From NCBI GenBank assembly GCA_903923135.1, contig CAIXWN010000024.1, positions 49,326 through 113,325 on the forward strand: 64,000 nucleotides of DNA, read 5' to 3'. Origin of the DNA: an uncultured Caulobacteraceae bacterium. Lineage in GTDB: Bacteria; Pseudomonadota; Alphaproteobacteria; Caulobacterales; Caulobacteraceae. Shown piece by piece: positions 1 through 64,000 of the stretch. Each line of letters begins with the position of its first letter. Position 1 is the stretch's first letter. A model generated the notes under the pieces. The model was given only the letters and a program-made list of their open reading frames with translations, had not been told where the DNA came from and ran no database searches. The translations under genes were made by a program, and so were the position numbers.

Positions 1-1
1 C

Positions 2-331
2 CCCGAACAGCCCTTCAACGGGCCATCGGCGCAGGCCCTGCTCATTCTGCTGCAGATCGCCGCGGCGGGGCTGGCAAGCGGAGGCGAGGCGCGCGCCAGC
101 GCCAGCGTGCAGCACGACGGTGTGGTTCTCGCCGTGGAGGGCGAGGGACCGCGCCTGCGCTTCCCTTTGGAAATCATCGATGGACTGGCCGGCCTGCCCC
201 TGTCGGAGGGGTTGCCGGGGCGCTGGGCGCCGGCCGGCTATCTTCACGGGCTCGTCGCTGCGGCCGGCGGGCGGCTGACGGCCCGGATCGAGCCGACCGC
301 CTTCAGGCTGGAGGTCAGCCTTCCGCCCTGA
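2..331 (+). CDS. chpT: Histidine phosphotransferase ChpT, C-terminal part (5' truncated by window edge)
   Basis: The reading frame is open from base 2 to the TGA at 331, so only about the last 109 residues are present. The segment reads as the degenerate ATP-lid-like C-terminal domain of ChpT (helix around QALLILLQIAAAGLASGG, end at EPTAFRLEVSLPP). In Caulobacter, ChpT relays phosphate from the hybrid kinase CckA to CtrA and CpdR and so links cell-cycle signalling to replication and proteolysis. The phosphoacceptor histidine lies upstream of the window. The ORF-track start at 107 is an internal GTG. A strong hairpin terminator follows at 408. The neighbouring general stress locus fits Caulobacterales gene order as I recall it. 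The name comes from recognition of the C-terminal segment plus context. Confidence 0.72.
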   Translation, partial: PEQPFNGPSAQALLILLQIAAAGLASGGEARASASVQHDGVVLAVEGEGPRLRFPLEIIDGLAGLPLSEGLPGRWAPAGYLHGLVAAAGGRLTARIEPTAFRLEVSLPP

Positions 332-407
332 GCCGCAGATGGATGCGGGCCGCCCAGAGGCCCCCACGATCAGAGGGACCCAAATGTTTGACTCCAGGCC
401 GGATCGT

Positions 408-441
408 CTCCGTTCAGGTGGCGTCGCCTGAACGGAGTTTT
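408..441 (+). terminator. Rho-independent terminator after chpT
   Basis: A perfect 11-bp stem (CTCCGTTCAGG / CCTGAACGGAG) with an 8-base loop is followed immediately by TTTT. It lies 77 bases after the chpT stop on the same strand. There is no T-run on the minus side, so it should act on plus-strand transcripts only. Confidence 0.85.
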
Positions 442-556
442 CCTGGAGCCGGATGTGTTCGCTCGGAACAGACATGGACGGCGGACCGGGCTCTACAGGT
501 AGGATTCCAGGGCAGACTTTCGCCGACCGGATGGGTCGATCTTGTCGGCGTTTACC

Positions 557-697
557 CTAGTGGGGTTTGGCGTCGTTGGCGGTGTCGGTCACGGCATGGC
601 CCGCGGACGAGACGTCCTTGCCTGCGCCCGAGATGGTGTTGCAGGCGGCAAGTGAAAAGCTGGCGGCGAGAGCCGCCAGAAGGATGAGCATACGCAT
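557..697 (-). CDS. Entericidin A/B-family small lipoprotein (absent from ORF track)
   Basis: This 46-residue ORF starts at ATG 697 and stops at TAG 557. The protein begins MRMLILLAALAASFSLAAC, a short signal peptide with a lipobox (LAAC), and continues CNTISGAGKDVSSAGHAV, the hallmark of the entericidin EcnA/EcnB family. It should be a lipid-modified envelope peptide. A second ATG two codons downstream (691) is an alternative start. The gene follows phyK on the same strand and has its own EcfG-type promoter 46 bases upstream, so it is probably induced by general stress. The plus-strand ORFs 343..687 and 567..920 on the track overlap it and look like shadows. Toxicity or membrane function is inferred from the family name only. 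Confidence 0.85.
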   Translation of the reverse strand: MRMLILLAALAASFSLAACNTISGAGKDVSSAGHAVTDTANDAKPH

Positions 698-742
698 GAC
701 GGCCGGCTTTCTGTGGTCGGGAGCGTCGATCGCTCCCTCGGC

Positions 743-770
743 AACAACGCCAAAGCCGCGGTTTCGTTCC
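743..770 (-). promoter_or_regulatory. EcfG (SigT) promoter of the entericidin-like gene
   Basis: On the minus strand a GGAAC -35 element (770-766) is followed after 16 bases by CGTT, which runs on as CGTTGTT to 743. This matches the alphaproteobacterial EcfG consensus. It lies between the phyK stop (775) and the entericidin start (697), so the lipoprotein gene can be transcribed independently of the nepR operon. Confidence 0.82.
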
Positions 771-774
771 GGAC

Positions 775-2481
775 TCAGGGACCGATTGGCGGGTCTATCA
801 CCGGGGCCGGGAACCTCAGAAACGCCGTCAGGCCGCCCTCCGGGGCAGGGCGGAACTCGGCCTTGCCACCCAGTTGCCGGGCGAAGGCCAGCATCAGGGT
901 CCGCCCAACGCCATCGGTAGCGCCCTCGGCCGGGCCGTCCGGGCGCCCGCTGTGGGTGATCGCCAGTTCGGCGTTCGCGCCGTGCACCGTGAAAACGACG
1001 CTCAGACTTCCACCCGGCTCGCCAAGACCGTTTTTGCGGGCATTGGTGATCGCCTCGACGGCGAACAGCGCCAACGGCGCCAGATGGTCGGGGTCGATGG
1101 TCAGCGCGGCGATGTTCAGATGCGTGCGCACCCTGGGGCCTCGGCCGGAATCGGTCAGAATCAACTGGGCGATCAGGTCTTCCAGGAAGGCGCGCAGGTC
1201 GACCTTTCGCAGGTCGGGCCCCTCGTAGAGAGCGCGATAGATCAGGGCCAGGGCGGCGATACGCTGGCGGGTGTCGGACATGGCCGCCCGGGCCACTGGA
1301 TCGGCCAGCGCCCTCTGCTGCAGGTTGAGCAGGGATGAGATCACCTGCAGATTGTTCTTCACCCGATGGTGAATCTCCCGCAGCAGCCCGTCCTTCTCGA
1401 CCAGGCTGTCGCGCAGCGCCCTGTCACGGGCGGCGACGGTGGACGCCATGGCATCCAACGACTCGGCAAGGTCGCGGATCTCGGGCGGAGCCCAGCCCGC
1501 CCTTCGGGGGTGCACCGTGTAGCGGCCGCGGGCATAGATTGCGGCGATCCGTTGAAGGTAGGCCACCCACCGCACCACCTCACGATCGGCGACGATCCAG
1601 ACGCCGCCCAGCGCCAGGGCGAAGGCGAACAGCGGCAGAAAGATCGCTGTCAGGGGGTTGACCCAGGCCCAGGCCACAACGTCGCGGTGAGGCGCCGAGA
1701 TCAGCACATAGACGTCTTCGCCGGAAAGCGGCGCGGCCGAGAATTCCCGCTCCCCTCCGCTGCGGTCCGGGGCCTGCCACAGGACCGCCCTGCCAGGAGC
1801 CGCGCCAGCAAAACCGGCGGCCAGACGGGCCGGAAAAGCCGCCGGCCGGCTACTGGTCAGGAATCGCCCGTGGCTGTCGATGAGGGCGACCTCGGACCCT
1901 GCCGGCACGAACCGATCGTCCTTCTCCGGCCGCAGGCTGGCCAGGGTTATGGCGCCGGTCAGGACTCCGGCCATGCGCCCCTGGTCGTCATCGATGCGGA
2001 CGCTGGCCAACAGCGTCGGCTCACCCGCGTAGGAGGCGCCCGGATCCTGGGTCACGGTCAGTGGCGCGCCGCCCGTGAGCTCGCGAAACCAGGGCCTTGA
2101 CGCCCGGCCGGGGTCCTCCGGGCTCGGCGAGGCGGCGCACTGCACGGCGCCGTCCGTCTGGAAGCGGATGAGATTGGCGTAGCCGGGGATGCGGTCGCGG
2201 ATGTCAGCCAGGCGCACGGCGCATCCAGGACCGAGCGACTCCGGCGCGAGGCTGCGCAGAAGCACGCCGGCGGACGCGATCCGCGCGCTGACGGAGGCGG
2301 CGCTGCGTTCGGACGCGCCGACCAGAGCGGCGCGTTGGTCAGAGGCTTCGCGCCGGAAGATCAGCACGGATTGGACAACACTCAGCACCAGCACCGGCGC
2401 CAGGACCAGAGACAGAACCAGGGCCAGGCGGGCGCGGATCGAGGTGCGCCACCAGCGACCGCGCCGCGCCGCCCTGTTCAC
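775..2481 (-). CDS. phyK: Sensor histidine kinase PhyK of the general stress response (HisKA_2 family)
   Basis: This 568-residue membrane kinase has transmembrane segments near residues 17-42 and 275-298 enclosing a periplasmic sensor region. A HAMP-like linker and a HisKA_2/HATPase domain follow. The phosphoacceptor motif IHHRVKNNLQ lies at about residues 370-379, as in kinases that phosphorylate PhyR. By family knowledge the kinase responds to stress and phosphorylates PhyR, which then sequesters NepR and frees EcfG. The start is a GTG at 2481 overlapping the ecfG stop (GTGA), which indicates translational coupling in the nepR-ecfG-phyK operon. The nucleotide-binding region keeps the N-box-like stretch FAVEAITNARKNG. 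The stimulus cannot be predicted from sequence. Confidence 0.88.
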   Translation of the reverse strand: MNRAARRGRWWRTSIRARLALVLSLVLAPVLVLSVVQSVLIFRREASDQRAALVGASERSAASVSARIASAGVLLRSLAPESLGPGCAVRLADIRDRIPGYANLIRFQTDGAVQCAASPSPEDPGRASRPWFRELTGGAPLTVTQDPGASYAGEPTLLASVRIDDDQGRMAGVLTGAITLASLRPEKDDRFVPAGSEVALIDSHGRFLTSSRPAAFPARLAAGFAGAAPGRAVLWQAPDRSGGEREFSAAPLSGEDVYVLISAPHRDVVAWAWVNPLTAIFLPLFAFALALGGVWIVADREVVRWVAYLQRIAAIYARGRYTVHPRRAGWAPPEIRDLAESLDAMASTVAARDRALRDSLVEKDGLLREIHHRVKNNLQVISSLLNLQQRALADPVARAAMSDTRQRIAALALIYRALYEGPDLRKVDLRAFLEDLIAQLILTDSGRGPRVRTHLNIAALTIDPDHLAPLALFAVEAITNARKNGLGEPGGSLSVVFTVHGANAELAITHSGRPDGPAEGATDGVGRTLMLAFARQLGGKAEFRPAPEGGLTAFLRFPAPVIDPPIGP

Positions 2482-3083
2482 GCCGGATGGCTCAGGCGCT
2501 CCGCCTGGGCGAGGATGGAGCCCATGGCGTCTCCCGCTGGCTTGCCGTCGCGGACGTAGTCGCCGCGCTCGAGAATATCCTGCAGGGCCCGCCGCGCGCG
2601 GCTGACCCGGCTCTTCACCGTGCCCACCGCGCAGCCGCAGATCGCCGCCGCCTCTTCGTAGGCGAAACCGCCGGCGCCCACCAGGATCAAGGCTTCGCGC
2701 TGTTCAGCTGGCAACATGGCTAGGCCCATGCGCAATTCATCCAGCGCCACGGGCGAGGCGGGATCGTCTATGGCCACCAGGGTCCGTTCGGCGGCCTCCT
2801 GATCCAGCTGGGTCTGGCGCCACGAGCGCCGCTTTTCCGAATAGAACTGGTTGCGCAGGATCATGAAGGTCCAGGCCTTCATGTTGGTGCCCATCTCGAA
2901 GCTGGCCCGGGCGTCCCAGGCCTTGACCATGGCGTCCTGAGCCAGGTCGTCGGCGGCTGTCGCGTCGCCGGTCAGGGACCGGGCGAAGGCGCGAAGTTGC
3001 GGGATAAGAGCGACCAGCTGGGCGCGGAAGGCTGCGTCACGGACCGGGTCCACGGCCGGTTTCGGCGCTGATCCGGCGGTCAT
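2478..3083 (-). CDS. ecfG: EcfG-family (SigT) general stress sigma factor
   Basis: This 201-residue ECF sigma factor has region 2 near residues 25-90 (DDLAQDAMVKAWDARASF, NMKAWTFMILRNQFYSEKR) and a helix-turn-helix region 4 near residues 118-170 (LPAEQREALILV, GTVKSRVSRAR). It directs polymerase to GGAAC-N16-CGTT promoters, four of which occur in this window, including one upstream of its own operon. NepR holds it inactive until PhyR is phosphorylated. Its start overlaps the nepR stop (ATGA), and its own stop overlaps the phyK start, a tight three-gene operon. The C-terminal tail after residue 175 is typical of this group. Confidence 0.93.
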   Translation of the reverse strand: MTAGSAPKPAVDPVRDAAFRAQLVALIPQLRAFARSLTGDATAADDLAQDAMVKAWDARASFEMGTNMKAWTFMILRNQFYSEKRRSWRQTQLDQEAAERTLVAIDDPASPVALDELRMGLAMLPAEQREALILVGAGGFAYEEAAAICGCAVGTVKSRVSRARRALQDILERGDYVRDGKPAGDAMGSILAQAERLSHPA

Positions 3084-3271
3084 TGGTCGGCATCCGGATC
3101 CCGGTCGACTGGGGTGGCGTGGTTGTCAGCCTGACTCAGCAGAGCGAGAAACTCGTCCGGCACCGGTTCATTGACGACCTCGTCGAAGAGCTGCCTGAGC
3201 CGCGCGCCGATGGCCTCCTGATTGATCCGGGTCTCGCCGATGATCGCCGGATCCTTTCCTGGCTGCTTCAT
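3080..3271 (-). CDS. nepR: Anti-sigma factor NepR
   Basis: This 63-residue protein carries the short helical core of NepR (IGARLRQLFDEVVNEPVPDEFLALL). That core binds either EcfG or the sigma-like domain of phosphorylated PhyR. It is the first gene of the nepR-ecfG-phyK operon and overlaps ecfG by 4 bases. The length and the position between divergent phyR and ecfG are standard for the family. The promoter is the EcfG site at 3340-3364, giving positive feedback together with expression of the inhibitor. Confidence 0.93.
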   Translation of the reverse strand: MKQPGKDPAIIGETRINQEAIGARLRQLFDEVVNEPVPDEFLALLSQADNHATPVDRDPDADQ

Positions 3272-3339
3272 GAAGTCCCCGACGTGTCGACACGGGCCGT
3301 CTTGTCCGAATGTCCATCTACAGGCCGTCCGACGGCTCT

Positions 3340-3364
3340 AACGCGCCGCGCCCTTGCCGGTTCC
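3340..3364 (-). promoter_or_regulatory. EcfG promoter of the nepR-ecfG-phyK operon
   Basis: On the minus strand GGAAC (3364-3360) is separated by exactly 16 bases from CGTT (3343-3340). It is upstream of nepR (start 3271), leaving a leader of roughly 60 bases. Its spacing is identical to the divergent phyR promoter. Confidence 0.9.
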
Positions 3365-3400
3365 ACGGGCTCGCACCACACAATCGTGGCTGTTGACGAG

Positions 3401-3425
3401 GGAACCGCTGAGCCCTTGAGGCGTT
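3401..3425 (+). promoter_or_regulatory. EcfG promoter of phyR
   Basis: GGAAC (3401-3405), 16 bases, CGTT (3422-3425) on the plus strand, upstream of phyR (start 3511). Together with 3340-3364 it forms a divergent autoregulatory pair whose -35 elements are 36 bases apart. Confidence 0.9.
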
Positions 3426-3510
3426 GATCAGCCGCGGGAGGCGAAGGTCGTCCTGACCACCCGAGTGTTTTGGCGTAAGTTCGCCCCGCGAAGCCTGTCC
3501 TGGAGCGTCC

Positions 3511-4305
3511 ATGAGTCTTCTTGCCGCGGTGGCGCCGCACTTGCCTTTCCTCCGCCGCTACGCCCGCGCCCTGACGGGCGATCAGACCGCCGGAGATCAG
3601 GTCGTGCGCCACGCCCTGCAGGCGCTCGCGACCGGCGACCGCACGCTCGAGGCCTCGGTTACGCCCCGGGTGGCGCTCTACCGACTCTTTCACGCCTACT
3701 GGCGTTCGGCCGGAGACCTGGCCGGGGGCGGCGAGGCGAACGCGTCCGTGGAGGACGCGCCGTCCCGCCTGATGCGTCTGGGACCGGCGTCGCGTCAGGC
3801 GTTCCTGCTCACCGCCATGGAGGGGTTCACCACCAGCGAGGCCGCGCGAATTCTCGACAACGATTTCGCCGCCATCGAGGAACTGATCCTGACAGCGCAA
3901 CGCGAGATCGACGCCGAACTGGCCACCGATGTGCTGATCATCGAAGACGAGCCGGTGATCGCCGCGGATATCGAGGCGCTGGTGAGGGAATTGGGCCATC
4001 ATGTGTCCGATGTGGCGACCACACGCGGAGAGGCCCTGGCGGCGGCGGTCCGCAAGTCGCCCGGCCTGGTCCTCGCCGATATCCAACTGGCCGACGGCTC
4101 GTCCGGAATCGATGCGGTGAAGGACATACTCACGGCAATCCAGGTTCCGGTGATCTTTATCACCGCGTTCCCCGAACGCCTGCTGACCGGCGAGAAGCCG
4201 GAGCCGGCCTTCCTGATCACCAAACCCTTCGACCCGGTCACGGTGAAGGCCGCCATTGGGCAGGCGCTATTCTTTCACCCCCGGCGCATTCGCCACCCGA
4301 CCTGA
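3511..4305 (+). CDS. phyR: Anti-anti-sigma response regulator PhyR
   Basis: This 264-residue protein has the defining PhyR architecture. An N-terminal sigma-factor-like domain (residues 1-130) lacks DNA-binding function, and a C-terminal receiver (about 138-260) begins VLIIEDEPVIAADIEAL. The phosphoacceptor is D190 (VLADIQLADGSSG), with the conserved Thr in IFITAFPERL and Lys in ITKPFDP. When phosphorylated by PhyK-type kinases, the sigma-like domain captures NepR and releases EcfG. It is divergent from nepR and driven by a perfect EcfG promoter at 3401-3425. Confidence 0.95.
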   Translation: MSLLAAVAPHLPFLRRYARALTGDQTAGDQVVRHALQALATGDRTLEASVTPRVALYRLFHAYWRSAGDLAGGGEANASVEDAPSRLMRLGPASRQAFLLTAMEGFTTSEAARILDNDFAAIEELILTAQREIDAELATDVLIIEDEPVIAADIEALVRELGHHVSDVATTRGEALAAAVRKSPGLVLADIQLADGSSGIDAVKDILTAIQVPVIFITAFPERLLTGEKPEPAFLITKPFDPVTVKAAIGQALFFHPRRIRHPT

Positions 4306-4317
4306 GGGCGGTCGGCG

Positions 4318-4710
4318 TCACTTCGTCGGGGGCTTTCCATCGAGGAACGCCCGAAGGACCGCGCCAAGATACTTGGGATTGCGCACCGCCATGAAGCCCG
4401 CGCCCACTGCGGCGGAGGCCGTGAGAATGGGCTTCTGGCGGACGAAGGCCAGGGCCCTTTCCAGAAGGGACCCCGCAATCGAGAGCGGCTCCTTGGAGGG
4501 CTTCCGGCGTCCGGCCAGAGCCAGAAACAGCCCCCCCAACCCGATCAGGGCCGCCGTCGTCGCGGCGACCGTCGCCGCCGCGCCAGCCCGTCCAAGCTGC
4601 GGCTCGACCAGGGCGTAGAGGGCGAAGGCCAGGGCGATCACCATGACCGCCGCGCCGGCGGCGAAGGCCGACGCCGCCATCAGCGCCAGCAGGATGCGAC
4701 GGAAGATCAC
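4318..4710 (-). CDS. Phage-holin-like small membrane protein, stress-associated
   Basis: This 130-residue protein has two long hydrophobic hairpin segments, near residues 5-35 (LLALMAASAFAAGAAVMVIALAF) and 42-66, and a weaker one near 95-110 (TASAAVGAGFMAV). It resembles the bacterial 'phage holin family' (Actinobacterial holin-X-like) proteins that usually accompany DUF883/YqjD genes. There is no surrounding prophage. Its start overlaps the stop of the upstream DUF883 gene by 4 bases (ATGA), so the two are co-expressed. Both are downstream of an EcfG promoter (5202-5226), so a membrane role under stress is likely. The molecular function is unknown. Confidence 0.65.
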   Translation of the reverse strand: MIFRRILLALMAASAFAAGAAVMVIALAFALYALVEPQLGRAGAAATVAATTAALIGLGGLFLALAGRRKPSKEPLSIAGSLLERALAFVRQKPILTASAAVGAGFMAVRNPKYLGAVLRAFLDGKPPTK

Positions 4711-5045
4711 TTGCCCCGCGCTGAGAGCAGCACGCCCAGCAGAAAGCCGACCCCCAGGCCGGCGAGAGCCGCCGTCACCGGCCGCTCCTTCACACGCTCG
4801 ACAACGTAGCGCTGGGCCTCGTCAAGCGAAGGGGTGTTCGTCCCGGTGTAGGCCCGGCTCTGGGCCTTCACCGCCTCGATACCGTCACGGATCACCCGTT
4901 CGGCGGTCCGCGCCGCGTCCATCAGGCTCCTTTCGGCGGCGGCCAGGCTCTCCTTCAGCGCCTTCTGGGCGCTGTCGACGGCCTCGTCGGCCCCGGAAGC
5001 GGCTTCGTCCTCGTCAAGAACCGTGCTCATAGGGTCCACCGTCAT
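4707..5045 (-). CDS. DUF883 (ElaB/YqjD-like) membrane-anchored protein
   Basis: I place the start at ATG 5045 (112 residues) rather than the 227-residue track ORF, because GGAG lies about 6 bases upstream. MSTVL at 5030 is an alternative. The protein has an acidic N-terminus, an amphipathic Ala-rich helix (ALKESLAAAERSLMDAARTAERVI) and a C-terminal glycine-rich hydrophobic segment (TAALAGLGVGFLLGVLLS). This is the layout of ElaB/YqjD proteins, which in enterobacteria are inner-membrane anchored and bind ribosomes in stationary phase. It is the first gene of a two-gene operon with the holin-like protein. A perfect EcfG promoter about 155 bases upstream puts it in the general stress regulon. 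Ribosome binding here is inference from the family. Confidence 0.75.
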   Translation of the reverse strand: MTVDPMSTVLDEDEAASGADEAVDSAQKALKESLAAAERSLMDAARTAERVIRDGIEAVKAQSRAYTGTNTPSLDEAQRYVVERVKERPVTAALAGLGVGFLLGVLLSARGK

Positions 5046-5201
5046 GCGGAATCTCCAGTCAAAGTCCAGCGCCTGCGCCGGCGGAACAGCCTGCCGCCGA
5101 CGCCGGGCGGGGCGCTGCAACGGCACACCCGGCCAGCCTCGATCATGACCTAAAATGGCGCCTAGCTCACGCTTTTTTCGGAGCCTAGTGTTGCGCGGGT
5201 G

Positions 5202-5226
5202 AACGGTCCGAAGCGCCGGACGTTCC
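5202..5226 (-). promoter_or_regulatory. EcfG promoter of the DUF883/holin-like operon
   Basis: On the minus strand GGAAC (5226-5222), 16 bases, CGTT (5205-5202). It faces the DUF883 gene (start 5045) and leaves a leader of about 150 bases. The element nearly abuts the start of the divergent kinase gene at 5242. Confidence 0.87.
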
Positions 5227-5241
5227 GCCAGAGTGGGAAGC

Positions 5242-6699
5242 ATGCCAGGGCGAGCTTTCGGCGGCATCGGCAGCGTCAAGAACCCGGCGGAGAGCGCCGC
5301 CCTGGCGCTCACGGCCTCCGGCGTGGGCGAATTCGAGTGGGACGTGCAGCGCGACGAGTTGACAGTGTCGCCACGGATGGCGGCCATCACGGGCCTGCCC
5401 GCCGGAACACTGGCCGCACGCCGCGGACTGGCGCTCTACGACCACATCGCCCCGGAGGATTCGGCGGCGACCGAACAGGCGATCGACGAGGGGTTGAGAC
5501 TGCGCAACCGCTACGAGGTCAGCTTCCGTCTGGTCCGACCCGATGACCAGCGCCGGGTGTGGCTGAAAGCGTCGGCTCTCGGCGTCGCCGGCCGGAACGG
5601 CGCGCTGCAGCGGGTCGTGGGGGTAGTGCGCGATATTTCGGCTGAAAAGCGTGAGGTCGATCAGCGCGACGCCCTTGTGGCCGAACTCGATCACCGCGTG
5701 AAGAACGTCCTGGCTTCGGTACAGTCTCTCGCCGCCCAGTCCGCCCGGCGGACGGTCTCGCTCGACGCCTTTCTCAAGACCTTCTTCGGTCGGCTGGACG
5801 CCATGGCCGCCGCGCACACGCTGCTTACCGCGACACGCTGGCGGGGCGTGGAGATCAGCCACATCGCCGCGGCCGAACTCGGCGGCCTGGCTCAGGGACA
5901 GGCGCGGTGGGAAGGGCCGGAGATCGTCCTCAACCCCCGGGCGACCCATGCGCTGACCCTCGCACTGCATGAGCTGAGTGCGAACGCGGTGCGTTACGGC
6001 GCCCTGGCCGCGGACTCGGGCCACATCGAGGTCACCTGGAAGGAGACGCCAACCGGCGGATTCGAACTGATATGGACCGAGTTGAACGGGCCGGTCGTTT
6101 CACCACCCGGCCGCCGCGGGTTCGGCTCGACTCTGCTGGAACGGGTCACCGGCCGCGAACTGGGTGGTGTGGCGAGCCTTGAATTCCGTCCGGAGGGCCT
6201 GAGAGCCGTACTGACCGCCGACGGTTCCGCCCTGGCCGCGCCGGCTCCAGCGCCCGAGACGCCGCCGGCCCCGGCGATCCGGCCCGCGGGTTCGCCAGCG
6301 GACGCTGGCGGCGGCGCGTCGCGGGGCGGCCCTCGCGAGCCCGACATATCGGGCGTGCGCGTGCTGATCGTCGAGGACGCGGTCCTGCTCGGTCTGGAAC
6401 TGGAGGCCGGGCTCACGGAATGCGGAGCCAGGGTGGTCGCCTCGGCCGCCGATATCGATGAGGCGACCCGCATGATCGACCTGGACTTCGATGTCGCCGT
6501 GCTCGACGCCAACCTCAACGGCCGACCGGTGACGCCCGTCGCCCGGGCTCTGGCCAAGCGCGGCGTGCCCTTCATCTTCGCCACCGGATACGGCGACGCC
6601 GGCGCAGCGCCGGCCGGGTTCGACGCGCCCGTGGTGCGCAAACCCTACAATGTCCTGCAGATCGCCGCAGCCCTACGTGAGGCTCTGAATCGCCACTGA
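5242..6699 (+). CDS. PAS-HWE histidine kinase with C-terminal receiver domain
   Basis: This cytoplasmic protein has about 485 residues. Domains in order: a PAS_3 fold (about 25-130, GEFEWDVQRDELTVSP to VVGVVRDISAEKRE), an HWE kinase dimerisation and catalytic module (H-box ELDHRVKNVLASVQSL, N-box LHELSANAVRYGAL), a Pro/Ala-rich linker, and a receiver (VRVLIVEDAVLLGLELEAG, phosphoacceptor in AVLDANLNG, Lys in VVRKPYN). HWE kinases often phosphorylate PhyR or single-domain receivers in general stress networks (LovK in Caulobacter). The PAS domain lacks the LOV flavin-binding cysteine motif, so it is not LovK itself. I prefer ATG 5242 (GGGAAG just upstream) to the GTG at 5233. A role in tuning the adjacent PhyR system is inference. 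Confidence 0.82.
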   Translation: MPGRAFGGIGSVKNPAESAALALTASGVGEFEWDVQRDELTVSPRMAAITGLPAGTLAARRGLALYDHIAPEDSAATEQAIDEGLRLRNRYEVSFRLVRPDDQRRVWLKASALGVAGRNGALQRVVGVVRDISAEKREVDQRDALVAELDHRVKNVLASVQSLAAQSARRTVSLDAFLKTFFGRLDAMAAAHTLLTATRWRGVEISHIAAAELGGLAQGQARWEGPEIVLNPRATHALTLALHELSANAVRYGALAADSGHIEVTWKETPTGGFELIWTELNGPVVSPPGRRGFGSTLLERVTGRELGGVASLEFRPEGLRAVLTADGSALAAPAPAPETPPAPAIRPAGSPADAGGGASRGGPREPDISGVRVLIVEDAVLLGLELEAGLTECGARVVASAADIDEATRMIDLDFDVAVLDANLNGRPVTPVARALAKRGVPFIFATGYGDAGAAPAGFDAPVVRKPYNVLQIAAALREALNRH

Positions 6700-6709
6700 G
6701 CGGCAGGCC

Positions 6710-6724
6710 TAAAGACCCTCTTAA
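6710..6724 (+). promoter_or_regulatory. Possible CtrA half-conserved box upstream of ftsK
   Basis: TAAA-N7-TTAA (6710-6724) lies 60 bases before the ftsK start, and the right half continues TTAACC as in CtrA sites. The left half has one mismatch to TTAA. Considered because ftsK is a division gene; the match is weak. Confidence 0.3.
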
Positions 6725-6783
6725 CCCTCTTGGCGCACACCGGTGGACTTGGTTCAGACCGAACGGCGTGGGAGACTCGATTC

Positions 6784-9099
6784 ATGTCCCGAATCACACG
6801 CTCGCGCAGCGGAGCGACGCTGCTCGGCCGGGCCTCCGGGCTCTGGAGCGGGCCGGCCATGGCCCGGACTCTGGGCGCGCTGACAACTGCTGTCGGGATC
6901 TTGCTGGCCACAGACCTGGCCGCCTACCATGCTGGCGACCCCAGTTTCGACACCTCGGCGGCGGATCCGCCGGTGAATGTTCTGGGCCCCCTCGGCGCGG
7001 ATCTGGCCGATCTGGCCTTCCAGTCGATCGGCCTTGGCGCCTGGATCATCGCCATCCTGCTCACCGCCGCCGGCGCTGCGGCGCTGATCGGCCGCCGGCG
7101 CGACGGACCGAGCGGACCCGGCCCGTGGCGCATCCTCTCCGCGGCCTTGGCCGTGACAGCCCTGGCCGGCGCCCTCGCCGCCCCGGCCCCTCCGGCGTCC
7201 TGGCCTTTGGCGAGCGGTCTGGGCGGCATGGTCGGCGACGCGCTTCTGTCCCTCGGCGCACAGCCGCTGAGCCTGCTTCCTCTGGCCGAACCGCGCTGGG
7301 TCGTCGGCGCCATTCTCGCCATGGCCGGGCTTCTGGCCCTGGGTTTCAGCCTCGGTCCTGGCCGACGGCGTGTCCTGGCGACGCCAGAGGCGGCGGCGGC
7401 CCCGAAATCCCGCGAGCGCGTCCGGGCCGAACGCAAACGGGCGCCCGACCCCGTAGCCGATATCGTCCCAGGCGACGACGAGGAAGGCACGACGGGCGCG
7501 GCGCCGATCTCGCCATCCCTGGCGATAAAGCCGCCCAAGACCGCCCCGCGCGCCTCGGGGCGGGAAGAACGTGAGATCCAGCCCAGCCTGCCCTTTGCCG
7601 AGCCCGGGTTCCGCCTCCCCGAACTGATCATGCTGACCAAACCCAAACCGCGGGCGTCCGCTTTCGACGAGGAAGCCCTGCGGCAGAACGCCCAGCTGCT
7701 GGAGACGGTGCTGGGCGAGTTCGGCGTACGCGGCCAGATCGATCATATTCGCCCGGGCCCTGTGGTCACACTGTACGAACTGGTCCCCGCCGCAGGCGTC
7801 AAATCGGCGCGGGTCGTGGCCCTGTCGGACGATATCGCCCGCTCCATGAGCGTCGCGGCCTGCCGGGTGAGCGTGGTTCCCGGCCGCAACGCCATCGGAA
7901 TCGAACTTCCCAACGCCCGCCGCGAAACCGTCTATCTGCGCGACCTGCTTTCCAGCGCTGAATATGAAAAGGCCAGCCAGGCCCTGCCCATGGCCCTCGG
8001 CGAAACCATCGGTGGCGAGCCCTACATCGTCGACCTTGCCAAGATGCCGCACCTGCTCATCGCCGGGACCACGGGCTCCGGAAAGTCGGTTGGCGTCAAC
8101 GCCATGATCCTGTCGATCCTCTACCGGCTGCCGCCCGAAAAGTGCCGGTTCATCATGATTGACCCGAAGATGCTCGAGCTGTCGATCTACGATGGCATTC
8201 CCCACCTCCTGGCGCCGGTGGTGACCGACCCCAAGAAGGCGATCGTGGCGCTCAAATGGACCGTCCGGGAGATGGAGGACCGCTACCGGCGGATGTCCAA
8301 GATCGGCGTTCGCAACGTGGCCGGTTACAACGAACGCGCCAACGAGGCCCTGGCCAAGGGCGAGCACTTCGTGCGCACCGTGCAGACGGGATTCGACGAA
8401 ACCGGCCGGCCGATCTTCGAGGAAGAGAAGCTTCGCCCCGAGCCCATGCCCTATCTTGTGGTGGTCATCGACGAGGTGGCCGACCTGATGATGGTGGCCG
8501 GCAAGGACATCGAGGGGGCCGTTCAGCGCCTCGCCCAGATGGCTCGCGCCGCGGGTATTCACCTGATCATGGCCACCCAGCGGCCGTCCGTCGACGTGAT
8601 CACCGGCACCATCAAGGCCAACTTCCCCACACGGATCAGCTTCCAGGTGACCTCAAAGATCGACTCCCGCACGATCATGGGCGAACAAGGGGCCGAACAG
8701 CTGCTGGGCATGGGCGACATGCTCTACATGGCTGGCGGCGGGCGTATCACCCGCCTGCACGGCCCCTACGTCGATGACGAAGAGGTGATCAAGGTCGCCA
8801 AGTTCCTGCGCGACCAGGGCGAGCCGCAGTATCTCGAGGACGTCACCGCCCTGCCGGACGACGACGAGGACGGGGCGCTGGCGGCGGGCGACGAGGGTGC
8901 AGGATCGAACGACCTCTATGATCAGGCCGTCGCCGTAGTCACCCGCGACCGGAAGGCTTCCACCAGCTATATCCAGCGGCGGCTTCAGATCGGCTACAAT
9001 CGCGCCGCGTCGCTTATCGAGCGCATGGAAAAGGAAGGGGTCGTCGGCGTCGCCAACCACGCAGGCAAGCGGGAGATTCTCGCCGGCCCGCCGCCCTGA
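6784..9099 (+). CDS. ftsK: DNA translocase FtsK
   Basis: FtsK couples division to clearance and dimer resolution of the chromosome terminus at the septum. The 771-residue product has an N-terminal membrane domain with about four hydrophobic segments (residues 20-200), a Pro/charged linker, and the RecA-like motor. Walker A ([12 protein letters not shown]) falls near residue 427, and Walker B is in the [12 protein letters not shown] stretch. The winged-helix gamma domain closes the protein ([25 protein letters not shown]). I start at ATG 6784 because GGGAG precedes it at good spacing; the track start at 6730 lacks this. The linker is short compared with E. coli FtsK, which is usual in alphaproteobacteria. 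lolA follows 27 bases downstream. Confidence 0.96.
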
Positions 9100-9126
9100 G
9101 TCGCCACCGGTCCCACGGAGACACCG

Positions 9127-9777
9127 ATGATCATAAGCCGCCGGGATATCGTCCTGGGACTGGCGCTTGCCTGTGCGGGCCAGGCCGCCTGGGCGTCCGT
9201 CGCCGGCCCCCCCGCACCGCTTGCGCCCGAAGACGCCCGCGACGTGGTGCGCATCATCGACTATCTGCAAGGCCTGACCAACGGACGGGGGCGCTTCGTC
9301 CAGACCGACCCGCGCGGCAGCCACACCGAGGGAACATTCTACCTGCAGAGACCGGGGCGGGCGCGATTCGACTATGATCCGCCCTCGGGCCTGGTCATCG
9401 CCTCCAACGGCCACACCGTCTCAGTGGTGGACCGCCGCCTGAAAACGATCCAGGCCTACCCTCTGGCGCTGACGCCGCTGGCGCTGTTTCTCGCCCGGGA
9501 CATCCGTATCGACCGCGGCGTGATCATCAGCCAGGTGATCCGGACCGACGGCCAGATCACCGTGGTCGCCGAAGACGGACAGAGGAAGGCCAGGGGCCGG
9601 ATCGCCATCAGTTTCGCCGCCGCCCCCCTCACCCTCACGGGCTGGGCGGTTACCGACGCGCGCGGCGCGGTGGTCAGGGTTCGGCTGATCGATTTCGCTT
9701 CCGCCGCGCCGCACGAGGCCGCCTTCTTCCAGCTGGCCGACCCGAGGCTCACGGCCGCCCCGGATGCGCCGCCCTAG
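9127..9777 (+). CDS. lolA: Outer-membrane lipoprotein carrier protein LolA
   Basis: LolA is the periplasmic chaperone that ferries lipoproteins from LolCDE to the outer membrane. This 216-residue protein has an N-terminal signal sequence (ISRRDIVLGLALACAGQAAWA). The initial SRRD resembles a Tat-like start but lacks the full twin-arginine consensus. The beta-rich fold typical of LolA follows (RFVQTDPRGSHTEGTFYLQ, RARFDYDPPSGLVIASNG). It is 27 bases downstream of ftsK, the usual alphaproteobacterial ftsK-lolA-xthA order. A hairpin follows its stop. Confidence 0.9.
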   Translation: MIISRRDIVLGLALACAGQAAWASVAGPPAPLAPEDARDVVRIIDYLQGLTNGRGRFVQTDPRGSHTEGTFYLQRPGRARFDYDPPSGLVIASNGHTVSVVDRRLKTIQAYPLALTPLALFLARDIRIDRGVIISQVIRTDGQITVVAEDGQRKARGRIAISFAAAPLTLTGWAVTDARGAVVRVRLIDFASAAPHEAAFFQLADPRLTAAPDAPP

Positions 9778-9790
9778 AGCCTTTGATTCT

Positions 9791-9840
9791 AGAGCAAATT
9801 ATATCCGACCAGATGTTTCCATCTGGCCGGATTTTGCTCT
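9791..9840. repeat. AGAGC...GCTCT palindromic intergenic element / hairpin
   Basis: An imperfect inverted repeat runs from AGAGCAAA to TTTGCTCT. The arms pair over about 20 positions with one 4-base bulge (TTAT), one mismatch and a TTTC loop. It lies 13 bases after the lolA stop, so it could end lolA transcription. The AGAGC(A)..GCTCT ends resemble dispersed intergenic palindromes found in many alphaproteobacterial genomes. Only one copy is present in this window, so its repeat nature is inference. Confidence 0.6.
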
Positions 9841-9914
9841 TGGCGACGAGCCGCACGCCCCGCCCTGGCGTCGAATGGATAGGCGAACCACGCGGGGTCG
9901 GATAAAGCCCTGCC

Positions 9915-10721
9915 ATGCGCCTCCGTATCGCCTCTTGGAACGTCAATTCCGTCCGCCTGAGGGCCGAACAGCTGGCGCGTTTCGCCGCCGAACACAGCCC
10001 GGACGTTCTGTGTCTGCAAGAGATCAAGTGCCAGGAGGCGGAGTTCCCGGTCCAAGCCCTGGCGGACGCCGGCTTCCCCCATCTTCGTATCCGAGGCCAG
10101 AAGGGCTGGCACGGCGTGGCGATAGCCTCGCGACTGCCCATTGAAGACGCGCCGGCGCTTGACGTCTGCCGCGAAGGCCATGCCCGCTCGGTCTCGGCCA
10201 GGGTCGCCGGCGTCGAGATCCAGAATTTCTACATTCCCGCCGGTGGCGATGTGGCCGATCGGGCCGAGAACGCCAAGTTCGATCACAAACTTGATTTCTT
10301 CGAGCGGCTGACCTCGCAGATGGCGCGCCGCCGGCCCGAGGATCCCCTGGTCATCGCCGGCGACCTGAATGTGGCCCCAGGTGAAAACGACGTCTGGAAC
10401 CACCGATTCATGTCGAAGGTGGTCAGCCACACGCCCATGGAGGTTGCCGCGATGGCCGACCTGAAAGCCAGCCTGGGCTTCATCGACCTAGCCCGCGAGG
10501 CGACACCGGAGCCGGCGAAGCTGTTTTCCTGGTGGAGCTACCGGGCCGCGGATTTCCGCGCTTCCAACCGGGGCCTGCGTCTCGACCATCTCTGGATCAC
10601 GCCAGGGTTGAAGGCCGCGGCCTGGGCGTCGGGCGCCCCGCTGGCGCGGGTGCATGACGATGCGCGGGCCTGGGAGCGGCCGAGCGATCATGCCCCGATC
10701 AGCATCGATCTGGCGGTCTGA
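9915..10721 (+). CDS. xthA: Exodeoxyribonuclease III (AP endonuclease)
   Basis: This 268-residue ExoIII-family enzyme cleaves DNA 5' to abasic sites in base-excision repair. Visible family motifs: N-terminal RIASWNVNSVRLR, catalytic CLQEIKCQ (metal-binding Glu), VIAGDLNVAP (Asp/Asn pair), LRLDHLWIT, and the C-terminal SDHAPISIDL with the catalytic Asp-His. Full length. It converges on the response-regulator gene 19 bases downstream. Confidence 0.94.
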   Translation: MRLRIASWNVNSVRLRAEQLARFAAEHSPDVLCLQEIKCQEAEFPVQALADAGFPHLRIRGQKGWHGVAIASRLPIEDAPALDVCREGHARSVSARVAGVEIQNFYIPAGGDVADRAENAKFDHKLDFFERLTSQMARRRPEDPLVIAGDLNVAPGENDVWNHRFMSKVVSHTPMEVAAMADLKASLGFIDLAREATPEPAKLFSWWSYRAADFRASNRGLRLDHLWITPGLKAAAWASGAPLARVHDDARAWERPSDHAPISIDLAV

Positions 10722-10739
10722 ACCGCTGGCCGGCGGGGG

Positions 10740-11426
10740 TCAGGGCGCCAGGCGGTATCCGCCGGCCTCTGTGAGCAGCAGTCGCGCCTGTCCGGGTTCC
10801 GGCTCGATTTTCTGGCGCAGTCGATAGACGTGGGTCTCAAGGGTATGCGTGGTGACCCCGGCATTGTAGCCCCAGACCTCCGCCAGCAGCTCCTCCCGGG
10901 TCACCGGTTTGTCGCCGGCCCGGTAGAGGTACTTGAGAATATTGGCTTCCTTGTCGGTCAGGCGCAGTTTGCGGCCTCGCGGATCGATCAGCAGGCGTCC
11001 CGACGGGCGGAATTCATAGGGCCCGATCTTCAGGACGACGTCTTCCGACTGTTCGTGGGCGCGGATCTGGGCGCGGACCCTGGCCAGCAGCACGGTGAAG
11101 CGAAACGGCTTGGTGACGTAGTCGCCCGCGCCCGATTCCAGGCCGAGAATGGTTTCAGTCTCGCCGTCGGCCGCGGTCAGCATGATCACCGGCGCGGTGA
11201 CACCGCCGGCGCGCAGCAGGCGGCAGACCTCCCGACCGTTCTGGTCGGGCAGGTCAAGGTCGAGCAGGATCAGGTCCGGTCGTCGCTCGGCCGCCGTCCT
11301 GAGGCCTTCCGCCGCCGTGGCGGCGCCCAGGGCGGCGAATTCGGACTCCAGCTCCAGCTGCTCGCGCAGCAGGTCGCGCAGGTCGTCGTCGTCGTCGATG
11401 ATCAGGATCGTCTTGGGTTGCGCCAT
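10740..11426 (-). CDS. cenR: OmpR-family response regulator, CenR-like
   Basis: This 228-residue two-domain regulator has a receiver (TILIIDDDDDLRDLL, phosphoacceptor in LILLDLDLPDQNG, Lys in YVTKPF) and a C-terminal winged helix (LTDKEANILKYLY, THTLETHVYRLRQKIEP). The NAGVTTHTLETHVYRLRQ stretch and the genomic position near leuS resemble CenR, the essential cell-envelope regulator of Caulobacter. CenK, its kinase, is not nearby. I start at ATG 11426 (GAGG 4 bases upstream), 12 bases inside the track ORF. The assignment to cenR rather than another OmpR regulator is inferred from sequence memory and synteny. Confidence 0.72.
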   Translation of the reverse strand: MAQPKTILIIDDDDDLRDLLREQLELESEFAALGAATAAEGLRTAAERRPDLILLDLDLPDQNGREVCRLLRAGGVTAPVIMLTAADGETETILGLESGAGDYVTKPFRFTVLLARVRAQIRAHEQSEDVVLKIGPYEFRPSGRLLIDPRGRKLRLTDKEANILKYLYRAGDKPVTREELLAEVWGYNAGVTTHTLETHVYRLRQKIEPEPGQARLLLTEAGGYRLAP

Positions 11427-11485
11427 AGGCCTCAACATGCACCGTTTGGGGTCAGAACGCCAAGCGCGGCGATTGGGTCCCCCTC

Positions 11486-12004
11486 ATGATCTTCCGCGTG
11501 TCCGCCGACGGCCATATGAAGCTCGGTGATCGCTGGGTCCGCTGCGCCCTGGGCCGGGCCGGGGTCTGCCCCGCCGGGGCCAAGCGGGAAGGCGACGGCC
11601 GCACCCCCGCCGGAATCTGGCCGGTACGGCGTCTGCTGTGGCGCGGCGACCGCGGCCCGGCGCCGGTGAGCGTCCTGCCTGTCGACATCATCGGCCCTCA
11701 GGACGGCTGGTGCGACGCTCCCGACGACAGCGCTTACAATCGCCCCGTCCGACTGCCCTACGGGGCCAGCGCCGAGCGGCTGTGGCGTGAGGATGATCTT
11801 TATGATCGCGTGGTTATTCTCGGGCACAACGACGATCCGGTGACGCCCGGCGCAGGGTCGGCGATATTCCTGCACCTGGCCAGGCCAGACTACGGGCCCA
11901 CGGAAGGGTGTATCGCCCTGGCCCGGGACGATCTGGATGCGCTTCTGGCCATTCTCCGGCCGGGAGACTGCCTGGATGTGGCCCTGCCTTCGGCGGAGGG
12001 TTAG
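11486..12004 (+). CDS. L,D-transpeptidase (YkuD) family protein
   Basis: This 172-residue protein consists essentially of a YkuD catalytic domain. The catalytic His and Cys are visible in IFLHLARPDYGPTEGCIAL, where TEGC stands in for the usual S-x-G-C. Family members make 3-3 peptidoglycan cross-links or attach proteins to peptidoglycan. No signal peptide is evident, so export or a cytoplasmic role is unclear; this is common in the short alphaproteobacterial group. The stop overlaps that of convergent yggS within TTAG. Confidence 0.85.
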   Translation: MIFRVSADGHMKLGDRWVRCALGRAGVCPAGAKREGDGRTPAGIWPVRRLLWRGDRGPAPVSVLPVDIIGPQDGWCDAPDDSAYNRPVRLPYGASAERLWREDDLYDRVVILGHNDDPVTPGAGSAIFLHLARPDYGPTEGCIALARDDLDALLAILRPGDCLDVALPSAEG

Positions 12005-12684
12005 GCGTGGATGCGGGCGCCGAACAGGGCCGATCCGACGCGGACCGCGGTGGCGCCGTGCCGAATGGCGATCTCGAAATCACCGCTCATGCCCATCGAC
12101 AGACCGGCGAGACCATTGCGGGCGGCGATCCTGGCCAGCAGGGCAAAGTGCGGGGCCGGCGGCTCGCTCTCCGGCGGAATGCACATCAGCCCTTCCACGC
12201 TAAGGCCGTAACGCGAGCGGCACGCCTCGACGAAGGCGTCGGCCGCCTGCGGCGCGACACCGGCCTTCTGCGGCTCCTCGCCGGTGTTGACCTGGACGTA
12301 GCAACTCAGGGGCCGGCCTTGCCGCTGCATCTCTTCCGCCAGGCGTTCCGCCAGGCGTTCGCGGTCGAGGGTCTCGATGACATCGAACAGGGCGACAGCC
12401 TCGCGCACCTTGTTGGTCTGCAACGGGCCGATCAGGCGCAGCTCAAGGCCCTCGCGCCGCGCCGACCAGCGACCAACGGCCTCCTGCACCCGGTTTTCCC
12501 CGAACACCCGATGGCCGGCCGCCACAACCCCCTCGACAGCCTCCCAGGGTTGCTGTTTGGACACCGCCGTCAGCGTCACGTCGGAGGGCCTGCGCCCGGC
12601 CGCGACAGCAGCGGCGGCGATGCGCGCCCGGATTTCCGCCAGGCGGGCCGCGGAGTCCCTGATGGTGTCGCTCGCAGATGACAA
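12001..12684 (-). CDS. PLP homeostasis protein, YggS/PLPBP family
   Basis: This 227-residue single-domain PLP-binding TIM-barrel protein of the YggS/PROSC family takes part in pyridoxal phosphate homeostasis. Motifs: the PLP lysine in LTAVSKQQPWEAV, HRVFGENRVQEAV, and SMGMSGDFEIAIRHGATAVRVG at the phosphate-binding end. The start used is a TTG at 12684. It overlaps the divergent thiE-like start by 7 bases, so the two genes share a very compact or internal promoter region. An alternative start is possible, because the RBS is weak. Confidence 0.9.
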   Translation of the reverse strand: MSSASDTIRDSAARLAEIRARIAAAAVAAGRRPSDVTLTAVSKQQPWEAVEGVVAAGHRVFGENRVQEAVGRWSARREGLELRLIGPLQTNKVREAVALFDVIETLDRERLAERLAEEMQRQGRPLSCYVQVNTGEEPQKAGVAPQAADAFVEACRSRYGLSVEGLMCIPPESEPPAPHFALLARIAARNGLAGLSMGMSGDFEIAIRHGATAVRVGSALFGARIHA

Positions 12685-13361
12685 TGGCTTTGCAATCCCT
12701 GTGGCGAAACTGCCGGAAACTAGGGCGTCCGACCGGCGGGCGGAAGCCCCTGCCGCCCCTGCTCTTCTTCACCGATCCGGTGCGGACCCCCGACCCGGCC
12801 ACAATCCTCGCCCGCCTGCCGCGCGGCGCGGGCGTTGTCTTCCGCCCATTCGGCGCGCCTGACGCCCTGTCCGAGGGCCGCCGGTTTGCCCGTCTGGCGC
12901 GTCGGCGCGGCATCGCGCTGTTCGTCGGGGCCGACGCCGCGCTGGCCGTGGCCCTTCGCGCCGATGGCGTGCACCTTCCGGAGCGACTCGCCTATCGCCG
13001 CGGAGTGGTTCGACGGCTGCAGCGCCGTTTCATCGTCACAGCCGCGGCGCACAGCCTGCCGGCCATCCGCCGCGCCCGCCACTCTGGGGTCGACGCTGTT
13101 GTTATTTCTCCGATTTTCCCAAGTTCCAGCCCGTCCGCCGGGCGGCCGCTGGGCGCGCGGCGCTTCGCCGTCCTGGTCCGTGTCGCCGGCGTGCCGGTCT
13201 ACGGCCTGGGCGGAGTCAACGCAGCGACCAGTCGCCAGCTCGTCACGTCCGGGGCCGTGGGCCTCGCCGCCGTTGACGGCTTGTCGGGGGCGCAGGCGGG
13301 TGCGAAGGAAGCGCGCGACCCGGCTGTCGACGCCCACCCGCCGGACCGGGCACGGTCCTAG
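12678..13361 (+). CDS. Thiamine phosphate synthase-family protein (TMP/TenI)
   Basis: This 227-residue protein has a TenI/ThiE-like barrel: LLFFTDPVRTPDPATI at the start, GIALFVGADAALAVALRADGVHLPE, and phosphate-binding VPVYGLGGVNAATSRQL near the end. ThiE joins HMP-PP and THZ-P to form thiamine phosphate. The C-terminal part is divergent and short, so it may be a second, non-biosynthetic paralogue. There are no other thi genes nearby. The first roughly 20 residues (ALQSLWRNCRKLGRP) look unlike the family core. The start at 12678 is uncertain. Confidence 0.75.
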   Translation: MTMALQSLWRNCRKLGRPTGGRKPLPPLLFFTDPVRTPDPATILARLPRGAGVVFRPFGAPDALSEGRRFARLARRRGIALFVGADAALAVALRADGVHLPERLAYRRGVVRRLQRRFIVTAAAHSLPAIRRARHSGVDAVVISPIFPSSSPSAGRPLGARRFAVLVRVAGVPVYGLGGVNAATSRQLVTSGAVGLAAVDGLSGAQAGAKEARDPAVDAHPPDRARS

Positions 13362-13753
13362 AACTTGAAGGTGGTTTCCAGTCGCACCCGCGGGGCCGAA
13401 GCCTGGGGTTCGATGAGCCGCTGACTGATCAGCGGATTGGGCGCGAGGCTGACCGCGCCGCCGATGTGCAGGCGAGGGGTGACCTTGAAGTAGACGCCCG
13501 GTTGCACGTCGCGCCATTCGCTGAAGCGGTCGGTGCGCTGTTCGACGCCGAGTTTCAGGCCCCACCGCCCCTTGCGGGAATCCCATTCCAGGGTTCGTCC
13601 GGTGGTCACCGGGCCGGGGCCGTAATTCGGCGCGGCGAAATCATTGGCGGCAAGAACCAGGTTCGCATTGTCCGGCTGGGCGCACGCCTGCCCCGCCGCC
13701 ATCATGAGGATGGACGCCGCAAGGCCCAGAACGCTCAGTTTCGCCGGTGTCAT
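13358..13753 (-). CDS. ntrZ: NtrZ-family periplasmic regulatory protein
   Basis: This 131-residue secreted protein starts at ATG 13753 (MTPAKLSVLGLAASILMMAAGQACA, a signal peptide). The mature part is a short beta-rich domain (TLEWDSRKGRWGLKLGVEQ, GVYFKVTPRLHIGGAVSL, VRLETTFKF). This matches the NtrZ family; in Caulobacter NtrZ is a periplasmic inhibitor of the NtrY kinase, encoded away from ntrYX, as here. The track start at 13792 would place 13 extra residues before the signal peptide and is unlikely. The stop overlaps that of the thiE-like gene (CTAG). Confidence 0.75.
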   Translation of the reverse strand: MTPAKLSVLGLAASILMMAAGQACAQPDNANLVLAANDFAAPNYGPGPVTTGRTLEWDSRKGRWGLKLGVEQRTDRFSEWRDVQPGVYFKVTPRLHIGGAVSLAPNPLISQRLIEPQASAPRVRLETTFKF

Positions 13754-13910
13754 CACCAGACCTGTTTCACTCGCCGACGATGGGCACCCCATGTGCCTAA
13801 ACGCCCAGCCTTGGATAAAGGCCCGTCCATGGCTGTCGTCAATCCGTCCGGGCGGAGATTCGCACGGCCGGGCCCAATGAGCCTGGGGCTGTGGCGCTCA
13901 GGCCACGCGA

Positions 13911-13940
13911 TTGGATTTGGCGCGCACGGCGGTATGTTAT
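13911..13940 (+). promoter_or_regulatory. Putative housekeeping promoter of the DUF3576 gene
   Basis: TTGGAT (13911-13916), 18 bases, TGTTAT (13935-13940) within the 244-base gap between divergent ntrZ and the DUF3576 lipoprotein. The rest of that gap shows no ORF or RNA gene that I can support. Confidence 0.35.
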
Positions 13941-13997
13941 AGACGCAGTGGCCGAAGGGCGACGTCGCCAAGGTCCGGGGCGGGCGCGGATGATTGA

Positions 13998-14465
13998 ATG
14001 GAACCGATGAAAATGCCGTCTGAACGTGCGTGGTTTACCCGAGGCGTCAAGATCGCCGTCCTGCCACTGTGCCTGCTCTCGCTTGCGGCGTGCGGCGGAC
14101 GGGCCAGCCATACGCTGGCGCATTCAGCGCCGGCTGGCGCCATCGGAGTCAACGGCTACCTGTGGCGGGCGACACTCGACACCCTGGCCTTCATGCCCCT
14201 GCAATCGGCCGACCCTTACGGCGGCGTGGTGATCACCGACTGGTACGTCAATCCGGAGAAGCCCGGCGAGCGGTTCAAGGCCACGGTCTACATCCTCGAC
14301 TCCCGCCTTCGCGCCGACGGTCTGACGGTGACGGTGTTCAAACAGATCAGCGACGGGGCCGGCGGCTGGGTCGCCGCGCCGACCGCCGATCAGACTTCCA
14401 CCGACATCGAAAACGCCATTCTGACGCGCGCCCGTCAGCTTCGCCTGTCCAACCTTCGCAGCTAG
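13998..14465 (+). CDS. DUF3576 lipoprotein
   Basis: This 155-residue protein has an N-terminal signal and lipobox (LPLCLLSLAACGG), so it should be an envelope lipoprotein. The conserved DUF3576 core follows: VNGYLWRATLDTLAFMPL, DPYGGVVITDWYVNPEKPGERFK, IENAILTRARQLRL. The family commonly sits directly upstream of leuS-lptE-holA in alphaproteobacteria, as here, and a link to outer-membrane assembly has been suggested by that context. The biochemical function is unknown. An internal ATG at 14007 is an alternative start. Confidence 0.88.
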   Translation: MEPMKMPSERAWFTRGVKIAVLPLCLLSLAACGGRASHTLAHSAPAGAIGVNGYLWRATLDTLAFMPLQSADPYGGVVITDWYVNPEKPGERFKATVYILDSRLRADGLTVTVFKQISDGAGGWVAAPTADQTSTDIENAILTRARQLRLSNLRS

Positions 14466-14520
14466 GCGCGCCCCGACCTCGCGGAGGCGCGCGGGGTCCG
14501 GACCGGCCATATCCGGGCGG

Positions 14521-14561
14521 CCGCGCCCTGGTCCGACAATCGGGTTTTGGCCAGGGCCGCG
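14521..14561 (+). promoter_or_regulatory. GC-rich hairpin in the leuS leader region
   Basis: GCCCTGG (14525-14531) pairs with CCAGGGC (14551-14557) across a 19-base loop, and the outer bases (CGC / GCG) extend it imperfectly. No T-run follows, so it is not a classical terminator. It lies in the 225-base gap before leuS. A regulatory role is unproven. Confidence 0.3.
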
Positions 14562-14690
14562 CACGGTCTAGATTAGCCCTGTAACGGGAGCTCAGCGGAG
14601 TTGCGCGGCGACGCACACCGTTTCCCGATCAATCCAGGCCGCCAACCGCAGGCGTACGGCGGGCGCGGCCCCTGAGGAGTCCGGCATCGC

Positions 14691-17252
14691 ATGGTCCGTT
14701 ATAATCCCAAGGAGGTCGAGCCTCGCTGGCGGGCGGCCTGGGACGAGGCCGAGGTCTTCAGGGCCGAGACCGGCTCGCCCAAGCCGAAGTACTATGTCCT
14801 TGAAATGTTTCCCTATCCTTCGGGAAGCTTGCACGTCGGCCATGCCCGGAACTACGCCATGGGCGACGTCGTGGCCCGCTTCAAGCGCGCCCGCGGGTTC
14901 AACGTCCTGCACCCGATGGGTTGGGACGCCTTCGGCCTCCCGGCGGAAAACGCCGCCGCCGAGCGCGGCGTGGATCCGGCCGCCTGGACCTGGGACAACA
15001 TCGCCCGCATGCGCGAGGAGCTGAAACGCCTGGGCCTGTCCATCGACTGGACGCGCGAGCTGGCCACCTGCGATCCGGCCTACTACGGCCACCAGCAGGC
15101 CTGGTTCCTCGAGCTGCTGGAGCGGGGGCTGGTCTATCGCAAGGAAGGCCTGGTCAACTGGGACCCGGTGGACATGACCGTCCTGGCCAACGAGCAGGTG
15201 ATCGACGGGCGAGGCTGGCGGTCGGGGGCGGTGGTTGAGCGCCGCAAGCTCACCCAATGGTTCCTGCGCATAACCGATTATGCCGAGGAGTTGCTGCAGG
15301 GCCTCGCCGGCCTGGATCGCTGGCCGGACAAGGTGCGGCTGATGCAGGAGAACTGGATCGGCAAGTCGCAGGGATTGCGCCTGACCTTCCGTTTCGCCGG
15401 CGACGGCCCGGCCGAAGGTCTTTGCGTCTACACGACCCGACCGGACACCCTTTACGGGGCGAGCTTTCTGGCTGTTGCGCCGGACCACCCCCTGGCCGAC
15501 AGCCTGGCCGCCGCCGATCCGGCCGTGGCCGCTTTCGTCGCCCAGGTGCGCAAGGGCGGCACGTCCGAAGCGGAAATCGAGTCGGCCGAGAAGTTGGGCT
15601 GGGACACCGGTCTGCGCGTCCTTCATCCGTTTGATAAGACTAGAGAAATTCCCGTCTGGATCGCCAACTTCGTGCTGATGGACTATGGCACGGGGGCCAT
15701 TTTCGGCTGTCCGGCTCACGACCAGCGCGACCTCGACTTCGCCCGCAAATATGACCTCCGGGTGACCCCGGTGGTGCTGCCGTCCGGTGAGGATCCGATA
15801 CTGTTTCACGTGAAACACGAGGCCTATGTCGGTCCCGGGCGGATCTACAACTCCGAATTCCTGGACGGACTGGAGATCGAGGAGGCCAAGGCGGCGGCCG
15901 TGGCCCGGGCCGAGGCGGACGGCATCGGCGAAGGCGCGACCGTCTATCGACTGCGGGACTGGGGCGTCGCCCGCCAGCGCGGCTGGGGTTGTCCGATCCC
16001 GGTCATCCATTGCCAGACCTGCGGGGTTGTCCCGACACCGCCCGAGCAGTTGCCGGTGCGCCTGCCTGAAGGCCTGGATTTCAGCAAGCCGGGCAATCCT
16101 CTGGCCCGACACCCCACCTGGAAACATGCCGTTTGCCCCGCCTGCGGCGGGCAGGCCGAACGCGAGACCGACACCCTCGACACCTTCGTCGATTCCTCCT
16201 GGTACTTCGCCCGCTTTCCCGATCCGGCCGCCGCAATGCCCATCGACGCGGCCGCGGCCGACTACTGGCTGCCGGTCGACCAGTACATCGGCGGCGTCGA
16301 GCACGCCGTGCTGCACCTGCTCTACGCCCGCTTCGTCACGCGGGCCCTGGCCGACGAGGGCATGCTCACCGTGCGCGAACCGTTCGCCGGCCTGTTCACC
16401 CAAGGCATGGTGACCCATGAAACCTACCGTCGACAGAGCGGGGAGTGGGTCGAGCCGGGCGTGGTGGACATCCGCAGTGAGGGCGCCACGCGACGCGCCG
16501 TCATCACCGCCACAGGCGAGCCGGTCCAGATCGGCGAGGCGGAGAAGATGTCGAAGTCCAAACGGAACGTCGTGGCTCCGGCGGATATCGCCGACGTCTA
16601 TGGCGTGGACGCCGCCCGGCTGTTCGTGCTCTCCGACTCGCCGCCTGAACGCGATGTGCAGTGGACGAGCACCGGGGTCGAGGGCGCGTGGCGCCTGATC
16701 AACCGCATCTGGGCGGAGTTCGACGAAGGCGTGACGGGGGCCGCCGGAGAGATCGACGACAGCGCCACCCGCGAACTGCGCCGCGCCACCCACAAGGCGA
16801 TAAAAGCGGTGACCGAGTCCATCGAAGGCTTCCGATTCAACAGCGCCGTGGCGAGGCTGTATGAATTCGTCGCCGCGGTTCGCAACGCCCGCGCCGCCGC
16901 TGTCTCCCCTGCGGCCCGGCGGGAGGCTCTTGGCGTTCTGGCCCGGCTGGTGGCCCCCTTCGCGCCCCACCTGGCCGAGGAGTGCTGGCGGACCCTTGGT
17001 GAAAGCGGGTTGATCGCCCTGGCCTCCTGGCCACAATGGGAGCAGGCTCTTGTCGAGGACGATGAACGGTTACTGCCCGTTCAGATCAATGGTAAACGTC
17101 GTGGCGAGGTTCGCGCGCCGGCCGGCGCCAGCAGCGAGGAAGTGGAAAAACTGGTGTTCGGCAACGCGGAAATCGTCCAGCGGCTCGAGGGCCTGACTGT
17201 GCGCAAGGTGATCGTCGTCACCGACCGCATCGTCAATGTGGTGGCAGGCTAG
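14691..17252 (+). CDS. leuS: Leucyl-tRNA synthetase
   Basis: This 853-residue class I synthetase charges tRNA-Leu and edits misacylated products. Motifs: the HIGH-type signature HVGHARNY near residue 50, the editing domain ([20 protein letters not shown], about 245-265), a zinc-ribbon-like CQTCG/CPACG pair, [10 protein letters not shown] near residue 620, and an anticodon-binding C-terminus. The size is normal. One parS palindrome (15802-15817) is embedded in the coding sequence and encodes LFHVKH within the editing-domain region. lptE starts 4 bases after the stop, followed by holA. Confidence 0.97.
15802..15817. promoter_or_regulatory. parS centromere site inside leuS
   Basis: A perfect 16-bp palindrome TGTTTCACGTGAAACA identical to the ParB-binding parS consensus. 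It lies inside leuS, about 3 kb from the 3' end of parB, and is expected to nucleate ParB spreading for chromosome segregation. Confidence 0.93.
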
Positions 17253-17255
17253 GCC

Positions 17256-17765
17256 ATGGTCGCTCAATCGCTCCGCGCCGTCGTCGCCATCGCCGCTCTG
17301 GCCGGCGCAGTGGGCCTCGCCGGCTGCGGATTCACGCCGCTGTACGCCACGCCAGGCGTTTCCTCGGGCCTGTCGGCCATCACTGTGGTCGTGCCCCAGG
17401 GTCGCGTGGCCTATCTGCTGCGAGAGGATCTCGACGACGCCCTGGCCCATGACAAGACGGCCCCGGCGGTCTGGCGTCTCGACCTGACCGTCGACCAGAC
17501 CCGAGACCCGCGCGGACTGCGCCTCGACAACGTCGCTGAGCGCTACGATCTGGGTCTGACCGTGAAATACACCCTCACCTCTGTGGCGACCGGCAAGGTG
17601 GCGCATTCCGGGACGGTCAGCACCGACGTCAGCTATGACGCCGCCAATGCGCCGTACGCCGGCATCTCGCCGCGCCAGGACAGCCAGGAAAGGGTCGCTG
17701 CCGACGCGGCCCGTCGCATCCAGATCGAACTGGCCGCCTGGATGGCCAGCCACCGCGGCGGCTGA
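17256..17765 (+). CDS. lptE: LPS-assembly lipoprotein LptE
   Basis: This 169-residue lipoprotein has a signal and lipobox (AALAGAVGLAGCGFTPLYAT). The GCGFxPLY motif right after the lipobox is the hallmark of LptE/RlpB, the plug of the LptD outer-membrane translocon for lipopolysaccharide. The rest is the compact alpha/beta LptE fold (RLDLTVDQTRDPRGLRLDNVAERYDLGLTVKYTL). It sits between leuS and holA, the conserved proteobacterial order, and is probably co-transcribed with both. Confidence 0.9.
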   Translation: MVAQSLRAVVAIAALAGAVGLAGCGFTPLYATPGVSSGLSAITVVVPQGRVAYLLREDLDDALAHDKTAPAVWRLDLTVDQTRDPRGLRLDNVAERYDLGLTVKYTLTSVATGKVAHSGTVSTDVSYDAANAPYAGISPRQDSQERVAADAARRIQIELAAWMASHRGG

Positions 17766-17777
17766 CGCCGGCGCCGG

Positions 17778-18830
17778 ATGATTCTCCAGCGCCGCCCCGA
17801 GATCGACCGCTTTCTGGCTGCGCCGGGCGCAGCCATCCGCGCCGCGGTGATCCACGGCCGGGACCTGGGCGTGGTCCGCGAGCGGGCGCAGGCGCTCGCC
17901 GGCGTCATCGCGGAGCAACCGGACGATCCCTTCAACGTCGCCATGCTCACGGAAGCCGATATCGCCACCGACGCCGGCCGTCTGGAAGGCGAACTGATGG
18001 CCCTGTCGATGATCGGCGGCCGGCGTCTCGTGAGATTGCGCCTGTCGGGTGAGAAATCGCCGGCCGACAGGCTGGCGGCCGAGGCGCTGGCAGCCCATCT
18101 GACGGACCGTTTCAACCCCGAAGCCTTCTTTCTGATCGAGGCCGGGGCGCTTGGACGCGATTCGGCGCTGCGCAAGGCGGCGGAGACCTCGCCGGCCTGC
18201 GCCGCCATCATCTGCTACGAGGACGAGCCGGCAGATCTGGCGCGGCTGACCCGCAAGGCTCTCGCCGCCGAGAAGCTCGCCCTCAATCCGGACGCCCTCG
18301 ACATCTTCGTCGCCCGTCTCCCTCATGAACGGGGCGTGGCCAGGCGGGAGATCGAGCGACTGATCCTGTTCCTGGGCCCTGGCGCGTCATTGACCGCCAG
18401 CCTGGCCGACTTGGAGGGCTTTTTCGGCGTCGAACCGGAAGCCTCCCTCCATGAAGCGGCCTTTGACGCCTTCGGTGGCCGTCAGGCGGAGGCCCACAGC
18501 GGCCTGAGGCGGGCGGCGATGGAGGGGGAATCCGGCGTCGCCGCCGTGCGGGCGCTCGGTCTGCACCACGCCAGGCTGCGTCGGGTGGCGGTGCTGCACA
18601 AGGCCGGCGCCGGTCTGCAGGCGGCCGCAAAAGCGTCGGGCGTGTTCTGGAAGACCGAACGGGAGTTCCTGCGCCAGGTTCAGATCTGGACCCTCGCAGA
18701 GCTCGACCGGGCCCAGACGCATATTCTTGCCGCCGACCGGGCCTGCAAGCAGTCCGGCTCGCCCGACCGGCTGCTCGCCGAGCGTCTGGCCCTGACGATC
18801 GCCGGGCGCGCCCGTCGCCTCGGGCTTTGA
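17778..18830 (+). CDS. holA: DNA polymerase III delta subunit
   Basis: This 350-residue clamp-loader delta subunit opens the beta sliding clamp during replication. The N-terminal AAA-like part (IHGRDLGVVRERAQALAGVI, FNVAMLTEADI) lacks a true Walker A, as expected for delta. The C-terminal collar domain ends with LAERLALTIAGRARRLGL. It is 12 bases downstream of lptE. It converges with parB across a 14-base gap. Confidence 0.93.
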   Translation: MILQRRPEIDRFLAAPGAAIRAAVIHGRDLGVVRERAQALAGVIAEQPDDPFNVAMLTEADIATDAGRLEGELMALSMIGGRRLVRLRLSGEKSPADRLAAEALAAHLTDRFNPEAFFLIEAGALGRDSALRKAAETSPACAAIICYEDEPADLARLTRKALAAEKLALNPDALDIFVARLPHERGVARREIERLILFLGPGASLTASLADLEGFFGVEPEASLHEAAFDAFGGRQAEAHSGLRRAAMEGESGVAAVRALGLHHARLRRVAVLHKAGAGLQAAAKASGVFWKTEREFLRQVQIWTLAELDRAQTHILAADRACKQSGSPDRLLAERLALTIAGRARRLGL

Positions 18831-18844
18831 CAGAAAGCGCGCGC

Positions 18845-19732
18845 TCAGCGCGCCAGCGGGGGCCGCGAGAGTCGACGGCAGAGATCGTCAAGCTGTTCCA
18901 GCGTCTCGTAGCGGATCCGCAGCTCGCCGACGCCGTCGCGGTCGCGGATTTCCACCTTCAGTCCCAGAACATCCTCGAGATCGCCTTCCAGGGACCGGGT
19001 GTCGGCGTCCTTCGGCCGGTTCGCGCGCGCCGGGGCGCCGCCTGGCGGCGCGCGCCTGGCCACCCGGGCCAGGGCCTCGGTCTGGCGCACGTTCAGCCCC
19101 CGCCGGATGATCCGTTCGGCGATCCCCACGGCGTCCTCGAGGTCGAGCAGCGCCCGGGCGTGACCCGCCGTCAGACGGCCCGCTTCCAGGTGATCCTGCA
19201 CCTCCGCCGGCAGCCGCATCAGCCGCAGGGTGTTGGCCACATGGCTGCGGCTCTTGCCCACCAGTTTGGCGATGGCCTCGGGCGTGCGCTGAAATCTCGC
19301 CGCCATGGCGTCGTACCCCCGGGCCTCCTCCAGGGCGTTCAGATCGGAGCGCTGGATGTTCTCGATCAGCGCCACCTCCATCACCTCCTGGTCGCCCAGA
19401 TCCCTCACCAGGGCGGGGATGGCCCGGAGTCCGGCCTGCTGCGCGGCTCGCCAGCGCCGTTCTCCGGCGATGATCTGATAGGACCGGTCGCGCCCGGGAA
19501 GCGGCCGGACCAGGATCGGCTGCAGGACGCCGCGTTCGCGGATGGACGCCGCCAGCTCCTCCAGCTCGTCGGCGCCGAAGGCGCGCCTCGGCTGGTCGGG
19601 ATTGGGGACGATCAGCTCTATGGCCACGTCCAGAACCCCGGCAGCCCGCCGCCCTTCCGGCGTCGAAGCCGATTCCACCTCATCCAGCAACGCCGACAGG
19701 CCGCGGCCAAGTCCGCGCCGACCTTCCGCCAT
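18845..19732 (-). CDS. parB: Chromosome-partitioning protein ParB
   Basis: This 295-residue ParB binds parS and spreads as a CTP-dependent clamp. Visible: the N-terminal ParA-interacting start (GRRGLGRGLSALLDEVE), the CTP-binding motif GERRWRAAQ near residue 90, the helix-turn-helix (RTPEAIAKLVGKSRSHVANTLRLMRLP), a linker, and the C-terminal dimerisation domain (GELRIRYETLEQLDDLCRRL). It lies 25 bases downstream of parA on the same strand, and two parS sites are in this window. Confidence 0.97.
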   Translation of the reverse strand: MAEGRRGLGRGLSALLDEVESASTPEGRRAAGVLDVAIELIVPNPDQPRRAFGADELEELAASIRERGVLQPILVRPLPGRDRSYQIIAGERRWRAAQQAGLRAIPALVRDLGDQEVMEVALIENIQRSDLNALEEARGYDAMAARFQRTPEAIAKLVGKSRSHVANTLRLMRLPAEVQDHLEAGRLTAGHARALLDLEDAVGIAERIIRRGLNVRQTEALARVARRAPPGGAPARANRPKDADTRSLEGDLEDVLGLKVEIRDRDGVGELRIRYETLEQLDDLCRRLSRPPLAR

Positions 19733-19757
19733 CAGGTCATCTCCTCAGGTGTCTCAG

Positions 19758-20567
19758 TCAAGCCGGTGTCATCCGGCGACCGCGTTCGCGTCTGATCACT
19801 TCCCGGGCCAGCTTGAGATAGGCCTGACTCCCGGCGCAATGAAGATCATAGATAATCGCCGGCTTGCCGAACGATGGCGCCTCGGAGACCCGCACATTGC
19901 GGGGGATCACCGTCTCATACACCCTGTCGCCCAGGTGGTCGCGCACATCCTTGGCGACCTGCGCCGACAGGCTGTTGCGCCGGTCATACATAGTCAGCAC
20001 CACGCCCTGGACTTCCAGCGCCGGATTCAACGCCCCGCGAACCTGCTCCACAGTCCGCAGCAGCTGGCTGAGACCTTCCAGGGCGAAGAACTCGCACTGC
20101 AGCGGCACCAGGACCGCGTCCGCTGCGGTCATGGCGTTGAGGGTGAGGAGGTTGAGAGACGGCGGACAGTCGATCAGCACATAGTCGTAGGCGCGCCGCT
20201 CGCGCAGTCCGGAAAGCGCGTCACGCAGCCGGAAAGCCCGGCGCGGCGTCTGCCCAAGCTCCAGTTCCACGCCGGAAAGGTCCGCTTCCGCCGGGGCCAG
20301 GTCGAAACCCGGTATGTCCGTGGCCATGATCACCTCGGCGATCGGCGTCTGGTCGATCAGCACGTCATAGATCGTCCTGGCGCGCATGTGCGGCAGCACG
20401 CCCAGGCCCGTCGAGGCGTTGCCTTGCGGGTCGCTGTCGATCAGCAGCACCTTGGCTCCCACCGCTGACAGGGCCGCGCCCAGATTGATGGCCGTGGTGG
20501 TCTTGCCCACGCCCCCCTTCTGGTTCGCGATCGCCAGGATGCGGGGCGGGTCAGCGTCGGCCGGCAC
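19758..20567 (-). CDS. parA: Chromosome-partitioning ATPase ParA
   Basis: This 269-residue Walker-type ATPase moves ParB-parS complexes to the opposite cell pole. The deviant Walker A (NQKGGVGKTTTAINLG) is near residue 15, the A' motif is DSDPQGNAST, and Walker B is YVLIDCPPSLNLLTLNAM. The N-terminus overlaps the rsmG stop by 17 bases. parB follows, so parA-parB form the end of the mnmE-mnmG-rsmG-parA-parB run. Confidence 0.97.
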   Translation of the reverse strand: MPADADPPRILAIANQKGGVGKTTTAINLGAALSAVGAKVLLIDSDPQGNASTGLGVLPHMRARTIYDVLIDQTPIAEVIMATDIPGFDLAPAEADLSGVELELGQTPRRAFRLRDALSGLRERRAYDYVLIDCPPSLNLLTLNAMTAADAVLVPLQCEFFALEGLSQLLRTVEQVRGALNPALEVQGVVLTMYDRRNSLSAQVAKDVRDHLGDRVYETVIPRNVRVSEAPSFGKPAIIYDLHCAGSQAYLKLAREVIRRERGRRMTPA

Positions 20568-21201
20568 GGATCACCTCGCTGACCGAGAGCAGTCGGCCCC
20601 GAGAGTCGCTCAGGCTGACATCGGTTGCACACTGAAAACGCCAGTGCGCCCTTGCCAGGGCCACTTCGCCCTCCACCTCGGCGCCCTTGAGGAACAGGGC
20701 CCGGGCGCCGCGGGCGAAAAACGGCTCCGCATAGCCCAACAGCCGGTCCAGAGGAGCGCAGGCGCGCGCCGTGATCATGTCCACCTTCAACTTCAGGGTC
20801 TCCGCACGGGCGTTGTGCACAATGGCGGGAAGGCCCAAGGTTTGCACCACCTCCCCCAGAAAGCGGCAGCGCTTGCTCATGCTCTCGACCAGATGAACCC
20901 GGGCCCCCGGGCGGCCCTTCAACAGGATGGCCAGAATGACGCCCGGCAGACCTGCCCCGCTCCCCAGATCCGCCCAGACAAGCGTGTCAGGCGAAAACCA
21001 TAGCAGTTGGGCGCTGTCGACGAAATGGCGGGTCCAGAATTCCGCCAGCGTTGATTCACCCACCAGGTTCATGTGCTGATTGGCGGCGGAGAGCATCTCC
21101 CGATAGGTCTCGATGTCGCGCCGCCTCTCCGCCGTGGCCCCCACAACAGCGAGAAAGTCCGCCGGGAGGGGCGATAGCTCAGGCCGCGCGTCGACGGACA
21201 T
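20551..21201 (-). CDS. rsmG: 16S rRNA m7G527 methyltransferase RsmG
   Basis: This 216-residue SAM-dependent methyltransferase (formerly GidB) acts on 16S rRNA at position 527. The SAM-binding loop [19 protein letters not shown] is clear, followed by [18 protein letters not shown] and [19 protein letters not shown]. It overlaps both neighbours, 23 bases with mnmG upstream and 17 with parA downstream, which suggests translational coupling. Loss of this enzyme gives low-level streptomycin resistance in other bacteria. Confidence 0.95.
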
Positions 21202-23047
21202 GGGCCAGAAGGGCTGTGATGGCGCCTGGCGTGACGCCTTCGATCCGCGCCGCCTGGCCGATCGTGCCCGGGTTCACCGCCGAAAGCTTCTCGCGCACCT
21301 CGTTGGAGAGGCCGCCAAGTTGGCTGTAGTCCAGATCGGCGGGCAGGCGCAGGTCCTCCTCGCGCCGGAACAGCGCCACATCGGCGTCCTGACGGTCCAG
21401 ATAGCCGTGATAGGCCGCGTCGATCTCCACCTGTTCCCGCGCGAAGGCCGGCCAGCCACCGATCTCGGGCCAGACGGCGGTCAGGTCGTCGAGCGAGATC
21501 TCATTGTGGGTCAGAAGCTGGGTCAGGCTGCGGCTCTGACCGTCCGGCGTGATCCGGAATCCCGCCCGGGCCGCCTGCGCGGGCGTCAGCGAAAGCGCCC
21601 GGGCCGCGGCCCGGGTCCCGGCAAGCACTTCGGACTTCTCCCGCCAGGCGTCGGCTCGCACCCGCCCGACCAGCCCCAGGTCCACGCCCCGGTCGGTCAG
21701 CCTCTGGTCGGCGTTGTCGGCCCGGAGCCTCAGGCGGTATTCCGCCCGGCTGGTGAACATCCGGTAGGGCTCCGTGACCCCGCGCGACACCAGATCGTCG
21801 ATCATCACGCCGATATACGCCTCGTCTCGCCCGAGAACCGCCGGAGCCGCGCCCGATGCGGCGCGGGCGGCGTTGAGACCGGCCATGAGCCCCTGCGCCG
21901 CGGCTTCCTCATAGCCGGTGGTGCCGTTGATCTGCCCGGCCAGATAGAGCCCGGGCGTCCGCTTCACCTCCAGCGCGGGGTCGAGCTCCCGAGGGTCCAC
22001 ATAGTCGTATTCGATCGCGTAGCCGTACTGGAACACCGCCACGGCTTCCAGGCCGGGGATGGTCCGCAGGAAACGGTCCTGGGTGGCCGCGCTCAGCGAC
22101 GTGGAAATGCCGTTGGGATAGACCGTCGGATCGTCCAGACCCTCTGGCTCAAGGAAGATCTGGTGGCTGTCGCGATCCGCGAACCGCACCACCTTGTCCT
22201 CGATCGACGGGCAATAGCGGGGCCCCTTGCCGTCCACCCGCCCGCCATAGACCGCCGACTCGGTCAGCCGTCCGGCGATGATGGCATGGGTGGCGGCGGT
22301 CGTGGCCGTGATGCCGCACTGGACCTGGGGCGTCCGGATCGGCCCGCTGAGAAAGGAAAACGGCATCGGCGGGTTGTCGCCGGCCTGCATCGCCAGCCCT
22401 GACCAGTCGATCGTCCGCCCGTCCAGCCGGGCGGGCGTCCCGGTCTTGAGCCGCCCCATGGCCAGGCCCTGGTCGTAGAGTCGCTCGGAGAGGCCAAGCG
22501 CCGGCTGATCCCCCGCCCGGCCGGCGGCCACCCGTTCCTCGCCCCGGTGGATCACGCCCTTGAGGAACGTCCCGGTGGTGAGCACCACCCGTCCGGCGCG
22601 ATAGACCGTCCCGCTGCCGCCGACCACGCCACATACCCGGCCGTCCGCCATGAGGAGGTCCTCCACGGCCTCCGCGTGAAGGGTCAAGTTGGGCTGGGCG
22701 TCGAGCGCCGCCCGCATGGCGGTCCGGTAAAGCCGGCGATCGATCTGCGCCCTCGGGCCGCGAACGGCCGGGCCGCGGGACGCGTTGAGCATGCGGAACT
22801 GGATGCCTGCGGCGTCGGCCGCCCGCCCCATGACCCCGTCCAGGGCGTCGATCTCACGAACCAGGTGGCCCTTGCCCAACCCTCCGATGGCCGGATTGCA
22901 CGACATCTCGCCGATCGTCTCCAGCCGGTGGGTCAGCAGCAGCGTCCTGGCGCCGAAGCGCGCGGCCGCCGAAGCCGCTTCGCATCCCGCGTGGCCACCG
23001 CCGATGACGATGACGTCCCAGACCTGTGTTGTGGCCGATGGCTCCAT
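21179..23047 (-). CDS. mnmG: tRNA uridine-5-carboxymethylaminomethyl modification enzyme MnmG (GidA)
   Basis: This 622-residue FAD enzyme, together with MnmE, modifies the wobble uridine of several tRNAs. The FAD-binding [17 protein letters not shown] is at residues 15-31. Family blocks include [24 protein letters not shown] and [26 protein letters not shown]. The helical C-terminus contacts MnmE and tRNA. Length is normal. It is downstream of mnmE, with the parS site 23120-23135 in the 90-base gap. Codon use matches its neighbours. Confidence 0.97.
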
Positions 23048-23119
23048 GGGTGATGGCTTTAACCGACCACGCCGGCGCGGTCGAGGCGCGGAGCCCGGGC
23101 AAGACGGCAGGGCAAGCCC

Positions 23120-23135
23120 TGTTTCACGTGAAACA
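23120..23135. promoter_or_regulatory. parS centromere site between mnmG and mnmE
   Basis: A perfect TGTTTCACGTGAAACA palindrome, extended to 18 bp by flanking C and G, located 2 bases beyond the mnmE stop. It matches the copy in leuS exactly over the 16-bp core. It lies about 5 kb from the putative oriC. Confidence 0.95.
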
Positions 23136-23137
23136 GC

Positions 23138-24478
23138 CTATTTGCCGATGCAGAAACTAGCGAAGACCTGGTCGAGAACATCCTCCACCCCGATCGCCCC
23201 GGTGACCATGGCCAGGGATCGCAGCGCCAGGCGGACGTCCTCCGCCGCCAGCTCCGGCTCGCCGATGGCCTTCGCCGCCCGCCGCAGGTGTTCCCGGGCC
23301 TCCGACAGCCGCCGTTCGTGGCGCAGCCGTGTGGTGGCCGGAAAATCCGCCCCGCCCAGCTCCCGCGACACGGTCGTCATCAGCCAGCGGCGGACCGGCT
23401 CCGGCCCGTCCGTCACCAGCGACAGCCCAAGCCTTTCCAGTCCCAGGCTCGCCGCCGCCGCCGTAGCAGCAGCCCCGCACGCGGTCTCGACCAGATCCGT
23501 CTTGTTCACCACGCAAAGGTCTCCGGGGCGCATTGATTCGGCGGCCATGGCCCAGCTGTCGTCGTCACTGGCGCGGTCGACGACCCACAGCCGGCGGTCG
23601 GCGTCCGTCGCCCAGGCGCGGGCGCGGCGCACCCCTTCGGCCTCCACCGGGTCCGCCGCACGTCGAAGTCCCGCCATGTCCGCCAGGATCACCTGATAGC
23701 CGGCGATGATCAGAGGGGTCTCGATGATATCCCGTGTCGCACCCGCCACGGGTGTGACGATGGCCAGCTCGCGCCCCGCCAGGGCGTTCAGCAGAGTGCT
23801 TTTCCCGGCATTGGTCGCGCCGACGATGGCCACACGGTAACCGTCCCGCACCCGTCGCCCGCGTTGCCCGTCACGAAGGGCCAGGTCGAGATCGGCGATC
23901 AGACCTTCTATGGGCTCGCGGGCCCGGGCCTCCACCTCCGCCGGGATCTCCTCATCGGGGAAATCGACCGCCGCTTCCAGGTTGGCCAGGATGTCGACCA
24001 GCGTCTCGCGCCAGTGATGGTAGCGCCGGCCAAGGGCCCCCCGCAGCTGGGCCAGCGCCTGGCGAGCCTGGCCGCTGGTCTCGGCGTCGACAAGGTCAGC
24101 CACCGCTTCGGCCTGGTCCAGGTCGAGCTTGCCGTTTTCGAATGCCCGGCGCGTGAACTCTCCGGGTTGGGCCAGGCGCAGCCCCTGGGCCGCCAGCGCG
24201 CCCATCACCGCCTCGACGACCGCCGCGCCGCCATGCAGGTGGAGCTCGGCGCAGTCCTCGCCCGTATAGCTGTGAGGGGCCGGGAACCACAGCGCCAGCG
24301 CCCGGTCCAGAAGGACGCCCTCCCTGTCGCGGAGGGTGCGCAGACTCGCGCGGCGCGGCCTCAGGTCACCGGCCCCCAGTCGCCGCAAAGCCTCGCGGGA
24401 CCCCGGACCCGACAGTCTCACAACCGCCACCGCGGCCCTCCCCGGCGCGGTGGCCAGGGCGAAGATCGGGTCGCTCAT
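23138..24478 (-). CDS. mnmE: tRNA modification GTPase MnmE (TrmE)
   Basis: This 446-residue GTPase partners MnmG in wobble-uridine modification. It has an N-terminal folate-binding domain ([20 protein letters not shown]), a helical domain, and an inserted G domain with G1 [26 protein letters not shown] and VNKTDLV. The C-terminal FCIGK motif with the catalytic Cys is intact. G1 reads GATNAGKS rather than the common GxPNxGKS, an Ala-Thr variation worth noting. The start overlaps the upstream DUF6489 stop by 4 bases. Confidence 0.96.
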
Positions 24479-24726
24479 CCCCCCGTTTTGGAGGAGGAGG
24501 ACGTCCCGGCGGCGGCGGTCATCAGTTTGCGGAATTGTTCGGTTGCCTGGCCGCCAAAACTCATCCAGCTGCGCATCAGCTCCTCCGGCGACACCATCGC
24601 CATATTGGCGTCGAGGCGGCGCTTCATCTCGCTGACCATGTGCTCGTTGAGTCCGGCGACATCCGGGAGCCCGAGAAAAGTCCGCGCCTCCAGCGGCGTG
24701 CAGTCAACCTCTAGACGAACCTTCAC
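24475..24726 (-). CDS. DUF6489 family small protein
   Basis: This 83-residue soluble protein begins [28 protein letters not shown], the conserved block of the alphaproteobacterial DUF6489 group. A helix ([14 protein letters not shown]) and a Ser/Thr-rich tail follow. It is usually found just upstream of mnmE. The ATGA overlap with mnmE suggests coupling. Sequence resembles phasin-like helical proteins only loosely, so no function is assigned. Confidence 0.8.
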
Positions 24727-24765
24727 GGATCACCCTCCGTATATCGCTCGCGCCGGAGCGGCGCC

Positions 24766-26142
24766 TCAGGTATTCATCGATTGGAAGAAGTCCGCGTTAT
24801 TCTTGGCGTTACGCAACTTGTCCAACAGGAACTCGATGGCGTCTTGTGGACCCATGGGATTCAGGATGCGACGCAAGACGAAAGTCTTCTGGAGCTGGTC
24901 CTTCGGGGTGATCAGCTCCTCCTTTCGGGTGCCGGATTTCAGCACGTCGATAGCCGGGTAGATCCGCTTGTCGGCGACCTTCCGATCCAGGATGATTTCG
25001 GAATTGCCGGTTCCCTTGAACTCCTCGAAGATCACCTCGTCCATGCGGCTGCCGGTGTCGATCAGGGCCGTGGCGATGATGGTCAGCGACCCCCCCTCCT
25101 CGATGTTCCGGGCCGCGCCGAAGAACCGTTTCGGCTTCTGCAGGGCGTTGGCGTCGACACCGCCGGTGAGCACCTTACCGGAGGACGGGACAGTGGTGTT
25201 GTAGGCGCGTCCGAGACGCGTCACCGAGTCCAGCAGGATGACGACGTCGCGCTTGTGTTCCACCAGGCGCTTGGCCTTTTCGATGACCATCTCGGCGACC
25301 TGGACGTGGCGTATCGCCGGTTCGTCGAAGGTCGAGGAGATCACCTCGCCGCGCACGGTGCGCTGCATGTCGGTGACCTCTTCGGGTCGTTCGTCGATCA
25401 GCAGCACAATGAGGTAGGAATTGGGGTGGTTGGCGGCGATCGACTTGGCGATGTTCTGCAGCATGACCGTCTTGCCCACCCGCGGCGGCGCCACGATCAG
25501 GCAGCGCTGGCCCTTGCCCAGCGGCGCGACGATGTCGATCACGCGACCGGAGCGATCCTTCAGGGTCGGATCGTCGATTTCCATGGTCATCCGCTCCTCG
25601 GGATAGAGCGGCGTGAGATTGTCGAAATGCACCTTGTGGCGGACATTGTCCGGGTTCTCGAAATTGACCTGGTCAACCTTCACCAGGGCGAAATAGCGTT
25701 CGCCCTCACGCGGAGCGCGGATGCCGCCGTCGACGGTGTCGCCGGTGCGCAGGCCGAAACGCCGGATCTGCGAGGGGCTGACATAGATGTCGTCGGGGCC
25801 GGGCAGATAGTTGGCCTCCGGGCTTCGCAGGAAGCCGAACCCGTCCTGGACCACCTCGAGGGTGCCGGACCCGAAGATCTCGACCCCCTCCTCGGCCGAG
25901 GCTTTCAGGATGGCGAACATCATGTCCTGCTTGCGCATGGCGTTCGCGTTTTCGATGTCGAACTGCTCGGCGAAGGCCAGCAGTTCGGCAGGCGACTTCT
26001 CCTTCAGCTCCTGCAGTGACATGCGGGTAAGGCCCAGCGCGGTTATGGTCCGCGCCCCGGCGTTGTCCGACGGACCCGCGCCTTCGGCGTCGGCGCCCTC
26101 ATCGGGGCTCTCGGTGGCTTCAATATCCAGAACATCTGACAT
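24766..26142 (-). CDS. rho: Transcription termination factor Rho
   Basis: This 458-residue RNA helicase terminates transcription at rut sites. I start at ATG 26142 ([16 protein letters not shown]); the track start at 26343 would add 67 low-complexity Arg-rich residues. It has a short acidic N-terminal extension, a cold-shock RNA-binding domain ([31 protein letters not shown]), Walker A ([15 protein letters not shown]), Walker B ([16 protein letters not shown]), and a typical C-terminus ([17 protein letters not shown]). The 254-base gap upstream to hemJ has no other gene; in other bacteria rho leaders are autoregulated. Confidence 0.97.
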
Positions 26143-26396
26143 GGGGATCAACTCTTGACGTTCGACTCCGACCCGAGGCTCGGACCGGAAAACTGCTCCG
26201 TATGCGCGCGCCAGAGGATGGGCGGCGCGGCGATGGTTATCGGAGGTTTGGCGCACCCGGGCCCGCGGAGGGGCTGGCATGCTTTCACGGACAGGCGATG
26301 AAGGACGCCGATCAGGGCGACGCTTCGCCGCTACCCGAAACACAGCCGCGGTCTGTCGTCAAGGGCGGCGGCGACCCCCGGCTCAGGCTGAAGGCG

Positions 26397-26831
26397 TCAC
26401 ACCCCCCACTTCGTCGTCACCGAAAGGACGATGATGATGGCGGCAATGAAGGGCAGCTCGTTGGTCATCCTCCAGAAGCGTTCACTGTGCACACGCTCGC
26501 CGGCGGCGAACCGGCGGCGCGACCGGGCCAGAAACATATGCCAGAACACCAGGAAGGCGACACCTAGAAGCTTGACCACCATCCACGGTGTCGCAAGAAT
26601 CGCCGTAGTGTCGAAATAGATCAGCGTACCGCCAAGAATAACGACCACGAAGAGCGCCGGGTTCATGATGATCCCGAGCAACTTCTGCTCCATCGTCTTG
26701 AAGGTCTCGTCCATATCCGACCCCACCACCGCGCGCGTGTGGTAGGTGAACAGTCTCGGCATATAGAGAAGGCCGGCCATCCAGGCGATCACCGCGAGGA
26801 TATGCAGGCCCTTGATCACGTTGAACAGCAT
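26397..26831 (-). CDS. hemJ: Protoporphyrinogen IX oxidase HemJ
   Basis: This 144-residue integral membrane protein (start ATG 26831) has four predicted helices. It carries the HemJ signature KGLHILAVIAWMAGLLYMPRLFTYH with its conserved His and Arg, then LLGVAFLVFWHMFLA and WRMTNELPFIAAIIIVLSV. HemJ oxidises protoporphyrinogen IX in bacteria lacking HemG/HemY. It is next to hemH, so the last two steps of haem synthesis are encoded together. The start shares one base with the hemH stop (TGATG). The track start at 26864 adds a non-conserved extension. Confidence 0.92.
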   Translation of the reverse strand: MLFNVIKGLHILAVIAWMAGLLYMPRLFTYHTRAVVGSDMDETFKTMEQKLLGIIMNPALFVVVILGGTLIYFDTTAILATPWMVVKLLGVAFLVFWHMFLARSRRRFAAGERVHSERFWRMTNELPFIAAIIIVLSVTTKWGV

Positions 26832-27874
26832 CACCCGTTTCCCAATTTGCCGGTTCGCCCGCACCGCGCCAGTCCCACCGGACAGGGCTTGCCGTCCGGA
26901 CAGTATCCCTTCCTTCCTAAAGAAGACGCCACCGCCTTGGCCAGTCCGTCGATGAACGTCGCCTCGGTTCCGACGACCGGTGCGCGCAGGTAGGGCGTCG
27001 CGGCGACCTCTGCGGCCAGTTCGGCATAGTCGCGATCCAGTTCGACCAGGGTCTCGATGTGCTCAGACACGAAAGCGATGGGATCGATCAACACCCCGAT
27101 CCCGTCGCGCCCGGCCGCTTCGATGGCCTCGGGTGTCGATGGCCCGATCCATTTCAGAGGCCCGACCCTCGACTGATAGCAGATCCGCCAGTCCCAGCCC
27201 TCGCCAAGGCGGGCGGCCACGGCGGCGCAGGTGGCCTCGATCTGCCATTGATAGGGATCGCCGCTGTTGGCGATCTGCTCCGGGAGGCCGTGGGCGGAAA
27301 ACAGCAGCCGCACTTTCGGTCGGCCAGCGGCCTCCCAGGTGCGCAGGATCTGGCTGACATGGGCCTCCACCAGTCCGTCGTTGTCATACCAGCAGCAGAG
27401 GCCATGGATATTGCCAGGACCCTTGTAGGCCCTCTTCCACGCGTCGAGCGACGAGCCGGTGGTGGTGGTCGAGAACTGCGGGTAGAGTGGCGTCAGGACC
27501 ACATGGTCTGGAGCCCAGGCGGCGACCTCCGCCGCGGCCTCCTCGGTCAGGGGCCGCCAGTAGCGCATGGCGATGAAGATACGGATGTTCAGATGAGGCA
27601 GAGCCAGGCTCAGGGCTGTCTGGAGACTCGCCGACTGCGCCTCGGTTTCCGGCACGATGGGTGAGCCGCCGCCCATCTGGGCGGAGTTGGCGATCGCCGA
27701 CTTCTCCCTCAGCCGGGCGATGAGCGCGGCCAGCGGCCGTCGGACGAGCCAGGGCGCGCCGATGATCGCCGGGTCCGAGAACAGGTTCTCCAGAAACGGA
27801 CGCACCGCCTGTGGTCCGTCCGGTCCGCCGAGATTGAACAGGACGACCGCGAGGCGGGGCCTTGCTTCACTCAT
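26831..27874 (-). CDS. hemH: Ferrochelatase
   Basis: This 347-residue enzyme inserts Fe2+ into protoporphyrin IX. Family landmarks: LAVVLFNLGGPDGPQAVRPFLENLF at the start, the catalytic-His block LLFSAHGLPEQIANSGDPY, and the Glu-bearing IDPIAFVSEHIETLVELD. A short Cys-containing C-terminal tail (CPDGKPCPVGLARC) resembles the [2Fe-2S]-type tails of some ferrochelatases; only the spacing can be seen. Its 5' end borders the putative replication origin, so it is transcribed away from oriC. Confidence 0.95.
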   Translation of the reverse strand: MSEARPRLAVVLFNLGGPDGPQAVRPFLENLFSDPAIIGAPWLVRRPLAALIARLREKSAIANSAQMGGGSPIVPETEAQSASLQTALSLALPHLNIRIFIAMRYWRPLTEEAAAEVAAWAPDHVVLTPLYPQFSTTTTGSSLDAWKRAYKGPGNIHGLCCWYDNDGLVEAHVSQILRTWEAAGRPKVRLLFSAHGLPEQIANSGDPYQWQIEATCAAVAARLGEGWDWRICYQSRVGPLKWIGPSTPEAIEAAGRDGIGVLIDPIAFVSEHIETLVELDRDYAELAAEVAATPYLRAPVVGTEATFIDGLAKAVASSLGRKGYCPDGKPCPVGLARCGRTGKLGNG

Positions 27875-28030
27875 CGGTCAGGCGCTCGGTCCGACACAGT
27901 CGCATGCTTGATCACTGGCCCCCGCAAATTCGCCATCGACGACCCGTCCGGCCTATCGCCTGAAGGATCGCCCCTGAGGCGCCTTAGACAGCGTTCGAGC
28001 CCGCCTCTCAAGACCCCTCTTATGAGACGC

Positions 28031-28052
28031 CTTTCTTCAGTCTTTCTTAAGA
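28031..28052. repeat. Tandem 11-mer in the AT-rich part of oriC
   Basis: CTTTCTTCAGT is followed directly by CTTTCTTAAGA, matching at 9 of 11 positions. It lies in a stretch markedly richer in A/T than its surroundings. Such tandem short repeats are typical of DNA-unwinding elements. The second copy also contains a TTAA half-site for CtrA. Confidence 0.5.
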
Positions 28053-28293
28053 GATTTAGGTTTTTGGTAGTTTGAATAGGACCCCTGATGATGGGGATGG
28101 TCGCTGACGCAGCCGGCTGTCCCCTCGAGATCCCCCGACACGTCTGTTCGAAAGCGCACCGGAACTCATCTCGCCGAAGGCCGTGCATAAGATACAAAGC
28201 TCTGATTTTGCAAAGAAATGTGCGCGACGATTTGGGGACAGACCTGTGAACGCCCTGGGGGGCGCCCCGCCATGCGGCCATGGCTTGCTGTGG

Positions 28294-28351
28294 CTGTCCA
28301 CAGCCGGAAGCTTTGGGGAAAACCCCTGCCGTTGCGGCCCGCTTATCCCCC
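28294..28351. promoter_or_regulatory. Cluster of DnaA-box-like 9-mers in oriC
   Basis: Matches to TTATCCACA: CTGTCCACA at 28294-28302 (7/9, inside GCTGTGGCTGTCCACAGC), TTTTCCCCA on the minus strand at 28314-28322 (7/9), and TTATCCCCC at 28343-28351 (7/9). Two weaker ones lie outside: 28182-28190 minus (TTATGCACG, 7/9) and 28437-28445 (CACTCCACA, 6/9, adjacent to the CtrA box). None is a perfect consensus box, as is also usual for the weak boxes of Caulobacter. Confidence 0.55.
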
Positions 28352-28417
28352 GCCGGACAGCGCGGCGTCATTGCGAGGAATTCTGGCCCCCGTGCTTCCA
28401 CGCTAGGCGGGGATTGA

Positions 28418-28432
28418 TTAAGCAACCGTTAA
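28418..28432. promoter_or_regulatory. CtrA-binding box in oriC
   Basis: A perfect TTAA-N7-TTAA (TTAA GCAACCG TTAA). Phosphorylated CtrA binding such boxes represses replication initiation in Caulobacter. A TCCACA-containing 9-mer follows 4 bases later, so DnaA and CtrA could compete here. It also sits 53 bases upstream of the DUF299 gene start, where it could affect transcription. Confidence 0.82.
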
Positions 28433-28484
28433 CCGACACTCCACAGGCTGCGTCACGCACTGCGATCGAGGGTAAGCGCCAGAC

Positions 28485-29333
28485 ATGACCTCGCCCCAGC
28501 GGCTCGCCACCTATTTTCACGTCCATCTGGTGTCGGATTCTACCGGCGAGACACTCAACGCTATGGCTCGCGCCGCCTGCGCCCGCTTCAACAATGTGCT
28601 CGAGATCGAACATATCTACGCCCTTGTGCGCTCGCCGGCCCAGCTCGAGCGGGCCCTGGTGGAGATCGCCAACGCGCCGGGCGTCGTGCTGCACACCATC
28701 GTCGATGAGACCCTGCGCAGCGCCTTGGAGGAAGGCTGCCAGAAGCTGGAAATGCCGTGTTTCGGGGCGCTCGATCCGCTGGTCTCCGCTCTGTCCTGGT
28801 ATCTGGGCGCGCCCCTGTCGACCCAGGTGGGCGCGCAGTACGCTCTCGACAGCGACTATTTCAACCGCATGGACGCTCTCTCCTACGCGCTGGGGCATGA
28901 CGACGGTCAGGGTGGCCAGGACCTCAAGCTCGCCGACGTGGTTCTGGTGGGCGTTTCGCGTACGTCAAAGACCCCGACCTGCATCTATCTGGCGCACAGG
29001 GGGGTCAAAGCCGCCAACATCCCCCTTGTGCCCTCCTCGGGCGTCCCGGCCCGCCTCCTGGATCTGAAAGGCGTGCCGGTGGTCGGTCTCACCCTTTCCC
29101 CGGATCGCCTGGTGCAGATCCGTCGCAACCGCCTGCGCAGCCTCAGCGAGAGCCGGGAAAGCGCCTATGTCGACAACGAGGCCGTCCGCGCCGAGGTTGT
29201 CGCCGCCCGGCGGCTGTTCGAGCGCCAGGGCTGGCCGGTGATCGACGTCACACGCCGGTCGGTGGAGGAAACCGCCGCGGCGGTGATCAACATCCTCTCG
29301 CGCGGCGCCGCACAGGTCGAGGTTCTGGGTTGA
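28485..29333 (+). CDS. PEP synthase / pyruvate phosphate dikinase regulatory protein (DUF299)
   Basis: This 282-residue bifunctional serine/threonine kinase-phosphorylase family protein controls pyruvate,phosphate dikinase or PEP synthetase by ADP-dependent phosphorylation. Motifs: N-terminal FHVHLVSDSTGETLNAMARAA, and the P-loop-like GVSRTSKTPTCIYLA followed by NIPLVPSSGVPARL. It starts the operon running away from oriC. Its stop overlaps the maf start by 3 bases. It is the first gene after the origin, as in Caulobacter. Confidence 0.93.
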   Translation: MTSPQRLATYFHVHLVSDSTGETLNAMARAACARFNNVLEIEHIYALVRSPAQLERALVEIANAPGVVLHTIVDETLRSALEEGCQKLEMPCFGALDPLVSALSWYLGAPLSTQVGAQYALDSDYFNRMDALSYALGHDDGQGGQDLKLADVVLVGVSRTSKTPTCIYLAHRGVKAANIPLVPSSGVPARLLDLKGVPVVGLTLSPDRLVQIRRNRLRSLSESRESAYVDNEAVRAEVVAARRLFERQGWPVIDVTRRSVEETAAAVINILSRGAAQVEVLG

Positions 29334-29923
29334 CCCAGATCCTCCTGGCTTCCGCCAGCCCATCGCGTGCGGCTCTGCTCCGCTCGGCCGGCGTGCCCTT
29401 CCTGGTCCGGCCGTCCGATGTCGACGAGGAACCGGTCAAGACCCGTCTGCGCGGCGAGGCGGCCGATCCTGCCCGAATTGCCCGGACGCTGGCTGACATC
29501 AAGGCCCAGTCGGTGTCGGCCGAACACCCGGGGCTGGTGATCGGCGCAGACCAGACCCTCGACCTGGACGGTGTCGCCGGCGACAAGACGGGCTCTCTGG
29601 ACGAGACCCGGCGGGTTCTGCAGGCCCTGCGCGGCCGAACCCACCTCCTTTGCTCGGCCGTGACCGTGGCGAGGGATGGCGTTATCCTCTGGCGCCACCT
29701 CAGCGCCCCGCGTCTGACCATGCGCGCATTCTCCGACGCGTTCCTCGACGACTATCTGGCCGAATGGGGCGACGCGGTCGCAGGCAGTGTCGGCGCCTAT
29801 CACTATGAGGCCGCCGGGGCCCAGCTCTTCGAATGCGTCGAGGGCGACTACTTCGCCGTCCTCGGCCTGCCGCTGCTTGAGCTTCTCGACTTTCTGCGCA
29901 CCGCCGGAGCTCTGCCCACATGA
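29330..29923 (+). CDS. maf: Maf-family nucleoside triphosphate pyrophosphatase
   Basis: This 197-residue Maf/HAM1-superfamily protein hydrolyses non-canonical or modified NTPs. It has the N-terminal [21 protein letters not shown] signature, [12 protein letters not shown], and C-terminal [22 protein letters not shown]. The start is TTG 29330, overlapping the DUF299 stop; no better ATG is available. The stop overlaps aroE (ATGA). In this group the protein may act as a 7-methyl-GTP or dTTP/UTP pyrophosphatase; I cannot tell which. Confidence 0.9.
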
Positions 29924-30777
29924 CCCGGCCGATCTCGGGCGCCACCCTCGTCGCTGGCGTCGCCGGATTTCCAGTCCGCCATTCGCTCAGTCCGGCGATT
30001 CACAACGCCTGGCTCTCCGCGGAGGGCCTCGACGGCGTCTATGTGGCCTTCGCCCCTCCGGCAGAAGGCTTCGCCGCCTTCGCGCTGGGCCTGCGCGGCG
30101 GGGCCGTCCGCGGCCTCAACGTTACCGCCCCGTTCAAGGAGACGGCCCTGGCTCTCGCCGACCGGGCTTCGGACCGGGCCCGGCGGGCGGGCTCGGCGAA
30201 CCTGCTGATCTTTGGGGCCGATGGCGTCGTCGCCGCCGACAACACCGACGGAGAAGGCCTGCTGTACGCCTTCCACCGTCAGGTCGAAGGCTTCGACGCC
30301 GCCGCTGGACCGGTTGTCGTTCTTGGCGCCGGCGGCGCGGCCCGGGGCGCAGTCGCCGCCTTTCTCGACGCCGGCGCCCCGCGGGTCGAGATCGTCAACC
30401 GCGATCCGGCCCGGGCGGAGGCGTTGGCGGCGCTGTTCGGCGCTCGCGCCCGCAGCTGGGTCACATCGAACGCCGCACAGGCCTGCGCCGGCGCGGCTGT
30501 CCTTATCAACGCCACGCCCCAGGGCCTGGGAGGCGCTCCGCCGCCCGCCGCGCCGCTCGCCGCCCTGCCGGACCACTGCGTGGTGATGGACATGGTCTAT
30601 CGGCCCCCGCGTACGCGTCTGCTCGAGGCCGCCGTCGCCCGCGGCCTGCGAACCGTCGACGGCTTGGACATGCTGATCGGTCAGGCGTCGCCCAGTTTCG
30701 AAGCGTTCTTCGGCCGCCGGCCGCCGCCGATCGATGCACGGGCCGTGGCCCTCAGCGCGATGGAGAACGACGGATGA
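29920..30777 (+). CDS. aroE: Shikimate dehydrogenase
   Basis: This 285-residue NADPH enzyme reduces 3-dehydroshikimate in aromatic amino acid synthesis. Substrate-site motifs are [15 protein letters not shown] and [10 protein letters not shown] (catalytic Lys); [12 protein letters not shown] follows; the NADP-binding loop is [16 protein letters not shown]. Overlaps of 4 bases on both sides (maf, coaE) show tight operon packing. Standard length. Confidence 0.94.
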
Positions 30778-31379
30778 TCACCCTGGGGCTCACCGGCTCG
30801 ATCGGCATGGGCAAGTCGACAACCGCGGCGATGTTCGCCGAGGCCGGTGCGCCGGTCTATGACGCCGACGCCGAGGTGCGGCGGCTCTACGCGCCGGGCG
30901 GAGCGGCGGTCGCGGCGGTCGGGGCCGCCTTCCCGGGCGTGGTGGTTGACGGCGGCGTTGACCGCGCCCGGCTCGCCGAGGCCGTTCTGGGCGACCCCGC
31001 AGCCCTGGCCAGGCTCAACGGCCTGGTGTGGCCGCTCATGGGCGCCGCGCGGGCGGCCTTCTTCCGCGACGCCGAGGCCCAGGGCGCGACCCTGGTTGTT
31101 CTCGACATCCCCCTGCTGCTGGAAACCGGCGGCGAAAAGAGCGTCGATGTGGTGGTGGTGGTGTCCGCTCCTGCCGACATGCAGAGACAGCGCGTTCTGG
31201 ACCGTCCGGGGATGAACGAGGCCAAGTTCGCGGCCATTCTCGCCGCCCAGCTGCCGGACGCCGAAAAGCGCGCGCGCGCGGATTTCGTGGTCGACACCAG
31301 CCACGGCCTGGAAAGCGCCCGCCGGCAGGTTCACGACATCCTGGCGATCTTGCGCGACCGGGCGAAGCAGTCGAAGTGA
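30774..31379 (+). CDS. coaE: Dephospho-CoA kinase
   Basis: This 201-residue P-loop kinase catalyses the final step of coenzyme A synthesis. Walker A is [17 protein letters not shown], followed by [17 protein letters not shown] and [23 protein letters not shown] with the conserved DIPLL block. The start overlaps the aroE stop (ATGA). dnaQ follows 6 bases later. Confidence 0.95.
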
Positions 31380-31385
31380 CGGCGG

Positions 31386-32093
31386 ATGGCGCGCGAGATT
31401 GTTCTTGATACGGAGACCACCGGTCTGGACCCGCGGCAGGGCCACAGGGTCATCGAGATCGCCTGCGTCGAGCTGCGCGACTACCTGCCTACCGGCCGCC
31501 ATTTCCACTGCTATATCAATCCCGAACGGGACATCGACCCGGACGCTGAGCGGGTTCACGGTCTCTCGCGCGCCTTCCTGGCCGACAAGCCGGTCTTCGC
31601 CCACGCCGACGTCTGCGAAGCCTTTCTCGAATTCATCGGCGATGCGCCGCTTATCGCCCACAACGCCGGATTCGACCGCGGCTTTCTCAACGCCGAGCTC
31701 GACCTCGCCGGACGGGCGCCGCTCCCCGAACCGCGTTGGATCGACAGCCTGGCCATGGCCCAGCAGCGGTTTCCCGGGGCCTACAATTCGCTCGACGCCC
31801 TGTGCAAGCGCTTCAAGATCTCCCTGGCCGACCGCGAGAAACACGGGGCGCTGATCGACACCCAACTGCTCGCCGGCGTCTATCTGGAGCTGCGCGGCGG
31901 CCGCGAGGCGACCCTCGATCTCAGCCAGACAACGACGGGATCGGAGACGCGGATGGTGCGGCAGGTCGCCCATGGGCCACGTCCGCGCCCTTTGGCGCCG
32001 CGCCTGACGGAGCCGGAGCGGTTGGCCCACGAGGCCTTCATCGCCAGCGAGATCAAGTCGGGTGCGCTCTGGCTCACCCTGGGCGGCGGCTGA
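31386..32093 (+). CDS. dnaQ: DNA polymerase III epsilon subunit (proofreading exonuclease)
   Basis: This 235-residue DEDDh 3'-5' exonuclease is the proofreader of the replicative polymerase. ExoI is EIVLDTETTGLDPRQGHRVIEIACVEL, ExoII is LIAHNAGFDRGFLNAEL, and ExoIII is KHGALIDTQLLAGVYLEL with the catalytic His and Asp. A C-terminal tail after residue 180 should bind the alpha subunit. Its position as the last gene of the operon next to oriC is conserved in Caulobacter. Confidence 0.95.
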   Translation: MAREIVLDTETTGLDPRQGHRVIEIACVELRDYLPTGRHFHCYINPERDIDPDAERVHGLSRAFLADKPVFAHADVCEAFLEFIGDAPLIAHNAGFDRGFLNAELDLAGRAPLPEPRWIDSLAMAQQRFPGAYNSLDALCKRFKISLADREKHGALIDTQLLAGVYLELRGGREATLDLSQTTTGSETRMVRQVAHGPRPRPLAPRLTEPERLAHEAFIASEIKSGALWLTLGGG

Positions 32094-32114
32094 GCCCGGG
32101 GGCCTTCCGCAGGA

Positions 32115-32612
32115 TCATGCGTTGCCGGCCTGCGCCGCCTCGGCCTGGGCCTTGCGGGCCAGATAGATGGCCGCGAAGTCCATCGGCTCGAGCATCAGCG
32201 GCGGGAAACCGCCTTCCGCCGACAGGTCAGCGATAAGCCGGCGGGCGAAGGGGAACAGATAGCGCGGGCATTCGATCATCAGAACCTGCTCGAGGTCCTC
32301 GGGGTCGACGCCGACGATCTGGAAGAGGCCGGCGTAGACCAGTTCCAGCTGGAACACCGCCTCGCCATCCCGACGGGCCGCGGCGGTGAGCTTGAGTTCA
32401 ACCTCGAACACTCCGCCTTCGCGGCCGCTGGCGTTCAGTTCGACGGCCAGGTCGATCTGCGGCGAGTTGGCGCCGCCCCGAAGCGATTCCGGGGCCCGCG
32501 GATTCTCGAACGACAGGTCGCGGACGTACTGCGCCAGGATCCGGATCGCGGGCTGGGCGGCGGCCGCCTGGGCGTCGGCGTCAGCGGGCGGCGGGGCGTA
32601 GGTGTCGGTCAT
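32115..32612 (-). CDS. secB: Protein-export chaperone SecB
   Basis: This 165-residue cytosolic chaperone keeps preproteins unfolded and hands them to SecA. I start at ATG 32612 ([15 protein letters not shown]), since the extra residues of the track ORF are not family-like. Family blocks are [55 protein letters not shown] and [28 protein letters not shown]. It is convergent with dnaQ (21-base gap) and divergent from the Tim44-like gene. Confidence 0.96.
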
Positions 32613-32756
32613 TCTGGGATCGTCCGTGGTTGGCCCTGCCCGGGCGGGCGGCAAGGAGCCGGCTGGCTATCATGAGCCCCGCTGCGTCGCAACGTCAGCC
32701 TGCTGACGCGCCCGCTGCTTTACCCTATATAGCGGGTTCACCCATTCGAAAGGCGT

Positions 32757-33374
32757 GTGCCTCCCTTGCGGATCCTCGAACTCATCATCCTCGCCGCCCT
32801 GGCGGCGGTGGTCCTGTTTCAGCTCTACGCCGTCCTGGGTCGCCGGGTCGGGCGTGGCGCCGACGAGACACCCCGGGCGATCGCCCCGCCACTGGAAACC
32901 CCCCGGCTGACGCCTCCGCTCGCCGAACCGACCGCGAATGTGTCGGGTCTGGCGGCGTTGCGCGCCCGCGATCCCAGCTTCGATGTCACCGCCTTCCTGC
33001 AGGGGGCCCGGCAGGCTTATCAGATGATCGTCACCGCCTTCGCCACCGGCGACCGCGCCGTCTTGAAGCCCCTGCTGGCCGAGGACGTCATGACCGGCTT
33101 CGACGCCGCCATCCGCCAGCGCGAGGCGGAGGGCCGTAGCGAAAGCGTCGATTTCCTGCAGACCCCGCGCGCCGATTTCGAAGGTGTCAGTCTGGTAGGT
33201 GATCTGGCGAAGGCCTCGGTGCGCTTCCTGGCGGAATTCCGCAGCCGCTCCAAGGGGCCCGAGGGCGAGGCGGTCGACGATCGCCGCACCGCCGAGATCT
33301 GGACGTTCCAGCGCAATCTCAAGAGCCGCGACCCCAACTGGACCCTCGTGCACGTGGACGCCGCGGAGGCTTGA
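32757..33374 (+). CDS. Tim44/TimA-family membrane-anchored protein
   Basis: This 205-residue protein has one N-terminal transmembrane helix (ILELIILAALAAVVLFQLYAVLG), a Pro-rich linker, and a C-terminal Tim44-like domain (DPSFDVTAFLQGARQAYQMIVTAFATGDRAVLKPLLAEDV). Alphaproteobacterial homologues of mitochondrial Tim44 of this type (TimA) lie beside secB. Participation in membrane protein biogenesis is inferred from that context. The start is GTG 32757, with TTG at 32766 as an alternative. The stop overlaps the mltA start by one base. Confidence 0.85.
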   Translation: MPPLRILELIILAALAAVVLFQLYAVLGRRVGRGADETPRAIAPPLETPRLTPPLAEPTANVSGLAALRARDPSFDVTAFLQGARQAYQMIVTAFATGDRAVLKPLLAEDVMTGFDAAIRQREAEGRSESVDFLQTPRADFEGVSLVGDLAKASVRFLAEFRSRSKGPEGEAVDDRRTAEIWTFQRNLKSRDPNWTLVHVDAAEA

Positions 33375-34516
33375 TGCGCGGCCGGGTTCTGGCCGCCCTG
33401 CTGGCCGCCGCCGCGCTCGCCGGTTGCGCCAGCCAGGCGCCGAGCCCACCGTCGACGGGCCGATTGCCGACCGTGGCCCAGCCGCCGTCTCCCGGGCCGC
33501 GTCCGGCCCCGATCGAACCGGCTCCTCCCGCGGCCGCCACACCCGCCGCGCCGGGCTCGCCATTTGACGCCCTCGGCGGCTGGGACCAGGAGGATCACGC
33601 CGCCGCCCTGGATGCGGTCCTCGCCGGCTGCCGCGTCGCCCGTGACGCGGACCTCGCCGAGGTCTGTCGCCGCGCCGCAGCCCTGGGCCATCTCGAGGAA
33701 CCCCGCGCCCGCGCCTTCCTGGAAACCCACTTCCGGCCGCAGCCTGTCCCCGAGACCGGCCTGCTCACCGCCTATTTCACGCCCGTCTATGAGGCGCGGT
33801 CCCGCCGGGGGGGCGAGTTCACCGCGCCGGTGCGCCCCCGCCCCGCCGATCTGCCGCGCCCCGTTGCGGGCGCCGCGACGCCCCTCTACCCCGATCGCGC
33901 CGAGATCGAACGCCGACCGGCCCATGGCGCCCTGGCCTGGATGCGACCGGAGGACCTGTTCTTCCTGCAGATCCAGGGATCCGGGGTGCTGGAGGATCCT
34001 GATGGCGGTCGTCGCCGGGCGGTCTTTGACGGCTCCAACGGCGCCCCCTTTCTCGGCCTGGCGGCGCCCATGCGCCAGCAGGGCCTGCTCGTCGACCAGG
34101 ACACCTCCGCCGAGCGCATCCGCGCCTGGCTGGCGGCCAACCGTGGTCCGCGGGCGGAGGCGGTGATGCGACTGAACCGGCGTTATGTCTTCTTCCGTCT
34201 TGAGCCGGACGATGGCGGTGAACCGGCCGGCGCAGCCGGCCTGAGGCTGACACCGGGCCGGGCCCTGGCGGTGGACCCTGCCGCCCACGCCATGGGCGAG
34301 GTCCTCTGGCTGGACGCCGCCTCGCCGGTTTTGAGCGGGGCCTTTCCCGCCTACCGGCGCCTGGCGCTGGCGCTCGACACCGGCGGCGCCATCCACGGGC
34401 CCGCCCGTGTCGACCTCTATCTCGGCCGCGGGCCCGACGCCGGTCTGGAGGCGGGGCGGGTGCGCCACGTGCTTCGTCTCTACCGCCTCGTTCCTGTCCT
34501 GCCTCCGGGCGCATGA
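33374..34516 (+). CDS. mltA: Membrane-bound lytic murein transglycosylase A
   Basis: This 380-residue lipoprotein (LAAAALAGCASQ) has a Pro-rich linker of about 45 residues, the MltA domain (FLETHFRPQPVPETGLLTAYFTPVYEARS) and a 3D domain at the end (LALALDTGGAIHGPARVDLYLGRGPDAG) carrying catalytic aspartates. MltA cleaves peptidoglycan glycan strands to 1,6-anhydro products. It overlaps the Tim44-like gene upstream and the Smr gene downstream (ATGA). Confidence 0.93.
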   Translation: MRGRVLAALLAAAALAGCASQAPSPPSTGRLPTVAQPPSPGPRPAPIEPAPPAAATPAAPGSPFDALGGWDQEDHAAALDAVLAGCRVARDADLAEVCRRAAALGHLEEPRARAFLETHFRPQPVPETGLLTAYFTPVYEARSRRGGEFTAPVRPRPADLPRPVAGAATPLYPDRAEIERRPAHGALAWMRPEDLFFLQIQGSGVLEDPDGGRRRAVFDGSNGAPFLGLAAPMRQQGLLVDQDTSAERIRAWLAANRGPRAEAVMRLNRRYVFFRLEPDDGGEPAGAAGLRLTPGRALAVDPAAHAMGEVLWLDAASPVLSGAFPAYRRLALALDTGGAIHGPARVDLYLGRGPDAGLEAGRVRHVLRLYRLVPVLPPGA

Positions 34517-35076
34517 AACCGCCGGCCGACGACGCCGACGCCCGACTCTGGGGCGTGATCACCGCCACGGTCAGGCCGCTGCGCAGCCGTCACCGGCCGC
34601 GGGTCGCGGCGGCTGCCGCGCCAGCGACGCCCGCGGTGACACCGCCGCCCCCGTCTGCGCCGCCAGGCCCCGCGCGGACCCGGGCCCCACACCATCCGCC
34701 ACACGCGCCGGCCGCGCGAAAGACCCCGCCGCGGCCCCACCTGCCGCCTCAGCCCATCGAACCCGGCCGCCGCCGCCGCATCGATCGCGGTCACGAGCCT
34801 CCGGCGGCCGTCGTGGACCTTCATGGCCTCAACCAGGACCAGGCCCGGGCCGCGCTCACCGGTTTCATTCTGCGGGGCTGGTCCGAGAACCGCCGCACAA
34901 TACTCGTGATCACCGGCAAGGGGGCGCTGGGCGACGGCGTCCTGCGCCGCCGGGTGCCCGAATGGCTCGGCGAGCCGCCCCTTCGCCAGATCGTCGCCGG
35001 TCTCTCCGAGGCCCACCGCCGCCATGGCGGCGAGGGGGCGATCTATGTGGCGCTCAAGCGGGCCGATCCGCGGTAG
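34513..35076 (+). CDS. Smr/MutS-C domain protein
   Basis: This 187-residue protein has a Pro/Ala-rich, probably disordered first half (residues 20-90) and a C-terminal Smr domain: VVDLHGLNQDQARAALTGFI, RTILVITGKGALGDGVLRRRVPEWL. Smr domains have nicking or RNA-cleaving activity. The order Tim44-mltA-smr downstream of secB is conserved in alphaproteobacteria. The start overlaps mltA by 4 bases. The biological target is unknown. Confidence 0.9.
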   Translation: MKPPADDADARLWGVITATVRPLRSRHRPRVAAAAAPATPAVTPPPPSAPPGPARTRAPHHPPHAPAARKTPPRPHLPPQPIEPGRRRRIDRGHEPPAAVVDLHGLNQDQARAALTGFILRGWSENRRTILVITGKGALGDGVLRRRVPEWLGEPPLRQIVAGLSEAHRRHGGEGAIYVALKRADPR

Positions 35077-35225
35077 GCGGGGGGCGCCGATTTCACCCGG
35101 CCGAGGCGGCGGACTTCTGGCCGCATGCCACGGGTGGGTTCGCACGGCGCCCTTTCCCTGTAGACTGAGAACAGGCGCGGTCGAGCTGGAGCGGGGTCGC
35201 CCATGATCAGACGAGGCGGCTGACC

Positions 35226-35783
35226 ATGGTCCAGGGCGCAGCTCTCGATCTCGACAGGTCCATCGTCACCCGCGACGGCTGGCGGCTGCGCATCCGCCCC
35301 ATCTGGCCGGAGGATGCGCCGGCGCTCATCGAAATGGCGGAGCGTTCCACGCCGGAGGATTTGCGGCTGCGCTTCTTCACGCCGGTCCGACTCGACCACG
35401 GCACGCTCGCCGCCCGTCTGACCCGCTACGACCACGACCGGCAGATCGCCGTGGCGGCCTGGGATCCCGCCTCGCCGCGCGGCGAGGGCGAGTTCCTGGC
35501 GGTCATGCGCCTGATCTGCGCGCCGGACGACAGCAGCGGCGAGTTCGCCGTCATGGTCCGTTCCGACCTCAAGGGCCACGGCGTCGGCCGTCGCCTGATG
35601 GAGGAGATGCTGGGTTGGGCCGTCGCCCGCGGGCTGCCGCGGGTGGAGGGCGTCGTGCTCGCCGAAAATCGCGCCATGCTGCATATGGTCCGCGCCTGTG
35701 GCGGTGTGGTGGAACCCTACGGCGATGACTTTCCCGCCGTTCGGGTCCGTTTCGACCCGGCGGTCCTGGACCCGGCAGGCTGA
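35226..35783 (+). CDS. GNAT-family N-acetyltransferase
   Basis: This 185-residue single GNAT domain starts WRLRIRPIWPEDAPALIEMAERSTPEDLRLRFF. The acetyl-CoA-binding motif A is MVRSDLKGHGVGRRLMEEML. The N-terminal half resembles the acetyltransferase module fused to acyl-CoA synthetases of the Pat type, but here it is free-standing. The substrate is unknown. It is separated by 149 bases from the Smr gene, so it is probably its own unit. Confidence 0.85.
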   Translation: MVQGAALDLDRSIVTRDGWRLRIRPIWPEDAPALIEMAERSTPEDLRLRFFTPVRLDHGTLAARLTRYDHDRQIAVAAWDPASPRGEGEFLAVMRLICAPDDSSGEFAVMVRSDLKGHGVGRRLMEEMLGWAVARGLPRVEGVVLAENRAMLHMVRACGGVVEPYGDDFPAVRVRFDPAVLDPAG

Positions 35784-35871
35784 CAGGCGGTCGCTGCCAG
35801 AGAAAGCGCCTCGCAACGGACCGCCCCTCCGCCTATGAGGAGCCGGCGGGCGGGGCGAAGAGGTTCAGCGG

Positions 35872-36744
35872 ATGACGACGGGCAGGACGAGGCCGCTGGC
35901 GACCGCCGCCGCCGTGATGGTCGGGCTGGTGGTCCTGGCCGGGGCGTGGGCGTTCATCCAGTCGCGGTCCCAGGCGATTGTCGAGGCGCGCCATCCCCTC
36001 GATCCCAGCCCCGTGGCGGCCGCGACGACACCCGAGGCGGTTGCCCGCGGCGGGCGACTGGTCGCCGTCACCGCCTGCGGCGGCTGCCATGGCCCCGATC
36101 TCACCGGCGGTCCGCTCAATGTCGCCGGGACGCAGGTCCCCACGCCGAATCTCACGCGTCTCGCATCCAGGCAATCTGACGCCGAACTGGACCGGGCGAT
36201 CCGGCGGGGTCTGCGCCCGGACGGAACCAGCGAACTGGTCATGCCCTCGGCCGCCTACGCCGGCTTCACCGATGACGAGGTCGCCGCGATGATCGGCTAT
36301 CTGCGCAGTCTTCCGGGAAAGGGGGTCCAGCCGGCCCGACCGCATCCGGGGCCCTTCCTTCGCGTGGCTCTGGTGGCGGGCTGGGTCAGGCCGGACGCCG
36401 AGGCCGTCCTGAGGGCCCGGCCGCCCCTTGACGCCGGGCCGGCCGTCGCCGCCGGCCGCCATCTTGCCGCCATCGCCTGCGGACGCTGCCACGGGACCGA
36501 CCTTGGCGGCGTGCGTGACGCCGGTCCCGACATGACCGTGCGCGGCTATTTCACCCCTGCCCAGTTCCACACCCTGCTGCGCAAGGGCGAAGCGGTCGGG
36601 GCCGGCAACATGGCCCTGATGAACGAGACGGCCCAGGCCAGCTTCAGTCATTTCACCGACGGCGAGATCGACGCCATCTACGCCTATCTGGACGCCCGCG
36701 ACCGCATCCTCGCCGCCCGGGCCGCCCGGCGCAAAACGTCCTGA
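35872..36744 (+). CDS. Dihaem c-type cytochrome, membrane-anchored
   Basis: This 290-residue protein has an N-terminal hydrophobic segment (residues 10-29) acting as anchor or signal, then two cytochrome c domains with haem-binding CGGCH (69-73) and CGRCH (203-207). Each motif is followed at distance by methionines suitable as distal ligands (LVMPSAAY, GNMALMN). Such proteins are periplasmic electron carriers, for example of alcohol or sugar dehydrogenases. No dehydrogenase gene is adjacent, so the partner is unknown. Confidence 0.88.
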   Translation: MTTGRTRPLATAAAVMVGLVVLAGAWAFIQSRSQAIVEARHPLDPSPVAAATTPEAVARGGRLVAVTACGGCHGPDLTGGPLNVAGTQVPTPNLTRLASRQSDAELDRAIRRGLRPDGTSELVMPSAAYAGFTDDEVAAMIGYLRSLPGKGVQPARPHPGPFLRVALVAGWVRPDAEAVLRARPPLDAGPAVAAGRHLAAIACGRCHGTDLGGVRDAGPDMTVRGYFTPAQFHTLLRKGEAVGAGNMALMNETAQASFSHFTDGEIDAIYAYLDARDRILAARAARRKTS

Positions 36745-36788
36745 AGGCGTTCGCGTCCGACACTGAACTGGACCGATCTGGTCGGCGA

Positions 36789-37907
36789 TCAGCGCGCGGC
36801 TGGCGCCGGCCTGGCGGCGCGTCCGGGATCGAGCAGGCCCAGGCCCAGGTCGTTCACGCCTCCGGGGGCCTGGCCGTTGGCCAGAACCACCACGCCCACG
36901 CCGGCGTCGCGGTCCAGACCGATGAAGGCGTGATAGAAGCCGTCCTTCCAGATCAGTTCCCGCCCTCCCTCCCGCACAACGTTCCACCCCAGCGCGGCCT
37001 CGGTCGACGGCGGCTGACCGCCCGGCCGGCGCGTGGCCAGCATCCGCTGCAGACCAGCCGCCAGGCTCGGCTCGCGCCGGCCCAAAAGGGCCTCCAGCAG
37101 CACCGCAAGGTCGTCGGCCGTTGAATAGAGGGCGCCCGCGCCGGCGAGGGCCCCGTAGTCGCGGCGGGTGGAGCGCCCGCCGGTCATGTCGTACTCCACG
37201 GCCTCCCGCGCGCGCATGTCGAGGGTCAGTTCGGGTCGGGTGTCCTTCAGGCCCAGCGGTCCGGTCACCCGCGCCTCCACCAGCGCAGGCCAGCCCACCG
37301 CCTCACGGGTCGCCAGGGCCTCGCCCAGCAGGCCGTAACCGAGGTCGGAATAGGCGTAGCGGCGCTGCGCCCGGGGAACCGGCGGTTCTGAGGCGACGAA
37401 GTCGAAAAGGGCGCCGCGGGAATATCCGGCGAAGGGATTGGTGTGATCGCGCGAGGCGCGGTTCCTCGGCCAGGCAGGCAGGCCAGAGGTCATGGTCGCC
37501 AGATCCGCCCAGGTCACAGCGAGGTCGCCGGCGTGCGGGAGCCGGTTGGCGGGCCTGGGAAGGGAGTCGGCCACCGCGCCATCCACCATCAGCGCTCCAC
37601 TCTCGACAGCCTGGGCCAGCAGCAGGGCGGTGAAGACCTTGGTGACGGAGGCGACCTGGAACACGGTCTCGCCGGTCATCGGCCTTCCGTCACCCCGCGC
37701 CAGGGTCCCGTAAGCGATGGTGCGCCGTCCCGCGGGGCCGACGATCTCCACCACCATACCGCTGCCCTGCCGACGACCGTCGACCCGGTCGGCGAGCAGG
37801 GTGCGGATTTCCGCGTCCGTCGGTGTGGGCGCGGGCGCGGCCGCCCGGGCCGGAACCGCAAAGGCCGCGACCATCGCCAGCCCCAGGCTCAAGGCGCGCA
37901 TTATCAT
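36789..37907 (-). CDS. Secreted serine hydrolase, beta-lactamase class C / DD-peptidase fold
   Basis: This 372-residue protein has a signal peptide (MIMRALSLGLAMVAAFAVPARA). It carries the SxxK active site QVASVTKVFTALLLAQ (S87, K90) and YAYSDLGYGLLGEAL, where YSD replaces the YxN triad element. Enzymes of this group act as esterases, carboxypeptidases or amide hydrolases, and few are true beta-lactamases. The KTG box is not clear, so beta-lactam resistance is not predicted. It converges with the cytochrome gene (44-base gap). Confidence 0.85.
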   Translation of the reverse strand: MIMRALSLGLAMVAAFAVPARAAAPAPTPTDAEIRTLLADRVDGRRQGSGMVVEIVGPAGRRTIAYGTLARGDGRPMTGETVFQVASVTKVFTALLLAQAVESGALMVDGAVADSLPRPANRLPHAGDLAVTWADLATMTSGLPAWPRNRASRDHTNPFAGYSRGALFDFVASEPPVPRAQRRYAYSDLGYGLLGEALATREAVGWPALVEARVTGPLGLKDTRPELTLDMRAREAVEYDMTGGRSTRRDYGALAGAGALYSTADDLAVLLEALLGRREPSLAAGLQRMLATRRPGGQPPSTEAALGWNVVREGGRELIWKDGFYHAFIGLDRDAGVGVVVLANGQAPGGVNDLGLGLLDPGRAARPAPAAR

Positions 37908-38176
37908 GGAACCAAGGATGACAGGCCTGGCCGCAGGTCAAGCGCCGGATGCGCTCAGGCCTCACCCGGCCTGAGTATTTTCCGACCCTGTCGCCGGGGA
38001 CTCCCCTGCCGCAGGGTGGCAGGATTGCCACCGACGTCTGTCGGCTTGTCGGGAAATGTCGGGCGATCTTCGATCGGGACCGCCCCACCAGGATCAGGTC
38101 GCCGCCGACCACCTGATCGTCGCCGCGACGGCCCGACACCGTCCTGTCGCGGCGCCCAGAGCAAAGGACCGATTGT

Positions 38177-39100
38177 TTGGGGGACCCCTACAAGACCCTC
38201 GGCGTCTCGACGGACGCCACCCAGGCCGAGATCCGCCGGGCCTATCACAAGCTGGCCAAGACCCATCACCCGGACCTCAACCCGGGCGACGACAAGGCGG
38301 AGGCCGTGTTCAAGGGCGTCACGGCCGCCAACGACATCCTGTCCGACCCCGAAAAGCGGGCGCGTTTCGACCGGGGTGAGATCGACGCCTCCGGGCAGGC
38401 GCAGGCGCCACGGTCGTCCTATCGCGACTATGCCGAGGGTGACACCGGGCGGCGCTACAGCCGGGGTGGTGGCCCGGGCGACTGGGACGAGAGTGACTTC
38501 GCCGACATCTTCAGCACGACCTTCGGAGCCGGGGCGACACGCGGCGGCGACAGATCCCGCCGGGGCGCCGACGAACACTACTCTCTCGCCGTCGGCTTTC
38601 TCGACGCCATCAACGGCGCGACGCAAAGATTGACCCTGCCCTCGGGCCGGACCCTCGAGGCCAAGATCCCGGCGGGCGCCGCCGACGGACAGATCCTGCG
38701 TCTGCGGGGCCAGGGCGGTCCGGGCCGCAACGGCGGCCCCTCCGGCGATGCGCTGGTCGAGGTCATCGTCTCCCCGCACCCGGTCTTCACGCGCGCCGGC
38801 CAGGACATCCGCATGGAGCTTCCCATCACCCTGTCAGAGGCCGTGCTCGGGGGCGCCATCGAGGCTCCGACACCGGGCGGCATGGTGCGCGTCCGCATCC
38901 CGCCCGGCTCGGACAACGGCTCCGAACTCCGGCTGCGCGGCCGGGGAGCGCCGGCCCACGCCGGCCAGGCCGCCGGCGATCTGTACGCGACCCTGCGGGT
39001 CGTCATCGGTCCGCCGGATGAGGCCCTGAAGGTGTTCCTGGAAACCTGGAAGCCAGACCCCGCCAGCAATCCCCGGTCATCGATGGAGACCCGGCCATGA
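38177..39100 (+). CDS. cbpA: Curved-DNA-binding/DnaJ-like co-chaperone CbpA
   Basis: This 307-residue protein has a J-domain at residues 3-65 (DPYKTLGVSTDATQAEIRRAYHKLAKTHHPDLN with the HPD motif), a Gly/Arg-rich linker, and two C-terminal peptide-binding subdomains (EHYSLAVGFLDAINGATQRLTLPSGRTLEAKIPAG). It lacks the Cys-rich zinc domain of DnaJ, which fits CbpA. It stimulates DnaK ATPase. The start is a TTG (38177). The overlap with the following cbpM gene (ATGA) strengthens the call. Confidence 0.9.
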   Translation: MGDPYKTLGVSTDATQAEIRRAYHKLAKTHHPDLNPGDDKAEAVFKGVTAANDILSDPEKRARFDRGEIDASGQAQAPRSSYRDYAEGDTGRRYSRGGGPGDWDESDFADIFSTTFGAGATRGGDRSRRGADEHYSLAVGFLDAINGATQRLTLPSGRTLEAKIPAGAADGQILRLRGQGGPGRNGGPSGDALVEVIVSPHPVFTRAGQDIRMELPITLSEAVLGGAIEAPTPGGMVRVRIPPGSDNGSELRLRGRGAPAHAGQAAGDLYATLRVVIGPPDEALKVFLETWKPDPASNPRSSMETRP

Positions 39101-39378
39101 TCACCGTCGAGGTGCTCCTCACCCGACTGCCCGGCCTGCCTCTCGGGGACCTGGAGCGCTGGATCTCCAACGACTGGGTGAGGCCGGACGGCGGTCAGGG
39201 GCATTATGGTTTCCGCGAGATCGATGTGGCGCGGGTGCGGCTCATCCGGGAGTTGCGCGACGACCTGGCCATCGATGAGGCGGCCCTGCCGGTCATCCTG
39301 CTGCTGCTCGACCAGGTCTACGACCTGCGCCGGCGGCTGGCGGCGCAGCGCGGGGGGCCGGGGCCTGCAAGGCCGTGA
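39097..39378 (+). CDS. cbpM: Chaperone modulator CbpM
   Basis: This 93-residue protein of the CbpM family (MerR-like HTH fold) inhibits the J-domain of CbpA. The typical block is WISNDWVRPDGGQGHYGFREIDVARVRLIRELRDDLAIDEAALPVILLLLDQVYDLRRRL. Paired with cbpA with a 4-base overlap, as in E. coli cbpAM. Confidence 0.9.
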   Translation: MITVEVLLTRLPGLPLGDLERWISNDWVRPDGGQGHYGFREIDVARVRLIRELRDDLAIDEAALPVILLLLDQVYDLRRRLAAQRGGPGPARP

Positions 39379-39392
39379 ACCTCGATCGGCGG

Positions 39393-40184
39393 TCAGCGCC
39401 GGGCCGCGGCCGCGACCGCGGGCCAAAGATCGTCCGACGGTCCGTACCACGCCGCGTAAAGGGACGCCTGGACGAAGACCCAGTCCAGCAGCCGGCCGGG
39501 CTCCAGGTCCGTCATCCGCCCGATCGTCCCGGCGCGCCGGCGAAGGACGCCCGGCGCCTGCGCCGCCACGGGGTCGGGCGCGATGGCCATCAGGGCGTGA
39601 TCGAAGGCGCGATCGCCGAGCAGGCCCTTGGGGTCGATCGCCAGCCAGCCGCGCTCTCCGGCGTCGAGCACATTGCCGTGGTGCAGGTCGCCGTGCAGCG
39701 GCCGCATCTCAACGGTGGTCGCCAGAAACCGCTGCGCCGTCCCGGCCGCCTGGACGAAGGTCCCCCCACGCTCCAACGCCGCCCCGGGCAGGGTGTCCAG
39801 CCAGCGGTCCAGCGGGACCAGGCCGTCGTATATCGCGGCCCTTCCGGCGGAATGGATGGCGTCGCCGACGCCGCAGAGCGTCTCCAGGGCCTCGTCCTCA
39901 TCGAGGTCGCCGAGCCGGTGGGCGCCGGCGGCGCGCTCCATGAGAACCGCGTCGGCCTCGCGTTCGAACACCCGCACGGCGCCCTGGCCGTCCAGAGCCT
40001 GCAGAAAGCGCGATCCGGCGACCTCCTGTTCGGCCATGGCGGCCTTGAGCATCAGGGGCGCGCCGCCCCGCCGCACCGGCAGCAGCCGGCTCCACTGGCT
40101 GGCGAAGGGCGCCCCGTCCGGCAACAGCCGCCAGCGCGCCAGCCACGGGGCGAAAACCGCCAGATCGTCTGATCGCTCGGTCAT
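39393..40184 (-). CDS. APH(6)/hydroxyurea-type antibiotic kinase family protein
   Basis: This 263-residue protein has an aminoglycoside-phosphotransferase-like fold: catalytic loop MRPLHGDLHHGNVLDAG and metal-binding LAIDPKGLLGDRAFDHALM. It belongs to the 'aminoglycoside/hydroxyurea resistance kinase' family (APH_6). Most chromosomal members have no proven antibiotic substrate, so resistance should not be assumed. It sits 14 bases from convergent cbpM and in the same direction as the hydratase gene, which ends upstream of it at 40198. Confidence 0.82.
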   Translation of the reverse strand: MTERSDDLAVFAPWLARWRLLPDGAPFASQWSRLLPVRRGGAPLMLKAAMAEQEVAGSRFLQALDGQGAVRVFEREADAVLMERAAGAHRLGDLDEDEALETLCGVGDAIHSAGRAAIYDGLVPLDRWLDTLPGAALERGGTFVQAAGTAQRFLATTVEMRPLHGDLHHGNVLDAGERGWLAIDPKGLLGDRAFDHALMAIAPDPVAAQAPGVLRRRAGTIGRMTDLEPGRLLDWVFVQASLYAAWYGPSDDLWPAVAAAARR

Positions 40185-40197
40185 TCGGCTTTGCGGC

Positions 40198-40989
40198 TCA
40201 GACGAAGGCGGTGCGCACCTCGCCCAGGCCCTGATCGAAACGGCAGACGATGTCGTCGCCGGCCCTGACCGGAATGGCCCGGACGAAGGACCCGGTCAGG
40301 ATGACCTGGCCGGGTTCGAAGGTGACGCCGAACTCGCCGAGCTTGTTGGCCAGCCAGGCGACCGAGGTCACCGGATTGCCCAGCACGGCCGACGCCACGC
40401 CCTCCTGTTCGACCTCGCCCCGGCGCACGATCGATCCCCGCACGGTGCGGATGTCGATCTGGTCCAGGCGTCGCGGATTGGCCCCCAGAACCACCGCCCC
40501 GCAGGCGGCGAGATCGGCGACGGTGTCGATCAGGTCCATCCCGGGGCCCCTGGCGACCCGGAAATCCACGATCTCGATGGCGGGAAGAACGAACTCGGTG
40601 GCGCGCAGAACGTCCACCGGCAGAACCCCTGGTCCCCGGAGCGCCTGACCCATGACAAAGGCGATCTCGATCTCGATCATCGGGTCGAACAGCGCCGCCA
40701 TGGGGACCGGCGTATCCTCCGGGAAGAACATATCGTCGGTCATGGCGCTGAAATCCGGCTCGGCCGAACCGGCCATGGCCTGCATGGCCTTGGACGTCAG
40801 GCCGACCTTGTAGCCGCGGATCCGGCGGCCCTCGGCCAGACGCCGCGCCACGAAGGCCTCCTGGATGCGATAGGCGTCCTCGACCTCGATACCGGGGTAG
40901 GTCCTGGTCAGCAGCGGCAGGGGCCTGCGGGTGCTGTAGACCTCGATGAGGTCGTCGACGATGGCGGACCGGGTGGCGTCATCCAGCAC
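40198..40989 (-). CDS. 2-oxopent-4-enoate / 2-oxohept-4-ene-1,7-dioate hydratase family enzyme
   Basis: This 263-residue hydratase/decarboxylase of the FAH superfamily (MhpD/HpaH type) has RRIRGYKVGLTSKAMQAM, metal-binding PMIEIEIAFVMGQ and FEPGQVILTGSFVRAIPV. It adds water to the dienol formed after meta-cleavage of catechols. It is co-directional with the TetR gene 57 bases upstream and divergent from the aldehyde dehydrogenase operon, so all should answer to the same regulator. The chain length and side group of the substrate cannot be fixed from sequence. Confidence 0.85.
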   Translation of the reverse strand: MLDDATRSAIVDDLIEVYSTRRPLPLLTRTYPGIEVEDAYRIQEAFVARRLAEGRRIRGYKVGLTSKAMQAMAGSAEPDFSAMTDDMFFPEDTPVPMAALFDPMIEIEIAFVMGQALRGPGVLPVDVLRATEFVLPAIEIVDFRVARGPGMDLIDTVADLAACGAVVLGANPRRLDQIDIRTVRGSIVRRGEVEQEGVASAVLGNPVTSVAWLANKLGEFGVTFEPGQVILTGSFVRAIPVRAGDDIVCRFDQGLGEVRTAFV

Positions 40990-41046
40990 GGCGTTCTCCT
41001 TGAGGTTTGCGGTCCTCCGCCCGTGAAACCGGCCTTGCCCGGCGCA

Positions 41047-41736
41047 TCAGACGGGCCCGAGACCGGTGAGGATCAGATCGAGGCGCTTGCGCAGTCGCGC
41101 GGCGAAAAGGGCCCGCGGCGTCATGCCGGCCAGCCAGGAAATCAGGCCCAGATAGTAGGCCCCGAACAGCGCTTCGGCGGCCAGAACCGGATCGGCGTCC
41201 GGGCGAACCCGTCCCAGCCTCTGGCCGTTGATGATGACGCCACCCAGGCCGGCGAAGATCTCGCGCATCAGGCTCTGGATGAAGGGGTGGGTCTGCGGTG
41301 AGGCCGGAATGGCGATTTCCTTGATCAGCACCCGCGCCAGATCGAGGTCGCGGGCGTGGTAGTCGGTCATCACCCCGAACACCCTAACCAGCTGGTCGAT
41401 CAACGGCGCCTCCGCGTCCAGCGCCTCCAAAGCCTGCCGGGTGGTGGCGACCATTTCGTCGCGGAAGACCATAATCAGCAGGTCTTCCTTGGATTTCACA
41501 TAGAGAAACAGGGTCCCCGCCCCGATGTCCGCCGCCTCGGCTATGGCCTGGGTGGTGGTGTGCTCGAAGCCGCGCTCGGCGAACAGCCGCTGGGCCGCGG
41601 CGATGATGCGGCGCAGCTTCTCCTGCTTGTTGCGCTCCCGCCGACCCGGCGCGGGTTCGGCGGCCGTCGCCAGGGCGGAATTCTGAACGGACGGGGTCAA
41701 GTTCGCCACAGCTCCTGGGGCCGACGTCACGCGCAT
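41047..41736 (-). CDS. TetR-family transcriptional regulator of the aromatic catabolism cluster
   Basis: This protein has about 229 residues from ATG 41736 (MRVTSAPGAVANL). The track start at 41823 would begin beyond the palindrome and is unlikely. The N-terminal HTH is RRIIAAAQRLFAERGFEHTTTQAIAEAADIGAGTLFLYVKSKEDLL, and a ligand-binding helical domain follows. It is divergent from the aldehyde dehydrogenase operon, and a near-perfect palindrome (41790-41811) lies in between. It most likely represses the cluster until a pathway substrate or intermediate binds; this is inference from position. Confidence 0.88.
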   Translation of the reverse strand: MRVTSAPGAVANLTPSVQNSALATAAEPAPGRRERNKQEKLRRIIAAAQRLFAERGFEHTTTQAIAEAADIGAGTLFLYVKSKEDLLIMVFRDEMVATTRQALEALDAEAPLIDQLVRVFGVMTDYHARDLDLARVLIKEIAIPASPQTHPFIQSLMREIFAGLGGVIINGQRLGRVRPDADPVLAAEALFGAYYLGLISWLAGMTPRALFAARLRKRLDLILTGLGPV

Positions 41737-41789
41737 CCTTTGTCCGCCGGGGCGGCTCTCCGTGGCAAGGCCGTCGTCGGCCGGGGAAT

Positions 41790-41811
41790 AAAAATGATTG
41801 CACTCATTTTT
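41790..41811. promoter_or_regulatory. Palindromic operator for the TetR regulator
   Basis: Arms AAAAATGA and TCATTTTT surround a TTGCAC centre. 22 bases are symmetric except for one central T/C pair. It lies 54 bases upstream of the TetR start and 176 bases upstream of the aldehyde dehydrogenase start, and is A/T-rich in a very GC-rich setting. The centre TTGCAC could double as a -35 element of the plus-strand promoter. Confidence 0.72.
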
Positions 41812-41986
41812 GAGCCGTGTCACTAAATTCCTCTCCAGGCGCCGAGGCGGCCCGGCGATGCGTTCGCCGGACGCCGGCGACCCGAGGGAGGCGCGCGAAA
41901 GTCATGCCGATCGAGGTCCAGACGCTGTCTGCACGGGTTCGTCCGGTCGGCGCCCCGATGATGAACCCTACGGCGGAGACCCGGTG

Positions 41987-43462
41987 ATGACGACGAACAC
42001 GGTGACGGTCGAGGGGGTGGAGGTCTCCACCGACCACTGGATCGACGGCAGGCGGGTGTCCTCCGCCGAACGCTTCGCGGACATGTCCCCCGTGGATGGC
42101 TCGCATCTGGCGGATGTAGCCTCCGGCGGCAGGGCCGAGGCCGACGCGGCCGTGGATGCCGCCCGCCGGGCCTTTCCCGCCTGGGCGGCTCTGGGACCGG
42201 AGGGTCGGCTGCCGATTCTCAAGCGGTTCGCCGAGGGTCTTCGCGCCCGGGTCGGCGAACTCTCGGCCGTGGAGACCATGGACAATGGCTCGCTGCTGAT
42301 GGCCAACGTCCATCGCGTCGTGCCGCGCGCCGCCCAGAATATCGAGTTCTTCGCCGACTGGGCCATGACGCTGGACGGCCACACCATCGATTCGCCGGAG
42401 GTGGTCAACCACGTCAAATACGACCCGGCCGGGGTGGCGGCGCTGATCACGCCCTGGAACGCGCCGCTGATGCTGACCACCTGGAAAGTCGGGCCGGCCC
42501 TGGCGGCGGGCAACACCGTCGTGGTCAAGCCGCCCGAGTGGGCGCCCCTGACCTGCTCCCTGATGGCCGACATCGCCCATGCGGCCGGCGTGCCGGCCGG
42601 CGTGCTCAATGTCGTGCAGGGGATCGGCGAGACCGCTGGCGACGCCCTGGTCAACAACCCGGACCTCAACCGGATCAGCTTCACCGGGTCGACCGACACC
42701 GCCCGCCTCATCGGCCAGGCCGCCGCCCGGTCGATCACGGCCATGAGCGCCGAACTGGGCGGCAAGTCGCCCTTCATCGTCTGCGCCGACACCGACCTCG
42801 ACGCCGCCGCCCAGACGGTGGCGGGCCAGTACAACAACGCCGGTCAGGTGTGCCTGGCGGGCACCCGCATCCTGGTTGAAGACTCCATCGCCGCGCCGTT
42901 CCTGGAGAAGGTGCGCGAGGCCTCGCAGCGCATGACCCTGGGCGACCCCCGCGACAAGGCCACCCGCGTTGGCCCGCTGATCACCCGCGAGCACTTCGAT
43001 CGCGTCGCCGGTTTCGTCGACCGGGCCCGGACCGACGGGGCGACGCCCCTGTGGGGCGGCTCGAGGGCGGATGTCGGGGCGCTCTATTTCCAGCCGACAA
43101 TGTTCGGCGACGTCGCTTCCGACATGGAGATCGCCCAGAAGGAGGTCTTCGGCCCCGTCCTGATCTGGCAGACGTTCTCGTCCGACGACGAGGTCATCGC
43201 CATCGCCAACAACACCCGCTATGGCCTCGCCGGCACCCTGTTCTGCGGTGACGAGGCCCGCGCCATGCGCATCGCCTCCCGGGTCGTCGCCGGCACCCTG
43301 TGGGTCAACTGCTTCTTCGTCCGTGACCTGGCTGCCCCGTTCGGCGGCTCGCGACAGAGCGGCATCGGCCGCGAGGGCGGCTCGTGGAGCTTCGACTTCT
43401 ACGCCGACATCAAGAACATCTCCGTCCGCAAGGGCGGATTCAAGACCCCGACGGGAGCCTGA
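41987..43462 (+). CDS. Aldehyde dehydrogenase, HpaE-like (carboxymethyl-hydroxymuconate semialdehyde dehydrogenase type)
   Basis: This 491-residue NAD(P)-dependent enzyme starts at ATG 41987 (MTTNTVTVEGVEVSTDHWIDGRR). The 63 upstream residues of the track ORF are non-conserved and overlap the promoter region. Motifs: NAD-binding LITPWNAPLMLTTWKVGPAL and FTGSTDTARLIGQAA, catalytic Glu in ELGGKSPFIV, catalytic Cys in NNAGQVCLAGTRI. In a meta-cleavage pathway it would oxidise the semialdehyde ring-opening product. It is the first gene of the plus-strand run and ends one base before the dioxygenase start. Confidence 0.85.
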   Translation: MTTNTVTVEGVEVSTDHWIDGRRVSSAERFADMSPVDGSHLADVASGGRAEADAAVDAARRAFPAWAALGPEGRLPILKRFAEGLRARVGELSAVETMDNGSLLMANVHRVVPRAAQNIEFFADWAMTLDGHTIDSPEVVNHVKYDPAGVAALITPWNAPLMLTTWKVGPALAAGNTVVVKPPEWAPLTCSLMADIAHAAGVPAGVLNVVQGIGETAGDALVNNPDLNRISFTGSTDTARLIGQAAARSITAMSAELGGKSPFIVCADTDLDAAAQTVAGQYNNAGQVCLAGTRILVEDSIAAPFLEKVREASQRMTLGDPRDKATRVGPLITREHFDRVAGFVDRARTDGATPLWGGSRADVGALYFQPTMFGDVASDMEIAQKEVFGPVLIWQTFSSDDEVIAIANNTRYGLAGTLFCGDEARAMRIASRVVAGTLWVNCFFVRDLAAPFGGSRQSGIGREGGSWSFDFYADIKNISVRKGGFKTPTGA

Positions 43463-43463
43463 C

Positions 43464-44363
43464 ATGGTCCAGATCACCGAGCTCGGATACGTTGCCCTTG
43501 GGGTGAAGAACCTCGCCGAATGGACGGCTTTCGCGTCCAGCATCATCGGCCTCGAGGCCTTCGACGAGGGTGAACCCGGACGCGCCTACCTGCGCATGGA
43601 CTACTGGCGTCATCGCATCATCCTCGACGAAGACGGATCCGACGACCTGAACGTCCTGGGATTCCGCGTCGCCGGGGTCGAGGAATTCCGGGCCATGGCC
43701 CGGCGACTCACCGACGCCGGCGTCGCGGTGCGCATCGGCTCCCCGGCCGAGGCCGACGCCCGCCGGGTCCTCGAGATCATGATGCTGAACGACGCCAGCG
43801 GCTATCCCATCGAGATTTTCCACGGTCCCCAGGTCCAGGCCGACCGGCCTTTCCACCCGGGGCGGCGGATGCACGGTCGTTTCCGCACCGGCGATGGCGG
43901 CATGGGCCACCTGATCCAGCACCAGACCGTCGGACTGGACCGGACCTACGAGTTCTACAAGCTGCTGGGGATGCGCGGCGGCGTCGAGTACCGCATCCCG
44001 ATACCGGGGGCGCCGGGTCCCGCCGAGCTGCTGTTCATGCACTGCAACGAACGCGATCACACCGTCGCCTTCGGCGCGCCGGGAAAGAAGCGCATCAACC
44101 ACCTGATGCTCGAGGTCGAGAACTTCGACGACGTCGGCCTGACCTACGAGATCGTGCAGCGCGCCGGCCTGGCCATGGCCATGACGCCAGGTCGGCACGC
44201 CAACGACCACATGTACTCGTTCTACTTCATGAACCCGTCGGGCTGGATGATCGAGATCGGATGGGGCGCGCGGGCCGCCACCCACCAGTCGGAATACTAC
44301 CAGCGCGACACCTACGGCCACGCCCCCGTGCCGGGGGTGATGAAGGGCGTCATGGAGATCTGA
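43464..44363 (+). CDS. Class I extradiol (VOC) ring-cleavage dioxygenase
   Basis: This 299-residue two-domain vicinal-oxygen-chelate protein should cleave a catechol next to its hydroxyls. The iron triad seems complete: H149 (GMGHLIQH), H213 (INHLMLEV) and E264 (MIEIGWG). Second-sphere residues also match the BphC layout: H199 (ERDHTVAF), H249 and Y251 (NDHMYSFYFMNPSG). The spacing is nearly that of 2,3-dihydroxybiphenyl dioxygenases and homoprotocatechuate 2,3-dioxygenases. The natural catechol is unknown. It is flanked by the aldehyde dehydrogenase and the FAH enzyme in the same operon. Confidence 0.88.
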   Translation: MVQITELGYVALGVKNLAEWTAFASSIIGLEAFDEGEPGRAYLRMDYWRHRIILDEDGSDDLNVLGFRVAGVEEFRAMARRLTDAGVAVRIGSPAEADARRVLEIMMLNDASGYPIEIFHGPQVQADRPFHPGRRMHGRFRTGDGGMGHLIQHQTVGLDRTYEFYKLLGMRGGVEYRIPIPGAPGPAELLFMHCNERDHTVAFGAPGKKRINHLMLEVENFDDVGLTYEIVQRAGLAMAMTPGRHANDHMYSFYFMNPSGWMIEIGWGARAATHQSEYYQRDTYGHAPVPGVMKGVMEI

Positions 44364-44421
44364 CGCCCCTCGCCGCCCTCCCGCCCACCCCCTCCCCTCC
44401 CCTGAAGACGAGAAGAGCCCC

Positions 44422-45252
44422 ATGTCCGTCCTGACCGGCCCCCGAGAAGAATGGCGTCGCATCCTCCATGAGGGCGCGCCGCAGTGGGTGCGGCCGGAGG
44501 GCGACCGCCTGCGCCTGGGCGACGGGCGCCTCGTCGAGGAGGCGGCCGCGATCTATCTGCCGCCCTGCGAACCGACCAAGATCATCTGTATCCATCTCAA
44601 CTACGATTCGCGCCGCGTTGAGTTCAAGGCGCCGCCGCTGGTGACGCCGACCTATTTCCAGAAGCCCCTGACCACGCTCAACAGCCACCGGGGCCACGTC
44701 AGCCGGCCAGCCGACTGCCAGTATCTCAACTACGAGGGCGAGATCGCCGCCATCGTCGGCAAGCCCATGCGCAATGTGGCCCGCGAGGACGTCTGGGACC
44801 ACCTGGCCGGCTTCGCTGCGGCCAACGACGTCGGCGCCCAGGACTTCCGCGACACCGACGCCGGCTCGATGCTGCGGGTCAAGGGGCAGGACGGCTTCTG
44901 CCCCGTCGGCCCCGGAATCGTGCGTGGTGTCGATATCCGCGAGCAGCGCGTGCGCACCTACATCAACGGTCAGGTCGTCCAGGACGGCCCGGTGAGCGAG
45001 ATGGTCTTCCCCATCGACTACATCTTCGCCGACCTGTCGCGGCACATCACCTTCCTGCCTGGCGACATCGTCCTGACCGGCACCCCGGCCAATTCGCGCC
45101 CGATGACCCCGGGCGATGTGGTCGAGGTCGAGGTCACCGGCGTCGGACGGCTGGCCAACACCGTCCAGGAGATCCCCGCCCCGGCTCATCACGTCGGCCA
45201 CCAGCCCACCGACACCCTCGCCGTGCGCCGCGTGGCGCTCGGCCAGTTCTGA
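44422..45252 (+). CDS. Fumarylacetoacetate hydrolase-family isomerase/decarboxylase (HpaG-like)
   Basis: This 276-residue FAH-fold protein has TKIICIHLNYDSRRVEF, metal ligands in NYEGEIAAIVGK and GAQDFRDTDAGSM, and catalytic-site VKGQDGFCPVGPGI. The C-terminal part is FLPGDIVLTGTPANSRPM. Members decarboxylate or isomerise oxalocrotonate-type products in meta-cleavage pathways. It follows the dioxygenase after a 58-base pyrimidine-rich gap and precedes the hydroxylase. Other family members hydrolyse fumarylpyruvate, so the exact reaction is inferred from neighbours. Confidence 0.85.
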   Translation: MSVLTGPREEWRRILHEGAPQWVRPEGDRLRLGDGRLVEEAAAIYLPPCEPTKIICIHLNYDSRRVEFKAPPLVTPTYFQKPLTTLNSHRGHVSRPADCQYLNYEGEIAAIVGKPMRNVAREDVWDHLAGFAAANDVGAQDFRDTDAGSMLRVKGQDGFCPVGPGIVRGVDIREQRVRTYINGQVVQDGPVSEMVFPIDYIFADLSRHITFLPGDIVLTGTPANSRPMTPGDVVEVEVTGVGRLANTVQEIPAPAHHVGHQPTDTLAVRRVALGQF

Positions 45253-45297
45253 CAACACCGCAACGCGCGCCAGGCGGGCGCGGGAGGATCGCAAACC

Positions 45298-46746
45298 ATG
45301 ACCGCACGCACGGGTGAGCAGTTTCGCGCCGGCCTGAAGGACGACCGGGAGGTCTGGCTCGGCGATCGCCGGGTCGATGTCCTCACCGAGCCGGCCTTCG
45401 CCGGCAGTATCGGCGGCATGGCGGGCTATTTCGACTGGCAGCATCGCTACGCCGAGGACTGTCTGGTCGAGGACCGCGAGACCGGCAGGCCGATGAGCGC
45501 CAGCCTGATTGTGCCGCGCAATGCGGAGGACCTGCAGCGGCGTCACCGGGCGTTCGACCGTTTCGCGCGCTATTCCCAGGGCATGCTCGGCCGCACGCCG
45601 GACTATGTGAACGTCACCCTGGCCGGCTTCGTCGCCCGTTCGGACATCTTCGAGAGCAAGGGCGACACCACCTATTCGGGGCGGCTGAAGCGCTTCTACC
45701 GCGAGGTGGTGGAGGGCGACCTGTCGATGACCCACTGCATCATCCACCCGGTGGTCGACAAGACGTTGCCCGACCTGAAGGGGATCAACGGTGACCTGGC
45801 CCTCAAGGTGGTCCGGCGGACGCCCGACAGCATCATCGTCCGCGGGGCCAAGATCCTGGCGACCCTCGGACCCTTCGCCGAAGAGATGTTCGTCTATCCC
45901 GGCGCCCCCCAGCCGCCGGACGCCGACCCCGCCGCCCTGCTGGCCTTCTCGATCCCGATGAAGACCAAGGGGATGATTATCCTGTGCCGCGACCACTACG
46001 GCACCAACAGGGACGTCGGCGATCACCCGTTCTCCAGCCGGTTCGACGAACAGGACGCCTTCGTGATCTTCGACGACGTCGAGATCCCCAACGAACGGGT
46101 GTTCATCGACGGCGACCGGGACGTCTACAACGGCCTGATGCAGCACGGCTGGGCCGCCAACATCATGCAGCAGACCTGCATCCGGGCGGCGGTGAAGCTG
46201 GAATTCGCCTACGAACTCGCCACTCGCATGGCCCAGGCGACCAACGCCGACAAGCGCCCCGACACGGCGGCCATGCTGGGCGAGCTGTGGGGCTACTCCT
46301 GCCTGACGCGCGCGGCGGTCGACTCGGCGGAGAAGGACGCGAGGGACTGGGGCAACGGCGCCTTCTTCCCCAACGACCGGCCCTTCCACGCCGCCCGCTC
46401 GATCATGCCCTCCTGGATGGTGCGGGCCAACGACATCCTCAAGACCGTCGGCTCTCACAACCTGCTGGCTACCCCGTCGCTTGCAGCCCTGGACGATCCT
46501 CGCCTGGGTCCGCTGATCGAGACCTATATGCCCGGCGCCAACGGCATGACCGCCCGCGAACGCGCCAAGCTGTTCCGCGCCGCCTGGGATTTCGCCGGCT
46601 CGGCCCTGGGCGGTCGCGTGGAGCTCTATGAGCGCTTCTACCTGGCCAGCGCCCCGCGCAACCACGCTCTCGACCACATGATCTCGCAGGCGATGCGGCC
46701 CTGGACTCAGCTCCCGGAAATGTTCGAGACTCTCGGCGTGGCGTGA
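45298..46746 (+). CDS. 4-hydroxyphenylacetate 3-hydroxylase (HpaB) family monooxygenase
   Basis: This 482-residue FADH2-dependent phenol ortho-hydroxylase has the acyl-CoA-dehydrogenase-like fold. Family signatures: MTARTGEQFRAGLKDDREVWLGD, YSQGMLGRTPDYVNVTL and FAEEMFVYPGAP. It would convert a monophenol to the catechol cleaved by the dioxygenase. HpaB enzymes need a flavin reductase (HpaC); none is in the window, so reduced flavin must come from elsewhere. The substrate could be 4-hydroxyphenylacetate or a related phenol. Confidence 0.87.
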   Translation: MTARTGEQFRAGLKDDREVWLGDRRVDVLTEPAFAGSIGGMAGYFDWQHRYAEDCLVEDRETGRPMSASLIVPRNAEDLQRRHRAFDRFARYSQGMLGRTPDYVNVTLAGFVARSDIFESKGDTTYSGRLKRFYREVVEGDLSMTHCIIHPVVDKTLPDLKGINGDLALKVVRRTPDSIIVRGAKILATLGPFAEEMFVYPGAPQPPDADPAALLAFSIPMKTKGMIILCRDHYGTNRDVGDHPFSSRFDEQDAFVIFDDVEIPNERVFIDGDRDVYNGLMQHGWAANIMQQTCIRAAVKLEFAYELATRMAQATNADKRPDTAAMLGELWGYSCLTRAAVDSAEKDARDWGNGAFFPNDRPFHAARSIMPSWMVRANDILKTVGSHNLLATPSLAALDDPRLGPLIETYMPGANGMTARERAKLFRAAWDFAGSALGGRVELYERFYLASAPRNHALDHMISQAMRPWTQLPEMFETLGVA

Positions 46747-46785
46747 GGCGGGTCCGCCTCGGGCCCGCCAGCCAGAGGCGCGACC

Positions 46786-47727
46786 ATGAGCTCCAGTGCC
46801 GTCGCCGTGTCTGACCACCGCCGGTTCATCGACGACTGCCTGCGGGATCCCGCTCACTTCGGCGACGCCTTCCGCCCCCTGTCGCCGGAGTGCCACACCG
46901 TCCAGTTCAGCCGGCCCCACGACGACGGCCAGATGCAGGCCATCGGCGCGTTGTTTCAGGGCCGGCCCGACGTGCGGCTCTATGTCTATGGCGGTGTCAG
47001 GGATCTCGAATTCCTGCGTTACTTTCCCGACCTCCGCTCGCTTCAGCTGGCGGTGTGGGACATCGAGGACATCTCCGGGTTCAGGCACCTGTCCGATGAA
47101 TTCCACTCGCTGATTTTCCCCAAGACCCGGGCGCGGTTCTCCCTCCGGTTCCTTGAGCGGCTGGCCGGTCTGAGGGACCTGTTCCTGCAGGGTCACACGC
47201 GGGATGTCGCGGTCGTCTCCACCCTCGTGCGCCTGGACAGCCTGGGCCTGCATGGGGTCGGCCTCACCGATCTGAAACCGCTGCTGCCCTTGCAAGGTCT
47301 CCGGACCCTCCGGCTCGGCTTCGGCAGGATAGGCGACCTGTCCGGGCTTGCCGCCCTGCCGGCCCTTGAGACCCTGCGCCTTATGCGGATCACCGAACTC
47401 GCCGACGTCGACGTCCTCGCTGACCTCACCGCCCTCAGGGCCATGGATCTGGACTGGCTGGCGAAGGTGACCCGCTTGCCGGACCTCTCGCGCCTGACCT
47501 GGCTGGAGGACCTGCGCCTCGACACCATGAAAGCGCTGACCGACATCGCCGGCGCGGCGCGTGCGCCGTCCCTGCGCCGGTTGAGGGTTGGCGCGACTCC
47601 CGGCCTGACCGCCGAGAGCTTCCGGGCCTTTGTCGGCCATCCGGCCCTGCGCGAGCTCCATGCCTACACCGGCCGGGCGCGGGACAACGAGGCGGTGCTG
47701 AGGATGTTCCCGGGCGTCGCCCGTTAG
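46786..47727 (+). CDS. Leucine-rich-repeat protein of unknown function
   Basis: This 313-residue protein has no signal peptide or membrane segment. From about residue 60 to the end it has irregular leucine-rich repeats of 20-24 residues (LRSLQLAVWDIEDISGF, LDSLGLHGVGLTDLKPL, LRTLRLGFGRIGDLSGL, LETLRLMRITELADVDVL). It has RBS-like GAGGCG before ATG 46786 and lies 39 bases after the hydroxylase, so it may be the last gene of the catabolic operon, although a GAGGCGG/CCGCCTC inverted repeat sits between them. I know of no role for LRR proteins in aromatic degradation. Its stop overlaps that of the convergent hydrolase. Confidence 0.75.
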   Translation: MSSSAVAVSDHRRFIDDCLRDPAHFGDAFRPLSPECHTVQFSRPHDDGQMQAIGALFQGRPDVRLYVYGGVRDLEFLRYFPDLRSLQLAVWDIEDISGFRHLSDEFHSLIFPKTRARFSLRFLERLAGLRDLFLQGHTRDVAVVSTLVRLDSLGLHGVGLTDLKPLLPLQGLRTLRLGFGRIGDLSGLAALPALETLRLMRITELADVDVLADLTALRAMDLDWLAKVTRLPDLSRLTWLEDLRLDTMKALTDIAGAARAPSLRRLRVGATPGLTAESFRAFVGHPALRELHAYTGRARDNEAVLRMFPGVAR

Positions 47728-48500
47728 GATAACCCCCGCCCCGCGCCGAACGCCCGAAGCGCGCGCCCGAGCGTCGAATAGTGCGAAAGGCCCTCGAGGG
47801 CGTGCGCCGCCGTCGCCCCCGGAAGGGCGATGACAAGGGCGGCGGCCATGTCCGGGGGCGTCCAGTTGTCGGCCGCGCCGTGCCAGATCCGCACCGGGGC
47901 GGTGATGCGGGGCAGGATATCATCCCACGGGCGCGTGAACGCGCGGACCTCGCGGCTGTAGCCCCGGGCCCCCGGGCCGAGGCTGCGGCGCAGCAGGGCG
48001 GTGATCGCCGCGGCGAAGGCCGGGTCGGCGGCCAGCGCGACGTCCCCGCCCGCGGGATGGGCGAAGACCAGGCGGAACATCCGCTCCGGAAAGAGGGCGC
48101 AGGCGACGCCCTGCAGCCAGACCACCGCGCCGAACAGCGCCGGCGTGTCGCGCGCCAGGGCGAACACCGCCCGCCCCTCCATGCGCGGCAGGAAGTCGCC
48201 CAGCTGCAGCGGCGCGGCCGGCGCGATCAGCTCGATGGCGCTGACCCGTCCGCCCAGGCGGAGGGCGGCCTCCAGGGCGATCCGGGCGCCGAGGGAAAAG
48301 CCGATCAGGCGCAGCGGCGCGCCGGCGAAACGGGCGTCGAGTTCGTTGGCCAGGACGTCGAGGTAGCGGTCCAACGGCAGGTCGGGGCGATCGAGGAACC
48401 GGTCCGGGGCGTGGAGTCCAGCCGGCGGCGGCCCGAACAGGCCCAGTTCGGCGGGGCCCCCCGGCGCGCCGTGGAAATAGATCGCCTGTTCATCCGGCAT
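47724..48500 (-). CDS. Alpha/beta-fold hydrolase
   Basis: This 258-residue cytosolic hydrolase has nucleophile elbow LIGFSLGARIALEAA, probable acid in IWHGAADNWTPP and catalytic His in LEGLSHYSTLG. The oxyanion region is FHGAPGGPAELGLF. It is not recognisable as a meta-cleavage-product hydrolase. It lies between the catabolic cluster and the his operon on the minus strand, 38 bases upstream of hisE in its own direction. The substrate is unknown. Confidence 0.82.
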   Translation of the reverse strand: MPDEQAIYFHGAPGGPAELGLFGPPPAGLHAPDRFLDRPDLPLDRYLDVLANELDARFAGAPLRLIGFSLGARIALEAALRLGGRVSAIELIAPAAPLQLGDFLPRMEGRAVFALARDTPALFGAVVWLQGVACALFPERMFRLVFAHPAGGDVALAADPAFAAAITALLRRSLGPGARGYSREVRAFTRPWDDILPRITAPVRIWHGAADNWTPPDMAAALVIALPGATAAHALEGLSHYSTLGRALRAFGAGRGLS

Positions 48501-48538
48501 GGCGTCTCTCCGGCCGCGCCCGGCGCGGCGATGCGGCG

Positions 48539-48862
48539 TCAGCCCGGCCGGGAGGCCTTCTCGGCCACGCCCGATCGTCCCTCGCGGGCCTCCAGCGCCT
48601 CCGCCACCTCGTCCAGCGTCACGCCCGTCGCGGCCATCAGGGCCAGCCAGTGATAGATCAGGTCGGCGCTCTCGGCGATCACGCCGGCCCGGTCGCCCTG
48701 CGCCGCGGCCAGGGCGGTTTCCACCGCCTCCTCGGCCAGCTTCTTCGCCGCCAGCGGCGGGCTGGCGATCAGTCTGGCCGACCAGGACGCGGTCGGGTCG
48801 CCGCCGCGCCGCGTCTCGATCACGGCGGCCAGCCGCTGGACCACCTCTCCGAACCGGCTCAT
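48539..48862 (-). CDS. hisE: Phosphoribosyl-ATP pyrophosphohydrolase
   Basis: This 107-residue all-alpha MazG-like enzyme catalyses the second step of histidine synthesis. It shows [49 protein letters not shown] with the metal-binding EE..E..D residues. It overlaps hisF by 4 bases and ends the hisB-H-A-F-E run. HisI is separate and not in the window. Confidence 0.95.
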
Positions 48863-49635
48863 CGGGCGCCGGTCCAGACCGGCCGGATCGGGATACCGGC
48901 CTCGGCCATCGCCGACTTGGTCTCGCCGATAGTCAGTTCGCCGAAGTGGAAGATCGAGGCCGCGAGAACCGCGTCGGCCCGGCCGATCTTCACCGCGTCG
49001 ATCAGATGCTGGGCGTTTCCCGCCCCGCCGCTGGCGATCACTGGCACGCTGGCGGCCGAGGAGACGGCGTGCAGCAGGTCCAGGTCATAGCCGATCTTGG
49101 CGCCGTCGCGGTCCATGGAAGTCAGCAGGATCTCGCCGGCGCCGCGGCGGACGACATCGGCGGCCCAGTCGATGGCGTTGACGCCGGTGTCGCGCCGCCC
49201 GCCGTAGGTGAACACATGCCAGCCGCCGTCCTCGGTGCGCTTGGCGTCCACCGCCACCACGACCGCCTGGGCGCCGAAGGCGTCGGCGCAGGCGCTGATC
49301 AGCTCGGGAGTCTCCACGGCGGCGGTGTTGATCGCCACCTTGTCGGCGCCGGCGCGCAGCAGGCGTCGGGCGTCCTCCACGGAGCGAACCCCGCCCCCCA
49401 CCGAAAGCGGCATGAAGCACACCTCCGCGGTGCGGGCGATCACGTCGAGGATGGCCGGGCGACCCTCATGGCTGGCGGTGATGTCCAGGAACATCAGCTC
49501 GTCCGCCCCGGCCTCGTCATAGGCGCGGGCCTGTTCCACCGGATCGCCCGCGTCGCGCAGGGAGACGAACTGCACCCCCTTCACCACCCGTCCGTCACGC
49601 ACGTCCAGGCACGGAATGACCCGAACCTTCAGCAT
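48859..49635 (-). CDS. hisF: Imidazole glycerol phosphate synthase cyclase subunit HisF
   Basis: This 258-residue TIM barrel starts at ATG 49635 ([20 protein letters not shown]). The 380-residue track ORF includes 122 upstream shadow residues lying over hisA. It makes IGP and AICAR from PRFAR and ammonia delivered by HisH. The catalytic Asp in CLDVRDG is present, as are phosphate-binding [13 protein letters not shown] and [12 protein letters not shown]. The start shares an A with the hisA stop (TGATG). Confidence 0.97.
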
Positions 49636-50357
49636 CAGGCGGCCGCCGCCAGAGCCTCGAGCGGGGCGATGGCGCCGGCGTAAAGCGCCCGGCCCAGCAC
49701 GGCCCCGGCGATCGGCGTGCCCTTGCGCGCCGCCAGCTTGATGATGTCCTGCACCGTGGCCAGGCCCCCGGCGGCGATCACCGGAATCGTCACCGCGTCG
49801 GCGATGGCGCCGAAGACCTCGATGTCGAAACCGAGAAGCGCGCCATCCCGGTCGATGTCGGTGACGATCAGGGCCGACACGCCCTCGTCCTCGAACCGGC
49901 GCGCCACGGTGATGGCCTCCAGCCCGGAGTCCTCGGTCCAGCCCTGCACGGCCACCTGGCCCTTGCGGACGTCGACGCTCACGGCGATCTGCTCGGGCCA
50001 CCGCCGCGCGGCCGCCTTGACCAGTTCGGGGTCGCGAACCGCCGCGGTGCCCAGGATCACCCGGCTGACCCCGGCCTCGATCCAGGCCTCGACGTCGGCC
50101 AGACTGCGGATGCCGCCGCCCAGTTGGACCGGAATGCTCACCGCCTCCAGGATGGCCTCGATGGCCTCGCTGTTGATCGCCCGTCCGGCAACAGAGCCGT
50201 TGAGATCAACGACGTGCAGCCAGCCGAAACCCGCCTCGGCCCAGGCGCGCGCCTGCGCCGCCGGATCGGTGTTGAACACCGTCGCCGTCGCCAGGTCGCC
50301 GCGCACCACGCGCACGCACTGGCCGTCCTTCAGGTCGATCGCCGGATAGAGAATCAT
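49635..50357 (-). CDS. hisA: Phosphoribosylformimino-5-aminoimidazole carboxamide ribotide isomerase HisA
   Basis: This 240-residue barrel isomerises ProFAR to PRFAR. The start is ATG 50357, overlapping the hisH stop by 4 bases (ATGA); the TTG at 50366 on the track is less likely. Motifs are [21 protein letters not shown] (catalytic Asp), [21 protein letters not shown] and [17 protein letters not shown]. Standard length. Confidence 0.97.
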
Positions 50358-50998
50358 GGCCGCCAATTCAAAAAGTTGCTGAGAAGCCTGGCGCCCGCGC
50401 CCTGCGATTTTTCCGGGTGGAACTGTACTCCCGCGACGTTGCCCTTGACCACCGCCGCGGCGAAGGCGCCGCCGTGATCGGTCCAGGCGGCCACGTCCGC
50501 CTCGTCCTCGGCGAAGAGGGCGAAGGAGTGGGTGAAATACATGTGCACGCCAGCCCCGAGGCTCTCGAAGAGCGGCGAGGACAGGGCGCCGTCGAGGCCG
50601 TTCCAGCCCATGTGGGGGATCTTCAGGCCGGGGCCCTTCGGTTCGAGCAGCCTCACATCGCCGGCCACCCAGTCCAGGCCCGGCGTCAGGCCGAACTCCA
50701 GCCCCCGGGAGGCCAGCAGCTGCATGCCCACGCAGACGCCCAGGAACGGCGCCCCGCGTCGGCGCACAGCCTCCGTCATCGCCTCCACCACGCCGGAGCG
50801 CGCCTGCAGCGCTGCGCGGCAGGCGGCGAAGGCGCCGACGCCGGGCAGCACCACCCGGTCGGCCCGGGCGATGACGTCCGGATCGTCGGTGGTGACCACG
50901 GTCATGGGCGTGGTCAGGCCCGCGGCGGCCTTGCGCAGGGCCTTGTCGGCCGACGGCAAGTTGCCCGACCCATAGTCGATCAGGGCGACGGTCTGCAT
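50354..50998 (-). CDS. hisH: Imidazole glycerol phosphate synthase glutaminase subunit HisH
   Basis: This 214-residue class I glutamine amidotransferase feeds ammonia to HisF. The catalytic Cys lies in PFLGVCVGMQLLASRG, and His-x-Glu in GVQFHPEKSQGAGARLL. The N-terminus is TVALIDYGSGNLPSADKAL. It lies between hisB (13-base gap) and hisA (4-base overlap). Confidence 0.97.
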   Translation of the reverse strand: MQTVALIDYGSGNLPSADKALRKAAAGLTTPMTVVTTDDPDVIARADRVVLPGVGAFAACRAALQARSGVVEAMTEAVRRRGAPFLGVCVGMQLLASRGLEFGLTPGLDWVAGDVRLLEPKGPGLKIPHMGWNGLDGALSSPLFESLGAGVHMYFTHSFALFAEDEADVAAWTDHGGAFAAAVVKGNVAGVQFHPEKSQGAGARLLSNFLNWRP

Positions 50999-51011
50999 CT
51001 GTGTCGGCCCC

Positions 51012-51602
51012 CTAGAGCACGCCCTTGGTGGAGGGCGCCTGCCCCAGCGTCTTGGGATCGATCTCCACCGCCGTGCGCAACGCCCGCGCCAGGGCCTTGA
51101 AGCCGCTCTCGGCGATGTGGTGGGCGTTCTCTCCGTAGAGGGTCTCGAGGTGGACGCAGGCGCCGGCGTTCATGGCGAAGGCGTGGTGGAACTCCTTGAA
51201 CAGTTCGGTGTCCATCTCGCCGACCTTCGGGCGCAGGAAGTTGACCCGCCAGATCAGATAGGGGCGGTTGGACAGGTCCACCGCGCAGCGCGTCAGGGTC
51301 TCGTCCATGGGGATGTAGGCGTGGCCGAAGCGCCGTACGCCCTTGAAGCCGTCGAGGGCGGCGTGGAACGCCCGGCCCAGGACGATGCCGGTGTCCTCGA
51401 CGGTGTGATGCATGTCGATGTGCAGGTCACCCTGTGTCTCGACCTCCAGGTCGAAACCGCCGTGACGGGCGAAACTGTCGAGCATGTGGTCGAAGAAGCC
51501 GACGCCGGTGGACACGGCCGCGCGGCCGGTCCCGTCCAGGTCCAGGCGGACCCGGATCCGGGTCTCCTTGGTGTCGCGCCTGATCTCGGCGGTTCTGCTC
51601 AT
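51012..51602 (-). CDS. hisB: Imidazoleglycerol-phosphate dehydratase HisB
   Basis: This 196-residue monofunctional Mn-dependent dehydratase has the two repeated metal motifs: GVGFFDHMLDSFARHGGF / DLHIDMHHTVEDTGIVLG and the later EFHHAFAMNAGACVHLETLYGENAHHIAESGFKALARAL. It lacks the phosphatase half found in E. coli HisB. It is the first his gene of this run and starts 4 bases after the PfkB kinase stop. Confidence 0.97.
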   Translation of the reverse strand: MSRTAEIRRDTKETRIRVRLDLDGTGRAAVSTGVGFFDHMLDSFARHGGFDLEVETQGDLHIDMHHTVEDTGIVLGRAFHAALDGFKGVRRFGHAYIPMDETLTRCAVDLSNRPYLIWRVNFLRPKVGEMDTELFKEFHHAFAMNAGACVHLETLYGENAHHIAESGFKALARALRTAVEIDPKTLGQAPSTKGVL

Positions 51603-51606
51603 GGCG

Positions 51607-52596
51607 TCAAAATCCCCTGGCCCGCGCCAGGTCTGTCAGCGACGTCCCGGGTCGGGGGCCATAGTGGCCGATAACCTCCGCTGCGGCCATGGAGCCCAGG
51701 CGTCCGCAGATATCCAGCGGTCGGCCCGAGGCCAGGCCGAACAGAAAGCCCGCCGCGTATTGGTCGCCGGCGCCCGTCGTGTCCACCACTTTCTCCACCG
51801 CGTCGGCCGGGATCCGGTGTTCGGCCCCGGCGGAGAGCACCACCGAGCCGGCCTCGCTGCGCGTGACCGCGGCGATCTCCACCCGGCCGCGGATCGCCCG
51901 GATCGCCGCCGAGGCGTCGCTCGTCTCGAACAGGGCGCAGATCTCGGTCTCGTTGGCGAACAGAACGTCCACCTGGGTGTCGATGAAGGCGAGCAGCGCG
52001 TCGCGGTGACGCTCCACCACGAAGGCGTCGGACAGGGTCAAGGCGATCTGCCGACCCGCCGCCCGCGCCAGGCCCGCGGCCTTGGCGAACGCCCGCCGCG
52101 CCTCATGCGGATCGAACAGATAGCCTTCCAGATAGACGATCTTCGCCGCCTCGATGACGGCCGGGTCGACGTCGGCGGCGGTCAGTTCGACGCAGGCGCC
52201 CAGATAGGTGCACATCGTCCGCTGGCCATCCGGGGTCACATTGATCAGGCAGCGCGCGGTTCCCGGGCCGTCGGACAGCGGCGTCGTGGCGAAATGGGCG
52301 CCCGAGGCGCGGATGTCGTGGGCGAAAATGCCGCCGAGACTGTCGTCGGCGACCTTGCCGATATAGGCGGAGCGGCCGCCCAGGCTGGCGATGCCGGCCA
52401 CGGTGTTCCCCGCCGATCCGCCGGACGCCTCGATGCCCGCGGCCATGCGGGCGTAGAGCGCCGTCGCGTGGGCGCCGTCGATCAGGGTCATGGCGCCCTT
52501 GGACAGGCCTTCGGTGTCCAGGAAGGCGTCGTCGGCCGGCGCGATCACATCCACAATCGCATTGCCAATGGCGGCGACGTCGTACAGCGCGTTCAT
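51607..52596 (-). CDS. PfkB-family carbohydrate/adenosine kinase
   Basis: This 329-residue ribokinase-fold kinase has N-terminal DVAAIGNAIVDVIAPADDAFL, glycine-rich ASGGSAGNTVAGIASLGG and the catalytic anion-hole DTTGAGDQYAAGFLFGLASG. The lid and N-terminus resemble bacterial adenosine kinases and related 'adenosine kinase' annotations. It stands directly before hisB with only 4 bases between, so it may be co-transcribed; a purine link to histidine synthesis (AICAR/ATP) would fit but is inference. Confidence 0.87.
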   Translation of the reverse strand: MNALYDVAAIGNAIVDVIAPADDAFLDTEGLSKGAMTLIDGAHATALYARMAAGIEASGGSAGNTVAGIASLGGRSAYIGKVADDSLGGIFAHDIRASGAHFATTPLSDGPGTARCLINVTPDGQRTMCTYLGACVELTAADVDPAVIEAAKIVYLEGYLFDPHEARRAFAKAAGLARAAGRQIALTLSDAFVVERHRDALLAFIDTQVDVLFANETEICALFETSDASAAIRAIRGRVEIAAVTRSEAGSVVLSAGAEHRIPADAVEKVVDTTGAGDQYAAGFLFGLASGRPLDICGRLGSMAAAEVIGHYGPRPGTSLTDLARARGF

Positions 52597-52677
52597 CTCA
52601 GCTCCGGTAACCGGGGAAAGGGGCGACCTACAACACCCACGCCCCGCTGACGAGACCGCCCGGCGATCGGACGGTCC

Positions 52678-53340
52678 TCAACCGCCGGTGAACAGCTCCC
52701 GCGACGGGCAGAGGTCGGCGACGGGGCAGCGGCCGCAGGCCGGCTTGCGGGCCACGCAGACATAGCGGCCATGCAGGATCAGCCAGTGATGCGCTCGCGT
52801 CAGACCCGCCTTGGGGACAATGGCCATCAGGTCGGCCTCCACCAGGTCGGGCGTTCTGGCCCTGGACAGGCCCAGCCGGTGGGCGACGCGGAAGACGTGC
52901 GTATCCACGGCGATCGCCGGCTCGACGCCCAGTTCGTTAAGCACCACGCTGGCCGTCTTGCGACCCACGCCGGGCAGGGCCTGCAGGGCCTCGCGTCTCA
53001 GCGGCACAGCGCCGCCGTACTGCTCCACCAGGATGCGGGACAGCGCGACCACGTTCCTGGCCTTGGTGTTGAACAGACCGATCGCGGAGATCAGCGGCGC
53101 CACGCCCTCCGCGCCGAGCGCCAGCATCTTCTGCGGCGTGTCAGCCGCCGCGAACAGCGCCGGCGTGGCCTTGTTGACCGAAACGTCGGTGGCCTGGGCC
53201 GACAGGACCACGGCCACCAGCAGGGTGAACGGCGAGGCGTAGGTCAGTTCGGTCCGCGGATCCGGCATTGCCGCCTCGAAGCGGTCAAAGATCTCGCGAA
53301 AACGCTTCTTCTCGCGGGGGGAAGGCGGGGTGGTCGGCAT
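52678..53340 (-). CDS. nth: Endonuclease III
   Basis: This 220-residue DNA glycosylase/AP lyase removes oxidised pyrimidines. Start ATG 53340; the longer track ORF adds about 130 shadow residues. Helix-hairpin-helix is LPGVGRKTASVVLNELG with the catalytic Lys; the catalytic Asp is in VDTHVFRVAHRLGL. The [4Fe-4S] ligands C-x6-C-x2-C-x5-C are intact (CVARKPACGRCPVADLC). Confidence 0.96.
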   Translation of the reverse strand: MPTTPPSPREKKRFREIFDRFEAAMPDPRTELTYASPFTLLVAVVLSAQATDVSVNKATPALFAAADTPQKMLALGAEGVAPLISAIGLFNTKARNVVALSRILVEQYGGAVPLRREALQALPGVGRKTASVVLNELGVEPAIAVDTHVFRVAHRLGLSRARTPDLVEADLMAIVPKAGLTRAHHWLILHGRYVCVARKPACGRCPVADLCPSRELFTGG

Positions 53341-53407
53341 GGCCGGACCATGACCCGCGCGGCCCGTCTCGCCAAGACGGCCCGCGGCGGTTATTTTTTC
53401 GCGCAGC

Positions 53408-53890
53408 ATGCATGGCCCCCTCTTCATGGACGCGGTGATCACGCCGCACCGATCGCTCTCCCCGCGGGGGTTCATCGTCCTGATCAGCGTGCTGACGGCG
53501 ATCAACGCCTGTTCGGCCGTCTTTTTCCTTCTCCTTGGGGCCGGTCCGGTGCCCGTGTTTCTCGGTCTGGATCTGGTGGCCGTGATCGTCGCCTTCGCCA
53601 TGTCCAACCGGGCGGCGGCGCGGCAGGAGCGCATCCAGGTGACCGCCGCCGAGGTTCGGGTCGTGCGCCAGTCGCCGGGGAGAGACGAGACGACCGTCTG
53701 GGTCTCACCGACAGCCTTCACGCGCATCGCCCTGATCGGCGATGGCGACGGGCCCGGCGACCTTCGTCTGCGGTTGTCCGACCGCGAGCTTCACGTCGGG
53801 CGGGGCCTCAGCGGCCCAGAACGCCTTGCCTTCGCCAAGGCGCTCGACGCGGCCATCTGGCGTGCGCGGTCGGGCGACGTTCAGGCGTAG
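53408..53890 (+). CDS. DUF2244 membrane protein
   Basis: This 160-residue protein has two adjacent transmembrane helices (GFIVLISVLTAINACSAVFFLLLG and VFLGLDLVAVIVAFAMS) and a soluble beta-rich C-terminus (IQVTAAEVRVVRQSPGRDETTVWV). This is the DUF2244 layout (integral membrane proteins of unknown function common in alphaproteobacteria, often beside nth). ATG 53426 (MDAVITPHRSL) is a plausible alternative start. No function is assigned. Confidence 0.85.
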   Translation: MHGPLFMDAVITPHRSLSPRGFIVLISVLTAINACSAVFFLLLGAGPVPVFLGLDLVAVIVAFAMSNRAAARQERIQVTAAEVRVVRQSPGRDETTVWVSPTAFTRIALIGDGDGPGDLRLRLSDRELHVGRGLSGPERLAFAKALDAAIWRARSGDVQA

Positions 53891-53923
53891 CTCAGACGTG
53901 GGGCAGGCGTCTTCGGGCGCGCT

Positions 53924-55231
53924 CTAGAGGATGTAACGCGAAAGGTCGGCGTTCCGCGCCAGATCGCCCACCAGGCGTCGCACGTCCTCGGCGTCGACCA
54001 GAACCGCCTCGCCCGACCGGTCGGCGGCGGTGAAACTGATCTCCTCCACCACCTTCTCCAGCACCGTCTGCAACCGCCGCGCGCCGATGTTCTCCACCGC
54101 GCCGTTGACGGCCTCGGCGGCGTCCGCCAGGGCGTCCAGCGCTTCGTCGGTGAAGTTCAGGGTGACGCCCTCGGTGGCCAACAGCGCCTGATGCTGGCGG
54201 ATGAGGTTGGCCTCGGGTTCGGTGAGGATGCGGCGCAGGTCATCGCGGGTCAGCGCCTTCAGCTCCACCCGGATCGGCAGGCGGCCCTGCAGTTCCGGCA
54301 GCAGGTCCGATGGTTTGGCGACGTGGAAAGCCCCCGAGGCGATGAACAGGATGTGATCGGTCTTCACCGGACCGTACTTGGTCGAGACGGTGGTGCCCTC
54401 GATGAGCGGCAACAGATCGCGCTGCACCCCCTCGCGGGAAACGTCGGCCCCCGCGCGATCGGCGCGCGAGGCGACCTTGTCGATTTCATCAATGAAAACA
54501 ATACCGGCATTCTGAGCCAGGTCGAGAGCCTCCGCTGTCACCGCCTCGTCGTCGAGCAGCTTGTCGCTCTCCTCGGCGATCAGCGGCGCCCAGGCGCCCG
54601 TCACCGTGGTCTTGTGCGCCTTGCGCTTGCCGCCGAAGGCCTTGCCCATGATCTCGGAGAGACTGAGCATGCTCATGCTGGCGCCGGGCTGGCCGGGAAT
54701 GTCGAAGCCCGCCGCCGGACCGGTCGTATCGGGCAGGTTCAGTTCGACCTCCTTGTCATCCAGCTCGCCGGCGCGCAGCTTGCGCCGGAAGGCGTCGCGC
54801 GTGGCGGCCTGGGCGTGTGCGCCGACCAGCGCGTCCAGAAGCCGTTCCTCCGCCGCCGCCTCGGCCCTGGCCCTCACCGCGCCCCGCCGGCGCTCGCGCA
54901 CCATGGCGAGGGCGTTTTCCACCAGGTCGCGGACGATCTGGTCGACATCACGGCCGACGTAGCCGACCTCGGTGAACTTGGTGGCCTCGACCTTCAGGAA
55001 CGGCGACTGGGCCAGGCGCGCCAGCCGGCGGGCGATCTCGGTCTTGCCCACGCCCGTCGGTCCGATCATCAGGATGTTCTTCGGCGTCACCTCGTCGATG
55101 AGGTCGGCGGACAGCCGGCGGCGACGCCAGCGGTTGCGCAGGGCCACCGCTACGGCGCGTTTGGCCTCGGCGTGGCCGACGACGAAGCGGTCGAGTTCGG
55201 AAACGATCTCGCGGGGGGTGAATTCGGTCAT
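53924..55231 (-). CDS. hslU: ATP-dependent protease ATPase subunit HslU
   Basis: This 435-residue AAA+ unfoldase works with the HslV peptidase. Features: [25 protein letters not shown], Walker A ([16 protein letters not shown]), the GYVGRD pore motif, a coiled intermediate domain, Walker B ([14 protein letters not shown]) and the C-terminal YIL tail that docks into HslV. It is 7 bases downstream of hslV. Confidence 0.97.
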
Positions 55232-55238
55232 CGGGCGC

Positions 55239-55787
55239 TCAGACGGTTTCCACGGTCAGGGCGCCGTTGGTGTAGACGCAGATCTCCGCGGCGATGCCCA
55301 TGGCCCGCCGGGCGATCTCCTCGGCGGTGAGGTCGAAGTCCATCAGCGCCCGGGCCGCGGCCAGGGCGAAGGACCCGCCCGAGCCTATGGCCGCCACGGC
55401 GAATTCCGGCTCCAGGACGTCCCCGACACCGGAAAGGGTGAAGATCGAGGAGGCGTCGGCGGCAATGAGCATGGCCTCCAGCCGTCGCAGATAGCGATCG
55501 GTCCGCCAGTCCTTGGCCAGGTCGACGCAGGCGCGGGCCAGCTGGTCGGGATACTGGTCCAGCTTCGCCTCCAGACGTTCAATCAGGGTGAAGGCGTCGG
55601 CCGTTGCGCCGGCGAACCCGGCCACGACCTTGCCGCCGGCCAGGCGCCGCACCTTGCGGGCGTTGCCCTTGACGATGGTCTGGCCCATGGAAACCTGGCC
55701 GTCGCCAGCGATCACGGTTGATCCGTTCTTGCGCACGGCGAGAATGGTGGTCCCGTGCCAATCGGGTAGGGCGGCGTGGCTGTGCAT
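55239..55787 (-). CDS. hslV: ATP-dependent protease peptidase subunit HslV
   Basis: This 182-residue proteasome-like peptidase should expose its catalytic Thr after removal of a short propeptide ([14 protein letters not shown], first Thr). [22 protein letters not shown] and [19 protein letters not shown] are conserved. The propeptide of about 12 residues is longer than in E. coli, as in other alphaproteobacteria. It is divergent from the ThiF-like gene with a 40-base gap. Confidence 0.96.
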
Positions 55788-55827
55788 CCAGCGGATGTGG
55801 CGGCGAGGGACGATGGGGTCAAGGCGG

Positions 55828-56571
55828 ATGAGGTTTTCCGACGAAGAGGTGGAACGGTACGCCCGCCATCTGGTGCTGCGTGAGCTCGGCGGCCCCGGTC
55901 AGCAGGCGCTGAAGGCGGCGCGCGTGCTCATCGTCGGGGCCGGGGGCCTGGGCGCGCCCGCCGCGCTTTATCTGGCGGCCGCCGGGGTGGGGCACATCGC
56001 CTTGGCCGATCCGGACACGGTGAGCCTCTCCAATCTGCAGAGGCAGGTGCTCTACGGCGTCGCCGATCTCGAACAGCCCAAGACCGCCGTCGCCCGCCGC
56101 CGTCTGGGCGAGCTCAATCCCCATGTCACCGTCGAACCCCTGGCCGTCCGGCTGGAGGCCGCCAACGCCGCCGACCTGACCGGGGCCTATGATCTGGTGC
56201 TCGACGGCACCGACGATTTCGCCACCCGCTTCGCCGTCAACGCCGCCTGTGTGGCCACCGGCCGCACCCTGGTCAGCGGCGCCATCGGGCGCTGGACCGG
56301 CCAGGTGGGGGTGTTCGCCGGCCGGCCATGCTACCGCTGCCTGGTGCCGGACATCCCGCCTGACGCCGAGACCTGCGCGGTCGTGGGGGTGGTCGGCGCC
56401 CTGGCCGGGGTCATCGGCGCGATGATGGCCCTGGAGGCCGTCAAGGTGATCGCCGGCGCGGGCGAGCCCCTGACCGGGCGGCTGCTAATCTATGACGGCC
56501 TCGCCGCCGAGGCGCGGACGGTGCGCATCGGACCCGATCCGGCCTGCCCGGTCTGCGGGGCCGGCCATTGA
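55828..56571 (+). CDS. MoeB/ThiF/HesA-family adenylyltransferase
   Basis: This 247-residue E1-like enzyme starts at ATG 55828 ([21 protein letters not shown]), with AAGG just upstream. It has the ATP-binding [22 protein letters not shown], the [11 protein letters not shown] block, two zinc CxxC pairs (CYRC and CPVC), and a candidate catalytic Cys in [12 protein letters not shown]. It adenylates the C-terminus of a MoaD- or ThiS-like carrier. No moa or thi gene is adjacent, so the partner is open. The track start at 55513 lies inside hslV. Confidence 0.87.
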
Positions 56572-56576
56572 CGGGG

Positions 56577-57563
56577 TCAGAGCATCGAGGGGATCACACG
56601 GTCGGGCGGGCGGTGGCCATCCATCCAGGTGCGAATGTTGATGATCACCTTCTCGCCCATGTCGATGCGGCCCTCGATCGTGGCCGAACTCATGTGGGGC
56701 AGCAGCACCACATTGGGCAGCTTGAGCAGCTTGGGGTTCACCGTCGGCTCATGCTCATAGACGTCGAGGCCCGCGCCGGCGATTTCGCCGCGCTGAAGCA
56801 TGCCCGCCAGGGCGGCCTCGTCGATGATTTCCCCGCGGGCGGTGTTCACCACCAGGGCGTGCGGCTGCAACAGCTTCAGGCGACGGGCGGAGAGCAGGTG
56901 ATAGGTCGCCGGGGTATGCGGGCAGTTCACCGAGATCACATCCGTGCGGGCCAGCATCTGGTCGAGGCTCTCCCAGTAGGTGGCCTCGAGTTCCTCGGCG
57001 ATGCGGCCGCTGACCGGCTTGCGGTTGTGATAGTGAATGGCCAGCCCGAAGGCGCGCGCCCGTTTGGCCAGGGCCTGGCCGATGCGGCCCATGCCGACGA
57101 TGCCAAGGCGCTTGCCGCGAAGACGGCGACCCAGCATCCAGGTCGGGGTCCAGCCATGGAACTCGCCAGCCTGGACGATATTGGCGCCCTCCACCACCCG
57201 CCGGGCAGAGGCCAGAATCAGGCCCATGGTCAGGTCCGCGGTGTCGTCCGTCAGCACCCCGGGCGTGTTGGTTACGGTGATGCCGCGGGCGTTGGCCGCA
57301 GTCACATCGATGTGATCGACGCCCACGCCGAAATTGGCGATCAGCTTCAGCCGGTCGCCGGCCCGCGCGATCACGGCGGCGTCGAGCCGATCGGTGATCG
57401 TCGAGGCCAGGACGTCGGCCCGCTCCATGGCGGAAACCAGGGCCTCGACGCCCATGGGCGTATCGTCGAGATTGAGTTCGGTGTCGAAAAGTTCGCGCAT
57501 GCGGGTTTCGATCGCATCAGGAAGCTTGCGCGTTACGACGACTTTCGGCTTGCGAGGGGCCAT
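56577..57563 (-). CDS. D-2-hydroxyacid dehydrogenase (glyoxylate/hydroxypyruvate reductase type)
   Basis: This 328-residue NAD(P)H enzyme starts at ATG 57563 (MAPRKPKVVVTRKLPDAIE). It has the dinucleotide motif LGIVGMGRIGQALAKRARAFG, catalytic Arg in VVNTARGEIIDEAAL, Glu in LDVYEHEPTVNPKLLKL and His in VVLLPHMSSATIEGR. It resembles GyaR-type glyoxylate reductases / D-glycerate dehydrogenases. It converges on the ThiF-like gene across 5 bases and diverges from the SH3-domain lipoprotein. Confidence 0.9.
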   Translation of the reverse strand: MAPRKPKVVVTRKLPDAIETRMRELFDTELNLDDTPMGVEALVSAMERADVLASTITDRLDAAVIARAGDRLKLIANFGVGVDHIDVTAANARGITVTNTPGVLTDDTADLTMGLILASARRVVEGANIVQAGEFHGWTPTWMLGRRLRGKRLGIVGMGRIGQALAKRARAFGLAIHYHNRKPVSGRIAEELEATYWESLDQMLARTDVISVNCPHTPATYHLLSARRLKLLQPHALVVNTARGEIIDEAALAGMLQRGEIAGAGLDVYEHEPTVNPKLLKLPNVVLLPHMSSATIEGRIDMGEKVIINIRTWMDGHRPPDRVIPSML

Positions 57564-57582
57564 GGGCGGGTCTGAGAGGCAA

Positions 57583-58188
57583 ATGTTTGAGCGCGACGGG
57601 CGCGTCGCCGGTCCTACCAAAACGGGTTTGGCCGGCCAAGCAAGCGAGAACTGCCGCCGGCGCGCGGGTCTTTCGGCTGTCCTCGCGGCGGCTGCCCTGA
57701 TTCTGGGAGCCTGCGGCGGACATGGCGGGGAAGGCAAGGACTGCTCGCCCACCGCCAGCGCGGCCACGGTGTCCGGATTCTGCGTCCCCCGTTACGTCAG
57801 CCTCAAGCGGGACAAGGTCTACGCCCGCAAAGGCCCCGGCGTGGATTATCAGGCCCTGTGGATCTATCACGCCAAGGGCCTGCCGGTTCAGGTGGTTGGC
57901 GAGACGCTCGACTGGCGGCGAATATGCGACCCCGATGGCGGCGCGGTCTGGGTTCACCGCTCCATGGTCGACGGACGCCGCTCGGTGGAGGCGCTCGGCC
58001 CGGCGCCGGTCAGCATCCTGCGCTCGCCCCGCGCCGGGGCCCGCGTGGACGGTCTGCTCAACCCACGCGCTCTGGCCGGCCTGGACCGCTGTCAGTCCGG
58101 ATGGTGCCGAATCAGCGTCGGCGGCGTCACCGGCTGGGTGATGGCCGCACAGGTCTGGGGCGTGGCGCCCGCCGCGCAATGCCGTTGA
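57583..58188 (+). CDS. SH3-domain lipoprotein
   Basis: This protein has about 201 residues from ATG 57583 (GAGAGGC upstream); ATG 57562 is possible but overlaps the divergent gene start. After a basic N-terminus comes a hydrophobic segment with lipobox-like LILGACGG. A conserved region of two bacterial SH3-like repeats follows: VSLKRDKVYARKGPGVDYQALWIYH and VSILRSPRAGARVDGLLNPRALAG, each ending in a Trp-containing strand. Such proteins are exported and thought to bind the cell wall. It lies upstream of fabA; no link to lipid synthesis is evident. Confidence 0.83.
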   Translation: MFERDGRVAGPTKTGLAGQASENCRRRAGLSAVLAAAALILGACGGHGGEGKDCSPTASAATVSGFCVPRYVSLKRDKVYARKGPGVDYQALWIYHAKGLPVQVVGETLDWRRICDPDGGAVWVHRSMVDGRRSVEALGPAPVSILRSPRAGARVDGLLNPRALAGLDRCQSGWCRISVGGVTGWVMAAQVWGVAPAAQCR

Positions 58189-58220
58189 GGCCAGATGCGT
58201 CCGCGTGCTAACCGGGCTGG

Positions 58221-58742
58221 ATGACAACGACCCGACCGACCCGCTTCGATCACGACGACCTGCTGGCCTGCGCCCGGGGCGAGATGTTCGGCCCCGGCAA
58301 CGCCCAGCTTCCAGCGCCGCCGATGCTGATGTTCGACCGGATCACCTCGATCTCCAAGGACGGCGGCCCGCATGGCAAGGGCCAGCTCACCGCCGAGCTG
58401 GATATCCGCCGGGACCTGTGGTTCTTCGATTGCCACTTCATCGGCGATCCGGTGATGCCCGGCTGCCTGGGGCTGGACGCCATGTGGCAGCTGGTGGGCT
58501 TCTTCCTGGCCTGGTCGGGGGCGCCGGGACGCGGCCGCGCGGTGGGTGTGGGCGAGGTGAAATTCAGCGGGCAGGTCACCCCCGCCGTGTCGAAAGTCGT
58601 CTATCGGATCGATTTCAAGCGGGTGATCCTGCGGAAATTGGTCATGGGCGTGGCCGATGGGGTGCTGGAAGCCGACGGCAAACCCATTTACGAGGCAAGG
58701 GACTTGAAGGTCGGCCTCTATAACGCCGCCGACCTGGCCTGA
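58221..58742 (+). CDS. fabA: 3-hydroxydecanoyl-ACP dehydratase/isomerase FabA
   Basis: This 173-residue hot-dog-fold enzyme introduces the double bond in anaerobic-type unsaturated fatty acid synthesis. The active-site stretch [28 protein letters not shown] carries the catalytic His and Asp. It is paired with fabB 18 bases downstream, the diagnostic unsaturated fatty-acid pair. Confidence 0.97.
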
Positions 58743-58760
58743 CGGGAAGAGGAAACGGAC

Positions 58761-59972
58761 ATGCGGCGAGTCGCCGTCACCGGCATGGGCGTCATCTCCT
58801 CGATCGGCGCCGACGTCGGAGAGGTTCTGTCCTCTCTGCGGGACGCCAGGTCCGGCGTGACCGCCGCGCCCAGGTATGAGGAGCTGGGCTTTCGATGCCA
58901 GGTTCATGCCGACCCGGCCGTGGCCTGGGAGACCCTGGTCGACCGGCGCGCGGCGCGGTTCCTCGCCGACGGCACCGCCTACGCGCATCTGGCCATGGAG
59001 CAGGCGATAGCCGACGCGCGCCTGGAGCCTGGCGAGATTTCCCATGACCGCACCGGGCTGATCGTCGGATCCGGCGGAGCCTCCACCCGGGCCATCGTCG
59101 AGGCCGCCGACACCGCGCGAAGCAAGGGCGTCAAGCGGATCGGCCCGTTCGCCGTGCCCAAGGCGATGAGTTCGGGGCCTTCGGCGACGCTATCCACCTG
59201 GTTCAAGATCCGCGGCATCAACTATTCGATCTCCTCGGCCTGCGCGACCTCCACCCACTGCATCGGCGCCGCCTATGAGCAGATCAGATTGGGCAACCAG
59301 GACGTCATGTTCGCCGGCGGTTGCGAGGAACTCGACTGGACCCTGTCCTCGCTGTTCGACGCGATGGGCGCCATGTCCAGCGGCTTCAATGCCACCCCCT
59401 CCCGGGCCAGCCGGCCCTACGATGTCGATCGCGACGGTTTCGTCATCGCCGGCGGCGCGGGCATGCTGGTGCTGGAGGATATGGACCGGGCCGTCGCCCG
59501 CGGCGCGCCCATTCACGCCGAGATCGTTGGCTATGCGGCCAACTCGGATGGCCACGACATGGTCGCGCCCTCGGGCGAGGGCGCGGCGCGCTGCATGACC
59601 CTCGCATTGAAGAGCGCCGGGAACCGGCAGATCGACTATCTCAACCCGCACGGCACGGGCACGCCGGTAGGCGACCTGAAGGAGATGGGGGCCGTGCGCG
59701 ACGCCTTCGGCGACGCCGCGCCGCTGATCTCCTCGACCAAGGCGCTCACAGGCCACAGCCTGGGCGCCGCCGGCGCCCAGGAGGCGATCTATTGCCTGCT
59801 CATGATGAAGGCCGGCTTCGTCGCCGAGAGCGCCAATATCGACAATCTGGACCCCGCCTTCGCCGACATGCCGATCGTCCGCCAGCGCCTGGACCGGGAG
59901 CTCACCACGGTGATGTCCAACAGCTTCGGCTTCGGCGGCACCAATGGCTGTCTGGTGATGACCGCGGCCTGA
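58761..59972 (+). CDS. fabB: Beta-ketoacyl-ACP synthase I (FabB)
   Basis: This 403-residue thiolase-fold condensing enzyme has the catalytic Cys in [14 protein letters not shown] and the two His in [12 protein letters not shown] and [18 protein letters not shown] good RBS (AGAGGA) precedes ATG 58761. With FabA it elongates cis-3-decenoyl-ACP. fabI, which often follows in Caulobacter, is absent; a carboxylase gene converges instead. Confidence 0.96.
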
Positions 59973-59999
59973 GCGGCCGGTCCGCGCCGCCGGACGCGC

Positions 60000-62900
60000 C
60001 TACCAGGCGTCCACGAAGCGGCGGCGAGGGGCGTGTCGCTTGCGGCAGGTGTTCAGCCCCTGGACGATCCACTTCCGGGTGTCGGCCGGATCGATGACGG
60101 CGTCGATTTCCAGCGAAGCGGCGGCATTGATCGCCTTGCCCCGGGCGTAGAGGCTGCCCAGCAGCTTGTCGAACAACGCCTGTCTCGCCGCGGGGTCGGT
60201 CTCGGCTTCCAGCTCCCGGCGATAGCCCAGGCGCACCGAGCCTTCCAGGCCCATGCCACCGAACTCTCCTGTCGGCCAGGCGGCGCAGAACACCGGCGCC
60301 TGGGTCGAGCCCCCGGCCATGGCCTGGGCCCCCAGGCCATAGGCCTTGCGCAGCACGATGGCGAACATCGGCGTGCCGAGACGGGCGGCGTTGATAAACA
60401 GGCGGGACGTCTTGCGCACCGCCGCCGCCGCCTCGCTGTCGGGCCCGACCATGAAGCCGGGCGTGTCCACCAGCGACAACACCGGCAGGTCGAAGGCGTC
60501 GCACAGCTGGAACAGCCGCGAGCCCTTGTCGGCGCCGTCGCAGTCCACCGCCCCGCCGAGATGCCGGGGGTCGTTGGCGATCAGCCCCATGGGCCGGCCT
60601 TCGACGCGGACGAATCCGGTGATCAGGCCCGGTGCGAACCCGGGCCTCAGCTCCAGGAAAGAGCCGGTGTCGGCCACGGTCTCGATCACCTTGCGGGCGT
60701 CGTAGACGCGCAGCCGGTTCTCCGGAATGGCCCGTCGCAGGGCGCGCTGGTCGGCGCTCGCCCATCCGGCCACCGGCCCCTGGAAATAGGAGAGCGCCTG
60801 CTTGGCCAGCCGCGTAGCGTCGGCCTCGTCCTCGGCGAGAATGTCGACGACGCCGTTGGCCGTCTGCACGTCCATCGGCCCGATGTCCTCCGGCGCGAAG
60901 ACCCCCAGGCCGCCGCCCTCGATCATCGCCGGCCCGCCCATGCCGATGTTGGCGCCCTTGGTGCAGATCAGGATTTCGCTCACCCCGGCGAAGGAGGCGT
61001 TGCCGGCGAAGCAACGGCCCGAGACCACGGCGATTTTGGGAACCTGCCCGGCCAGCTGGGCGAAGGCCTTGAAGCTCGACGTCGCCAGGCCCGAGGCGCC
61101 GATGCCGTCGGTGTCTCCCGGCCGGCCGCCGCCGCCCTCGGCGAACCATATGACCGGCAACTCCTCGCTCTCGACGATTTCGAGGAGGCGATCGGTCTTG
61201 AGATGATTCATCAACCCCTGGGTGCCGGCCAGGACGGTGAAATCATAGGAAAGGGCTGCGCAGCGGGCCTTCTCGGGGCCGAACAGGCCGCCGTTCACCG
61301 AGCCGACGCCGCAGATCAGGCCGTCGGCCGGGCTGATCTTCAGCAGGTGTTCGGCCGAATGGCGGCGGCGCTGGGCGGCGACGGCGAAGGCGCCGTATTC
61401 GAGAAAGGTCCCCGGATCGACCAGATCGTCGATGTTCTCCCGGGCGGTCCTCTGGTTGCGGCTGCGGCGGCGGGCCACGGCCTCCGGCCGGGCCTCATCG
61501 AGGGTGAGCCGCCAGCGCTCGTTCACCTCGGCAAGGTCGGGACGGATGAAATCCAGGTCCACGGCGTCCTCCGCGTCCTCGACGGCGCCCTCCACCGCCT
61601 CGGGCGCGACGAACACCAGCGGCTGGTCCTTGAGCACCACCTCGCCCCTGTCGGCGGCGATGCGGACGATACGGCCGCCTTCCGCTGCGGTGACCACATG
61701 CTCCATCTTCATGGCCTCGAGGATGGCCACGGTCTGACCGGGACGGACCAGGTCGCCCTCGGCGACGTCGATGGACCCCACGGTGGCCTGCAGCGGCGCC
61801 CGGACCGGGCTCGCGCCCTCGATGCTCTCCTCTCGGGTTTCCGCGGCGGCCGCCGACCCGGCGGCGGCGGCATAGTTGCGGTGAGTCAGGGCGCCGGCTT
61901 CGGCGATCAGCGCCGGGGCGTTGTCCTCGACATAGTGGGTGGTGGTCACGCCGGTCCGCACATCCTCCCGCGCCAGCAGGGCGCGGAGGAGGCCGATATT
62001 GGTCTCCGCGCCCTCGATGCGGAACTCGGACAGCGCCCGGGCCGTGCGGTCGGCGGCGTGGACCAGGTTGGTTCCGTGGGCGATCACCTTGGCGATCAGG
62101 GAATCGTAGTTGGGGTTGGTGAGGTAGCCGGCGTAGCCATAGCCATCCACCCGCACGCCGGGACCGGAGGGCGCCTCATAGGCGGTGAGCCGGCCGCCGC
62201 TGGGCTGGGCGCCGCCGTCGGCCGTGAGGGTTTCCAGATTCACCCGCGCCTGGATGGCGACGCCGCGGGCTTCCGGTGTGGCCGTCAGACCGATCTTCGC
62301 CAGGGTCTCGCCCGCGGCCAGGCGGATCTGCGTCTGCACCAGATCCACGCCGGTCACCGCCTCGGTGATGGTGTGCTCCACCTGCAGGCGGGCGTTGGCC
62401 TCGATGAAGTAGAACTCCTCGCCGCCGGCTTCCAGCAGGAATTCGATGGTGCCCAGGGTGCGGTAGCGGGCGGCCGCGGCGAGGTTCACCGCCGCCTCGA
62501 ACAGCCGCGCGCGCCGGGACTCGCTCAGGCCGGGGGCCGGGGCGATCTCAAGGATCTTCTGGTGGCGGCGCTGCAGCGAGCACTCCCGCTCGCCGATGGC
62601 CAGGACGCCGGTGCGGTCGCCCGCCACCTGCACCTCGACGTGGCGGGCGTTCTCGATCAGCCGTTCGGCGTAGACCGCGCCTTCCCCGAAGGCGGCTTCG
62701 GCCTCCCGCGAGGCGGCGGCGAAGGCGGCCGCCAGATCCGCGCGCTGACGCACCACCCGCATGCCGCGGCCGCCGCCGCCGGCGACAGCCTTGATCATCA
62801 TCGCGGCGCCCGGCGGCAACTGGTCGAAGAAGGCCTCGACCTCGGCCAGGTCAGCGGCGCCCTCTGTTCCGGGCAGGACGGGGGTCTTGACGCGGATGGC

Positions 62901-63266
62901 CAGGGCGCGCGCCCGCGCCTTGTCGCCGAACGCCTCCAGGGCTTCGGGGGACGGACCGATGAAGGTGACGCCGGCCTGGGCGCAGGCGCGGGCGAAGGCC
63001 GCGCTCTCCGAAAGAAAGCCGTATCCGGGGTGGATGGCGTCGCATCGCGCCGCACGCGCGGCGGCGATCATGGCCGGTATGTCGAGATAGGCCCGGGCGC
63101 CCGCAGCCCCCAGGGCGATGGCACGGTCGGCCGCCTTCACGTGCAGGGATCGTTCGTCGTCGGTGGAATAGATCGCCGTCGAGGCCAGGCCCAGGTCCGC
63201 CGCCGCCCGGGCGATGCGAATGGCGATTTCGCCGCGGTTGGCGATCAGGATGTTGGTGAAGGTCAT
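60000..63266 (-). CDS. Single-chain biotin-dependent acyl-CoA carboxylase (BC-BCCP-CT fusion)
   Basis: This 1088-residue protein starts at ATG 63266 (MTFTNILIANRGEIAIRIARAA). Domains in order: biotin carboxylase (1-450, with VAGGGGRGMRVVR, HVEVQVAGDRTGVLAIGERECSLQRRHQK, and EANARLQVEHTITE), a linker, biotinyl carrier with EAMKMEHVV near residue 520, and a carboxyltransferase (600-1088) with VIWFAEGGGGRPGDTDG, ATSSFKAFAQLAG and LVDTPGFMVGPDSEAAAAVR. All three activities on one chain resemble the long-chain acyl-CoA carboxylases of Rhodopseudomonas and mycobacteria. The substrate acyl-CoA is unknown. It converges with fabB. Confidence 0.9.
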   Translation of the reverse strand: MTFTNILIANRGEIAIRIARAAADLGLASTAIYSTDDERSLHVKAADRAIALGAAGARAYLDIPAMIAAARAARCDAIHPGYGFLSESAAFARACAQAGVTFIGPSPEALEAFGDKARARALAIRVKTPVLPGTEGAADLAEVEAFFDQLPPGAAMMIKAVAGGGGRGMRVVRQRADLAAAFAAASREAEAAFGEGAVYAERLIENARHVEVQVAGDRTGVLAIGERECSLQRRHQKILEIAPAPGLSESRRARLFEAAVNLAAAARYRTLGTIEFLLEAGGEEFYFIEANARLQVEHTITEAVTGVDLVQTQIRLAAGETLAKIGLTATPEARGVAIQARVNLETLTADGGAQPSGGRLTAYEAPSGPGVRVDGYGYAGYLTNPNYDSLIAKVIAHGTNLVHAADRTARALSEFRIEGAETNIGLLRALLAREDVRTGVTTTHYVEDNAPALIAEAGALTHRNYAAAAGSAAAAETREESIEGASPVRAPLQATVGSIDVAEGDLVRPGQTVAILEAMKMEHVVTAAEGGRIVRIAADRGEVVLKDQPLVFVAPEAVEGAVEDAEDAVDLDFIRPDLAEVNERWRLTLDEARPEAVARRRSRNQRTARENIDDLVDPGTFLEYGAFAVAAQRRRHSAEHLLKISPADGLICGVGSVNGGLFGPEKARCAALSYDFTVLAGTQGLMNHLKTDRLLEIVESEELPVIWFAEGGGGRPGDTDGIGASGLATSSFKAFAQLAGQVPKIAVVSGRCFAGNASFAGVSEILICTKGANIGMGGPAMIEGGGLGVFAPEDIGPMDVQTANGVVDILAEDEADATRLAKQALSYFQGPVAGWASADQRALRRAIPENRLRVYDARKVIETVADTGSFLELRPGFAPGLITGFVRVEGRPMGLIANDPRHLGGAVDCDGADKGSRLFQLCDAFDLPVLSLVDTPGFMVGPDSEAAAAVRKTSRLFINAARLGTPMFAIVLRKAYGLGAQAMAGGSTQAPVFCAAWPTGEFGGMGLEGSVRLGYRRELEAETDPAARQALFDKLLGSLYARGKAINAAASLEIDAVIDPADTRKWIVQGLNTCRKRHAPRRRFVDAW

Positions 63267-63437
63267 GGGCGTTTGCAGGCTTCCTCTAGGGCTCGGACGG
63301 CGCTTTGCCCTCCACCATAGAGTCCGGCCCTGTGGGCCGCCATGCCGTCGGCGCGTTTGTCCCCGCCGTGGCGACGCGAAAGCGCTGTCTCCGTCCGCCA
63401 TCGGGTCGCCGGCTTGACTCCCCGGGACGCAAGATTA

Positions 63438-63452
63438 GAACAAAAAGAGAAC
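63438..63452 (+). promoter_or_regulatory. LexA (SOS) box upstream of imuA
   Basis: GAAC-AAAAAGA-GAAC, a direct repeat with a 7-base spacer. This is the alphaproteobacterial LexA operator (GTTC-N7-GTTC read on the other strand). It ends 19 bases before the imuA ATG, so LexA would block the promoter or early transcription. The remaining 63267-63437 shows no gene. Confidence 0.88.
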
Positions 63453-63471
63453 AAAAGGAGTCCTCCAGGTC

Positions 63472-64000
63472 ATGTCTCGCGCGGCGAGCTTCAATGCGGT
63501 GCGGGCGAAGGTCGCCGCCATGGAAGCCGGCGGTGGGCCAGCCAGGGCCGTCCTGTCGTTCGGGGACGCCCGGCTCGACCGGGCCTTTCCGGGCGGGGGC
63601 CTGCCCCTGGGATGCTGGCACGACATCGCCGGGGAGGGGCTGGAGATTGAAACAGCGGCGGCGCCGGGGGCTTTCGCCGCCGCTCTGGCCGGCCCCCTGG
63701 CGCGGCGGGGGGCGGTGATCTGGGTGATGCGACGGGGCGATCTCTACGCCCCGGGCCTCGCCGGATTCGGCTTTCCCGCTGAGCGCCTGATCCAGGTGCG
63801 GGCGCGTGACGAGGCCCAGGCGCTCGCGGCCCTCGAGGACGCCCTGGGAAGCGCGGGCGTCGCCGCCGCTATCGGCGAGGCCGGCGAGGTCGATCTGACG
63901 GCCGGCCGACGTCTCCAGCTGGCCTGCGAACGGCGGGGGGCCACCGGGGTTCTCATCCGCCGCCGGCCCTTCGGCGGGCCGGCCCGGGCGATGGCCGCCG
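63472..64000 (+). CDS. imuA: SOS mutagenesis protein ImuA (3' truncated by window edge; absent from ORF track)
   Basis: The frame is open from ATG 63472 to the window end (176 codons). AAGGAG lies 11 bases upstream. The protein is a RecA/SulA-like ImuA: AVLSFGDARLDRAFPGGGLPLGCWHDIAGEG at the start, AVIWVMRRGDLYAPGLAGFGFPAERLIQV, and a Walker-B-like ATGVLIRRRPFGGP region. ImuA usually heads the imuA-imuB-dnaE2 cassette for error-prone translesion synthesis after DNA damage. A LexA box just upstream supports SOS control. imuB and dnaE2 would lie to the right of this window. The minus-strand ORFs 63435..63626 and 63744..63956 are shadows. Confidence 0.9.
   Translation, partial: MSRAASFNAVRAKVAAMEAGGGPARAVLSFGDARLDRAFPGGGLPLGCWHDIAGEGLEIETAAAPGAFAAALAGPLARRGAVIWVMRRGDLYAPGLAGFGFPAERLIQVRARDEAQALAALEDALGSAGVAAAIGEAGEVDLTAGRRLQLACERRGATGVLIRRRPFGGPARAMAA

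Follow-up and report, generated by a model that had tools for sequence, protein, structure and literature searches.

A candidate chromosomal replication origin between hemH and ppsR in a flagella-less lineage of Caulobacteraceae

Results

The window, the whole 64-kb stretch of DNA that we analysed, contains a 610-bp intergenic region between the divergent genes hemH and ppsR:

27875-28484, no strand: hemH-ppsR intergenic region, candidate chromosomal replication origin (oriC), marked by absence of genes, GC content, synteny and a module conserved in relatives
26831-27874, minus strand: hemH, ferrochelatase (TIGR00109, 262 bits), bounding the gap at its left
28485-29333, plus strand: ppsR (DUF299, COG1806; NF003742, 318 bits), the gene that flanks the origin of Caulobacter

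The matches to TIGR00109 and NF003742, together with a profile search in which no overlapping open reading frame within the gap matched an NCBIfam family, bear out the claim of the sequence-only reading that this is a gene-free stretch between hemH and a DUF299 gene. The gap is 60% GC and its surroundings are ~69% GC. The genome is a 4.64-Mb draft in 279 contigs. Its nearest ppsR relatives are Caulobacteraceae metagenome-assembled genomes with 80-92% identity, followed by Phenylobacterium and Caulobacter. The names of two relatives, palsa_881 (locus L018) and SZAS AMP-5 (L026), fit the clade Palsa-881, since renamed Acaudatibacter (PMC12700997), and from such names the window genome is probably a member of that genus.

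The gap carries the following sequence elements:

28418-28432, no strand: perfect CtrA box TTAAGCAACCGTTAA, the same 15-mer as in Caulobacter-group genomes (G101, G193 and others)
28036-28050, no strand: degenerate CtrA box TTCAGTCTTTCTTAA, matching 7 of 8 defined bases
28182-28190, minus strand: DnaA-like 9-mer TTATGCACG, 7/9
28294-28302, plus strand: DnaA-like 9-mer CTGTCCACA, 7/9
28314-28322, minus strand: DnaA-like 9-mer TTTTCCCCA, 7/9
28343-28351, plus strand: DnaA-like 9-mer TTATCCCCC, 7/9
28396-28401, plus strand: conserved TTCCAC, possible weak DnaA site ~16 bp left of the CtrA box, common to loci L013-L018 in the alignment
28437-28445, plus strand: 9-mer CACTCCACA at the position of the Caulobacter G-box TGATCCACA, with the same 4-bp spacing from the CtrA box as in relatives
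28195-28207, minus strand: IHF consensus WATCARNNNNTTR, 13/13, the only perfect match in the window (shuffles, P ~0.02)
28005-28101, no strand: candidate DNA-unwinding element and AT-richest part of the window (AT fraction over 40 bp reaching 0.73, the highest in 64 kb)
28168-28245, no strand: second AT-rich stretch (40-bp AT fraction up to 0.65)

The perfect TTAA-N7-TTAA at 28418-28432, which had been picked out from the letters alone, is indeed there and is the only one in the window; genome-wide there are five, this one included, and a perfect box arises in 0.07% of shuffles of the gap. Against the single perfect and the single 7/8 box here, C. crescentus has five CtrA boxes and 73 hemE-flanked relatives average 1.2 perfect boxes per gap; in two relatives (L019 and L020) a perfect box occupies the left position, equivalent to 28036-28050. 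The AT-richer part of the gap described earlier is likewise real and includes the most AT-rich 40-mer of the 64 kb. The claim of several DnaA-like boxes stands in a weaker form: there are four 7/9 matches where ~0.8-1.0 would arise by chance, a mild excess (P ~0.01), and none at 8/9 or 9/9; the strict DnaA consensus has no hit. Similarly, the TCCACA 9-mer 4 bases from the CtrA box is present, and its resemblance to a DnaA box rests on the TCCACA core, as CACTCCACA matches TTATCCACA at only 6 of 9 positions. Compared with the G-box TGATCCACA, it keeps the position and the TCCACA core and differs in the first three bases. The IHF consensus is a feature that the earlier reading did not report. 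The gap contains no GANTC (CcrM) site, an absence that is not significant, with ~2.1 expected at the rate of the window.

Among close relatives the gap aligns poorly except for the CtrA/TCCACA module and a block at its left edge. Across the family the position of the gap is well conserved. In C. crescentus, COG1806 (ppsR) adjoins the experimentally mapped origin and hemE lies on the opposite side (PMC1914354), and 73 of the 81 loci that we compared have the order hemE-gap-ppsR, with gaps of ~470-700 bp. Of the 199 family genomes, 52 have the composite TTAAN7TTAAC-N1-9-TCCACA (reversed-pattern control, 0), and it lies near ppsR in 26 of 30 inspected loci. In the Caulobacter group the module next to ppsR reads TTAAGCAACCGTTAAC-GGA-TGATCCACA; the window shares with it an identical CtrA 15-mer and an identical 4-bp spacing to the 9-mer. 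G-boxes carry a T-to-G change and sit near or overlap CtrA sites (PMC4468827), and TGATCCACA has a T-to-G change that fits this class. Four close relatives (L013, L015, L016 and L019) have no perfect CtrA box at the right-hand position.

Could the CtrA box and TCCACA be ordinary elements of the ppsR promoter, so that the gap would hold just two divergent promoters and the origin would lie elsewhere? The box sits 53-67 bp upstream of the ppsR start, a normal promoter distance, and both CtrA and DnaA act as transcriptional regulators as well (PMC4468827). Against this, a repeat-like insertion in L017, ~10-120 bp upstream of ppsR and between it and the module, places the module at -194 instead of about -67 and leaves it intact, and in L104 and L109 the module is inverted relative to ppsR. 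The gap moreover keeps its size of several hundred base pairs throughout the family, has parS close by and adjoins the origin mapped in Caulobacter, and we therefore consider the promoter explanation very unlikely. In L020 we detected no hemH beside the gap; rho lies ~1.3 kb from ppsR.

The segregation elements of the window lie to the left of hemH:

23120-23135, no strand: perfect parS TGTTTCACGTGAAACA in the mnmG-mnmE gap (contig 72445-72460)
15802-15817, no strand: perfect parS TGTTTCACGTGAAACA (contig 65127-65142)
18845-20567, minus strand: parB (18845-19732) and a parA-like ATPase gene (19758-20567)

The two perfect parS sites are 4.7 and 12 kb from the gap. The more distant one lies within a long open reading frame (14691-17252) and is not intergenic.

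A GC-skew switch at ~28 kb, put forward as a check of the origin, is absent: on the 113-kb contig neither GC skew, TA skew nor KOPS-like polarity switches at the gap, and the GC-skew minimum falls at contig position 100,118 (~51 kb in the window), ~22 kb right of the module. Since dnaA is on another contig of the draft, in which the DnaA and CtrA genes are both present, one might place the origin near dnaA or at this minimum and regard the gap as a relic. On long contigs of three relatives, however, the GC-skew minimum within 36 kb is off the same module too, by -6, +4 and +28 kb, and because of this similar displacement a minimum off the site does not refute the origin. Local GC skew is too coarse at the 113-kb scale and neither favours nor counts against it. 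Furthermore, two perfect parS sites together with the par genes sit here, and the genome has just two perfect TTATCCACA sites, both on other contigs; an origin elsewhere thus appears highly improbable. The relative G101 has its module at 3.80 Mb, and roughly opposite, at ~1.9-2.0 Mb, the KOPS-like motif GGGNAGGG (sampled) changes strand; between 3.2 and 3.6 Mb the polarity of the motif is out of pattern.

The left flank departs from the family. The identification of the site with the Caulobacter junction holds for the ppsR/COG1806 side and fails for the hemH side, where hemE no longer intervenes: in the window, as in L013-L016 and L019, hemH is the immediate neighbour of the gap, whereas most of the family has hemE there. 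This loss of the ori-linked hemE, the family norm, was missed in the earlier reading. The only hemE that we found in the genome is on contig C168, amid genes that by eye, not by profile, read as crtI, bchD, bchI, bchP and bchG, and the same contig bears two photosynthetic reaction-centre genes. This photosynthesis gene cluster with its xenologous hemE lies in C168:60000-72000 (L124) and C168:47150-48810 of the window genome, G000. The cluster hemE is ~52% identical to ori-linked hemE, compared with 75-88% identity within its own group, and in the tree the cluster type branches as a fully supported clade of its own. Full-length reaction-centre genes and a hemE beside ppsR never occur together in any one genome of the genus, and the genomes with an ori-linked hemE have no such genes, bar a partial hit in G095. 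This distribution fits a history in which the photosynthesis-linked hemE was gained first and the ori copy, whose function the foreign copy presumably covers, was lost afterwards. Two further genomes stand apart: in G070 (L013, L126), rated 96% complete, PF01208 finds no hemE and hemH abuts the origin, and G034 (L140) has a third, very divergent hemE-like gene on a long branch, 46% identical to the cluster-type copy.

The block conserved at the left edge of the gap bears on what happened when hemE was lost:

27984-28012, minus strand: left-edge block TTAGAC-N17-CTCAAG, read leftward as the promoter-like CTTGAG-N17-GTCTAA, in 75 of 81 loci

In relatives, the start codon of hemE is ~9-13 bp away from this 29-bp block, TTA(A/G)A...CTCAAG in general form (shuffle rate 0.4%). 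Because the left edge of the gap retains the block that precedes hemE in relatives, the origin appears to have survived the loss of hemE, and hemH may have inherited the hemE promoter by way of 27984-28012. In Caulobacter, hemE transcription has been linked to replication (PMC8959179); the loss of hemE here separates origin function from the hemE gene.

A further point missed in the earlier reading is that the window genome belongs to a flagella-less lineage without a genome-wide excess of CtrA boxes. Like 14 of the 16 genomes in the genus, the window genome has no flhA, a flagellar export gene. Within the genus flhA occurs in G081 and G090 alone, and neither belongs to the ppsR clade of the window. 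The CtrA gene is present in all 16, and its DNA-binding region is nearly unchanged in the nine full sequences that we aligned. Taking perfect boxes as a crude proxy for the CtrA regulon, we counted 12 in G081 and 13 in G090 (reversed control, 3 and 0) and 1-10 in the 14 genomes without flhA (reversed control, 2-30). A loss of CtrA boxes argued from the reversed-motif control alone was rejected, as AATT and TTAA do not have the same dinucleotides; the better control is the comparison within the genus with the flagellated G081 and G090.

Seven of the 12 flagella-less genomes with a readable ppsR region have a perfect CtrA box in the gap upstream of ppsR, that is, 7 of their 40 perfect boxes lie in ~0.016% of the DNA (Poisson, ~2e-20). 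The box is in the right-hand module in G000, G076, G120 and G063 and elsewhere in the gap in G046, G055 and G100. The window genome has four other perfect boxes: three are 30-190 bp away from a possible reading frame, and the fourth falls within one.

The C-terminus of CtrA (read from L156 and L197-L210) is Ala-Ala in the two flagellated congeners and in G063, G095, G105, G115 and G120; it is LA, VA, PA, MA, TA or NA in the window genome and in G021, G034, G046, G055, G070, G076 and G110. In Caulobacter, the terminal Ala-Ala matters for proteolysis of CtrA by ClpXP. Most Acaudatibacter have lost flagella, holdfast and 26 developmental regulators, and cpdR, rcdA and popA are reported lost in non-flagellated lineages (PMC12700997).

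Discussion

The hemH-ppsR gap is very probably the chromosomal origin of this Caulobacteraceae bacterium, as the sequence-only reading had proposed. Its conserved position, the CtrA-TCCACA module, the nearby perfect parS, the AT-rich element and the IHF site all point the same way. As an origin, the gap is ordinary and what one expects in the Caulobacter family.

These elements suggest how initiation may proceed. DnaA would assemble on the weak boxes in the right half of the gap, aided by IHF bending, and the AT-rich left half would open. Phosphorylated CtrA at 28418-28432 would exclude DnaA from the 9-mer at 28437-28445 and so hold initiation back, and ParB on the two nearby parS sites would then segregate the copies. 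Competition between CtrA and DnaA at the box and the drifted 9-mer, proposed in the earlier reading, is plausible because this 9-mer is the positional counterpart of the Caulobacter G-box. What the sequence supplies to the model is position, motifs, conservation and spacing, from which we infer occupancy, unwinding and repression.

Rather than block DnaA, the CtrA box might drive a CcnA-like small RNA. The gene for CcnA is inside Cori of C. crescentus and has CtrA boxes both in the promoter and at the end (PMC8959179). One perfect and one degenerate box are compatible with such an arrangement; on the other hand, no Rfam family reaches its threshold in the 64-kb window, in a search with general models of which none is CcnA-specific. 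We regard a CcnA-like role as unlikely, and it does not conflict with the gap as an origin.

The origin itself being expected, the interest of the locus lies in its host: a flagella-less lineage is a natural experiment on CtrA at oriC. A tentative and rather doubtful reading for this lineage, which has lost flagella and is probably no longer dimorphic, is that the reach of CtrA has shrunk from global regulation of development towards origin control, with the oriC box among the last kept. It has been argued that CtrA control of Cori evolved chiefly as a response to nutrients and stress and that removing the CtrA sites only mildly perturbs the laboratory cell cycle (PMC4468827). If CtrA did shrink in this way, its main role at oriC would be to gate initiation by growth and stress and not to set swarmer/stalked asymmetry. 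That the oriC box is kept in the majority of flagella-less genomes, without a general excess of boxes, makes the argument of PMC4468827 testable.

Among known systems, the CcnA locus resembles ours in having a CtrA box inside the origin (PMC8959179) and differs in having a known transcript. The hemE/COG1806 origins of Rickettsia share the right flank and the logic of position (PMC1914354), whereas they lie in AT-rich genomes and retain hemE. Closest is Cori of C. crescentus. Both are intergenic sites beside COG1806/ppsR and of one size class (404 bp in C. crescentus, 610 bp here), and both have an AT-rich element, an IHF site and a full CtrA box with a TCCACA 9-mer 4 bp off. Both also have a parS nearby, within 8 kb in Cori (PMC4468827) and within the same distance here, at 23120-23135, inside the ~10 kb taken to define a Cori-type site. 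They differ in that hemE, the opposite flank of Cori, has been lost here and hemH is adjacent, in the number of CtrA boxes (one perfect and one degenerate against five), in the 9-mer beside the CtrA box, whose first three bases here depart from the canonical G-box, and in the host lineage, which is without flagella. Judged by its letters, with one defining flank (hemE) failing, the gap is a variant of the Caulobacter-type origin and not a copy of Cori.
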